The notes beneath the pieces were generated by a model. That model had not been told where the DNA came from. It saw only the letters and a program-made list of their open reading frames with translations, and made no database searches. Of a DNA stretch of 43,212 nt, positions 1-43,212 are shown in pieces. The stretch is from Bacteroidota bacterium (GTDB lineage Bacteria > Bacteroidota > Ignavibacteria > Kryptoniales > JAKASW01), in contig JAJYRM010000021.1 in assembly GCA_021794075.1 (NCBI GenBank), positions 1-43,212 of the forward strand, written 5' to 3'. Position numbers and translations under genes: made by a program. The number at the start of each line of letters is the position of its first letter. Within the stretch, counting starts at the first letter, position 1.

Positions 1-958
1 AGGGGAATTTTACGCTCGATCCATAGACGATGACAAGATGGAACACATAGACAAAAAAGGACTCTTTGCCGAACAATTTTATCGCTGAAGAATCCGATCC
101 CCTCGTCGCTTCGTAAACCGTCAATCCATATAGAATTAGAAGCAGCAATCCAAATCTGAGAAGAAACCAGGAGGGTGAATAATCTGTAAAATGTGGCTCG
201 GTGAACAACTCTTTTTCGACGACCGTAAAAACGAGTCCCGCCATGGTGGACGCGACCCCGAGCCAGAGCACCTTCCTGGATGCATTCTTCTCCACTTTTC
301 CGGTACCGGCAAGATCCGTATGGCCTGCCAAGTACTGAGAAGCGATCGTCCCTCCGATAAGGAAACTCGCCCACGGAAACAACGGAAAGAGCGAGCCGTG
401 CAAGCGGTTGAAGTACTGCGCGACGAAGAGAGGGAGCGTCCGGCTAACATCCACGGAACCGGAAAGCGGGGCGGCAAGGACGAAGAGTATGAGGAGGAAA
501 TAGAGGACGAAATTGAACTTCCTGTCATCCTTTATTAGCACCCTGAGGATATGGAGAATGAAGAGTGTGGCCGCTATGCATTGCAGAATATCGATAGCCG
601 TGAAGGCGAGCGCGCCTTCTGGCGACGTGCCATACAAAGATTTGCGAAGCGAGAAAAACGGTATATGGAGAAAGTACCCAGTGATCCAGATAAAAAGAAG
701 ACGCCTGAGGTGCCTCATAAGCTCCGGCGAGAACTTCCTGTAAGCATCCCCCTTCCTGTTGAGGGCAAGCGTAAATGAAAAACCGGAGACAAAAAGGAAA
801 GACGGCGCGACGAGCCCGTTTAAGAAATCGACATACTTGAACGCCTCTTCGGCTTTAAGCGATGTAAGCAGAAGCGCGTTCAGGACATGGGTTTCTATCA
901 TGAATATCGTCGCGAGTCCCCTGAACTGGTCGACGAAGCCCAGTCTGCGCTGAGCCAT
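1..958 (-). CDS. HGSNAT/DUF1624-type membrane acyltransferase (partial, C-terminus cut by window edge)
   Basis: The reading frame starts at the ATG 958-956 and stays open to base 1, so about 319 residues are visible and the stop lies outside. The N-terminus reads RRLGFVDQFRGLATIFMI followed by a His, then a hydrophobic stretch with PSFLFVSGFSF. This is the pattern of the heparan-alpha-glucosaminide N-acetyltransferase catalytic domain (DUF1624) and related multi-pass acyltransferases. At least seven hydrophobic segments alternate with short polar loops, so it is an inner-membrane protein. The substrate cannot be told from sequence. Its ATG overlaps the aroC stop by one base (TAATG), which suggests translational coupling with the chorismate synthase upstream. 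An acyltransferase-3 family assignment is the main alternative. Confidence 0.8.
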   Translation of the reverse strand, partial: MAQRRLGFVDQFRGLATIFMIETHVLNALLLTSLKAEEAFKYVDFLNGLVAPSFLFVSGFSFTLALNRKGDAYRKFSPELMRHLRRLLFIWITGYFLHIPFFSLRKSLYGTSPEGALAFTAIDILQCIAATLFILHILRVLIKDDRKFNFVLYFLLILFVLAAPLSGSVDVSRTLPLFVAQYFNRLHGSLFPLFPWASFLIGGTIASQYLAGHTDLAGTGKVEKNASRKVLWLGVASTMAGLVFTVVEKELFTEPHFTDYSPSWFLLRFGLLLLILYGLTVYEATRGSDSSAIKLFGKESFFVYVFHLVIVYGSSVKFP

Positions 959-2142
959 TATCCGAAGAACGCCTCAGCGTGAAATCTTTTCTTCAACTCG
1001 CCGATGCTGTCTCCGCCAAATTTCTCAAGCACCGCGTTCGCGAGGACCGGCGCGACGACGTTCTCGGCAACCACCGCCGCGGCCGGAACTGCGCAAAAAT
1101 CAGACCTTTCCCTGCGGGCCTCGATCTGCTTCATCGCGGCGAGATCAATACTCCTCAGCGGCTTCATCAGCGTCGAGATCGGTTTCATGGCTGCGCGAAT
1201 CCAGAGCGGCTGACCGTTCGTGACTCCGCCTTCAAGTCCGCCGGCCCGGTTCGTCGGCCTGACGATCCTCTTCCCTTTCAGGAGCATCTCATCGTGAACT
1301 TCCGAGCCGAACTTCGTGGCGTTCTTAAATCCTTCTCCGATTTCCACGCCTTTTATCGCCTGTATCGACATCAACGCCTGCGCGAGCTGACCGTCCAGCT
1401 TTCTGTCATACTCGACATAGCTTCCCAAACCTATCGGCAAGCCGGTAACGAAGACCTCGACGACTCCACCGAGCGTATCGCCCATCTTCTTCGCGCGCTT
1501 GATCTGTTGTACCATCTTTGCGGCTATGTCTTCGTCGAGACAGCGCACTTCCGATTTGTCGGTAGCGGCCGAAATCTCCTCGGCGCCGTTCTTTTTCCCC
1601 ATGTACTTCAGGAGCATGGCATCAAGCGCTTCCCTGTCTCTAAAGCCGGCGCTCCCGATCGAGAGGACGTGTCCCCCTATCCTGATGCCGAGTTCCGCGA
1701 GAAGCTTTCGCGCGACCGCGCTCATCGCAACACGCATCGCGGTTTCGCGAGCGCTCGAACGCTCGATCACGTTCCTGATGTCATCAAAGGCGTACTTGTA
1801 TTTTCCTACCATGTCGGCGTGGCCGGGGCGCGCGACGACGATCTTCTCAATTTCCTTTTCCACCGGTTCAGCGGCCATCTTCTCGCCCCAGTTGGCAAAG
1901 TCGCGGTTCCATATCACGAATGAAATCGGCGACCCAAGCGTCCTGCCGTGCCTGACCCCGGTAATTATCTCGACCTTGTCGGTTTCTATTTTCATTCTTC
2001 CGCCGCGGCCATAGCCCTGCTGACGGCGGTAGAGCTGCTCATTTATGTATTCGGCGGTCAGCGCGAGGTTCGAAGGAACTCCTTCGATGATCCCGACGAG
2101 TCCGCGTCCGTGCGATTCTCCAGCTGTAATTAGTCTCAACAT
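958..2142 (-). CDS. aroC: Chorismate synthase
   Basis: This cytoplasmic enzyme makes chorismate from 5-enolpyruvylshikimate-3-phosphate, the last common step of aromatic amino acid synthesis, and needs reduced FMN. The 394-residue length is normal for the long bacterial form. Family signatures are clear: GESHGRG at residues 8-14, RRQQGYGRGGR near residue 40, GGLEGGVTNGQ near residue 300 and RSDFCAVPAA in the C-terminal third. The start at 2142 is preceded by AAAGGA at a suitable distance. It ends in TAATG, sharing a base with the start of the membrane acyltransferase gene. No other aro genes are in view. Confidence 0.97.
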   Translation of the reverse strand: MLRLITAGESHGRGLVGIIEGVPSNLALTAEYINEQLYRRQQGYGRGGRMKIETDKVEIITGVRHGRTLGSPISFVIWNRDFANWGEKMAAEPVEKEIEKIVVARPGHADMVGKYKYAFDDIRNVIERSSARETAMRVAMSAVARKLLAELGIRIGGHVLSIGSAGFRDREALDAMLLKYMGKKNGAEEISAATDKSEVRCLDEDIAAKMVQQIKRAKKMGDTLGGVVEVFVTGLPIGLGSYVEYDRKLDGQLAQALMSIQAIKGVEIGEGFKNATKFGSEVHDEMLLKGKRIVRPTNRAGGLEGGVTNGQPLWIRAAMKPISTLMKPLRSIDLAAMKQIEARRERSDFCAVPAAAVVAENVVAPVLANAVLEKFGGDSIGELKKRFHAEAFFG

Positions 2143-2392
2143 AATCCTTTACCTGTAAACGTCCTTCCCGCCATCGACGGCGATGATGCGTTAATCCGCA
2201 TCTCGAATTCGGCAAGCATCCCTGCCACGAAGCTTCGCGCAATCTTTGGGGCGTGGGTTGATCGCAAACCCTATCGCGGCTTTCTCGAATTTGAATTCAA
2301 ATCGCGCATACGGCTGGTTCGAGCTTGTCCTTGAACTTTTCGGGTGAAATTTAACTAATGTGGCCGCAACGCTCAAACCGTGGAGGATGCGA
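2143..2392. other. Intergenic gap with no recognised feature
   Basis: About 250 bases lie between the aroC start and the stop of the DUF1232 gene, both on the minus strand. I see no tRNA, terminator with a T-run, or convincing small reading frame here. It presumably holds the aroC promoter, but no clear -35/-10 pair stands out. Confidence 0.4.
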
Positions 2393-2797
2393 TTATAGTT
2401 CCGTCTTCTTGGCCCCCTGTTGAATCTTCCACGCTTTGTATGTGTGGAGCTGCTGTTCCACGAGAACCAGACACACAGAAAGAACTGCGGCATCGTCCAG
2501 GTATCCTATCACCGGTATGAAATCAGGTATCAAATCCACCGGGCTGACGACGTACAGCAGCGTGAACACTATCGCAGACATCGCCCACCACGGTATCGTC
2601 CTGTATTCGCCCGACCAGTAATCCTTCACAAGAGAAATCATGAGTTTGATATCTTCGAGGTATCTCCCAAGCGGGCCGGGGTACTCGAATTTCTTCTTTA
2701 TCGTTTCCGATTCATCGACCGCCTTCTTGACGTCGTCATCGGTAATTTCCGAAGCGTGCTTCTCGACATATTTCCTGTTTATCCATGGGATGCGCAT
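2393..2797 (-). CDS. DUF1232 (YkvA-like) small membrane protein
   Basis: A 134-residue protein with a polar, charged N-terminal half and a hydrophobic segment containing the DUF1232 core YVVSPVDLIPDFIPVIGYLD (about residues 82-101). That motif, with its conserved DLIPD and GYLDD, is diagnostic of the YkvA family found in many bacteria, whose function is unknown. A second hydrophobic stretch follows (AAVLSVCLVLV), so a two-segment membrane association is likely. The start at 2797 has AGAAGG upstream. It is alone, with gaps of about 250 bases on each side. Confidence 0.88.
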   Translation of the reverse strand: MRIPWINRKYVEKHASEITDDDVKKAVDESETIKKKFEYPGPLGRYLEDIKLMISLVKDYWSGEYRTIPWWAMSAIVFTLLYVVSPVDLIPDFIPVIGYLDDAAVLSVCLVLVEQQLHTYKAWKIQQGAKKTEL

Positions 2798-3047
2798 TTA
2801 GACCTTCTTTTGTGCTTCTGTTTTCATTCTCGATGGAATTTACCCGCATCAATCCCGAATCTCAAGAACTCCTGTCCGGCTTCCCATGAATCCATCAAAC
2901 CAGTGACCGTGACACGAACCTTCGTTCCCTCTTACGTGTATGTCTCGCGAGAGGAACCACGCATGCGGAAAACTTTGTTAAGCTAATTAACGACACAAGA
3001 GCAAATTCCTTTGGGACTAAACCTAATAAATTAATGGAGATGGAAAC

Positions 3048-3650
3048 ATGAAAATTATAGTGGTTGGCGCAACGGGCCTAATAGGCCGGGAGGTTGCCAA
3101 AGCGCTTTCAGCGAAGCATGAGGTGATCAAAGTCGGACACAAAAACGGAGACATTCGGGTCGACATAACTTCGAGCGGGTCGATAGAAGAAATGTATAAG
3201 AAAGTAGGCGCATTCGATGCGGTCGTCAGCACTGCCGGCGGGGCGGCGTTCGGTGAATTCGAGAAGCTGACCGATGACAACTTCGCGTACAGCCTGAAGG
3301 ACAAATTGATGGGACAAGTAAACCTTGTCCGTTTCGGCGTGAAACACATAAAGGACAATGGGTCATTCACATTGACGAGCGGTGTGCTGGCACACGACCC
3401 GATACCCGGAAGCGCGGCGATAAGTCTCGTGAATGCCGGTCTCGAAGGATTCACGCGCGCGGCTGCAATCGAAATGAAGCGCGGCGTGCGGGTGAACGTG
3501 GTCAGCCCCCCCTTTGCGACCGAGACACTGAAAGCGCTTGGTATGGACACTTCCACGGGAACTCCGGTAGCGAAATTTCCGGGCGCGTATGTCGAAAGCG
3601 TGCAAAGCAAACGGAGCGGAGAAGTCCTGGAAGTCGTCAAATTTATCTGA
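3048..3650 (+). CDS. Short SDR-family oxidoreductase (PRK07578-like)
   Basis: A 200-residue short-chain dehydrogenase/reductase, at the small end of the superfamily. The N-terminus IIVVGATGLIGREV is the nucleotide-binding loop, with the glycine pattern of a compact variant. The text DAVVSTAGGAAFGEF corresponds to the NNAG region and FTLTSGVLAHDPIPGSAA to the catalytic serine strand. The usual YxxxK pair is not evident: the stretch after the serine reads SAAISLVNAGLEGF, as in the PRK07578 type. The substrate is unknown. GGAG lies nine bases before the ATG. It is followed by a long hairpin at 3677-3751. Confidence 0.85.
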   Translation: MKIIVVGATGLIGREVAKALSAKHEVIKVGHKNGDIRVDITSSGSIEEMYKKVGAFDAVVSTAGGAAFGEFEKLTDDNFAYSLKDKLMGQVNLVRFGVKHIKDNGSFTLTSGVLAHDPIPGSAAISLVNAGLEGFTRAAAIEMKRGVRVNVVSPPFATETLKALGMDTSTGTPVAKFPGAYVESVQSKRSGEVLEVVKFI

Positions 3651-3676
3651 TGTGAGGTTGGAGTAATACTCTTACC

Positions 3677-3751
3677 GAGAGACACCGGGAGGCGCAGTCA
3701 GCGGAATCCAATGAGGGTGCTCCGCAAATAAAAATCCTCTCGGTGTCTCTC
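3677..3751 (+). promoter_or_regulatory. Long leader or terminator hairpin upstream of the methionine-cycle fusion gene
   Basis: Left arm 3677-3692 (GAGAGACACCGGGAGG) pairs with 3736-3751 over 16 positions, one of them a G-U pair. Inside the 43-base loop a second stem, GCGGA at 3701-3705 with TCCGC at 3721-3725, can form. The downstream arm is followed only by a weak T-rich stretch (TTAGTTTTA). It could terminate transcription after the SDR gene or be a 5' leader structure of the gene starting at 3838. I do not recognise it as a known SAM, SAH or cobalamin riboswitch. Confidence 0.55.
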
Positions 3752-3837
3752 TTAGTTTTACGCCGCTCACTTTTGAATTCCACGCGGAAAATGATAACTT
3801 CTAACTCGACATAATTCACACAATCAGATATCCTTAT

Positions 3838-5661
3838 ATGAAGAGACCTTTCCGCGAAAGACTGAAAGAGGGCGTCATTGTTTGCGATGGGGCGATGGGA
3901 ACGCTTCTCGAACTTTACGAATACGGCGAGAAACCGCCCGAGATACACAACCTGAAAAACCCCGACATAGTTGAGCGGGCGCATCGTGAGTATATCCAGG
4001 CCGGCGCAGAAATCATCGAGACAAATACATTCTCAGGCAACAGGCTGCGCCTCGAGGGATACAGGCTCGACGATAAGACCAAGGACATAAATGAGTCGGC
4101 AGTCCAAATCGCAAAACGGGCGGCCGGTGACGACGTCTATGTGGCAGGAGCAGTCGGACCGAGCGGGAGGCTCTTCGAGCCGCTGGGAAAGACAAAAATC
4201 ACGCAGGCAAAAGCTGCCTTTAAGGAACAGATCGGATACCTGGTGAAGGAAGGGGTTGACCTCCTTATACTCGAGACGTTCCTCGATCTGAACGAACTCG
4301 ACGCCGCGATAGACGCGGCCAAAGAAGTTTCCCCCAACATACCTATCATAGCTCAAAAGACCTTCTCGGAAGACGGAGCGATACTAGCCAGCGACTTTCC
4401 AATCGAAGTTGTAAGGCACATCAAATCCAAAGGGGTCGATGTCGTTGGATCAAATTGCACGGTCGGACCTCAACGGATGTACGGTATCATAAAATCAGTT
4501 TACTCCGAAGACGTGGTCCTCTCGGCTCAGCCTGCCGCGGGGATACCGACGCTTGTGGATGGCAGATCTATCTACCATGCCGCGCCAGAGTACCTTGCCA
4601 CCTACGCGAAACAGCTCGTCGAAGCAGGTGTAACTGTTATCGGCGCGTGCTGCGGCTCCACTCCGTCGCACATAAAAGCTATCGCCGAAGCGGTAAAGGG
4701 AGTCAAAATCGCGGCGAAGCCGGTGACAGTGCGGCCTAAGACGATGTCTGATAAAGAGACGCGGGAGATGGTGGCTCCCAGCCGATCAACACTTTCGACT
4801 AAGATCGGTAAGGAATTCGTCACCACTGTCGAACTGGACATACCTCGCGGGCTCGATATTTCTTCAGTCATCGATGGCGCAAGGTATTGCAAGGAAAACG
4901 GCATCACCGCCGTGAACATAACCGACGGCGCGCGCGCGCGGATAAGGATGAGCTCGATCGCCATCTCTCACCTCGTACAGAAAGAGACCGGAATTGAGGC
5001 GGTGACTCACATAACGACTCGCGACAGGAATATGATAGGTTTGCAGGCGGAACTCCTCGGAGCACACACGCTCGACCTGCGAAACATACTCGTCATCACC
5101 GGCGACCCAGCGAAGATAGGAGACCTTCCTCAGGCTCAGTCGGTGTTCGATATAGACTCCGTAGGTCTCGTTAGAATTGTGAGGGGGTTGAACAATGGTC
5201 ATGACTCAATGGGGAATCCCATTGGGCAATCGACATCGTTTCTGATTGGATGCGCTGCAAACCCGTCGGCGGAGAGGTTCGATTATGAGATTGAGAAGCT
5301 CGCCAGGAAAGTAGAATCCGGAGCTGAAGTGATCTTCACACAGCCGATATACGAGATAAGCACGTTTACCAGATTCCTCAAGGCCCTCGAGCCTCTCAAG
5401 GTCCCAGTCATCATAGGAATACTCCCATTGAGAGGACACAAACATGCCGAATTCCTACATCACGAGATACCGGGTATCGATATCCCCGAGAAGATAAGAG
5501 AGAAGATGTTCCGCGCGGGACCCGAAGGGGCAAAAGTCGGCGTGGACATTTCCGCCGAACTCTTAAAAGAGGTGAAATCGGCCGTGGCGGGAGCATATCT
5601 GCTTCCACCGTTTAAGAAATACGACGTAGCCGTGAAAGTGCTCGAATTGGCGGGAATCTGA
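3838..5661 (+). CDS. Bifunctional homocysteine S-methyltransferase / methylenetetrahydrofolate reductase
   Basis: A 607-residue two-domain protein. Residues 1 to about 300 are a homocysteine S-methyltransferase domain with the zinc ligands Cys207 (GSNC) and Cys271-Cys272 (GACCGS). Residues from about 320 to the end are a methylenetetrahydrofolate reductase TIM barrel, with VTTVELD, TDGARARIRMS and ITGDP. The same fusion is annotated in Bacillus YitJ-like proteins. It would supply 5-methyl-THF and methylate homocysteine or a related thiol. The cobalamin-binding modules of full MetH are absent. No Shine-Dalgarno sequence is visible before the ATG at 3838; a stop at 3802 in frame limits the alternatives. 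The upstream hairpin may regulate it. Confidence 0.93.
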   Translation: MKRPFRERLKEGVIVCDGAMGTLLELYEYGEKPPEIHNLKNPDIVERAHREYIQAGAEIIETNTFSGNRLRLEGYRLDDKTKDINESAVQIAKRAAGDDVYVAGAVGPSGRLFEPLGKTKITQAKAAFKEQIGYLVKEGVDLLILETFLDLNELDAAIDAAKEVSPNIPIIAQKTFSEDGAILASDFPIEVVRHIKSKGVDVVGSNCTVGPQRMYGIIKSVYSEDVVLSAQPAAGIPTLVDGRSIYHAAPEYLATYAKQLVEAGVTVIGACCGSTPSHIKAIAEAVKGVKIAAKPVTVRPKTMSDKETREMVAPSRSTLSTKIGKEFVTTVELDIPRGLDISSVIDGARYCKENGITAVNITDGARARIRMSSIAISHLVQKETGIEAVTHITTRDRNMIGLQAELLGAHTLDLRNILVITGDPAKIGDLPQAQSVFDIDSVGLVRIVRGLNNGHDSMGNPIGQSTSFLIGCAANPSAERFDYEIEKLARKVESGAEVIFTQPIYEISTFTRFLKALEPLKVPVIIGILPLRGHKHAEFLHHEIPGIDIPEKIREKMFRAGPEGAKVGVDISAELLKEVKSAVAGAYLLPPFKKYDVAVKVLELAGI

Positions 5662-5961
5662 GCGTGAAAATTTTTTAACTTACTGGGTCTCCACTGAACA
5701 GTGGAAAACAGCCCATTTTGCGGGTATGTCAGGGTTAACGGGGCAACCATTCTTGCTTGGGAGCGTCATAATGGTTAGATTGGTTACCAAGGTAATTATC
5801 GAGACTATAGGTTCTTTGGGAAATTTTTGAGTTTTGGATCTACTTTGGGCTCTCAGCTTGGTCGCTTCTCTGCCGACAAGTCGAGATCGGACTCGAATGG
5901 CAGGAAATCGCGGCAGCATCTTATGTGCTTGGAGTTTTGGAGTTAGATGAAAGAAACACTC
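5662..5961. other. 300-base intergenic stretch before the tRNA
   Basis: No credible gene was seen. A small perfect stem TCCACT/AGTGGA sits near 5689-5704. The right part contains word-like repeats, TTGAGTTTTGGAT near 5828 and TTGGAGTTTTGGAG near 5930, similar in style to the intergenic text near 42280. The tRNA promoter should be here but is not obvious. Confidence 0.4.
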
Positions 5962-6036
5962 GGGCGATTAGCTCAGTTGGTTCAGAGCGTTCGCTTCACA
6001 CGCGAAAGGTCAGAGGTTCAAATCCTCTATCGCCCA
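5962..6036 (+). tRNA. tRNA-Val (anticodon CAC)
   Basis: A complete cloverleaf can be drawn. The acceptor stem GGGCGAT pairs with ATCGCCC, the D arm is GCTC...GAGC, the anticodon stem TTCGC/GCGAA encloses the loop TTCACAC with anticodon CAC, and the T arm AGAGG/CCTCT holds TTCAAAT. The discriminator is A and CCA is not encoded. It reads GUG valine codons. It stands alone, with no other tRNA gene nearby. Confidence 0.96.
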
Positions 6037-6291
6037 CTGAACACTGAGAAACTTCTCATTCGGGCTTTCGGCATGAGCGGTTCAGGTCAGTTTTGACGAC
6101 ATCAGAGGTTAGAGGTCGTTCCGCTCAAAATTCAGGTTGTTCATCTTAGAGAGTCTGTTATTTTGCAAATATTTGTATTTAGAGGTAATATTTCGCAATT
6201 ATGAAGAATCAAGAAGCAACACTAACGGAGGGGAAAGCGAGACTTCGATATTGAATGCAACAAAAAAGTCTCACTAGAAAGCGAGGACCAA

Positions 6292-6579
6292 ATGGAGAAG
6301 CTAAGCAGTATCCCCTCTGAGAAGAAGAGGGTCCAGAAAAAGCAGATTGAGAACCCGTTGAGCGACCTGCTCAGCGACGAGGTGTATCAGAAGCTAAGCG
6401 AGAACAGCCTTCTGGATTACAAAGCGGTAAGAGACTACCAGATAAAACGCCGCTTCAAGGACTTGCGGAACTATATGAGCGTGGGGGACGCCATAGAGAA
6501 GATCCAGGATGAATATCCTTACCTGCGATTTGACACGATCCGCAAGATCGTCTACAACGCGAAGGCTGAAAAAGAATAG
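6292..6579 (+). CDS. Small conserved-looking protein of unknown function
   Basis: A 95-residue charged protein with no signal peptide or membrane segment. The C-terminal half (about residues 45-90) is predicted helical and reads DYQIKRRFKDLRN, then SVGDAIEKIQDEYPYL, then FDTIRKIVYN. This looks like a compact helix-turn-helix-like bundle, so nucleic-acid binding is possible but unproven. GAGGA precedes the ATG. A strong intrinsic terminator follows at 6587, which makes this a real single-gene transcription unit. Confidence 0.72.
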   Translation: MEKLSSIPSEKKRVQKKQIENPLSDLLSDEVYQKLSENSLLDYKAVRDYQIKRRFKDLRNYMSVGDAIEKIQDEYPYLRFDTIRKIVYNAKAEKE

Positions 6580-6586
6580 TTGACCT

Positions 6587-6620
6587 GTCGGTCCCAGTAG
6601 CTTCCGGGACCGACTTTACT
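6587..6620 (+). terminator. Intrinsic terminator after the 95-aa gene
   Basis: A perfect nine-base stem, GTCGGTCCC (6587-6595) with GGGACCGAC (6606-6614), has a ten-base loop and is followed by TTTACTTTCT. It lies eight bases after the stop codon. Confidence 0.85.
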
Positions 6621-6753
6621 TTCTCAAATCTCCGCGTCATCGGGAATTTTCTGTCACCTGGTTCGGTTAAGGATTGCGTAGCCACCTGTGTAGATTGATG
6701 AGGCGGCCTTCGATTTATAGTATCGGTTTCCCGTTGAAAGGAGGAGTTTTGTC

Positions 6754-7395
6754 ATGAAGCTGTACGTATCGAACGGTGATGAATCCGTGAGGATGTTCAA
6801 AAATGACTTCCTCGAGCTCTTGTCTCATGTGCATCCTTCAGTTCCTGCCATTCTTTACCTCCCGGTTGTCGCCTGGATGTTCTACAGATCAATTGAATTC
6901 GGACTCAGCCTTTATTACGTTTTTGCCCTCTTCGTAATCGGGGTTCTCATCTGGAGTTTCACCGAATACATCCTGCACAGGTTCGTCTTTCACTTCATCC
7001 CCAAAAGCGGTTGGGGAAAGAAAATCCATTTCATGTTCCATGGCGTTCACCACGACTATCCTAATGACTCGACGAGGCTCGTCATGCCGCCTATAGTCAG
7101 CATACCGCTCGCGGTCGCGTTTTACTTCGGCTTCATGAATATTCTGGGAGCGCATTATCTCCCTCCGTTCTTCGCGGGGTTCATCGCGGGTTATCTTGCC
7201 TACGACCTTACCCATTATGCGGTCCACCACTTCAGCCTCCACGGGAAGATAATCCTCTATCTCAAGCAGCATCACATGAGACACCATTACATGGATCCCG
7301 ACAACAACTACGGAGTGAGCTCTCCGATGTGGGATTTCGTTTTCGGCACCTACCTGAAGAGACAGAAGCAGGAGAGCGCAACGGCGCAACGGTAA
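6754..7395 (+). CDS. Fatty acid hydroxylase superfamily protein (FA2H-like)
   Basis: A 213-residue membrane di-iron hydroxylase. All eight-histidine-type boxes are present: H75-x4-H80 (HRFVFH), HGVHH at 96-100, HYAVHH at 154-159 and HHMRHH at 173-178. The spacing and the small size match the fatty acid 2-hydroxylase/Scs7 branch of the sterol desaturase superfamily. It would hydroxylate acyl chains of membrane lipids, for example sphingolipids or hydroxy-fatty-acid lipids, at the inner membrane. Four hydrophobic segments flank the His boxes. AAAGGAGGAG before the ATG at 6754 is a very strong ribosome binding site. An intrinsic terminator follows. Confidence 0.92.
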   Translation: MKLYVSNGDESVRMFKNDFLELLSHVHPSVPAILYLPVVAWMFYRSIEFGLSLYYVFALFVIGVLIWSFTEYILHRFVFHFIPKSGWGKKIHFMFHGVHHDYPNDSTRLVMPPIVSIPLAVAFYFGFMNILGAHYLPPFFAGFIAGYLAYDLTHYAVHHFSLHGKIILYLKQHHMRHHYMDPDNNYGVSSPMWDFVFGTYLKRQKQESATAQR

Positions 7396-7427
7396 ATGGC
7401 TTCACACAACATGGTTTCGAATCTGAA

Positions 7428-7454
7428 GCGGCGCGATGAGCGCCGCTTTTTTTA
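7428..7454 (+). terminator. Intrinsic terminator after the fatty acid hydroxylase gene
   Basis: The stem GCGGCGC (7428-7434) and GCGCCGC (7440-7446) has loop GATGA and is followed immediately by seven T residues. Confidence 0.93.
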
Positions 7455-7493
7455 TGAGTCAATGCGGAGCCAATGCGCGGACAGATAGAGGAC

Positions 7494-7522
7494 TTGACAC
7501 GTTCGGACGACCGTGATATATG
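7494..7522 (+). promoter_or_regulatory. Candidate sigma-70-type promoter with a long leader to the 548-aa barrel gene
   Basis: TTGACA at 7494-7499 and TATATG at 7517-7522 are separated by exactly 17 bases. Transcription would start near 7530, leaving about 200 untranslated bases before the ATG at 7729. This is the only good promoter match in the 333-base gap between the hydroxylase and the barrel gene. The leader contains no riboswitch class I can name. Confidence 0.55.
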
Positions 7523-7728
7523 TGGCCAACGTCGCAGGGAGGACTCTTGCGGCAAAACCGGTCACCGTCATAGTGAGTAGTATTTTTCAGGTACACGCTT
7601 TTTTCCGCACCCGGAAGCACCGCTTTCTCCTTTGATTTGGCGGAAGATGTGTCAGATAGACTCGGCAAAGTTGGTACGCCGCGATGGGTATCGCAGGCGG
7701 AGGAAAAGACTAAAAACGGAGGCCAGTA

Positions 7729-9375
7729 ATGTTTGCACGGCATGGTGCTAACAAGAACTTTAACTCACGAAATGCCCAATGGGTTTCAGAGATGGTGGCG
7801 GGGCTCGCCATTACGGTGGCGTTCTCGTGCGCGGCTTCGGCGCAGAGTCTCAATCGGCAGTCGAACTCATCGGCGGCTATGAGCGATTCGACGACAGTTC
7901 TCTTCGAGGATGTGTACGGGAGGTTCCCAAACGGCGTCATGCCGTCGCTCTCAGTGGCGCATTACGACATCTCATACCAAGGCGGAATTGCCCCGATGAA
8001 CCCCAGTTACACGAACGGCGGGGTCGGTTTTACTTTGGGAAACAGGAAAACGTACGAGCTTACCGGCAACTTTCAGAATTTCGGTCAAACCGGCTCAACA
8101 CCTTCGCAAAGCTACGACCTGGGATTTAACTCGAGGCCGATTGCCGGATGGCAATTCGGGGGAACCGCCTTTCTTCAAAGGAGTCCCGGGATGGCTCTCA
8201 CCGATCAGTACTACCTGGGTTTGACTGTGCTGAACCTCTCCAGCGGAGAAGTCAGTTTCAGCCAGAGCCGCCTCCAGCAGTACTACTACTTCTCCGACCT
8301 TCTCCCGGATGCCGGCCAGACGGTCTTTTCCTTCTCCCCGACATACAGCGATTCCAAATTGAGTTCCGGCAACAACAATACGATCGAAGCTCCCTTTACA
8401 TTCTCCTACGGGCTACCGAGCAGGTTTACCCTTGTGGCAGAAGCAAACTTCAGCCAGTACAAGAACAGCTACCCGTACAAGGATGTCTACACGACACAAA
8501 CGATGAATAATCTGAACGGCGAGTTCACAGCAGGGGCTGGATTGAAAAGAATGTTCGGGAACAGCACACTGGCGAGTTTTAATGCCGACTATTACTCCCT
8601 GGAGAACCAGACTCCACACTTCAACGGGACCACGGGGGCTTACGAGAACGGTGCCAGCCAGAAGCAGACTTTCGCCGTTCTCTCCATCGGGCTGAACAAT
8701 CTCTTCCTCAACACTCCACTTTCGGTTTACGACGTTCGTCGTTCATACTATCTGGGCCACTACCTTCATAAGGATGAGGCAAGCAACAGCCTTACGGTTA
8801 GGTATGCGACACAGGACATTATGATGACGGAAACGCTGATCCAGCCTCTTGTCCCGTTCAATTTCTCACGTTTCGGCGTCGACGATAAGTTCAACTATGG
8901 CATTCTCGGAATGCTGGAGCTGAACGCGGAAGGCGCACTGCTTCAACACTCCAGTCGCTACGGAAGCATCGGACTCACTCTCCACAACCTGAACTTCAAT
9001 GGAGCCGAGCTCAGCGACTTCGATTACTTCTTCGGCATGATCAACCGTCCGGGCGACTACACCCTGTCGGTCGATTTTTCTTCCTCAAACATTGATTACA
9101 CTCCGTCCACTCAAATATCCACTGACGTGCGTTACGGAATCATGAGGGATATGGACGTTTCCCTGAATTACTCATATCAGAAGTTCAACTCTTCCAACTC
9201 TACGTTCGGCCAGTCCGGGAACAGCTGGGGGTTCCAGCTGCGCGGCAACCTCTTCGGCTTTATGCGCGCGCAGGGATCGATAGATTGGGGAAGGACGGAT
9301 TACTCCGTTAACGGGCCGGTTATTACGAGAATAAACCAAGTGCAGTATAACCTCACTATCGAAACCTTCTTTTAG
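7729..9375 (+). CDS. Putative outer-membrane beta-barrel protein of unknown function
   Basis: A 548-residue exported protein. A long n-region (about 22 residues) precedes the hydrophobic stretch VAGLAITVAFSCAASAQ, which gives a signal peptide with likely cleavage after the AQ near residue 39. The mature protein is rich in Gly, Asn, Ser, Tyr and Phe, with alternating hydrophobic residues and repeated short amphipathic strands, and ends in phenylalanine (ETFF). These are hallmarks of a Gram-negative outer-membrane barrel. No plug, TonB box or peptidoglycan-binding domain was seen. CGGAGG lies before the ATG. It is a monocistronic unit with its own promoter candidate and terminator. I do not recognise the specific family. 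Confidence 0.82.
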   Translation: MFARHGANKNFNSRNAQWVSEMVAGLAITVAFSCAASAQSLNRQSNSSAAMSDSTTVLFEDVYGRFPNGVMPSLSVAHYDISYQGGIAPMNPSYTNGGVGFTLGNRKTYELTGNFQNFGQTGSTPSQSYDLGFNSRPIAGWQFGGTAFLQRSPGMALTDQYYLGLTVLNLSSGEVSFSQSRLQQYYYFSDLLPDAGQTVFSFSPTYSDSKLSSGNNNTIEAPFTFSYGLPSRFTLVAEANFSQYKNSYPYKDVYTTQTMNNLNGEFTAGAGLKRMFGNSTLASFNADYYSLENQTPHFNGTTGAYENGASQKQTFAVLSIGLNNLFLNTPLSVYDVRRSYYLGHYLHKDEASNSLTVRYATQDIMMTETLIQPLVPFNFSRFGVDDKFNYGILGMLELNAEGALLQHSSRYGSIGLTLHNLNFNGAELSDFDYFFGMINRPGDYTLSVDFSSSNIDYTPSTQISTDVRYGIMRDMDVSLNYSYQKFNSSNSTFGQSGNSWGFQLRGNLFGFMRAQGSIDWGRTDYSVNGPVITRINQVQYNLTIETFF

Positions 9376-9388
9376 ATATTAGGAATGC

Positions 9389-9423
9389 AAAGTGCGACTC
9401 ACCTTGGAGATGAGTCGCACTTT
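9389..9423 (+). terminator. Strong intrinsic terminator after the 548-aa barrel gene
   Basis: A perfect 13-base stem, AAAGTGCGACTCA (9389-9401) with TGAGTCGCACTTT (9411-9423), encloses a nine-base loop. The A/T-tailed stem would work on either strand, but no gene reads toward it from the right. Confidence 0.85.
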
Positions 9424-9557
9424 AATGAAAAAGGAAAAGCAGGACCTCTCTCTACACGTTATAAGACCCGGGTTCAACGCACCACAAATAGTCACTTAGA
9501 ACTGCGTCGGCTGCCGGAAGTATGAACCATAACATCAGAGATACGGAGGTTATCACC

Positions 9558-10211
9558 ATGAAGAAGCTTTCCTTTCCCATCATCCTTGCAGTCCTATCGG
9601 CTCCGATAGTCTGCCGGGCTCAACTTATCAGCTCGTTCGGAGTCAAAGGCGCCTTCACATCCACTTCGCAGATAATGGCGCATCCATTTGCATCGACGGG
9701 CTGCTGGACAAGCAGCAGCACCTCGGCGGAACAAGGTTTCGATGTCGCCGCCTTTGCGGAATGGCCCGCCCTTCCATTGCTTTCGATAGTCACACAGGTC
9801 GAGTACGGCAGGGGTGGATCAAAAATCGAATACACCGTCGATGAGAATTCCTCCGTTACCGGCTTCGCTTCCACAATTGGCCACCTCGATTACATCTCCA
9901 TACCTGTAATGGCGAAATTTTCCCTGCTACAGGGCTCCGTCACCCCTTACGTTTTTGGGGGACCAAGGGTCGATTTCCTGGTGGGTTACAGCGGCTCTCA
10001 GATTCAACCCACGGGAGTTTCTATCTACAGCCAGTTCAGGAAGACGATGCTGGGATGGAGTACCGGAATCGGCATAGAGACATCGACGATCCTGCCGGTG
10101 GATCTACTGGCCGAGCTCAGGTATAACATCGATCTCCTCGATTCATTCAACAACGCCGGGCTGACATTCAGGAACCAGACAGTCGACCTATGGTTTGGTG
10201 TGGCAGTGTGA
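9558..10211 (+). CDS. Outer-membrane beta-barrel protein (PorT/OmpA-like barrel)
   Basis: I place the start at the ATG 9558, not the in-frame ATG at 9522, because ACGGAGG sits just before it and the protein then begins MKKLSFPIILAVL, a clean signal peptide cleaved near CRAQ. The mature part of about 195 residues has alternating amphipathic strands, a GIEAGI-like turn (GWSTGIGIE) and the motif YVFGGPRVDF, typical of the small Bacteroidota outer-membrane barrel domain. Function is unknown; similar barrels act as porins or assembly accessories. Its stop lies 49 bases from the convergent radC stop, and no clear terminator is in the gap. Confidence 0.83.
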   Translation: MKKLSFPIILAVLSAPIVCRAQLISSFGVKGAFTSTSQIMAHPFASTGCWTSSSTSAEQGFDVAAFAEWPALPLLSIVTQVEYGRGGSKIEYTVDENSSVTGFASTIGHLDYISIPVMAKFSLLQGSVTPYVFGGPRVDFLVGYSGSQIQPTGVSIYSQFRKTMLGWSTGIGIETSTILPVDLLAELRYNIDLLDSFNNAGLTFRNQTVDLWFGVAV

Positions 10212-10260
10212 CCGGTGCAACTCGTAAGTCGACCGATAGACTTGGCATGAGTCCGGATCT

Positions 10261-11007
10261 TCAAATGTGGCCGGCGTTCTTCATGCTGAGATAGCCCGTC
10301 GGGCCGACGATGATGTGGTCGTGCACCGGAATGTCCAGGAACTCGCCCGAATAGACGAGGTCTTTGGTTATCTGGATGTCTTCCTTGCTCGGATCGAGCT
10401 TCCCGCTGGGATGATTGTGTACCACGATGATGCTGGCCGCGTCTTCGAGTATGGCAAACTTGAAAACGGCCCGGGCATCGACAAGGCTGGCGCTCAACGT
10501 ACCTTCCGTCATCGTCTTTACACGCTTCACCCTGCCCGATGTGCTGAGCGCTATCACCTTGAACACTTCTCTTCTCTCGCCTGCGAAGTCGCGCATGATA
10601 AATTTGTAAGCGGCTTCAGGATTGTTCAAGAGCGGAGCGGTGCTGGAAGAGGCATTCTGGAGACGCCTCCCGATCTCGAACGCGGCGGCTAAAGTGATTC
10701 CCTTCACGGTTCCAATTCCCGCGACTCCCGAAAGTTCCAGTGCGTCCCTCATGGAAAGCAGGGCCATTGAATTGTCGAATGCCATCATCAATTCCCGCGC
10801 GACATCCACCGCGGTCCGCGACATCGATTTAGTCCTGGTCCCCGTTCGCAATAGAATCGCCAACAGCTCAACGTCTGAAAGCTTCGTGGCTCCCTGAGAA
10901 AGGAGCTTCTCCCTGGGTTTTTCACTGTCAGGCCATTCACGCAGAGTACGCGTGCCGGTGCTTTCCCGCACCGTCACGGTTTCGTCTTCTCTGGAACCCT
11001 CATACAT
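10261..11007 (-). CDS. radC: RadC/JAB1-domain protein (MPN+ family)
   Basis: About 248 residues. The N-terminus LREWPDSEKPREKLLSQG and SDVELLAILLRTG are the helix-hairpin-helix part of RadC. The C-terminal JAMM domain carries the metal motif: Glu in TEGTLSASLVDAR and HNHPSG followed eight residues later by Asp (HNHPSGKLDPSKED). The fold predicts a zinc metalloprotease-like site. The historical DNA-repair role of RadC is doubtful. I prefer the ATG at 11007 because a GGGGG-rich ribosome site precedes it; an in-frame ATG at 11022 has none. It is last in the guaA-TPR-binding protein-radC run. Confidence 0.93.
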   Translation of the reverse strand: MYEGSREDETVTVRESTGTRTLREWPDSEKPREKLLSQGATKLSDVELLAILLRTGTRTKSMSRTAVDVARELMMAFDNSMALLSMRDALELSGVAGIGTVKGITLAAAFEIGRRLQNASSSTAPLLNNPEAAYKFIMRDFAGERREVFKVIALSTSGRVKRVKTMTEGTLSASLVDARAVFKFAILEDAASIIVVHNHPSGKLDPSKEDIQITKDLVYSGEFLDIPVHDHIIVGPTGYLSMKNAGHI

Positions 11008-11063
11008 AGCAGCCCCCTGCATTTGTTATAAGTCCAGTTTTTGAAGCAGCTTAATGTCCGCTT

Positions 11064-12998
11064 CTAATTTGTGTTTAATTCGCCGAGATCGACTATGTTT
11101 CCATTCTTGAATTGAAGAATGTGCAAGTATCTATTTGAATTGTTGTCTCCGAAAGAAATCATGGAGTGAAGGCCCGTGTAAGTCTGCGACTTCAGCCCAG
11201 ACTCGATCCCTGACCTTGTGGTGACGCCGGCGCTTATCTGAGTTAGGAGATCGTTGGCAATATCGTAGCCGTATGAGACTACCCTGTCGAACTCGGCGTC
11301 GGATATTTGCGAAAGCGAGTCGGTCGCGGCGACGAAAGGCTGGGAATTGGTTTGAAAGTACGTGTCGCTGCAAAAAATTACACCATCTACGTAAAGATCG
11401 TTCGTGGAAAGCTGGTTCAAGTCGTACCAGTCGTCAGTTCCGAGTATCTGCGTCTTCACGTTGTAGTACGCGAGCTGCGCCCCGACGATTCCGATGTCGC
11501 TCGAAGAAGTCAACGGTATGAATATCGCGTCGAGCGATCGAAGAGCGTCGAACTCTCCAAGCGAAGTCAAAGTATCTATCGGTATCCCAAGCGAGTCAGC
11601 GACGCGGACCGGGTTGTTCCCGAAAAGATCGTAAGCGTCCATCTTCGTATACGAATTACCGAGCGAGTCCGTGTACGCGGGCGGGATATAAGGCCGAATT
11701 CGTTGTTGTTGCTGCGGCGTAAGCGTTCCAACATCGACATAAGGCTCGCCGAGAAGCGCGGCGGCTGACTTTATCTGGTCTATCGGCTGCGAGAGGTCGG
11801 TCTCGCCGCTCTCAAAATACGCGACCGCAACTGGCGGCGTACCAAGAGAGTCCAGTCGCTGCACGAAGTACTGGGAAATTATCCTGCCGTAGGATCCGGA
11901 CGGCGAGAGAACCGCGATTCGCTTCTCGTGAAGGACGTTCACGGCGTAATCTGCCATGGCATAGGCCCTCGTCTTGAAATTCGGATTTGCTTGGAATACG
12001 TACGGATTACCTTTTGTCAGCCCGACATCGGTCGCCGTCGGAGAAATCAGCGGAAGACTGTTCTGGTCGGCAAGTTTGGCCACGGCTGATACTTCGTTGC
12101 TGTATACGGGTCCGATCACTGCCTTGACGCTGTGGTCCGCACCGAGGGAAAGCATGTCTGAAAACAGGTTCGGCATCACGCCCGAGTAGTTCTTGAGCAC
12201 GAGGCCGACTTTGGTAGTGGCGTGCGCGTTATAATTGTCAAGCGCGAGCTGAATACCCAGAAGCAATCTGTCTCCCACACCGCTTCCATACTCGAGCGGA
12301 AGAAGCGCGCCAATCTTGATAGGTGACAGGTTGAGCAAGCTGTCTCCCGAGATTCTTTGAAGCCACCTGTTTACCTCGCCGCTGCCGACTCCCTGCTGTG
12401 GATACGACTGCGAGAAATTTTTCAAGATAGCCTCGGCTTTCCCGAGCTTATCCGAGAAGTAAGCCCGGCGCGCGAACCCGACAGCGATGGTGACCGCGGA
12501 CAGCCTGCTGTGGCAGGTCGCATAAAGATTCTCTATATCGCTGAAGCTGAGGTTATGAGCGACGAGGGTATGCAAACTGGCCACTGCCTGATCCCTGATC
12601 ACGCCATTGACGGATGAGTCTATCGCAGTTACGAACTCGTCGGCAGCCTGCAGATAATTGCTGAGCTCGTAGTAGTTAGCGCCAAGTATGTAAATCATAT
12701 CATACCTGTGCTGATCCCCCGGGAATCTAACAAGGAAGGTGTCGATAACGGCAGCGGATTCCTGGTACTTTCTCAGGTTAAACAGCGAGCGAGCGCCGTA
12801 ATAGAACGATTCCGCCGACCTCTGGTTGAGGGAATCGTCCATCACTTCGCGGAAATATTGAAGAGCAGTAGAGTAGTCCCCCTGTCTGAAACTCTGAAGT
12901 CCGAGGTTGTAGTTGGTCTCGTCCGTTTGATTGAAAACCACCTGGGAGAACGCAGTAGAGGCTACGAGGATGACCAGAAAAGCGGCGATAAGCTTCAT
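11064..12998 (-). CDS. Periplasmic binding protein with N-terminal TPR (LpoA/LivJ-like)
   Basis: A 644-residue exported protein with signal peptide MKLIAAFLVILVASTAFS. Residues from about 25 to 210 contain TPR-like helices (NYNLGLQSFRQGDYSTALQYF is one unit). From about 225 onward there is a leucine-binding-protein-type fold, beginning IKIGALLPLEYGSG, with VKAVIGPVYSNE and PLISPTATD. TPR plus a type 1 periplasmic binding fold is the architecture of penicillin-binding protein activator LpoA and of amino-acid receptor families, so a role in envelope synthesis or ligand sensing is an inference. No transport genes lie beside it. It starts two bases after the TPR gene stop, so the two are surely cotranscribed. 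Confidence 0.85.
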   Translation of the reverse strand: MKLIAAFLVILVASTAFSQVVFNQTDETNYNLGLQSFRQGDYSTALQYFREVMDDSLNQRSAESFYYGARSLFNLRKYQESAAVIDTFLVRFPGDQHRYDMIYILGANYYELSNYLQAADEFVTAIDSSVNGVIRDQAVASLHTLVAHNLSFSDIENLYATCHSRLSAVTIAVGFARRAYFSDKLGKAEAILKNFSQSYPQQGVGSGEVNRWLQRISGDSLLNLSPIKIGALLPLEYGSGVGDRLLLGIQLALDNYNAHATTKVGLVLKNYSGVMPNLFSDMLSLGADHSVKAVIGPVYSNEVSAVAKLADQNSLPLISPTATDVGLTKGNPYVFQANPNFKTRAYAMADYAVNVLHEKRIAVLSPSGSYGRIISQYFVQRLDSLGTPPVAVAYFESGETDLSQPIDQIKSAAALLGEPYVDVGTLTPQQQQRIRPYIPPAYTDSLGNSYTKMDAYDLFGNNPVRVADSLGIPIDTLTSLGEFDALRSLDAIFIPLTSSSDIGIVGAQLAYYNVKTQILGTDDWYDLNQLSTNDLYVDGVIFCSDTYFQTNSQPFVAATDSLSQISDAEFDRVVSYGYDIANDLLTQISAGVTTRSGIESGLKSQTYTGLHSMISFGDNNSNRYLHILQFKNGNIVDLGELNTN

Positions 12999-13000
12999 CG

Positions 13001-13924
13001 TCAGTGTCTTTTCCGCTTCCTGTTTATTTTGGAAATTCGTTCAAGCGTTTCGGAATCGTCTTCCACGATGGCATTAGCTTCCGCGAGTTCGTCGAAGATC
13101 GTGCGAGCTTTTTCGTCTTCCCCGATTGCGCTGTAAAGGTTCGCAAGGGCCTGGAGCACCTCCGCGCTTCTCGGGTTGATGCTGAGCGCCCGGGTAAGAT
13201 AAAATTCCGATTCGCCGGTCCTGCCAAGCTCCAGAAGTATCTTCCCGCACATGAACCAGCCGGGATAAAAATCTGGATCCGTGTCGATAAGAAGCGTGAA
13301 TTCTTCGAGCGCCTCACGGAGGTCACCGAGCATGTAGTACGCAGTCGCGAGATCGAGCCTGAATTCCACGGATGACTCGTTTATGCCGAGCTCGCGCTTC
13401 AGGTATTTTATGGAATTGGGAAAATCTTTACGCTTGAGATATACCCTGCCGAGAAGCCCATTCGCGTCGGGGTACTTCGCGTCCGATTTCAGAACGAGCC
13501 GCACTTCCGACAGAGCCTCATCGTAATTGTCGCTTTCGAGAAAGATCGTTGCAAGCGCGAGGTGAACGCTCGGATTGCGCCAGGATGTCAGCTTCCTTAG
13601 AAGAGGAAACGCGCGCTCCATTTCACCCACATTAAAATAGAAGCTCCCGAGCGCGTATGCCAGCCTGTAATCATCGGGCATCCGCTCGAGCGCGTCTTGT
13701 AGAAGATTCTCCGCAGCATCATAATTGTGGAGCCCGAGATAAATCTCGGCAAGCTTGAGGTAGGCATCGGTATAATCAGGGTCCCTTGCGATGATCCTCC
13801 TCAGGATCTGAATCGCGTGCAGAGGCTTGTCTTCGCCGAGGAAGCCAACCGCCTCGTCGATCATTATCTTTACGGCTTCACTCGATCGTTCTGTTAATCC
13901 CATCTCTTGATTCAATTTCGTCAA
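13001..13924 (-). CDS. Tetratricopeptide repeat protein
   Basis: A 307-residue soluble protein made almost wholly of TPR units. Examples are AYLKLAEIYLGLHNYDAAENLL, the A-x-GxFYF type around residue 95, and PGWFMCGKILLELGRTGESE; about seven repeats can be counted. It has no signal peptide, so it is probably a cytoplasmic protein-interaction scaffold. The longest frame begins with TTG at 13924; an ATG at 13903 is an alternative, and neither has a good ribosome site. It lies 28 bases after guaA and two bases before the LpoA-like gene. Confidence 0.87.
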   Translation of the reverse strand: MTKLNQEMGLTERSSEAVKIMIDEAVGFLGEDKPLHAIQILRRIIARDPDYTDAYLKLAEIYLGLHNYDAAENLLQDALERMPDDYRLAYALGSFYFNVGEMERAFPLLRKLTSWRNPSVHLALATIFLESDNYDEALSEVRLVLKSDAKYPDANGLLGRVYLKRKDFPNSIKYLKRELGINESSVEFRLDLATAYYMLGDLREALEEFTLLIDTDPDFYPGWFMCGKILLELGRTGESEFYLTRALSINPRSAEVLQALANLYSAIGEDEKARTIFDELAEANAIVEDDSETLERISKINRKRKRH

Positions 13925-13952
13925 GTGAAGATAAGGGCTCGAAATGAAAGTT

Positions 13953-15485
13953 TCACTCCCATTCGATGGTCGCCGGAGGTTTGCTGCTGATGTCGTACAC
14001 GACCCTGTTCACGCCCCGCACTTCGTTAATGATCCTGTTTGACACCTTGGCAAGGAGCTCGTACGGGATCAACGCCCAATCGGCAGTCATTCCATCTTCG
14101 CTGGTGACGGCACGCAGCGCGATCGTGTACTCGTACGTTCGTTCGTCGCCCATGACGCCCACTGATTGCACAGGCAGGAGTACCGCGAACGCCTGCCAGA
14201 TGTCGGTGTAAATTCCATGCTTCCTGATCTCGTCGATGAAGATATCGTCCGCCTGTCGCAGGATCTCCAGTTTTTCGGAAGTTATGTCGCTGAGTATCCT
14301 GACGGCCAGCCCCGGACCTGGAAACGGGTGGCGGTCGATTATGTCCGACGAAATCCCGAGCGCGCGCCCGACCTGCCTCACTTCGTCCTTGAACAGGAGC
14401 CTGAACGGCTCGATGAGCTTCAGCTTCATCACATCGGGAAGCCCGCCGACGTTATGGTGCGTCTTGATCTTGGCTGAAGGGCCCTTGTGGGATTGCGACT
14501 CTATAACATCAGGATAAAGCGTCCCCTGGGCAAGGAACTCCACATCTTTTATCTCGTGCGCCACCTTTTCGAATACCTCGATGAAGGTGTTGCCGATTAT
14601 CTTCCGCTTCTTCTCCGGGTCGGTGACGCCACGCAGCTTATTCAGGAAAGTCTCCGACGCGTCGACATGATGAAGGTTCATGTCGAAATTCTTCCTGAAG
14701 TACTCGACTACGTTTTTGCTTTCGTCTTTCCGCATGAGTCCGTTGTCGATGTGGACCGCGTGAAGCTGACTTCCTATCGCCCGTTGAAGGAGAACTGCCG
14801 CGACTGCCGAATCGACGCCGCCGCTCATCGCGCAAATGACTTTTCCTGTTCCGACTTTCGATCTTATTTCCCGCGTGGTCTCTTCTATGAAATTTCCCGG
14901 CTCCCAGTCGGTCTTGCAACCGCAGACCCCAACGACGAAGTTGCCGAGTATCTCTTTCCCTTTCGACGTGTGGACCACCTCTGGGTGGAACTGCACTCCG
15001 AAAATCTTCTTCTGCTCCGACTTGAAAGCCGCCACCGGCGAATTATCCGTGTGGGCGATCGGGACAAAACCGGCAGGCAGTTTCGTGACTTTATCCGCGT
15101 GGCTCATCCATACCTTGGAGACGTCTCCTATATTTCGCAGGAGATCCTTCGAATCGTCAACGATGAGAATCGCCTTACCGAATTCCTGGTGCGCCGACCG
15201 ATCGACTTCACCGCCGAGTTGATTGGCAATAACCTGCAGGCCGTAACATATCCCGAGGACGGGGACTCCCGCATCGAAAATCCTTCTGTCGGGAAGGGGG
15301 GCGTTGGGCTGGTACACGCTTGATGGACCGCCCGACAGTATGATGCCCTTAGGCGCAAGTTCCTTTATTTTATCGTAGGGGAAATCGAAGTTTTCCACAA
15401 GGCTCAGCACATTCAGTTCGCGGACTCTCCGCGCGATAAGCTGAGTGTATTGAGCACCAAAATCTAAAATTAGAATCTTATCCAT
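13953..15485 (-). CDS. guaA: GMP synthase (glutamine-hydrolysing)
   Basis: This enzyme converts XMP to GMP using ATP and glutamine. The 510-residue protein has the class I glutamine amidotransferase domain first, with LSGGPSSVY, the nucleophile Cys in GICYGLQ and the His-Glu pair in GVQFHPE. The ATP-pyrophosphatase domain follows with the P-loop [12 protein letters not shown]. The C-terminal dimerisation domain ends in the highly conserved KPPATIEWE. Length and all catalytic residues are normal. It heads a minus-strand run with the TPR, LpoA-like and radC genes. Confidence 0.98.
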
Positions 15486-15885
15486 TTACTTTTCAGTCTT
15501 ATTGTCTGGAAAAGGATGTCAGCTAATTCGTCTCTGCTGAACTGAAAATGTTATACAACGTCTCGGGTCACGGCATTCGAGGCGCCGATTCGCATGACGT
15601 GCGATCTGGAATTGTTGTATGGTATTCACCCATCTCAGCGGTTGTCGGACGAACATGACTCCCACTCTGTACTATAGTTCTGCACCCGATCACCGAAATC
15701 GATTCCGAAAGTTGCCACCCAGAGATGTCCCGCGAAAGTCTCAACGCTTGATCAATTCCTGCCGGATAAAGATGAGTCCATTCACATCGCTGTCGTTCCA
15801 GTTCACAAACAATTTGACCAATTCTGCTTGATTCCACAAGCGCAGACTCCGGATCTCGACAGGGCGTATCAGGAGAGGACGATTC
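15486..15885. other. 400-base intergenic region, no gene seen
   Basis: This gap separates the gcvPA stop from the guaA start on the minus strand. An open frame of 89 codons exists on the minus strand (15568-15837), but it has no ribosome site and reads like non-coding sequence. No hairpin with a T-run and no purine riboswitch pattern was found. It probably contains the guaA promoter. Confidence 0.4.
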
Positions 15886-17226
15886 TCACCGCGCAAAAGC
15901 TTTCAGCAGATCCACGTATTCATCAAGTTCGGCGCGAGTCCGCTTCTCAGTCACTGCCACAAGAAGACCTATTTCCGAAGGATACAACGTTTCGACATCG
16001 ACGCCCGCGAGAATCTTCTTCTTAAGACCCGCCTTTACAAGATCGGCGGCAGGAACCGGAGTCGAGATCAGAAACTCGTTGAAGAATGGCTGCTTATACT
16101 TCACCGCGAAACCTGGCACCTTCGCGACCTGCTCGGCAAGATAATGCGCCTTCGCGCCCGACTGCTCCGCGACTTCCCGGATGCCGTTCTTGCCCATCAG
16201 CGACATGTAGATGGTTGACGCGAGCATCATCAATCCTTCGTTCGTGCAGATATTCGATGTTGCCTTCTCACGCCTGATCTGCTGTTCGCGCGTTTGCAGC
16301 GTCAACACATAGCCTTTCTTTCCTTCGGTATCCACGGTTACCCCAGCAAGCCTTCCCGGCAGACGGCGGATCAGCGCCTCCCTGACGGCAAAGATTCCGA
16401 GGAAGGGGCCACCGAGGCTCTGCGGAATACCAAGCGCCTGTCCCTCGCCGACAACGACGTCAGCCCCGTATTCCCCGGGAGGCGCAAGAAGGCCGAGCGA
16501 AATCGGAGAGGCATCGACAACGTAGAGAGCTCCCTTCGCGTGCGCGATCTCTCCGAGCGCGAAGACATCGCTGAGCGTGCCGAAGAATGAAGGCTGCTGC
16601 ACCAGAAGCGCCGCAGTGTTTTCGTCGACAGCTTTCTTTGCGGTATCAAGGTCTGCGACGCCTTCCCGTGCGGGTATCTCGACGATCTCAAATCCCTGAC
16701 CGTGCACGTAAGTCTTCACGACCCGCAAGTAAAACGGATGGATCGGATGCGCGGCAATTATCTTCTTTCGCCCGGTATGCGACACCGCCATCAGAGCAGC
16801 CTCCGCAAGACCGCTGCCCGCATCGTAAAGCGACGCGTTCGAGACATCCATGCCTGTCAACCGGCAAATCATGGTTTGATATTCGTAGATGGATTGAAGC
16901 GTCCCCTGACTTACTTCAGCCTGGTACGGAGTATAGGCCGTGTAGAATTCCGATCTGCCAAGCATGGCGCCTATCGCGGACGGGATGAAATGGTCGTACG
17001 CTCCGGCCCCGAGGAACGAGACCGCATCCTGTGTGTTCACGTTCTTGCCGGCTAACGCCGAGACGTGCTTTGTCACCTCATATTCACTCATGGCGGGTGG
17101 AATATTCAGATCGCCTTTCAACCTGATCTCCCGCGGAATATCCTTTATGAGCTCTTCGAAATCAGTGACTCCGACAGCTGCCAGCATGTCGCGCCGGTCA
17201 TCGTCGGTATTCGGGTAATAAGCCAC
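15886..17226 (-). CDS. gcvPA: Glycine dehydrogenase (decarboxylating) subunit 1
   Basis: This is the N-terminal-half subunit of the two-subunit P protein of the glycine cleavage system. The 446 residues include the family start YYPNTDDDRRDMLAAVGV, then FLGAGAYDHFIPSAI, FYTAYTPYQAEVSQGTLQSI and the GEGQALGIPQSLGGP segment. The PLP-lysine subunit (gcvPB) is a separate gene and is not in this window. The start is GTG at 17226 with GGAGAA upstream. gcvH lies about 117 bases upstream on the same strand, so they probably share a transcript. gcvT is not nearby. Confidence 0.96.
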   Translation of the reverse strand: MAYYPNTDDDRRDMLAAVGVTDFEELIKDIPREIRLKGDLNIPPAMSEYEVTKHVSALAGKNVNTQDAVSFLGAGAYDHFIPSAIGAMLGRSEFYTAYTPYQAEVSQGTLQSIYEYQTMICRLTGMDVSNASLYDAGSGLAEAALMAVSHTGRKKIIAAHPIHPFYLRVVKTYVHGQGFEIVEIPAREGVADLDTAKKAVDENTAALLVQQPSFFGTLSDVFALGEIAHAKGALYVVDASPISLGLLAPPGEYGADVVVGEGQALGIPQSLGGPFLGIFAVREALIRRLPGRLAGVTVDTEGKKGYVLTLQTREQQIRREKATSNICTNEGLMMLASTIYMSLMGKNGIREVAEQSGAKAHYLAEQVAKVPGFAVKYKQPFFNEFLISTPVPAADLVKAGLKKKILAGVDVETLYPSEIGLLVAVTEKRTRAELDEYVDLLKAFAR

Positions 17227-17343
17227 TTCTTAATTCTCCGTTTTATTAAGTAAGCAGTATGCAGAGGCCTGTGTGCGGTGAATGCGGAGTATGATAGTCC
17301 GCTTCCAGCCGCCCTTTAATTGCTTTCCGCTTCCTGCTACGTA

Positions 17344-17724
17344 CTATTTTCCTACCATCTCCTGATACTTCGCGGAATCCAGGAGGCCATCCAACTCGGT
17401 GGCGTTTGAAATCTTCACCTTCACCATCCAGCCTCCGGCATACGGATCTTTGTTTACGACTTCTGGCGAGTCTTTAAGCGCCTCGTTCACTTCGACCACC
17501 TCTCCGCTGACGGGAGCAAAAAGGTCGGAGACGGTTTTCACCGCTTCGATCGTTCCGAACTGTTTTCCTTGCTGGAGCTTCGCCCCTACCGCCGGAAGTT
17601 CAACAAACACCACGTCGCCCAGCTCGCCTTGCGCATACTCGGTAATTCCGACAACGCCGGTGTCTCCCGCGACGCGGATCCACTCGTGATCTTTGGTGTA
17701 CTTAAGGTCTTTGGGAAATTCCAT
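17344..17724 (-). CDS. gcvH: Glycine cleavage system H protein
   Basis: A 126-residue lipoyl carrier that shuttles the aminomethyl group between the P and T proteins. The lipoylation site is Lys63 in GTIEAVKTVSDL, and the motifs HEWIRVAG and VVGITEYAQGELGDVVFVEL are typical. AAGGAG immediately before the ATG at 17724 is a strong ribosome site. It precedes gcvPA. No glycine riboswitch was recognised in the 170 bases upstream. Confidence 0.97.
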   Translation of the reverse strand: MEFPKDLKYTKDHEWIRVAGDTGVVGITEYAQGELGDVVFVELPAVGAKLQQGKQFGTIEAVKTVSDLFAPVSGEVVEVNEALKDSPEVVNKDPYAGGWMVKVKISNATELDGLLDSAKYQEMVGK

Positions 17725-17895
17725 GTTTTCTCCTTCGACAATTTGAAACTCGAATCAGAAATAAAATCCTAAAGGCGGGATCCCACGTTCCGAAGAAATC
17801 CATACTCCCGCAAGGCGAGGGACAATCTATCCCAACGCCGCCAGGAGATCTGAATTTATCCGGAGTCTCGATTCCCGGAATTAGAGTTCTTAACG

Positions 17896-19236
17896 TCAGT
17901 CCGCGAAATTGAACGAATCGAGAAAATGCGTATCGAACTCGCCTTTCCTGAACCGTTCATCCTTCATGACCTTCTTATGGAATGGAATCGTGGTAGCGAT
18001 CCCTTCCACAACAAACTCATCCAGCGCCCTGTACATCTTGTCTATCGCCTCTTCCCTGGTCGGCGCGAAGGCGATCAGCTTCGCGAGAAGCGAATCGTAA
18101 TAAGGCGGAACTTTATAACCGACATAAACATGTGAATCCGTCCTGACTCCGAATCCGCCGGGGACATGAAAACCGGTGATTATTCCAGGATTGGGCCGAA
18201 AATCCTTGAAAGGATCCTCGGCGTTTATGCGGCATTCGATCGCGTGGCCGGTCTGTTTCAATTTCTTCTTGCTGACCTTCGATCCGGAAGCCACAAATAT
18301 CTGCTCTTTGACGAGATCGAACCCGGTCACCTGTTCGGTCACAGGATGCTCGACCTGGATTCTTGTATTCATTTCCATGAAATAGAAATTCTTATACTTG
18401 TCGACCAGGAATTCTATCGTGCCCGCGCCTTCGTACTTGACGCTCTTTGCGCCCTTGACGGCGGCGGCGCCCATCTTTTCCCTGAGTTCCGGATCCACGA
18501 CAGGGGACGGGGATTCCTCGATGAGCTTCTGGTGTCTTCGCTGGATCGAACACTCGCGCTCGCCTAGGTGGATCACCTCGCCGTACTGGTCGCCGAGCAC
18601 CTGGAACTCCACATGGCGCGGCTGCTCAACATACTTTTCAATGTAGACCCCGCCATTGCCAAACGCCGCCTCCGCTTCCGTGCGGGCCATCTGGAATTGC
18701 CTCTCAAATTCTTCCGCGTTCCACGCGAGCCGCATCCCTTTTCCACCGCCGCCAGCGGTCGCCTTTATAATGACCGGGTAGCCGACAGTTTCCGCGGCTT
18801 CCTTCGCCGTCTTCGGGTCGTCGATGACCCCGTCGCTTCCGGGAACGACCGGCACGCCGGCCTTCCGCATCGTGTCTTTGGCGGAGGCCTTGTCGCCCAT
18901 CATGTTAATCATGTCGGGCTTAGGTCCGATGAACTTTATGCCGCTGCTTTCGCATATCTCGGAGAATTTCGCGTTCTCGGAGAGAAATCCGTAACCCGGA
19001 TGGACAGCATCCGCGTTCGTTATCTCCGCCGCGGCGATGATCCTCGGTATATTAAGGTAGCTCTCGCGTCCGGGAGGAGGACCAATGCAGACGGCTTCGT
19101 CTGCGAAACGAACGTGAAGCGAGTCGCGATCTGCTTCTGAATATACCGCGACCGTTTTGATACCGAGCTCCCTGCAGCTTCTTATGACACGGAGCGCGAT
19201 CTCACCTCTATTTGCTATTAGTATCTTATTAAACAA
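17896..19236 (-). CDS. accC: Biotin carboxylase subunit of acetyl-CoA carboxylase
   Basis: Catalyses ATP-dependent carboxylation of the biotin on AccB, the first half-reaction of malonyl-CoA formation. The 446-residue protein shows [19 protein letters not shown] at the N-terminus, the glycine-rich ATP lid [12 protein letters not shown], the [15 protein letters not shown] motif and [13 protein letters not shown]. Length is normal for stand-alone AccC. The ribosome site is weak. It is the third gene of the efp-accB-accC run, a common arrangement. Confidence 0.97.
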
Positions 19237-19242
19237 TAGTTG

Positions 19243-19319
19243 CCTCAGATTTCGGATTGCGGATGGCGGAATTCGAATTTACAATTCGCAATTCGAAATC
19301 CGAAATTCGAAATTTTGAA
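19243..19319. repeat. Degenerate AATTCGAAATCCGAA word-repeat between accB and accC
   Basis: The short gap between accC and accB is filled by near-repeats of ATTCG, AATCCGAAA and ATTCGAAAT on both strands, for example AATTCGAAATCCGAAATTCG at about 19291-19310. The words form direct and inverted repeats and are far more A/T-rich than the flanking genes. I know of no named element to assign. Similar word-rich text occurs at 42160-42335. Confidence 0.6.
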
Positions 19320-19329
19320 GAAGGTCTAA

Positions 19330-19812
19330 TCAAGCCGGCTCTACCAGGAAAAGAGGCTGGTTGTATTCAACAGGTTGTCCGTTCTGGGCGAGGACCTGAA
19401 CAACTTTGCCGGCGATATCCGATTCTATCTCATTCATAAGTTTCATCGCTTCGATGATACAGATGACTGTGCCGGGCTGAACCGATGATCCGACCTGGAC
19501 ATACGGATCGGCGTTTGGCGCTGGAGCGCTGTAAAATGTGCCGACGATCGGCGAACGCACCTCATGATATTTCGAGCCTTCCGCCTTCGGTGCGGCGGCT
19601 GGCGCTGCCTCCGGCACCGCGCTTGCGGATTGAGCCGGAGCCGGCTGAGCGTAAACCGGTTGCTGAGGTATTAATTGAGGGACCGGAGCCGCCGAGGAAT
19701 TGTGGCGGGCCTTGCTTACTCTTATCTTTGAGCCTTCCTCCTCAATCTCTATTTCGTCTACGCCGCTCTCGTCAACAAGTTTGACGATCTTCTTGATGTA
19801 GTTAAGGTCCAT
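19330..19812 (-). CDS. accB: Biotin carboxyl carrier protein of acetyl-CoA carboxylase
   Basis: A 160-residue carrier. The N-terminal helix (about residues 1-35: LNYIKKIVKLVDESGVDEIE) is followed by a Pro/Ala-rich linker (residues 45-80) and a C-terminal biotinyl domain. The biotin site is Lys124 in EAMKLMNE, with the protruding-thumb segment SAPAPNADPYV before it. It is placed between efp and accC, 124 bases after efp. GGAG precedes the ATG at 19812. Confidence 0.97.
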   Translation of the reverse strand: MDLNYIKKIVKLVDESGVDEIEIEEEGSKIRVSKARHNSSAAPVPQLIPQQPVYAQPAPAQSASAVPEAAPAAAPKAEGSKYHEVRSPIVGTFYSAPAPNADPYVQVGSSVQPGTVICIIEAMKLMNEIESDIAGKVVQVLAQNGQPVEYNQPLFLVEPA

Positions 19813-19935
19813 TTGGTCTCCGATGCTAAGGTGTCCAGTCCCGTTGCCGGGAAGTGTATGGATGAAAAGAAAAAACCGCGAAGATCTCCTCTCCGAGCGC
19901 CACGCCCGATTCGATAGAGGGATCGACCGGCTAAG

Positions 19936-20496
19936 CTACTTCACACGCTCGACGTAGGCGCCGTTGCGCGTGTCCACTTTAAGAACTTCCCCTTCGTTTA
20001 CGAAGAGAGGAACGTTCACGGTCGCACCCGTTTCCATCTTCGCCGGCTTCATGACGTTATTCACACTGTCGCCCTTAATACCCGGCTCCGTTTCCACGAC
20101 TCTCAAACTAACGAAAATCGGAATTTCAACGGCGGTGATCTCCGAACCATTGAAGGAAATCTGCACGTTCTCATTTTCCTTGAGAAACTTGCTTCCTTCG
20201 CCGACAACTTCTTCCGGCACCTGTATCTGTTCGTACGTTTCGTTTTCCATGAAAACAAGCAGATCGCCGTCCCGATATAGGTACTGGTACGTACGCTGCT
20301 CGATCCTGACAACCTCTATGTCCTGTCCCGCCCGAAACCTGTTCTCAATCACCTGTCCGGTCTTAATGTTCTTCATCTTCGCCCGAACGAAGGCGCGCCA
20401 GTTGCCCGGGTTCACATGCTGAAATTCCACGATTGTCCATAAATCGTTATTGTAACGGATCGTCAACCCCGGTCTGAAATCTGAGGTACTAGCCAT
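19936..20496 (-). CDS. efp: Translation elongation factor P
   Basis: A 186-residue three-domain protein that rescues ribosomes stalled at polyproline stretches. The KOW-like N-terminal domain, the two OB domains and the C-terminal GAYVERV tail are all present. The tip loop of domain I reads NPGNWRAF (residues 29-36), so Asn32 occupies the place of the modified Lys34 of E. coli (KPGKGQAF). Some phyla use unmodified tips, so the protein is probably active, but EpmA/EarP-type modification at this position is not possible. GGGAG precedes the ATG. It heads the accB-accC run. Confidence 0.96.
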   Translation of the reverse strand: MASTSDFRPGLTIRYNNDLWTIVEFQHVNPGNWRAFVRAKMKNIKTGQVIENRFRAGQDIEVVRIEQRTYQYLYRDGDLLVFMENETYEQIQVPEEVVGEGSKFLKENENVQISFNGSEITAVEIPIFVSLRVVETEPGIKGDSVNNVMKPAKMETGATVNVPLFVNEGEVLKVDTRNGAYVERVK

Positions 20497-21225
20497 AATC
20501 TCCCATAAATCTTGGTGTTTTGTGATTTTTGCTTAAAAATATAGTTTCGGAGCCGCCAAGAATCAAGGAAACGGGAAGATAGCTGGCTATGGCACTCGTA
20601 CCATTTGAAAACCAGAAGACGACACCCCAACTCCTCAAACGGTCCGATTGAAATGACCTGGTTGAGCAATTCTGTGAGGGAGTTGGCGGACGAACAGACC
20701 TTATGCGGTCAGACGGACTCGGTATATGCTTTAAACTCCAACCCGGTCAATTCACCTCCACCTGCGCCGACATGATGAAATTTCAAAACGCAAGCACCAG
20801 CCCATGGGGTGCTGCTGTGGGATCCCGCCTGCGAAAGAGGCCACGTGTGTGAATTAGACCAGAAATTCGCTCGACAATATTTTTGCAAATGGATGACAAT
20901 GATCTCCCGGTTAGAGACTAGATTCTGGCATGATTGCTTGCTTCCGTGACAGACAGCTTCGGAAGGCAATAGAATGACGATCCTTAGGTCTTTCAAATAT
21001 CGCACCGTGATTCATAGAGGCACTAGCGCTTCTTGCATCCCGGAATCTATTTGTTCAGAATTGAAGCTCTCAAAACTCCCTTTTGGGAAATGGAACTGCG
21101 TGTGAATCAGCGTTTTGGTCGCCATTTTGAAATATAACAGACAAACACTCCGAGCGAGCGAAATGATGCCTGGTCTAGTCTCATCTCGCCGCACGGTAAT
21201 TCTTAATTAAAAAAGAGGGGGAAAC
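20497..21225. other. 729-base intergenic region between divergent efp and nucleotidase genes
   Basis: Despite its length I see no supported gene. Minus-strand frames at 20709-21005 and 21012-21194 lack ribosome sites and have no protein-like pattern. No tRNA, tmRNA, SRP RNA or RNase P core could be recognised. Promoters for both flanking genes should lie here, but none is convincing. An undetected small RNA is possible. Confidence 0.4.
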
Positions 21226-23133
21226 ATGACTTGGAAGATTACATCCAGGGCTCTGATCGTGATGATTCTGTTTGTCACGACATCATTCGGTCAGAACAAG
21301 ACAATTACTCTTCTCCATCTAAACGATACTCATTCAAATCTGTCGGCGCTCGGTCCTCGGACGGCGCATCTCCAGGGAACAGTTGGAGGCATAGCGCGTG
21401 CCGCCACAGTTATCGAGATGACTCGACGATTCGACCGGAACACCATTGTCCTTGATGCAGGCGATCTTTTCATCGGCGACATCTTTTTCAACGTCACTTT
21501 CGGCGTCCCGGAACTGAAGATGCTAAGAAATCTTGGTGTCGATGCGATGACTGTCGGGAATCATGAATTCGACTTGGCTCCGGCAACTCTACTTTCATCG
21601 CTCAGCGAGGCGTTCAAAGGAGGAGGTTTTCCGCTCCTTTCGGCAAACATGGTGCTGGATGCGCCCGAAGTTCAGCCGCTGAAGAAGTACATCTTACCCT
21701 ACACCATCAAAAAGGTCGAGGGGGTGAAAATCGGAATATTCGGACTTACAACGCCAGAGACCAATATTCTTTCTCAACCGAGTCCTGCGTACATCGACAC
21801 CAATTTCGTCGAAATCGCCGCCGCCATGGTGCAGAAGCTGAAGAGTCTCAACTGTTCCGTGATCATTCTCCTTTCACATCTCGGTTTCATGTATGACCAG
21901 GTGGTCGCTTCGCATGTGCCGGGAATTGACTTCATCATAGGTGGACATGACCACTACGTTTTTGAGCACCCCGTGCCAGTCGCGAATCCACTGGGAGACA
22001 CCACATTCATCATGCAGGCCGGCGCCTTCTATCAGTACATTGGAAAACTCAGATTCGGGGTAAAGCAGGGCAGAGTCCGCATAGTGGATTACGATCTGAT
22101 CCACCTTGACAGGTCGATTCCGCAAGATCCGTTCATAGCGTTGAAGGTCAAGTTGCTCGAAAAACAGATCGAGGCGGTGTATGGTCCAATGTTCACAAAG
22201 AAAATCGCTTACGCAACCGTGGATTTCCCCCAGATAGCCGACTCCCTTCTCAATCCCGGCAACCACGACACGCCCGCCGGCAATCTGGTGACGGATGCTT
22301 TCAGGGCTTACACGGGCACCGACATAGCGATCACAGCCGACGGGGCCTTAGCCGAGCCGTTGTACCACGGCCCGCTCGTCGGTGACGATATCTTCCGCCT
22401 TGTGGGGTACGGTTTCAATACGGACAACGGACTTGGCTACAGGCTGGCGACGTTTGAGATAACGGGAATGGATCTGATCAAGGGAATCGAGTTCGGACTC
22501 AGCAGCATCGAGTCGAGCGACGCGTTCTTCATGCAGGCTTCCGGTATGTCATATTGTTACGCGGTTGACCAGCCGGCCGGATCAAGAGTAGTGGGAGTTC
22601 AGATCGGTGGAGTGGATATTGATCTGACAAAAACCTACACCGTCACTTCAAACGAGTTCATCCTGGCGGTTCTGAAAGACTACGTCGGACCGATGATAGG
22701 GTTGACTGTAAGCAATCCGAAAGTGCTGCAGGGTATCGCAGAGTACTCCGTTGTAGAAACTTATGTGAAGACGTTGGGTACAATAAGTCCGGCCGTCGAA
22801 GGGCGGGTCACCGCGATACAGACTGAGTCACCATCGATGAAACGAACTCAGCAGTCGGCTACCGTCGCGAAGGAATTCTACCTCGCTCAGAATTATCCAA
22901 ATCCCTTCAATCCCACGACGACAATAAGCTTCTCGCTTCCGAAGTCGACGTTTGTGACCGTCAAAGTATATGATATTCTCGGAAGAGAAGTCGCAACGCT
23001 GGCGGCGGGTGAATTAGGGGCAGGAATACATGCCCTAATCTGGAACGCAGACCGATTCGCCAGCGGAGTTTACTTCTGCCGCATCGAAGCAGGGCAATAC
23101 CACGTCTCCAAGAAAATGATATTGATGAAGTAG
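21226..23133 (+). CDS. Secreted 5'-nucleotidase-family metallophosphatase with type IX sorting domain
   Basis: A 635-residue UshA-like protein. The signal peptide ends near TSFGQ (residue 23). The metallophosphatase core has LLHLNDTHSN, LDAGDLFIGD, VGNHEFD and the GGHDHY motif, which are the metal and phosphate ligands. The C-terminal 5'-nucleotidase domain (from about residue 345) contains NHDTPAGNLVTDAFR and TADGALAEP. Residues 554-635 form a type IX secretion C-terminal domain, starting AQNYPNPFNPTT and ending in YHVSKKMILMK. It should be exported through the outer membrane and hydrolyse extracellular nucleotides or related phosphoesters. A run of AGAGGGGG precedes the ATG. No T9SS machinery genes are in the window. 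Confidence 0.93.
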   Translation: MTWKITSRALIVMILFVTTSFGQNKTITLLHLNDTHSNLSALGPRTAHLQGTVGGIARAATVIEMTRRFDRNTIVLDAGDLFIGDIFFNVTFGVPELKMLRNLGVDAMTVGNHEFDLAPATLLSSLSEAFKGGGFPLLSANMVLDAPEVQPLKKYILPYTIKKVEGVKIGIFGLTTPETNILSQPSPAYIDTNFVEIAAAMVQKLKSLNCSVIILLSHLGFMYDQVVASHVPGIDFIIGGHDHYVFEHPVPVANPLGDTTFIMQAGAFYQYIGKLRFGVKQGRVRIVDYDLIHLDRSIPQDPFIALKVKLLEKQIEAVYGPMFTKKIAYATVDFPQIADSLLNPGNHDTPAGNLVTDAFRAYTGTDIAITADGALAEPLYHGPLVGDDIFRLVGYGFNTDNGLGYRLATFEITGMDLIKGIEFGLSSIESSDAFFMQASGMSYCYAVDQPAGSRVVGVQIGGVDIDLTKTYTVTSNEFILAVLKDYVGPMIGLTVSNPKVLQGIAEYSVVETYVKTLGTISPAVEGRVTAIQTESPSMKRTQQSATVAKEFYLAQNYPNPFNPTTTISFSLPKSTFVTVKVYDILGREVATLAAGELGAGIHALIWNADRFASGVYFCRIEAGQYHVSKKMILMK

Positions 23134-23152
23134 TCCGTACAACCTACTGCCT

Positions 23153-23186
23153 GGCCCGCCTGGAGAAGTGATGTCCCGGGCGGGCC
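23153..23186 (+). terminator. GC-rich hairpin after the nucleotidase gene
   Basis: GGCCCGCC (23153-23160) pairs with GGCGGGCC (23179-23186), and three more pairs extend the stem. There is no T-run, so termination may be weak or Rho-assisted. It lies 20 bases after the stop codon. Confidence 0.55.
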
Positions 23187-23265
23187 TAATTCGGCTCTGA
23201 ATAATGACGACGGACAAGCGGATCTATGGAATTGCCTCGGCAGCCACACCCTCGAAGCCTAGAAT

Positions 23266-23643
23266 TTACCGTTTCTTTTTCGGATTAAATGTCTGGTTCG
23301 AATAATTGAGTTTGATTCCCTTCAGCAGCTCCCTCACGCGCTCAGCATCATCCTCCCTGACGAGGAGAACGACAGGATCGACGTTTCGGAAACCCGAAAG
23401 CGCATCACCCTGCAGGTAATATTCTATGCTTTCGGAGTCAAGAATCAGCCGGATGCTGACGACGTCGGCCTGATCCATGGTCTGAAGGATCGGAATGAGC
23501 CTTGTGTTGTCAGGTTCCATGACAGGCTCTTTGTCGTTGGTTTGTTCCACCTTTTCAGGAAGCCTCTCGACGAGTTCCGCACCGCAGTCGGCGCAGCGGG
23601 TGAAGCCGGGCCTGTATTCGGTTTTGCATTGTGGGCAGAACAT
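23266..23643 (-). CDS. Zinc-ribbon plus DUF2007 protein
   Basis: A 125-residue soluble protein. The N-terminus CPQCKTEYRPGFTRCADCG is a four-cysteine zinc ribbon (Cys3, Cys6, Cys17, Cys20). Residues about 45-110 (ILQTMDQADVVSIRLILDSESIEYYLQGD, then VLLVREDDAERVRELL) match the DUF2007 signal-transducing fold, in which a short ferredoxin-like domain is thought to bind a ligand. Function is unknown. GGAG lies nine bases before the start at 23643. Confidence 0.85.
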   Translation of the reverse strand: MFCPQCKTEYRPGFTRCADCGAELVERLPEKVEQTNDKEPVMEPDNTRLIPILQTMDQADVVSIRLILDSESIEYYLQGDALSGFRNVDPVVLLVREDDAERVRELLKGIKLNYSNQTFNPKKKR

Positions 23644-23783
23644 TTCTGCATCTCCCTTCCCTGAGCTTTTACTTCTGGAGTGCTCAGCCTTTGTTATTGA
23701 CGAGCTTCTGTCTCTCTATATTGGCACAGACCTTTTGATTCATCAATGTACCGAAGATACAAACTCATACGGGAAACGACTTA

Positions 23784-24203
23784 TCAATTCTCCGCCTTTA
23801 TCCTAATGAGTTCTCTGATCGCTGCCGCCGCCCTCCTGTCTTTGACTTCGACTCGCAGCCCTTTGCCTTCAGGATACTTCTTCGCGCTGGCAACTTCATC
23901 GATAATCTGCTTTGGGAGATCACTTCGCAGGATCGCTTCTACCGCCCGATCACCGAACACGAATGACAAACGGAATCCACCCCTCAGCGCCGTGAAAAAG
24001 AAGAGGTTCTTTCTGGGTGAAAGCAGTTTCATCGTCCATCCGGATTTGGGACCGTAGTATTTCCATTCTTCGATGGCGGGACCGTAATTACTCTGGACAT
24101 ATCTTCTCAATTCAAGCCAGATCTCTCCCATGTCGCCGAGAGTTTTGAGCAACGTCCGGCCATCGGGAACTACCGACTTATCATTGAACGCATTGTCCTC
24201 CAT
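23784..24203 (-). CDS. DUF3788 family protein
   Basis: About 139 residues. The pattern EEWKYYGPKSGWTMKLL and KNLFFFTALRGGFRLSFVFGDRA is that of DUF3788, a family of small cytoplasmic proteins related to YdhG/DUF1801 by overall fold. I set the start at the ATG 24203 because GGAAAGGAGA lies just upstream; an in-frame ATG at 24230 is an alternative. It lies 48 bases after the M28 peptidase gene and may share its transcript. Confidence 0.83.
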   Translation of the reverse strand: MEDNAFNDKSVVPDGRTLLKTLGDMGEIWLELRRYVQSNYGPAIEEWKYYGPKSGWTMKLLSPRKNLFFFTALRGGFRLSFVFGDRAVEAILRSDLPKQIIDEVASAKKYPEGKGLRVEVKDRRAAAAIRELIRIKAEN

Positions 24204-24251
24204 GGAACAATCTCCTTTCCTCTTTCCCACCGCCTTCCAAGAGACCTCGCC

Positions 24252-25487
24252 TCATCGGCTTTTCTGGTCTTTATACATCACATAATTCACTGCAATGTCA
24301 AGAGCCGCTTCTACCGCCGCAGGCTCTATATGCTCCACCGTATCCTGTAGAGTGTGGTAAACGGTCTTGTCGCCGATGCTTGAAGCCGACATGCCGATGA
24401 GCGACGTCGCTTTGACTCCGAGCCTGGCAAAAGTCCAGGCATCCGTGCCGCCGCTTCCCGGAAGAAGCGGCTTAACAGAAACGTGATGACCAAGGGCAGC
24501 TCCTATCTGCCTGCACTCTTCAGCCATCTCCCCCGACAGGCGACAAGTACCGTTTCTGTCGCGAGTAATCAGCGCTAGTTCTTTGAGAGAGAACACGCTT
24601 TCCAAATTTAGAACGGATGTCGGTACGGAGAGCAAATCGCTCTTATGCCGTCTTACGTAATCGGCAGCGCCGCGCGTTCCAACTTCTTCTCCGTCCGTGC
24701 TCAGGACGATCACGCGCGTGTGTTTCAGAGACGATCCGCTTCTCCTCCGAAGACTAAAATGCACCGCTGAAGTAATGGCAATCGACGTGGAGTTGAGGTT
24801 GTCCCCAGCGCCCGGAGACTGCAGGCGCGTAATGACGAAGTATAACGGGCCCACAAAGAGGAGTCCCAAAAACCACTCTGTTAGCGCCACACCCATCGGG
24901 ACCTGAATGCTGTGGCCGAAGCTCTCCCCAACTACGGCCATGGCCGTAATGACAATCATCGACGCGTAGACCGCTACAGCCATTACAAGCCTGGGCAGCG
25001 CGAGCTTTTTAAACCGAAGAAGAAAACCAAGGACATACGGACTGTCGTGGTGGCCGCTCAAAATTACCTGCTGTCTCACTTCACCGGACGGCTCGAGTAC
25101 CCCGTAAACATTGCATCCCTCGGCAGGCGCAAACCATCTGTCGAAAAGCTTTCCATTGAAAACATAAAGCAGCGTACCATAAGCAATCCCGAAAAGCGAG
25201 ACTAAAAAAGAAAAGTAGACGAGGATACCTCCAGGGATAATAAACAGAACAGAAAGAAAGTAAGAGACCGCCATGACCTTTCCGAGATTCCTGAACGAAC
25301 CAGGGCGCATCTCAAAACGCTCCTGTACCACCTTGTCGCAGTGGACCCTCAACATCTCCGCTATCTGATCTGCCGCGTTAAGGCACTGACGTGTTCCCGC
25401 GATGCGTGGGCCGTGCCTGTCGAGCAAAGATTGCGTTAGCTTTAATGTTGCGATGGCGGCCTCGCGACCGACATGCTCGAGTTCCAC
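24252..25487 (-). CDS. Membrane-anchored M28 family zinc peptidase
   Basis: A 411-residue aminopeptidase-like protein. Hydrophobic segments near residues 70-110 and 170-220 embed it in the inner membrane. The M28 zinc site is split around them: His and Asp in SGHHDSP, Asp in PGAGDNLNST, Glu-Glu in STDGEEVGTRGA and the C-terminal His in VYHTLQDT. All expected ligand types are present, so it is probably active, but the membrane insertion between motifs is unusual compared with secreted M28 enzymes. The start is GTG at 25487 with AAAGGTAGAG upstream. Confidence 0.86.
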   Translation of the reverse strand: MELEHVGREAAIATLKLTQSLLDRHGPRIAGTRQCLNAADQIAEMLRVHCDKVVQERFEMRPGSFRNLGKVMAVSYFLSVLFIIPGGILVYFSFLVSLFGIAYGTLLYVFNGKLFDRWFAPAEGCNVYGVLEPSGEVRQQVILSGHHDSPYVLGFLLRFKKLALPRLVMAVAVYASMIVITAMAVVGESFGHSIQVPMGVALTEWFLGLLFVGPLYFVITRLQSPGAGDNLNSTSIAITSAVHFSLRRRSGSSLKHTRVIVLSTDGEEVGTRGAADYVRRHKSDLLSVPTSVLNLESVFSLKELALITRDRNGTCRLSGEMAEECRQIGAALGHHVSVKPLLPGSGGTDAWTFARLGVKATSLIGMSASSIGDKTVYHTLQDTVEHIEPAAVEAALDIAVNYVMYKDQKSR

Positions 25488-25607
25488 GATCTCTACCTTT
25501 CTCCGTCCGAATCGATGCCCGGTGAGCGCGGAAGAACAATGCTGCCTTGCACATTCAGTCGATTGCCCACTAATGCTTTGCCCATCATTCCCGCGTGCCT
25601 TTCAACT

Positions 25608-25955
25608 CTAACCCTTCGCTATTTTTGCCACCTCAAGTGCCACCATGGCATTATGTTCGAAAGCAAGCCGCCTGTGGTTTACAAGATCGACGATAGTTCC
25701 AACGAAACAGAGTCCGCCAGTGAGAATGTAGAGGACACCCATCCCTATCTGTCCGAGAGCGAACCTGTGTATCCCGGCGATACCCACGAATCCGACGACC
25801 GCAAGGAGAAGGATAAGCTGTGGATCCTTTCTGCGTGCGTTGTAAACACCCGCGAAAAGCTTTACCTGGTCGTCGTTCATGTCTTTAATGACATTCTGGA
25901 CATAAGCCAGCTCGTCCCCTTGCAGCATCGGCATTAACTCATAGATGTTTGTCAT
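25608..25955 (-). CDS. TM2 domain membrane protein
   Basis: A 115-residue protein. A charged N-terminal region of about 45 residues precedes two membrane helices with the TM2 pattern: LLAVVGFVGIAGIHRFALGQ, then GVLYILTGGLCFVGTIVDLV. The GxHRFxLGqxGxG and DLV signatures are conserved in the family. Function is unknown. GAGGTGA lies before the start at 25955. It is followed 14 bases upstream by the DUF2752 gene; TM2 and DUF2752 genes often sit together. Confidence 0.9.
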   Translation of the reverse strand: MTNIYELMPMLQGDELAYVQNVIKDMNDDQVKLFAGVYNARRKDPQLILLLAVVGFVGIAGIHRFALGQIGMGVLYILTGGLCFVGTIVDLVNHRRLAFEHNAMVALEVAKIAKG

Positions 25956-25969
25956 TTCATCACCTCGCT

Positions 25970-26311
25970 TTAGTGAACTGAATTATCAAGGACCTTCCAC
26001 CTCAAAGAACCCTTTAACAAAGAGAACGTACGGAAGATAATGATGATGGTTGCAGGTATACCGAGGAGGTGGGTTTCCACAGAGCGCATCACGTCGCCGT
26101 GTAGAATAAAAGAAACCGATCTGCCAAGGCCGCATCCCGGGCAGTAGTGAAATCCGAGATTCTCAAGAGGACAAATCGAGAACGCGGTCTGAACGTATGG
26201 ATTGTGAATAGCGAGGTATGTTAAGGCAGCTATCCATGTCACCGTTTCGAGTCCGATCCGCCAGTAAAGCGTTCGCGCCAAACTAACTACGATCAAATTA
26301 ATCCGGTGCAT
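25970..26311 (-). CDS. DUF2752 membrane protein
   Basis: I choose the ATG at 26311, preceded by GAAGGGAG, giving 113 residues; a longer in-frame start at 26428 adds an unlikely Cys-rich leader overlapping the cupin gene. The DUF2752 signature is plain: SICPLENLGFHYCPGCGLGRS followed by FILHGDVMRS and a helix. The paired Cys residues and CPGCG are conserved in the family. Two to three membrane helices are predicted. Its function is unknown. It is translated just ahead of the TM2 gene. Confidence 0.85.
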   Translation of the reverse strand: MHRINLIVVSLARTLYWRIGLETVTWIAALTYLAIHNPYVQTAFSICPLENLGFHYCPGCGLGRSVSFILHGDVMRSVETHLLGIPATIIIIFRTFSLLKGSLRWKVLDNSVH

Positions 26312-26424
26312 GCAACTCCCTTCACATACTTGTGAACAAAAAAATCTTCTCACCGCGACGAATGAGCCGCCGAACGAGATTGAACACGGCGCCCCTAAGG
26401 ATGTAAAGACCGCCGTACCGAGAG

Positions 26425-26754
26425 TCAATCAAAGATTATCGCTCTAGCGCCGTTCTTGGAATGGACCTTGTGGGGTAGTTCGGTATCGCCAACCTGCGCG
26501 CTCATATCTCCCTTCAAATCGTATTTCCTTCCATCTTCCATCTCGATGGTCAGGTCACCTTCAAGGACAAGGACGATGTGGCCCTTTGTACACCAGTGGT
26601 CCGAGCAATAGTCAGCAGAATATTCAACGAGTCTTACGCGGACGTTACCCTGGTCGAGTTCCTTGGAAACCGCCCTTCCGGTCTCGCCGCGCATACCGAC
26701 GGAACTCACCCTGTTCCAATCTGTAACTGTGAACGGAACATTTTCCAGTTTCAT
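26425..26754 (-). CDS. DHCW-motif cupin fold protein
   Basis: About 109 residues forming one cupin barrel. The segment SADYCSDHWCTKGHIVLVLEG carries the Asp-His-Trp-Cys and Lys-Gly-His motifs typical of this small cupin group, and PHKVHSKNGARAIIFD closes the barrel. The His residues can bind a metal; no substrate is known. The ATG at 26754 has AGAGGG upstream; an in-frame ATG at 26781 is possible. Confidence 0.83.
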   Translation of the reverse strand: MKLENVPFTVTDWNRVSSVGMRGETGRAVSKELDQGNVRVRLVEYSADYCSDHWCTKGHIVLVLEGDLTIEMEDGRKYDLKGDMSAQVGDTELPHKVHSKNGARAIIFD

Positions 26755-26855
26755 TGCAGTGGCCCTCTGACATTGTTTCAAGCCTCTTCCATTCCGGGGG
26801 GAGTATCCCTGAACTAAACGACATCCGATCCCTCCGGGCGAAACCTCGATCTATT

Positions 26856-27695
26856 TCAACTCAATTTGACCAGACTTTCGCTTACTTTCCACAACCGTGC
26901 GGACAATTCCGGGTCGCTGGAGACTGCCGACGATCGCACGGCCTTCTTGTCTTTGAAATACTTGCCGGAAACACCATCAACCTCCGGCGAGACCGCGAGA
27001 TAAATGACAGTCTCGGCTCCCTTCTCAGGCGTGCGCATCGCCCACCCGAAGAGCGACGAGAACACTTTTAATCCCGCTCCCGAGTTACCGTAGAAATGCG
27101 TGTAAACCGCCCCGGGCTCCATGCAATTCGCCGTCACTCCGCTTCCGTTCATGCGCCTCGCGAGCTCATAAGTGAAGAGCACGTTCGCGAGCTTTGAAAG
27201 CGAATACGCCTGGAACTGCCCGTACTTCTTCTCCCCCTGGAGATTCTCAAAGTCGAGCTTCGCATAGTGGTGCACCGATGACGAGACGTTCACTATTCTC
27301 GAAGGCGCTGACTTCGCCAGCTTAGAAAGGAGAAGGTTTGTAAGTAGAAAATATCCCATGTGGTTGGCAGCAAACGTCTTCTCGATTCCATCGACGGAAA
27401 GTTCTCTTCTGGGAACCAGACCTCCGGCGTTGTTCACCAGAACATGCAATGAATCGAACTGGTCCTCGAACTTCTTAACCACATCGAGTACGTCACGCTG
27501 CGACGACATGTCACCTATCAGAAGATGGACCGCCTTGTTCCCAGTTGAACTAACAATTTCCGCGGCCGCCTTTTCGCCCTTTTCCTTATTGCGGCAGACC
27601 ATGACGACCGTCGCGCCCATCCGTGCCAGCTCGAGAGCCGTAACTTTTCCAATGCCGCTGTTCGCTCCTGTCACCATGCAGACTTTATTTTTCAT
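26856..27695 (-). CDS. Classical SDR oxidoreductase, retinol-dehydrogenase-like
   Basis: About 279 residues from the ATG at 27695, which has AGAAGGA upstream; a longer start at 27728 is possible. The cofactor loop is TGANSGIGKVTA, NNAG appears as VLVNNAGG, the catalytic Ser is in NVSSSVH and the Tyr-Lys pair is in YSLSK. The Arg after the first loop (VCRNKEKG) suggests NADP preference. It resembles the retinol dehydrogenase/WWOX-like branch; the true substrate is unknown. Confidence 0.9.
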   Translation of the reverse strand: MKNKVCMVTGANSGIGKVTALELARMGATVVMVCRNKEKGEKAAAEIVSSTGNKAVHLLIGDMSSQRDVLDVVKKFEDQFDSLHVLVNNAGGLVPRRELSVDGIEKTFAANHMGYFLLTNLLLSKLAKSAPSRIVNVSSSVHHYAKLDFENLQGEKKYGQFQAYSLSKLANVLFTYELARRMNGSGVTANCMEPGAVYTHFYGNSGAGLKVFSSLFGWAMRTPEKGAETVIYLAVSPEVDGVSGKYFKDKKAVRSSAVSSDPELSARLWKVSESLVKLS

Positions 27696-27955
27696 ACCTG
27701 TAATTTCCTTCTCGCTTTTCAATGTCAATTCTTCTCAAGACAGCTAAAGAAGATCTCGGTAGCTTGAATTTAGTATAATCATAGTTGCGATACAGTTCAG
27801 CCACCACCAGACGCGCAAGACGATTTAAATCTCAAAATTGCAGTCGAAAAAGCGGATGAATTCGGAAACACTCATAATTTGATCGATCCATGATATATCG
27901 ACAAGTTCAGGGTGTCTACCAAATCCGAACAAGCCTCGACGAGTTGTAAGAAGAC

Positions 27956-28372
27956 CTATTCCTGAGCCACGACACCTTTCTTGTGCTTGAAGAGCTTGCC
28001 CGCGACGGCGGCCATTAGTCCCGCGACCACACCGGTCACGGCTCCTATAAAAGGACCGACCATAACCATCATCAGGCGGGGATGAGTACTCTTCGGCATC
28101 ATCGAACGCCCCGCACGTAGCTCCGCGTTGTGCGCGACGTATGTTCCGAGGAAAGCGGCGTGAATAACCCCCACCCATAGTCCGGCGAGTATCGTCGCCA
28201 TCAGCGCATGCACGAAGAAGTCGCTCTCCAAACGCTTTCCGATGACGATAGCATAAATCAAAAACACGATTATCCAGAGTACAAGTTCGCCTGGGCCGGA
28301 AAGTCCATATACTCCGGCGAAGCCAACGACCACTCCGAACAACGAAAGGAGCAAAACTATCTTCCAGTTCAT
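27956..28372 (-). CDS. Small four-helix membrane protein, unknown function
   Basis: About 138 residues from the ATG at 28372, which is directly preceded by AAGGAGGATC; the longer frame to 28441 is not needed. Hydrophobic segments are IVLLLSLFGVVVGFAGVYGL, LVLWIIVFLIYAIVIG, ALMATILAGLWVGVIHAAFLG and VGPFIGAVTGVVAGLMAAVAG, with a Lys-rich C-terminus. I do not recognise the family. It stands alone on the minus strand. Confidence 0.75.
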   Translation of the reverse strand: MNWKIVLLLSLFGVVVGFAGVYGLSGPGELVLWIIVFLIYAIVIGKRLESDFFVHALMATILAGLWVGVIHAAFLGTYVAHNAELRAGRSMMPKSTHPRLMMVMVGPFIGAVTGVVAGLMAAVAGKLFKHKKGVVAQE

Positions 28373-28812
28373 GATCCTCCTCCTTGTGTAAAAGGGAAAC
28401 GGCAGCCTAAGCTCCGTAACTCCTCGCCAATCTACCGACAAAATGTTTTGTAACCAACATCTTCAGGGCTTTTGATGTGAGTCACCTTGAACGCACCCCG
28501 TTCATTAATACACAGCTCTAAATGAGCGGGAGACACCCGCCTGAGACGTCATCCGGTAAAGTAGTGGGTTCCAATCTGGTGGAGGAAAATGACGCGAATT
28601 TGGAAACCTAATCCCGTGCGACCGGTGGTAGTTTCTTTCCTGTATCAAAGGAGCCCAGCACATGGATTTAGGAATAGTCGATCACATTGATGAAAGCTAA
28701 TCGCAAACTGATCCGCTCTCGAGCACGCTATGATCGTATGATCGATCTATCGAAGCGTCAACCGCGCGATGTGAGGCTATGTTTCCGATTCGCCAGTTGC
28801 GCTACGTGCGTC
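28373..28812. other. 440-base intergenic region with no firm gene
   Basis: Only tiny frames with ribosome-like sites occur, at 28589-28690 (33 codons) and 28662-28700 (12 codons), both plus strand; neither is convincing. A short stem GCGGG/CCCGC lies near 28524-28538. No other structure was seen. Confidence 0.35.
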
Positions 28813-29184
28813 TTAATGATTGTGCATATGTCCGTCGTGGTCGTGATGATGCTGCGTTGTCGGGCCGGTCGTAACGGGAAGCTTTCCTTCAGCCGCAAGC
28901 TTCACGGCCTCTGATACCGGGATCCCGGACGCGATACAGACTTCAACCGTGAATCTCTCCGCGACCTGGTACGCGTGCGGACCAATTCCTCCACATATCA
29001 TCTTCTTAACTCCGGCTTTTGCCGTGTCGCGAATCACGAGATGCGGATCAGTGCCGTCTCTGTTTTGTTTGACTTCGAGCGAGTTCGTCTCGTCGTCATA
29101 CACGAGAAAGTAAGGCGCCCTTCCGAAATGACTGCTTACGCTGCTATCTAGCGAATTCCCTTCCGATGATATAAGATATTTCAT
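28813..29184 (-). CDS. NifX/NifB-C-terminal (MTH1175-like) metallocluster-carrier protein with His-rich tail
   Basis: A 123-residue protein of the dinitrogenase iron-molybdenum cofactor biosynthesis domain family. The RNase H-like fold is marked by FGRAPYFLVYDDE near the N-terminus and the central KKMICGGIGPHAYQVAERF. The last 15 residues (QHHHDHDGHMHNH) are an extended metal-binding tail. Stand-alone members of this family bind metal-sulfur clusters, as in the orange protein, and are common in anaerobes without nitrogenase. No nif genes are present. AAGGAAG precedes the ATG at 29184. Related proteins are encoded at 37341 and 37754. Confidence 0.92.
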   Translation of the reverse strand: MKYLISSEGNSLDSSVSSHFGRAPYFLVYDDETNSLEVKQNRDGTDPHLVIRDTAKAGVKKMICGGIGPHAYQVAERFTVEVCIASGIPVSEAVKLAAEGKLPVTTGPTTQHHHDHDGHMHNH

Positions 29185-29442
29185 ATGCTTCCTTTATTTT
29201 TTCCCAATCTTAAAACTTGCCGGTCTATGATTCCAATATCCTGGCTGGTAAACAAGCCGTCCCAATGGCTATCGACTTCTATTTACTCACTATCCCTATA
29301 AGCATGTCAAGCATAGTGTGCATCCAAAAAAGAAAATGGGACAATAGTTATCGACAGACCGGTCCGAAATCCTACCACTGCATCGTACAACGGTCCATCA
29401 ATCCGGTAATCCATCATTCAAAAATTCCATTATTCCCCCGGC

Positions 29443-30387
29443 TTAGCCCATCATCGCCATTTGTTTCATCCCGTTTCCCTCCTCGGGAAGGCACGTCATT
29501 TCTTCATCGATGAGGCCTATCTGCGCCGCGATGCAATTCAAACCTTTTTTCATCACCTCAAATTTCCACTCATCTTTCAGGAGGGATGCAAGATACTCCT
29601 GCCATCCGTCTTTCAGCGGAAACGCCTTCATGAATCTCCTATATAGATCGGGCGTGTGGTCATACACCGATATCAAATCTTTGAGTGTGTATTTAACCTT
29701 ATCAAGGCTGTGCGGGACAGCCACGCACTTTTGCGGCATCAACGGGCAGGTTATCGATTCTTTTTGCGACGAGAACTCGAAGAACTTCCTGCACATTGAG
29801 CAGTAATACTTTCCTGTTTCGTTCTTACCTATGATGTCGATCTCGTCGAAGAAAATATTTTGCTCGATGCCGATTTCGTCCTTTAAAACCGCGATCGCAG
29901 CACCGAGAATGGGGAAGAGCTTCCTTTTGTCCCACACCTTGCTCATGTCGGTTATTACGAAGACGATCCCATCCGGCGTGATCCGCTGCGCCGTCTCGCT
30001 CCCGCTGACTGTGATTATGAAGCTCTTCAGTGTCTGGAGCGGCTCATGTTTGTACTCGAAACGCCATTCTTTAAGGAACCGAATATACTCTTCGGCCCAT
30101 TTCCTCCCGATCAACTCCGCATCATCGCCGGCAAGATAGTTCATCATTCTTTGAGGTACTTTCGGATAGAACAGTCCGAACTTTTCGATGCTAACCGTCG
30201 ACTCGGGTCGCATCACTTCGATCGGGACCGGCGTATTGATGCACATCTTCGACATATATGGACAAACGGGGCTGTCCATATCGAAGAGGAGCTTACACGT
30301 CACGCACCAGTATTTGTTCGAGGAAGAGTAAACGCCGGCAGGCATCTTTCCCACCCGTTCCATTATCGCTTGCTTGTCCATCATCAT
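29443..30387 (-). CDS. Unknown protein with a duplicated four-cysteine motif
   Basis: A 314-residue soluble protein built as two related halves. The first half has CVTC-x12-CPYMSKMC and the second has CSMC-x15-CPLMPQKC. Each is followed by a helical part ending in a similar Trp-rich segment (AEEYIRFLKEWRFEYK and QEYLASLLKDEWKFEV). The CxxC and CPxMxxxC groups suggest two metal or Fe-S sites. I do not recognise the family. It lies between a NifX-like gene and a divergent metal ABC transporter, which suggests metal handling by context only. Three consecutive Met codons open the frame, so the exact start is uncertain. Confidence 0.72.
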   Translation of the reverse strand: MMMDKQAIMERVGKMPAGVYSSSNKYWCVTCKLLFDMDSPVCPYMSKMCINTPVPIEVMRPESTVSIEKFGLFYPKVPQRMMNYLAGDDAELIGRKWAEEYIRFLKEWRFEYKHEPLQTLKSFIITVSGSETAQRITPDGIVFVITDMSKVWDKRKLFPILGAAIAVLKDEIGIEQNIFFDEIDIIGKNETGKYYCSMCRKFFEFSSQKESITCPLMPQKCVAVPHSLDKVKYTLKDLISVYDHTPDLYRRFMKAFPLKDGWQEYLASLLKDEWKFEVMKKGLNCIAAQIGLIDEEMTCLPEEGNGMKQMAMMG

Positions 30388-30768
30388 AATATCAAAGCTC
30401 CGGTTTTAGTTCTCGAATGTTTCCGGCTGGTTTCCTCCTAACAGCTACTCCCCTGACACCAAGCCGCAATATTTCATACTTTTGATGCCCCGTCCAATAA
30501 AAGGATGCATCAGCTATCATAAAGACGAACCATTACAGCTATTATTTTACGCGATTAAACCCTCGTAGATCGCGCGGAATGATCTTTCTAAAAGCATCTC
30601 AAGTTTTGAAAGAGTTGTATTAACTTTCAGGCAGGAGGCCTAGATCGATCGTGCAAATCAACCCGAAGCGCAAACGCGCCGCGTCAACCATTTCGTTGAA
30701 TCGCGCGCCACTTTCCTGTGCCGCGGCGTCCTATTCCATAAAATCACTTGAGAGTTTAAGGCGATAGA
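30388..30768. other. 381-base divergent promoter region
   Basis: It separates the duplicated-Cys gene (minus) from the metal ABC transporter (plus), so both promoters should be here. I looked for a Zur or Fur-type palindrome and for -24/-12 sequences and found none that convinces. A single GTGCAA half-site occurs near 30651. No small gene was seen. Confidence 0.4.
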
Positions 30769-31458
30769 ATGGACGATGTTCTGATGGATGTCAAAGACTT
30801 CGGAGTTGTGCTGGACAATTCTACAGTATTGTCCGGGCTGAATTTCAGCGTAACCGAAGGAGAGTTCATCACGATACTCGGCCCGAACGGTTCTGGAAAG
30901 ACCGTCCTATTGAGAGCGCTTCTCGGACTCATTCCTCATACCGGCAAATTGAATTGGCACAAGAAGCCACGGATCGGATATCTTCCGCAGGGACTAAACC
31001 AGGTTTCCGTTCGGGAGATGCCTTTGACTGTGAAAGATATCTTCGGACTTAAGAAGCTTAAGCCTGATGAAACCATTACCTTCCTGGAACTTGTCGGTCT
31101 GGGAAGCGGCGTAATGAATAAGAGGGCAGGTCATCTCTCCGGCGGAGAGTTTCAGAGGATGCTTGTCGCCTGGGTTCTCGCGTCGCGTCCCAATATTCTC
31201 TTCCTCGATGAGCCCACCACGGCAATCGATGTGGCCGGCGGCGAAACCATATATTCGCTCCTTAAGGACGTCTGGCAGAAACAGGCGCTCACGATATTCA
31301 ACGTGACACATGATCTTAACATCGTGTACGCGCATTCGACTCACGTCCTTTGCCTGTCGAGGCTTGGTCATCGCTGTTACGGAGTTCCGAAAGAAATACT
31401 CACTCCAGATATGTTGCGTGATATCTACGGCGCCGAAGTAAAACTTTATGCTCACTGA
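30769..31458 (+). CDS. Metal ABC transporter ATP-binding protein (ZnuC/MntB-like)
   Basis: A 229-residue ABC ATPase that powers import. It shows Walker A GPNGSGKT at residues 38-45, the Q-loop in YLPQGLNQV, the signature LSGGEFQR near residue 122, Walker B ILFLDEP and the H-loop NVTHDLN. The closest type is the ATPase of Zn2+/Mn2+/Fe2+ importers (ATP-binding partner of ABC-3 permeases), which fits the permease that follows 14 bases later. AAGGCG lies before the ATG; a start at 30784 is an alternative. No substrate-binding protein gene is adjacent. Confidence 0.93.
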   Translation: MDDVLMDVKDFGVVLDNSTVLSGLNFSVTEGEFITILGPNGSGKTVLLRALLGLIPHTGKLNWHKKPRIGYLPQGLNQVSVREMPLTVKDIFGLKKLKPDETITFLELVGLGSGVMNKRAGHLSGGEFQRMLVAWVLASRPNILFLDEPTTAIDVAGGETIYSLLKDVWQKQALTIFNVTHDLNIVYAHSTHVLCLSRLGHRCYGVPKEILTPDMLRDIYGAEVKLYAH

Positions 31459-31472
31459 GGAGATTACCCGGA

Positions 31473-32240
31473 ATGACATACCAACTGGCACTCAGTCTCG
31501 TTAGCGGCGTTTTCATCTCCGGCTCGGCGGCATATCTAGGCACGCTGATGTTGTCGAGGAAAATGGCGGTTATCGCGGGCCCGCTGGGACACCTCGCCCT
31601 TCCCGGTGCGGCGTTGGCGATCGTCTACGGTTTCAGCATCTCGCTCGGCGCTTTCCCGTTCGTCGTTCTCGGAATTATCCTGATTTGGCTTCTCGAGATC
31701 AGAACTAAACTCGCCATGGAGGCATTGACGGCCATCGTATTCGCCACCGGAGTGGCAACGGCTTTCTTGTTTCTCCCCATCGACAAGGCAGAGGCGGCCC
31801 TTGTCGGAGATATTTCAAAGGTCGGAATCTACGATACGGTTGCCTCCGTGGTACTCGGTTCGATGGTCGTTCTTATCATAAACAGAAGTTATTCAAAAAT
31901 CATGCTCATCAATATCCACGAGGATGTCGCGAAGACCGAGGGAGTCGACGTGAAATTATATAATCTCATTTATCTATCGTCCATTGCCGTCATTGTGGCC
32001 CTTGGTGTCGATCTGGTCGGCGGATTGATGACCGCCGCGCTCGTCGCAATCCCGGCCGCCGCGGCCAAAAACGTCAGCAGGACGCTCGCGCAATTCGGAA
32101 CGACGGCAGGACTGTTCGGCGTGGTTTCGGCGGCGCTGGGTATTATAGTCTCTAGTTTTACTGCGCTCCCCGCCGGGCCACTCGTAATCCTAACTAGCGG
32201 CATCATCTTTCTGGTCACCGTTCCCCTCGCAAAGGTCTGA
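31473..32240 (+). CDS. Metal ABC transporter permease (ABC-3 family)
   Basis: A 255-residue inner-membrane protein with about eight hydrophobic helices. The ABC-3 hallmarks are the N-terminal GPLGHLALPGAALA and the later LVGGLMTAALVAIPAAAA, the cytoplasmic loop that touches the ATPase. It forms the channel for a divalent metal, probably zinc or manganese; the metal cannot be told from sequence. Its stop lies 28 bases from the convergent methyltransferase stop, and no terminator hairpin was seen in the gap. Confidence 0.92.
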   Translation: MTYQLALSLVSGVFISGSAAYLGTLMLSRKMAVIAGPLGHLALPGAALAIVYGFSISLGAFPFVVLGIILIWLLEIRTKLAMEALTAIVFATGVATAFLFLPIDKAEAALVGDISKVGIYDTVASVVLGSMVVLIINRSYSKIMLINIHEDVAKTEGVDVKLYNLIYLSSIAVIVALGVDLVGGLMTAALVAIPAAAAKNVSRTLAQFGTTAGLFGVVSAALGIIVSSFTALPAGPLVILTSGIIFLVTVPLAKV

Positions 32241-32268
32241 TGGTTGACACCCAAGGGTAACCCTGCAT

Positions 32269-32961
32269 TTACGGAGTAGCCGGCAACCGCATTCCCCTTT
32301 CCCGCGCCGGAGGGAACGCTTCGCAAGCTCCATCGCGTCCTCGCTTTCCCTCCACCACCACTATGTGACTGGAGCAGGGTCGGTTCTTCAACTCATGAAC
32401 CATTTTCATATGGAGTCCTTTAAGCAAACTCGTGATTCCCCCATTCCTCGTGAATGACCTGAAATTCCTGTAGTGCTCCGGTCCGGCGGCGTACTCAACG
32501 AGTTGATTCAGAACCCCACAATAGTTTCTCGGCTGCGGAACAAGATAGTCGACGAGTATGATTCTGTCCGCAACGGTAGACGCCGCTCGCAAAAGGAGAT
32601 CCCTGTCTTCCTCCTGTATTTCGTGAACGACATACGACATCGTTATGAAATCGAAGTGGAAATCATTCGTCGCGAGGAACTCGAACGCATCCATCCTTCC
32701 AACCGCCATTTTCTCCGAGGGAACATTCACGAACTTGCGTCGCGCGACTCTAATGTTGCGCTCCGAGGGATCAATTATTACGATCTTACCGCATTTGTCG
32801 AAGAGTTGCGACGCGAGTCGTCCGGTCCCGCAGCCAATGTCAAGGATCGTCGCGCCCTCGGGTAACATCTCCTTCACCTGAGCGAAAACCCTGTCCTGGT
32901 TGGGGGCTATGAGCAAATCATAGAACAGGCCATCGTACCAATGTTTTTTGTCATCCGACAC
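32269..32961 (-). CDS. Class I SAM-dependent methyltransferase
   Basis: A 230-residue protein with a Rossmann methyltransferase core: motif I ILDIGCGTGRLASQL (about residues 39-53), motif II IVIIDPS, and FDFITMSYVVHE for motif IV. The C-terminal tail is basic and proline-rich and probably not part of the fold. The substrate is unknown. The start is GTG at 32961 with GGAGG upstream. It is the last gene of a minus-strand series that includes the arginine decarboxylase and the interrupted thioesterase. Confidence 0.85.
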   Translation of the reverse strand: MSDDKKHWYDGLFYDLLIAPNQDRVFAQVKEMLPEGATILDIGCGTGRLASQLFDKCGKIVIIDPSERNIRVARRKFVNVPSEKMAVGRMDAFEFLATNDFHFDFITMSYVVHEIQEEDRDLLLRAASTVADRIILVDYLVPQPRNYCGVLNQLVEYAAGPEHYRNFRSFTRNGGITSLLKGLHMKMVHELKNRPCSSHIVVVEGKRGRDGACEAFPPARERGMRLPATP

Positions 32962-33024
32962 AGCAGTTTACCTCCATGTTGCGGGCGTGACGATTTTCAG
33001 AATCTCGATAAATCATCAATCGGC

Positions 33025-33423
33025 TCATTTTTCACTTCCACTGAAATATTCCATTGCCTTCTTGTCCATCTTTCCCGTACGCAGATCCATCATGACACAA
33101 TCCTGTCCGGCGCTCGCCACGCTTGACTCTCATTTTGGGAATACCGCCCTCAGATGCATGAGTCCATGCTTGACGGACTCGATCCATATGACTCCCTTCA
33201 GCTTGTTTGTCAATGTCAGCTGGGTCCTGTAACGAATTTGCGTCGAGACAACTACCGGATAGAAATCCCTTTCGAGCATTTCACTGACGGGTCTCCGCGT
33301 AGAAAGGAGCTTCGAGCGCAAGTCTTCAAGCCATCTTACGTAAACGATGTTGTTCACGTGACCGGCGACGTCTATATCGTATGTCTTTATTTCAAGTTCC
33401 GATTCGATTCTCTGATCAGTCAC
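33025..33423 (-). pseudogene. 4HBT acyl-CoA thioesterase interrupted by an in-frame TGA
   Basis: The frame begins at GTG 33423 after AGAGGAG and reads TDQRIESELEIKTYDIDVAG, then HVNNIVYVRWLEDLR, the hot-dog thioesterase (YbgC-like) signature with Asp and HxNN. Translation stops at TGA 33132-33130 after 97 residues, too short for the family. In the same frame the sequence continues ESSVASAGQDCVMMDLRTGK and ends at 33025; reading through gives 132 residues, the normal family length, and restores the C-terminal VxxDLxTGK strand. The TGA is therefore a nonsense mutation, a sequencing error or a recoding event. It starts 15 bases after the decarboxylase stop. Confidence 0.78.
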
Positions 33424-33437
33424 ACAAGCACTCCTCT

Positions 33438-33983
33438 CTATGGAAGAAGAATTGCGGCCGCGATCACCGTGGTCCACTGGCCCGTTTTGTCCCCCTCCGC
33501 AGTCTGGGTGATGTTGAAAGTACGGACTATCTTCCCAGACATCTTGAAGACCTGTTCGCGCTCGTTCCAGTCTGTGTTGGGGTCGAACTCGACTCCAAGA
33601 GTCGTGGCGAGCATCTGGGCGGCAAGGTCCTCCGCGTAATCGCCGGCGGTCTTCTCGTTTTCCCCAAATCCATGGTGCTCCGAGAGATAGCCGTACTGCC
33701 CCGAATCCGCGGGAATCGCGGCCCCTATCGATGCAGCTATCAGGCGGTTCGGTTCGTCGGTCGCGTTTCGTGCTATGACCGTGAACGTGACCTGGCCACT
33801 CTGTATTTCCTTCAGACCTTCGTTCAAACTGATTCGCCTGCAGCCCGGCGGGAATATGCTGCTGACCGAAACGAGGTTGCACTTTTCGATACCCGCGTCT
33901 CTCAATGATAACTCGAATGAACTGAGGTAATCCTTGTGCCTTCCAACGCCCTTTGTAAAAAATATTTTCGACGGTACGAACAC
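33438..33983 (-). CDS. Pyruvoyl-dependent arginine decarboxylase
   Basis: A 181-residue proenzyme that self-cleaves to form a pyruvoyl cofactor and decarboxylates arginine to agmatine, the first step of polyamine synthesis. The cleavage site is the Ser-Ser pair in [11 protein letters not shown] (near residues 41-42). The catalytic Glu region [15 protein letters not shown] and the terminal [12 protein letters not shown] follow the family pattern. The start is GTG at 33983 without a clear ribosome site. It sits between two methyltransferase genes, directly ahead of the thioesterase. No agmatinase or spermidine synthase gene is in view. Confidence 0.93.
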
Positions 33984-34016
33984 TTTGAGTCAGACCAGCC
34001 TTTCGTGAATTTCGAT

Positions 34017-34565
34017 TCAGACCTTCCCGAACGACGAAAAATAATGCGTATTAAGTTCTATGAAAGTCTCTTGTTTAAAGCCAAAGCGCTCGACTTTTGA
34101 CCTGAGCGCGTCTTTGGAAAACCTGATGCTTTTGGGCGGACCGAATGGTGTCTCAGGATGGAACTCTATAAGGTCGAGGTGCGCACCTTTGGTAAGTGTT
34201 CCAGACAGTGCTGAGAGTATATCGTCTTGACAAGACATGTCGTGAAATGAATTCGAAAAGAAGATGTGGGTGAATTTGTCGGGCGAATTCTCTTTGAACC
34301 ACCGGCACGCGTCACCGCAGACCGTTTCTATGTTCGGCCTGGCATAAAAGCTCCCTTTAAGGCCATCGCAATGAGCATCGATGGCAACAACCTTTCCGCA
34401 ATTATCGGCAAACCTTGAAGAGTAATAACCATCACCCGAGCCTACATCCGCAAGGACATCGGCGCCTGACAAATTCATCACAGCCAATATTTGGTCTGCA
34501 ATTTTCGATTTCATTTCCGGGCTTCCATGTTGGCGTCCACCAGAACTATGGTGATCCATATCCAA
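34017..34565 (-). CDS. Class I SAM-dependent methyltransferase, His-rich N-terminus
   Basis: A 182-residue protein. After a short tail with MDMDHHSSGG comes motif I VLADVGSGDGYYSSRF (about residues 37-52), VVAIDAH for motif II and THIFFSNSFHDM for motif IV. The compact fold resembles UbiE-type or small-molecule methyltransferases; the substrate is unknown. AAAGGAA precedes the ATG at 34565. The decarboxylase gene follows after about 33 bases, so cotranscription is likely. Confidence 0.85.
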   Translation of the reverse strand: MDMDHHSSGGRQHGSPEMKSKIADQILAVMNLSGADVLADVGSGDGYYSSRFADNCGKVVAIDAHCDGLKGSFYARPNIETVCGDACRWFKENSPDKFTHIFFSNSFHDMSCQDDILSALSGTLTKGAHLDLIEFHPETPFGPPKSIRFSKDALRSKVERFGFKQETFIELNTHYFSSFGKV

Positions 34566-34657
34566 ATTCCTTTTGATTCATTGTAGTATGTAATTTACTT
34601 TGGTCCTTGCGACCTTACCGCTATTTGATGAAACACGGATCAATTTCGGTTCAGACA

Positions 34658-35998
34658 TTAGTGTTTGAACCATTTCACTATCGCGTCGATCGTTGCATTG
34701 ATCACCGGGTAGGCGACCGGCGATGGGGTCAGAAGCGGATGTGTTCCTATTTGCAGCGTGTTTATGTCGGTATCGGTCATCCTGTTTAGGATCATGACTG
34801 AAACCATGTTGATGAGTTCTCCTGCAGAATCTCCGCCGTACATTTCGGCGCCGAGAAGCGTGTGCGAGTAGGTCGAAAAGATGAGTTTTACGTAGACTTC
34901 GGAAGCACCGGCAAGTTTTCCGGGATGGCGGTCCACGGCCTTCGATGTGCCGATCGTGTAATCAATCCCCTTCTCCTTGGCTCTCTTTTCCGTAACGCCG
35001 CTCACGGCAAAGGCTTTATTGCCGATCTTCGTGGAGAACGTACCAAGCACGCCGGGATATTGACGCACGACCCTGATGGAATAGAGGTTTGATCCGACGA
35101 GGCGTCCCTCCGCCATACCTGTTGAAGCGAGCATGATATTCGTGAGGTCGCCCGTGAAGAAATCATACTTTATTGCGCAGTCCCCAACTGCAAAAATGTC
35201 CTTCTCGGATGTCCTTAGATAGTCGTCCACAAGCACGCCTCTTCCTTCCTGGTATGCGACTCCCAGTTTCTTTATGAGATCGAGGTTCGGCCTGTAGCCG
35301 ACGGAGATAACGACCATATCTGATTTGATCCTTGTTCCGTCGTTCAGCTCGACTTCTTCAACCTTCTTGTTCCCAAGGATTCTCTTTACGCTTTTTCCCG
35401 TAACTATTCCGGCTCCTTCATCGGTCAGTATCTGTTCAGCCTTGAGCGAAAATTCCTCGTCCATCGTGGCAAGAAGGTGCGGCAACATCTCCACAACAAT
35501 TGCCTTCTTGCCCGCCTTGCTTAGCTCGTCTGCCACTTCGACTCCGATATAACCGCCTCCGAGGATAGTTATGTTCGTCGCCTGATGCGCGGCGACCCTT
35601 AGTCTTTCGAGGTAATCCTTCTGTTTCTTAACGAGGAAAACTCCTTCCAAATCACGGCCCTCGATGGGCGGGAGGACCGCGTTCGAGCCGGTTGCGAGGA
35701 CAAGCTTCTCGTATTTGATTTCTTCGCCTTTCGACAGAACGAGGGTGTGGTCATTCCTGTCAACTGCCTCACCGTTTATCACTTCGATCTTTCCGGCGGC
35801 GAGCGGCGCGTCGCCGAGTATGTTCTCTTCGACGCTTTTGAGCGAGAACAACGTATATGGAATCCCACATGGAATCATGGGATTATTCTCTTTTCTGATA
35901 AGCGCTATCCTTTTATCCGGATACGAATTCTTCGCCGACAAAGCAGCCGTAACGCCGGCAGGTCCTCCTCCGACAATAATTACATCATAGTCGTTCAT
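34658..35998 (-). CDS. FAD-dependent NAD(P)H oxidase / CoA-disulfide reductase-like enzyme
   Basis: About 446 residues from the ATG at 35998, which has AGGA upstream; an in-frame ATG at 36019 is possible. FAD binding is shown by VIIVGGGPAGVTAAL at the N-terminus and by FAVGDCA, and NAD(P)H binding by ILGGGYIGVEVADEL. A single redox Cys44 in IPCGIPYTL matches the active cysteine of CoA-disulfide reductases and NADH oxidases. The C-terminal dimerisation domain (YVKLIFSTYSHTLLGAEMYG) is intact. Possible substrates are oxygen, CoA disulfide or persulfides. It sits downstream of the NifX-zinc ribbon genes. Confidence 0.9.
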   Translation of the reverse strand: MNDYDVIIVGGGPAGVTAALSAKNSYPDKRIALIRKENNPMIPCGIPYTLFSLKSVEENILGDAPLAAGKIEVINGEAVDRNDHTLVLSKGEEIKYEKLVLATGSNAVLPPIEGRDLEGVFLVKKQKDYLERLRVAAHQATNITILGGGYIGVEVADELSKAGKKAIVVEMLPHLLATMDEEFSLKAEQILTDEGAGIVTGKSVKRILGNKKVEEVELNDGTRIKSDMVVISVGYRPNLDLIKKLGVAYQEGRGVLVDDYLRTSEKDIFAVGDCAIKYDFFTGDLTNIMLASTGMAEGRLVGSNLYSIRVVRQYPGVLGTFSTKIGNKAFAVSGVTEKRAKEKGIDYTIGTSKAVDRHPGKLAGASEVYVKLIFSTYSHTLLGAEMYGGDSAGELINMVSVMILNRMTDTDINTLQIGTHPLLTPSPVAYPVINATIDAIVKWFKH

Positions 35999-36400
35999 TC
36001 TTATTCCTGTATTGATCATTAAGTTAGAGCGCGTTTAGACCGACGGTCATTAGCTTTTGCCGAGCTTTCGCGTCAAATTTTACTTTTGGCAGATAGACAG
36101 ACCTTTCAACATCAATCGCCCCTCTCAAAATTGCCCTCTCTCCTCACGACGACCATGTCGACGCCGTCCAGGAATTACAGGAACTGCTTTGAGCAAAGGC
36201 TTAGCAATGTTCGCACAGTCCCCCTTCTGGCATCAAGCACCGCCGACGTTCTGTACGCCTGGTTGACGGTGCGTGGTCCGCGTTGATGGTCAGAGTCGAT
36301 TATGCATCTCCATGAAAATTGTTCTTTGGCATACGAAGCGACGTGAAATGTGATAATCCAGTAGGCGTGAATATTCACCACCTACTGTTATTTAACAGGA
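35999..36400. other. About 400-base gap with no supported gene
   Basis: The gap lies between the zinc-ribbon gene and the oxidase gene, both minus strand. A 68-codon minus frame at 36175-36381 has no ribosome site and no protein-like pattern. A short repeat pair CACCG/CGGTG near 36239-36270 could form a weak loop. A promoter for the oxidase probably lies here. Confidence 0.35.
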
Positions 36401-36595
36401 TCAACGGCCCTGCTTCTTTTTCTTCTCGATGGCCAACATGTAATGCTCCGATCCTTCCCGCATCATTACTTTTCCGCATTTCGGACACTTCTCTTCCATG
36501 CACGGAACTCCCTGATGATGCGGCCTCCTGTAACCACAGCTTGCGCAGACGCAGTATCCGCCCGCACCCATTTTCCCGCTATGCTCGCTGCCCAT
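36401..36595 (-). CDS. 64-aa zinc-ribbon protein
   Basis: A small protein with cysteine groups CVCASCGY, PHHQGVPC and CPKCGKVMMRE. The order CxC-x2-CG, PHxxGxPC and CPxCG is recurrent in short proteins encoded beside NifX/MTH1175-like genes in anaerobes, and in the metal-binding parts of such proteins. It probably holds one zinc or iron ion. The C-terminus is Lys-rich (EKKKKQGR). AAAGGAG precedes the ATG at 36595. It lies 12 bases after the deformylase-like gene. Confidence 0.85.
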   Translation of the reverse strand: MGSEHSGKMGAGGYCVCASCGYRRPHHQGVPCMEEKCPKCGKVMMREGSEHYMLAIEKKKKQGR

Positions 36596-36607
36596 TGCCG
36601 ACTCCTT

Positions 36608-37213
36608 TCATTTGATTTGAACCCCGAACTCGAAATCGGGAAGTTGTCTAATTTTGTTTTGCCTTTCATCTTTCAATGTCACGACAGGATAATGCGCGTC
36701 AACGTCACCCTTCTTAACGCGCGACAATTTCGGTCTGACAAGCTGCCGCTTTACCGAAGAGAGCCGTTCGACGAAGAATTTCTGACGAAGGTGATCGTAT
36801 TCGTGCTGGAAAACCCGTGCGGTTACACCGTTCAGCTCCATCTGCACCTCATGGAAACTCCCGTCAGTGAATCGAACTATAATCGACTCCGGACGGCTGA
36901 CATCCTCCCGGAGATCTGGGATGCTCAGACAGCCTTCTTCCATCGTCACGCTCATTTCACTCGATGACAAAATCTCCGGGTTCATCACCGCGAGCGGTTT
37001 CTCCAAGTCATAGCCCGACATCCCCGACAGATCCATAACAAAAAGCGAGACGGGAAGGCCAACCTGATTCGCGGCAAGTCCGATACCGTCGCCGTTGACC
37101 AGGGTCTCAAACATACTCCGAACTAGCCCGACCAGTTTGCCATTGAACTGGGTAATCCGATGTACCGGCTCGTCAAAAACCTTCGTGCCGTAAAGGTAAA
37201 TTGGCATTATCAT
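36608..37213 (-). CDS. def: Peptide deformylase
   Basis: This iron enzyme removes the formyl group from nascent proteins. All three motifs are present: GIGLAANQVG (motif 1), EEGCLSIP with the metal Cys (motif 2) and QHEYDHL with the metal His residues and catalytic Glu (motif 3). The 201-residue length is near normal, though the segment after motif 3 reads RQKFFVERL instead of the usual GxLFxDR, and the C-terminal tail is long. Its place within a NifX/zinc-ribbon cluster is unusual; a second, housekeeping def may exist elsewhere. The start ATG at 37213 has no strong ribosome site; an in-frame ATG two codons later is possible. Confidence 0.92.
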   Translation of the reverse strand: MIMPIYLYGTKVFDEPVHRITQFNGKLVGLVRSMFETLVNGDGIGLAANQVGLPVSLFVMDLSGMSGYDLEKPLAVMNPEILSSSEMSVTMEEGCLSIPDLREDVSRPESIIVRFTDGSFHEVQMELNGVTARVFQHEYDHLRQKFFVERLSSVKRQLVRPKLSRVKKGDVDAHYPVVTLKDERQNKIRQLPDFEFGVQIK

Positions 37214-37340
37214 CTAATTGAGTTCCAAAATTCGTTTTCGAAGTACGGCGTAATAATACTTTCGCCGGCTGAGCGGAACGCAGAGTAACGGACCACGAAT
37301 AGCCCGGTGCTCTTGCTCCCGCCTTGGTTCTTCACGCGGT

Positions 37341-37718
37341 TCAGTGTGAATGGTTGTCATGTCCCGCGCATTCCTCATAACCGTTGAGTTTTCCGAGCGC
37401 GAACAGCTCCACGGCCTCCTTGTAGAGCAGACCCGGAGCCGTAATGACATCCATTCCGAGTTCATGGAAGCCCGCGACGGCCTTGCGTCCCATCCCGCCG
37501 GCTATGATGGTTCCGACGTTGAACTGTTTCACATAAGCTGGAAGCTGGCAGGCTCCGCCATGCTCGCCGTTCAACGGGTTGAAGTACGATTCCTGTCTGA
37601 CGGTCCGGTTGTCGTCGTCCAGTTCGCAGATGTTGAATCTCGAACACCTTCCGAAATGCTCGGCAACTCTCTCTTCCGAGCCCGCCTCTTCGATTGCCAC
37701 TGCCAATCTTCTGTTCAT
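37341..37718 (-). CDS. NifX/MTH1175-like protein with His-containing tail
   Basis: About 125 residues from the ATG at 37718 (AGAGGA just upstream), where the domain begins MNRRLAVAIEE. A longer start at 37757 overlaps the preceding stop as ATGA and is also possible. Signature parts are VAEHFGRCSRFNI and IIAGGMGRKAVAGFHELGMDV, then LLYKEAVELFALGKL. The end CAGHDNHSH adds metal ligands. It is the most typical orange-protein-like member of the three in this window and probably carries or delivers a metal-sulfur cluster in the cytoplasm. Confidence 0.9.
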   Translation of the reverse strand: MNRRLAVAIEEAGSEERVAEHFGRCSRFNICELDDDNRTVRQESYFNPLNGEHGGACQLPAYVKQFNVGTIIAGGMGRKAVAGFHELGMDVITAPGLLYKEAVELFALGKLNGYEECAGHDNHSH

Positions 37719-37753
37719 AATTCCTCTTGTTTTGTTATCACTCTTGACTAGCT

Positions 37754-38146
37754 TCATCTCCGGTTTGTTCTGCCTCCTCTTCTCCTTCTCTTGATCCTTC
37801 TGCCTTCGGCTGGCGCAAGTACGAGAACGAGCTTCTCATCAATGAGAAGGTCGAGAGCTTCAGCCGCGCTCTTGCCAGTAGATTTGTAGACTTTTATTCC
37901 GGCGGCGGAGAGCAGTCTCAAAGAGTTGCTTCCCGCGCTCTCTATAATCGCGGCATCGACATTCTTTTCAATTAGCATCTGCGCCGAGTGAACTCCGGCA
38001 TCTCCCAGCGAATCTGAATAGAGATTCTCGATGATCGAACTTGCCTCTTCCACTGTGTCGTACAATACGAACCACCTGCTCTTGCCAAACTCAGGAGATA
38101 CGGGAGGATTCAAGTCATTCTTCTCGACGGGGACGGCGACGATCAT
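37754..38146 (-). CDS. NifX-like protein with Arg-rich C-terminus
   Basis: A 130-residue protein of the same domain family: MIVAVPVEKND, SPEFGKSRWFVLYDTVEE, then VDAAIIESAGSNSLRLLSAAGIKVY and AAEALDLLIDEKLV. It lacks the Cys and His residues found in its neighbour, which suggests a different or lost ligand set. The last 15 residues are strongly basic (RRIKRRRRGGRTNRR). The ATG at 38146 follows directly on the TGA of the DUF5320 gene (TGAATG), so translation is coupled. Confidence 0.88.
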   Translation of the reverse strand: MIVAVPVEKNDLNPPVSPEFGKSRWFVLYDTVEEASSIIENLYSDSLGDAGVHSAQMLIEKNVDAAIIESAGSNSLRLLSAAGIKVYKSTGKSAAEALDLLIDEKLVLVLAPAEGRRIKRRRRGGRTNRR

Positions 38147-38518
38147 TCATAGTCCGAATCTTCTTCCCATTCCATGGCGGCCATAACCACCGCCGAAACA
38201 GTTTCCTCGCCCACCACCATACGGCCTCCCGCCGCGTCCCACACCGCATGCTGCATTTTCAGCCTGCCCGATCGAAGTCGAGTTGATGCGCGGACGGTCG
38301 GCATCTTTTCGGTCGATGCATCGGCCCATTATTCTTCCGGTCATCGGCCCGAGACCATTCGGACCTGTTCCATCGTAGTTCGGCATTGTGCGCCTCTCTT
38401 TGTTTTCTAATTTCTGCATCTCGGAAATCGCATCGTGCACCAGCTGTGACAGAAAATCAGCGGCAGCGTTCACCTGTTCGACTGTGACCACGTCCAAGAT
38501 GCTTAAACATTTTGCCAT
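38147..38518 (-). CDS. DUF5320 protein, probable N-terminal helical extension
   Basis: The DUF5320 core begins MPNYDGTGPNGLGPMTGR, with the GTGP and GPMTGR pattern and Cys residues, and ends in a Gly/Arg-rich tail (GGGRGNCFGGGYGRHG). The family is small, often encoded beside NifX-like and Mrp genes, and probably binds metal. The core ATG is at 38386 with AGAGAGG upstream. However, the frame stays open upstream, and the ATG at 38518 also has GAGGA before it; it would add about 44 mostly helical residues (VEQVNAAADFLSQLVHDAI). I prefer 38518. A still longer frame to 38653 would overlap the operator and is rejected. Confidence 0.7.
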   Translation of the reverse strand: MAKCLSILDVVTVEQVNAAADFLSQLVHDAISEMQKLENKERRTMPNYDGTGPNGLGPMTGRIMGRCIDRKDADRPRINSTSIGQAENAACGVGRGGRPYGGGRGNCFGGGYGRHGMGRRFGL

Positions 38519-38553
38519 TCCGAGATCCTCTAGATTCACAATAACTCTATTCT

Positions 38554-38570
38554 CCAAAAGACATGCCGCC
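38554..38570 (-). promoter_or_regulatory. Weak sigma-54-like -24/-12 candidate for the DUF5320-NifX genes
   Basis: On the minus strand CGGCATGTCTTTTGGA matches the consensus TGGCACG-N4-TTGCA at most positions with correct spacing, but the -12 GC is GG. It would start transcription near 38542, about 25 bases before the ATG at 38518 and 85-115 bases downstream of the TTGCAC-N4-GCAA sites. The arrangement fits; the sequence match is only fair. Confidence 0.3.
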
Positions 38571-38618
38571 AAAGAAGCCAAAAGCAGTGAAGTTGAAGGT
38601 GTTTTCCCGCACACCATA

Positions 38619-38661
38619 TTGCACATTCGCAAGACGGATTGCACTTGTTGCACTAATGCAA
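38619..38661. promoter_or_regulatory. Two TTGCAC-N4-GCAA palindromes, candidate enhancer sites
   Basis: TTGCACATTCGCAA (38619-38632) and TTGCACTAATGCAA (38648-38661) share the form TTGCAC-N4-GCAA, 29 bases centre to centre, and an extra TTGCAC half-site lies between them at 38639. They sit in the gap between the sigma-54 regulator and the divergent DUF5320-NifX genes. They are probably bound by that regulator. Confidence 0.65.
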
Positions 38662-38726
38662 TTAATTTGTGGTGTGCCGTCGGGCGTTAGCAAAGGGCAC
38701 GGAACCAGAGCCAGGGAGCTATTCCA

Positions 38727-40448
38727 ATGAAAGAGGTTACGAGCATAATTGACCGGAACAGGGAGAACATGATCGTCCCTGACGGGATCGCCGTGATAGG
38801 TCGGGACGAGAAGATCATGGTTTTTAACGAGGCCGCGTCAAGAATAACGGGGTTCGAGGAAGGGGAAATAATCGGAAAGCATTTCGAAGTTCTCTTCCGC
38901 AACAGCCGTCACGACATCGAGCATTTGACCGACTCGCTTGTTAAAAACGTCACGCTGTCCAATCTCTCGATTAACATCACTGATAAGAAGGGGGAGTCCA
39001 GGAACATGCTCGCTTCGATAACTCCTGTAATAAAGTCGGGCGAGGTTATAAGCGCCGTTTTCGTTTTCCGTGACACGCGCGAGATGCTGACGCTGAGCGA
39101 AGAAATTGAGAGAAAGACGCTCGAGCTTGTCGATGAGCGGAACAAGCTTGACGCTATCTTCAACAGCAACATCGAGGGAACATTTACGATAGATAGTGAC
39201 TGGACAGTCACATCGTTCAATAATTCCGCCGAGCGGATCACGGGCTTCAAAAAGAACGAGGCGATTGGGCGAAAATGTTGGGAGGTGTTCAGGTCACGAC
39301 TGTGCAGGAATGGCTGTCATATGGAGCGTACCATGACCAAAGGAAGACCGTCCATCGAAAACGAGCTTGAGATGGTCAATAAGAACGGAGCGGCCGTACC
39401 TATTCGCGTCAATTCCGCCGTACTCAGGAACAGCAAAGGCGAAACTATCGGGGCTGTGGAGACGTTCATAGACATTTCCGAGATTCGAAACCTATCCGAG
39501 CATCTTAGAGAAAGGTTCCGGTATGACAACATCATTGGCAGAAACAAGGAAATGGAACGCGTCTTCACACTCTTAGACAGCGTTTCCCAGACCGACACCA
39601 CCATCCTCGTCACGGGAGAAAGCGGAACGGGTAAGGAACTCGTCGCGAGAGGCATTCATCTGAATAGTCCCAGAGCCAAAGGTCCGTTCGTCGCCCTCAA
39701 CTGCAGCGCCTTTGCCGAGTCGTTGATAGAGAGCGAGCTCTTCGGACACGAAAAGGGAGCATTCACCGGAGCCGTCAGAACGAAGGCGGGAAAATTCGAG
39801 ATGGCCCAGGGCGGAACACTTTTCCTGGATGAGATAGGGGACATATCGCTTCCCGTGCAGACGAAGCTTCTGCGCGTAATTGAGACCCGGCAGTTTGAAA
39901 GGGTGGGCGGCAACAGGCCGATTAAAATGGACACAAGGATCATTGCCGCGACCAATAAAATTCTGCCCGACGAAATAGAATCGGGGAGATTCAGGAAAGA
40001 CCTTTTCTACAGGATTAACGTCATCAATATTAATCTTCCGCCACTCAGGGAAAGGATGGACGACTTACCACTTCTGGTAAATCACTTCATTGCGCGTTTC
40101 AACGAAACACTCGGCAGAAAGGTCGTCCGCTTTTCGCCCGAGGCCTACGACCTCCTTACGAAGTACGATTGGCCGGGAAACGTGAGGGAACTTGAAAATG
40201 TGGTAGAGCACTCTTTCGTGCTGAGCGGACAAGACGTCATCGCCCCTGAATGTCTGCCGGAAAGAATAAGGAAACGTGTGAAGGCCGGAAAGGTGAAGCC
40301 TCTTTCCACAATCAAAGGAGCCGAAAGAGAGATAATCGTGGCCGTCTTGAAGAAACACAACCGCAGCAGGGCCAAAGCCGCCGCCGAGCTTGGTATGAAT
40401 CCATCGACTCTGTGGCGAAAGATGAAGAAACTGGGAATCTCTGATTGA
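38727..40448 (+). CDS. Sigma-54-dependent regulator, PAS-PAS-AAA-Fis HTH
   Basis: A 573-residue enhancer-binding protein. Two PAS domains span about residues 17-115 and 140-250; the second has Cys184, Cys193 and Cys197 (KCWEVFRSRLCRNGC), suggesting a metal or redox sensor. The AAA+ domain has Walker A GESGTGKE (297-304), GAFTGA (344-349), which contacts sigma-54, and Walker B TLFLDEIGD. A Fis-type helix-turn-helix (SRAKAAAELGMNPSTLWRKMK) ends the protein. It has no receiver or GAF domain, so it is controlled by what the PAS domains sense. Divergent from DUF5320-NifX-NifX, it is likely their activator through the TTGCAC-N4-GCAA sites. AGGGAG lies before the ATG. Confidence 0.94.
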   Translation: MKEVTSIIDRNRENMIVPDGIAVIGRDEKIMVFNEAASRITGFEEGEIIGKHFEVLFRNSRHDIEHLTDSLVKNVTLSNLSINITDKKGESRNMLASITPVIKSGEVISAVFVFRDTREMLTLSEEIERKTLELVDERNKLDAIFNSNIEGTFTIDSDWTVTSFNNSAERITGFKKNEAIGRKCWEVFRSRLCRNGCHMERTMTKGRPSIENELEMVNKNGAAVPIRVNSAVLRNSKGETIGAVETFIDISEIRNLSEHLRERFRYDNIIGRNKEMERVFTLLDSVSQTDTTILVTGESGTGKELVARGIHLNSPRAKGPFVALNCSAFAESLIESELFGHEKGAFTGAVRTKAGKFEMAQGGTLFLDEIGDISLPVQTKLLRVIETRQFERVGGNRPIKMDTRIIAATNKILPDEIESGRFRKDLFYRINVININLPPLRERMDDLPLLVNHFIARFNETLGRKVVRFSPEAYDLLTKYDWPGNVRELENVVEHSFVLSGQDVIAPECLPERIRKRVKAGKVKPLSTIKGAEREIIVAVLKKHNRSRAKAAAELGMNPSTLWRKMKKLGISD

Positions 40449-40466
40449 CCTTCGCAAGTTAGTTCC

Positions 40467-40556
40467 TCAGGAATACCTTCTGATCCTCTGCATCGTGAAT
40501 GCCACAGCCAACGCCAGCGCAATCCCGGCAAGCACGATCGACGTCACGATTTCCAT
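40467..40556 (-). CDS. Possible 29-aa single-helix membrane peptide
   Basis: ATG at 40556, stop at 40467. It reads MEIVTSIVLAGIALALAVAF followed by a basic end (TMQRIRRYS), giving one hydrophobic helix with a positive cytoplasmic tail. GAGGA lies eight bases upstream. It follows the FabG-like gene on the same strand after about 70 bases. Peptides of this kind are often missed; some are accessory subunits of membrane complexes, but no family can be named here. Confidence 0.4.
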   Translation of the reverse strand: MEIVTSIVLAGIALALAVAFTMQRIRRYS

Positions 40557-40625
40557 TTCTCATTCCTCACATTTCGCCAGGAGGTAACACGACAAGGAAG
40601 TGCTCCTCCGGACATTATTCCAATT

Positions 40626-41387
40626 CTACACCATCACCGCTCCGCCGGCGACGTCCAGGATTACGCCTGTTATCCATGAGGAGTTGTCGGAAGCCAGGAA
40701 CAGGGCGGCGTCAGCCACATCCTTCGTCTCGCCGAGGCGTTTCAGCGGATGGTATTCCACGATACCTTTCAGATGTTCCGGCGGAATCATTGCCCGGTGC
40801 TTCTCGGTGAAGATCATTTCCGGTGCAATACAATTTACGCGTATACCGAACGGTCCGGCTTCCGCAGCCAGTTGCTGCGTCATTATTTCTATCCCGGCTT
40901 TCGCGGCCGAATACGGCACGGGCGATCTACCGGTCACACGTCTCGCCGCGGCGGAAGAAATAGTTATGATATTCCCAGCCTTTCTTCCCTTCATGCCGGG
41001 CAGGAAGCTCTTAATTGTCAGGAAGGTAGCGGTGAGGTTCCCTTCCACCGATGCGTGCCACCCTACTTCGGTAAGCTCATCGAACGGAGCCGGCTTCGTG
41101 AAGCTTCCTCCGGCATTCGCGACGAGGATATCCACGGGTCCGAATTTCTTTTCGATCTCTGAGCGGGCGGATTCTATTTCTGCGAACTCAGTAACGTCGG
41201 CTATGACGCGCATCGCCTGTCCGCCGTCACGTATTATCTCGTCCTCTAGCTTGCCGAGAGAAGCCTCATCCCTGCCGTGAAGAACCACATTTGCCCCGTG
41301 CTTCGCGAAATGTTTTGCCATGGCAGCCCCGATTCCACGCGAGCTTCCGGTGACCAATGCAATTTTATCTTTCAATTGTTCCATCAT
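40626..41387 (-). CDS. FabG-like SDR oxidoreductase
   Basis: A 253-residue classical SDR. TGSSRGIGAAMA is the cofactor loop, VANAGG the structural motif, Ser in ITISSAAARR and the Tyr-Lys pair in YSAAKAG form the active site, and the C-terminal ITGVILDVAGGAV is typical of 3-oxoacyl-ACP reductase-like enzymes. The Arg in VVLHGRDEASL suggests NADP(H). It stands outside any fatty-acid cluster, so the substrate is uncertain. AGGAAA precedes the tandem ATG start. Confidence 0.92.
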   Translation of the reverse strand: MMEQLKDKIALVTGSSRGIGAAMAKHFAKHGANVVLHGRDEASLGKLEDEIIRDGGQAMRVIADVTEFAEIESARSEIEKKFGPVDILVANAGGSFTKPAPFDELTEVGWHASVEGNLTATFLTIKSFLPGMKGRKAGNIITISSAAARRVTGRSPVPYSAAKAGIEIMTQQLAAEAGPFGIRVNCIAPEMIFTEKHRAMIPPEHLKGIVEYHPLKRLGETKDVADAALFLASDNSSWITGVILDVAGGAVMV

Positions 41388-41533
41388 CGTTTCCTGTTTT
41401 TCGGTTGCGTCATTGCTTTTTTAAGACTCTTCATCCGTAAGTGGGCTTGGGGCCTAAGGTGAAGCCGATAAGTCACTCACTCAGGCAGCACCTTGCGAAG
41501 GCAGGAGACCCAAGGTCGGCCGGTAATCGGAAG

Positions 41534-42136
41534 TTATGCCTTCGCAAGGAGTGACAACTTCCGGAACCTGTACTGACACAGCGGTTTCCCACCGGTCTCG
41601 GGAAGGAAGTTTTCCAGTTTCAGCTGCGGTCCGAAGAACTCTTCGATTTCTTTCCGCTTTCTGCCGCGGGGCCCGACGATGCCGAGCGCATGGGCTCTGC
41701 TGAAATGTATAAGGACATACTGGCCTTCTTCTGAAAGCCACCCGAGCAGTTTATCCCTGTACAGAATTCTGTACCTCTCATTGAATCCGTGAAAGCAGCC
41801 GGCATCGAGTATCAGGTCGAATTTGTCCGCCGTCTCATACTTCGTGATGTCTGCAGCGACGAAATCGACTTTGACGCCGGCTTTCTCCGCCCGCCTGATC
41901 CCGAATGGCAGCGCCTCGGGGATGAAGTCGACGGCAGTCACGCTGAATCCGAGCTGTGCCATGAAGACAGAATTCACTCCGGTGCCGCAGCCGATATCGA
42001 GCGCTCTGCCGTGCTTCTCTCCGGCTTCGACCGCCTCTTTGAGAAGAAGCGGCGGCTCTTCGCGATGCCAGTCGATCCGGGCCTCATCCTTCGCGCGGCG
42101 ATAAGTCAGCCTGTAATAGAACTCGAAATTACTCAT
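41534..42136 (-). CDS. Class I SAM-dependent methyltransferase (TPMT/tellurite-resistance-like)
   Basis: About 200 residues from the ATG at 42136, which has GGAGGA directly upstream; the in-frame ATG at 42148 lies on that ribosome site. Motif I is ALDIGCGTGVNSVFMA, motif II VTAVDFIPEAL, and KFDLILDAGCFHGF corresponds to motif IV. The N-terminal DWHREEPPLLL is typical of methyltransferases of thiopurine/tellurite or chalcogen type. Substrate unknown. Confidence 0.88.
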   Translation of the reverse strand: MSNFEFYYRLTYRRAKDEARIDWHREEPPLLLKEAVEAGEKHGRALDIGCGTGVNSVFMAQLGFSVTAVDFIPEALPFGIRRAEKAGVKVDFVAADITKYETADKFDLILDAGCFHGFNERYRILYRDKLLGWLSEEGQYVLIHFSRAHALGIVGPRGRKRKEIEEFFGPQLKLENFLPETGGKPLCQYRFRKLSLLAKA

Positions 42137-42159
42137 CGAATCCTCCATGCAAAAATCCG

Positions 42160-42335
42160 AAATACTAATCTCTAAATCCTAAGTGCCGCCTTGCGGCATC
42201 CCGACATATAAATGCCATTGGCGGGACAAATTCAAAATCAGAAACTCGAAGGATTAAGAGCTGAAAAATTCATGTTTTGAACTTGGAGCTTTGAACATTG
42301 TTTATGATTTAGCATTTCGTGTTTAGAATTTTTCT
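42160..42335. repeat. Word-repeat-rich intergenic stretch
   Basis: The gap before the methyltransferase gene contains short near-repeats such as AAATCCGAAAT, CTAAATCCTAA, AAATTCAAAATCAGAAACTCGAA and TTTGAACTTGGAGCTTTGAA. The style resembles 19243-19319 and the area near 5930. It has low complexity and no coding potential. Confidence 0.5.
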
Positions 42336-42664
42336 TCTGAAGCTTCTGCGTCCCGGTCGCCATGTGGATGGAAATCCTGGTGCTCGTTGTGCCATTCCTT
42401 CCAGCGCTCCCATTGACGGCGGCGGGAAAAATACGTCCGCGGTCCCCTGCCGAAGCTACCGAACAGAAGCCTCGCCAGTATCAGCAGGCCCAGCGCCTGC
42501 CAGTATCCGATTGCCTTCAACCCGAAAATCACGGGAAGAAGCGCGTTCCACAAAAGCATGAAGACCAGACCGGCAAGCGCCAGGAAAGCCAGCATGAAAG
42601 GTAGCCCGAAAACGAACCACCATCTCCTTTTGTGCTTGAACTCGTGATTATGCATGCTACACAT
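42323..42664 (-). CDS. Small two-helix membrane protein linked to an ECF sigma factor
   Basis: A 113-residue protein. The charged N-terminus (MHNHEFKHKRRW) precedes two hydrophobic helices (FVFGLPFMLAFLALAGLVFMLL and IGYWQALGLLILARLLF), then a basic, His-rich cytoplasmic tail (HNEHQDFHPHGD). Its ATG at 42664 overlaps the end of the sigma gene; an ATG at 42655 is an alternative. The close link suggests a membrane partner or anti-sigma-like role, or a metal-responsive part; that is inference. I do not recognise a named family. Confidence 0.78.
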   Translation of the reverse strand: MCSMHNHEFKHKRRWWFVFGLPFMLAFLALAGLVFMLLWNALLPVIFGLKAIGYWQALGLLILARLLFGSFGRGPRTYFSRRRQWERWKEWHNEHQDFHPHGDRDAEASEEKF

Positions 42665-43212
42665 TTTCTTTTAACTCCTCGTATAAAATTTTCAAACGTT
42701 TTCTAAGAAACAGGACCGCGTATCGTTTCCGCGATATCAGCGTGTTGATAGGCTCCTGTTTGATTTCCGCAATCTCCTTGAAACTCATGCCTTCGAACTC
42801 GGTCATCTCAAATACGTCACGCTGCTCGCCCGGCAAATCGTTGAGCGCGTCTTCGATCTCGTCCCAGAACTGGTTCTGCCAGTAGACCTTGTCCGGGAGC
42901 CCACTGAAGTCAGGGATCATGTCCTCCATGGAAAGCGAGTTTCCTTCTTCATCTCCCGGCACCCTGATCCTGATATCTCTGAAAGCCTGCGGTTTCTTCT
43001 TCCTTCGGGAGTCGATTATCCTGTTCTTTGCGACGCGCATCAGCCATGCAGACACGCGGTCCATGAACTCGATGCTCTCGAAGGAGCTGGCAAATTGCAA
43101 AAGAACATCCTGAAATATGTCTTCCGCTTCTTCTTTCGAAGGCACATTTCGCCTGATGAAGGAGAGGAGTTTGCCTCTCTCTTTTTCAATAGTGTCTTCT
43201 ATCTGCTTCGAA
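42657..43212 (-). CDS. ECF sigma factor (partial, N-terminus beyond window edge)
   Basis: The frame stays open from the right edge through ...IEKERGKLLSFIRRNVPSKE and ends at 42657, so the start is outside. Region 2 shows AEDIFQDVLLQF and AWLMRVAKNRIIDSRRKKK; region 4 shows LPGEQRDVFEMTEFEGMSFK and EPINTLISRKRYAVLFLRKRL. About 184 residues are visible, near full length for an ECF factor. The product directs RNA polymerase to an alternative promoter set. It is followed by, and overlaps, the small membrane protein gene. Confidence 0.93.
   Translation of the reverse strand, partial: SKQIEDTIEKERGKLLSFIRRNVPSKEEAEDIFQDVLLQFASSFESIEFMDRVSAWLMRVAKNRIIDSRRKKKPQAFRDIRIRVPGDEEGNSLSMEDMIPDFSGLPDKVYWQNQFWDEIEDALNDLPGEQRDVFEMTEFEGMSFKEIAEIKQEPINTLISRKRYAVLFLRKRLKILYEELKENV

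Follow-up and report, generated by a model that had tools for sequence, protein, structure and literature searches.

A thioesterase gene in the window (the whole 43,212-nucleotide stretch that was analysed, contig 9 of a draft genome of 4.53 Mb in 240 contigs that is 99.8% complete) is cut by a premature in-frame TGA, and this interruption very probably reflects the ordinary recent inactivation of a dispensable accessory gene, or else an error of assembly, without recoding. The gene would have been intact until very recently; a local change (a genuine nonsense mutation, another small mutation at the site, or an error of the metagenome assembly) would then have placed an in-frame TGA at codon 98. 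Translation should end at this codon, leaving a 97-residue fragment that lacks the last beta strand and the helix of the hot-dog fold.

The gene (33025-33423, minus strand) resembles the YbgC/FadM-like acyl-CoA thioesterases. It starts with a GTG at 33423 and its translation runs for 97 residues to the TGA at 33132-33130, continues in the same frame as ESSVASAGQDCVMMDLRTGKMDKKAMEYFSGSEK through 34 sense codons (33129-33028), and reaches its true end at a second TGA (33027-33025). The downstream part is of real homology: five relatives (G012, G010, G007, G008 and G005) align with it gap-free across the TGA and end at about the same C-terminus. The sequence-only reading, that an in-frame TGA cuts a 4HBT gene whose downstream half is intact, is thus confirmed by the translation and by these relatives, although the total of 132 residues that it gave is corrected to a read-through product of 131 residues plus the TGA position. 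The premature TGA is the only such stop in the gene, which has no net frameshift. The 97-residue part matches the Pfam 4HBT_2 profile (PF13279) with 41.5 bits, against a cut-off of 25.5, and an intact relative, whose match covers almost all of the profile, scores 59.4 bits. The match of the intact relative to TIGR00051, the YbgC/FadM family model, is weaker and falls under the curated cut-off; on these profile matches the gene is assigned to the 4HBT_2 hot-dog family, and a YbgC/FadM subfamily is tentative.

A homologue search of 61 genomes identified full-length homologues without a premature stop in five other genomes of the same genus, the five that align across the TGA. G012 is the closest, with 78% identity to the window gene, and the other four are 58-63% identical. 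All five intact orthologues carry a sense codon where the window has its premature TGA, namely GAC (Asp) in G012, G010 and G008, GCG (Ala) in G007 and AAT (Asn) in G005; Cys, Trp or a stop occurs at this position in none of the five. This is the alignment with close relatives that had been proposed as a check. Homologues ending at about 97 residues, which had been named as evidence against an interrupted gene, were not found: the homologues are either full length or else broken, at another place or through a deletion. The "stops inside" recorded for G012 and G008 are their normal C-terminal stops, and a conserved truncated form was rejected on the full length of the intact homologues.

What the truncation would remove can be judged from the G012 protein as modelled with AlphaFold (mean pLDDT 92.7), a hot-dog thioesterase with E. 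coli YbaW (1njk, E 7.6e-10) as its best PDB match. In the secondary structure of this protein, the TGA position falls in a turn of two residues that joins the last two beta strands, 88-97 and 100-113. The equivalent of strand 100-113 is encoded after the TGA, together with the C-terminal helix. This strand carries Gln107, which is invariant in 30 homologues. The five-strand hot-dog fold is accordingly incomplete in the 97-residue product, which lacks an essential part of it; with neither this strand nor the terminal helix, the product is predicted to be non-functional.

The selection acting on the gene bears on the age of the stop. Between the window gene and its G012 orthologue, dN/dS over the entire gene is 0.071, with 0.056 for the part that precedes the TGA and 0.141 for the part that follows it, and the neighbouring genes have values of 0.03-0.09 at a similar dS, near 1.1 to 2. 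Nearly all of the divergence of the gene has thus built up under ordinary constraint. Of 16 polarised protein changes, 10 fall on the window's own branch, a weak and non-significant excess (P = 0.08). Since dN/dS is like that of the neighbours and there is no other stop or net frameshift, the stop is very recent or an assembly error.

The thioesterase gene has been lost repeatedly in the genus. Of the 13 genomes, five have it intact, one has the broken copy described here, two (G011 and G009) have independently broken copies, and the homologue search found no match in the remaining five (G001-G004 and G006). In G011, a TAG replaces an invariant Trp and the 3' part is lost, and in G009 the first 97 or so codons are lost and the last 30 or so remain. 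In addition, the window's own genome contains two further intact 4HBT_2 genes. Inactivation is thus favoured by the intact orthologues within the genus, by the repeated loss and by the two other family members, and the gene is dispensable in this genus.

The G009 remnant deserves separate comment, as its TGA stands at the same codon as that of the window and could suggest an older stop. The remnant starts directly after the end of the arginine decarboxylase gene and reads TGA GAA TCC, compared with TGA GAG TCA in the window (L158, about 8208-8222); the G009 TGA sits at a deletion junction. In a concatenated tree of six neighbouring genes, G009 groups with G012 (91.5% identity, support 100), and the tail sequence agrees, the remnant itself being closer to G012. 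The GAC of G012 also stands in the outgroups G010 and G008, and common descent of the two TGAs is disfavoured because G012 would need to have returned to exactly GAC. An older TGA shared with G009, read through leakily at a tolerant surface turn and reverted to a sense codon in G012, is a highly improbable history, and the TGA in G009 more likely arose by chance at the deletion junction. The syntenic stretch in G009 (G009:C17; L158, 7920-8303 and 3900-4360) carries several internal deletions: a methyltransferase is fused at codon 39 to codon 120 of the decarboxylase, the thioesterase is present as a tail only, and another methyltransferase is without its middle. Such deletions would reflect heavy decay or, alternatively, a faulty assembly.

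How the TGA arose in the window can be narrowed by comparison with the codons of the relatives. A change from GAC to TGA takes three base changes, or the gain of one base and the loss of another nearby, so a single base change in the relatives' codon does not explain the event. The codon two before the TGA is altered as well, encoding Pro here and Gln in all five relatives. As long as indels carry no penalty, a gap-free model scores 9.7 log units lower than one in which a base is gained on one side of the site and a base lost on the other, and the two break even at a rate of about 0.0036 per site for each indel; substitutions and paired one-base indels thus appear to fit the relatives about equally well. 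The earlier statement that no frameshift is needed stands for the net frame; it is the second altered codon that lets such a compensated pair fit about as well as substitutions.

Three origins had been offered for the TGA, namely a recent change, a sequencing error and recoding; the first two survive, and most of what was observed speaks against the third. An assembly or sequencing error, in which the gene is intact in the living genome and the consensus is wrong at this site, is a special case of the preferred explanation and a possible though not the favoured form of it. Ordinary purifying selection on the gene, the origin of the window in a draft of 240 contigs, and the good fit of an indel pair beside short runs of C and A all agree with it, and a pair so placed would somewhat favour a consensus error. 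Against this, loss is frequent at this locus across the genus, and no other interrupted orthologue was found among the window genes that can be compared with relatives (rows flagged in this check, which was read in the true gene frames, are antisense or upstream frames). Near-cognate tRNAs that read through the TGA, in a regulated or a leaky way, would yield some full-length enzyme, and the retained constraint would also agree with occasional read-through of this kind. Both halves of the gene are conserved, the turn at the TGA position accepts D, A and N, and bacterial genes with in-frame stops and low dN/dS have been reported (PMC7918605). However, none of the orthologues with both halves intact keeps the stop, no structured element lies 3' of it, a recent mutation by itself accounts for the low dN/dS, and such stops are mostly short-lived in bacteria (PMC7918605). 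Read-through is for these reasons considered very unlikely.

Insertion of selenocysteine has in its favour only the TGA codon in an otherwise intact frame. The suggested search for selA, selB and selC did not find the machinery: profile searches of this 99.8% complete genome gave no match to SelA, and matches to SelB and SelD under the curated cut-offs only. In open-frame length the SelB matches agree with EF-Tu, IF-2, EF-G and related GTPases and, on this basis, are probably ordinary translation GTPases; the tRNA-Sec matches are also below cut-off, and those examined turned out to be normal tRNAs for Ser, Leu, Gly and Cys. SelB is above cut-off in none of the 13 genomes of the genus. Cys is absent from the turn holding the TGA position in 30 homologues from several phyla, as it is from the position itself in the five close ones. 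The RNA 3' of the TGA, where a structured element had been proposed, folds no better than shuffled sequences (z from +0.39 to +1.10), and an Rfam search of this region returned nothing of note. With the machinery, the Cys homologues and a SECIS-like hairpin all lacking in these searches, selenocysteine was rejected as extremely improbable. A genome-wide reassignment of TGA to sense has only this one codon in its favour and its probability is close to nil: TGA is used more often than any other stop in the window, where it ends 17 of 30 genes, no internal TGA was seen in the other compared window orthologues, and the genome has a tRNA-Trp with the normal CCA anticodon. It was rejected on the use of TGA as a terminator.

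The genes on either side are intact. Upstream lies a pyruvoyl-dependent arginine decarboxylase (33438-33983, minus strand; PF01862, 208.8 bits) that is 94-95% identical in G012, and downstream a class I SAM methyltransferase (32269-32961, minus strand) whose place beside the thioesterase is kept in the genus. Pyruvoyl-dependent arginine decarboxylases are encoded twice in the genome, at 33438-33983 in the window and at C39:13163-13705, and the two are related, with 74% identity. An arginine decarboxylase occurs in all 13 genomes, several with a second copy elsewhere; of the two in this genome, the window copy is accessory, with a patchy presence across the genus, and the thioesterase-linked copy is found, intact or as a remnant, in eight genomes. 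G008 (L005 207-377, G008:C227) shows the opposite of what is seen in the window: its linked decarboxylase is cut down to the first 57 or so codons, and the thioesterase after it is intact. The result is mostly negative, in that one candidate recoding event is removed. It also describes a small accessory cluster (second arginine decarboxylase, thioesterase and methyltransferase) that is lost piecemeal in one uncultured genus by ordinary genome decay.

Three known systems provide a comparison. Like bacterial selenoprotein genes, the window gene has conserved sequence before and after an in-frame TGA, but it differs from them in having no Cys homologues, no Sec machinery that could be found and no hairpin. 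The intact orthologues share fold and family with the YbgC/FadM-type hot-dog thioesterases (PF13279, TIGR00051; E. coli YbaW/FadM, 1njk, and YbgC, 1s5u), whereas the window copy stops at codon 97, without the last strand. Bacterial genes in which an in-frame stop has caused a recent inactivation (PMC7918605) likewise have a single stop of this kind, low dN/dS and short persistence; the stop in the window differs from these in being common to no relative that keeps the gene intact.
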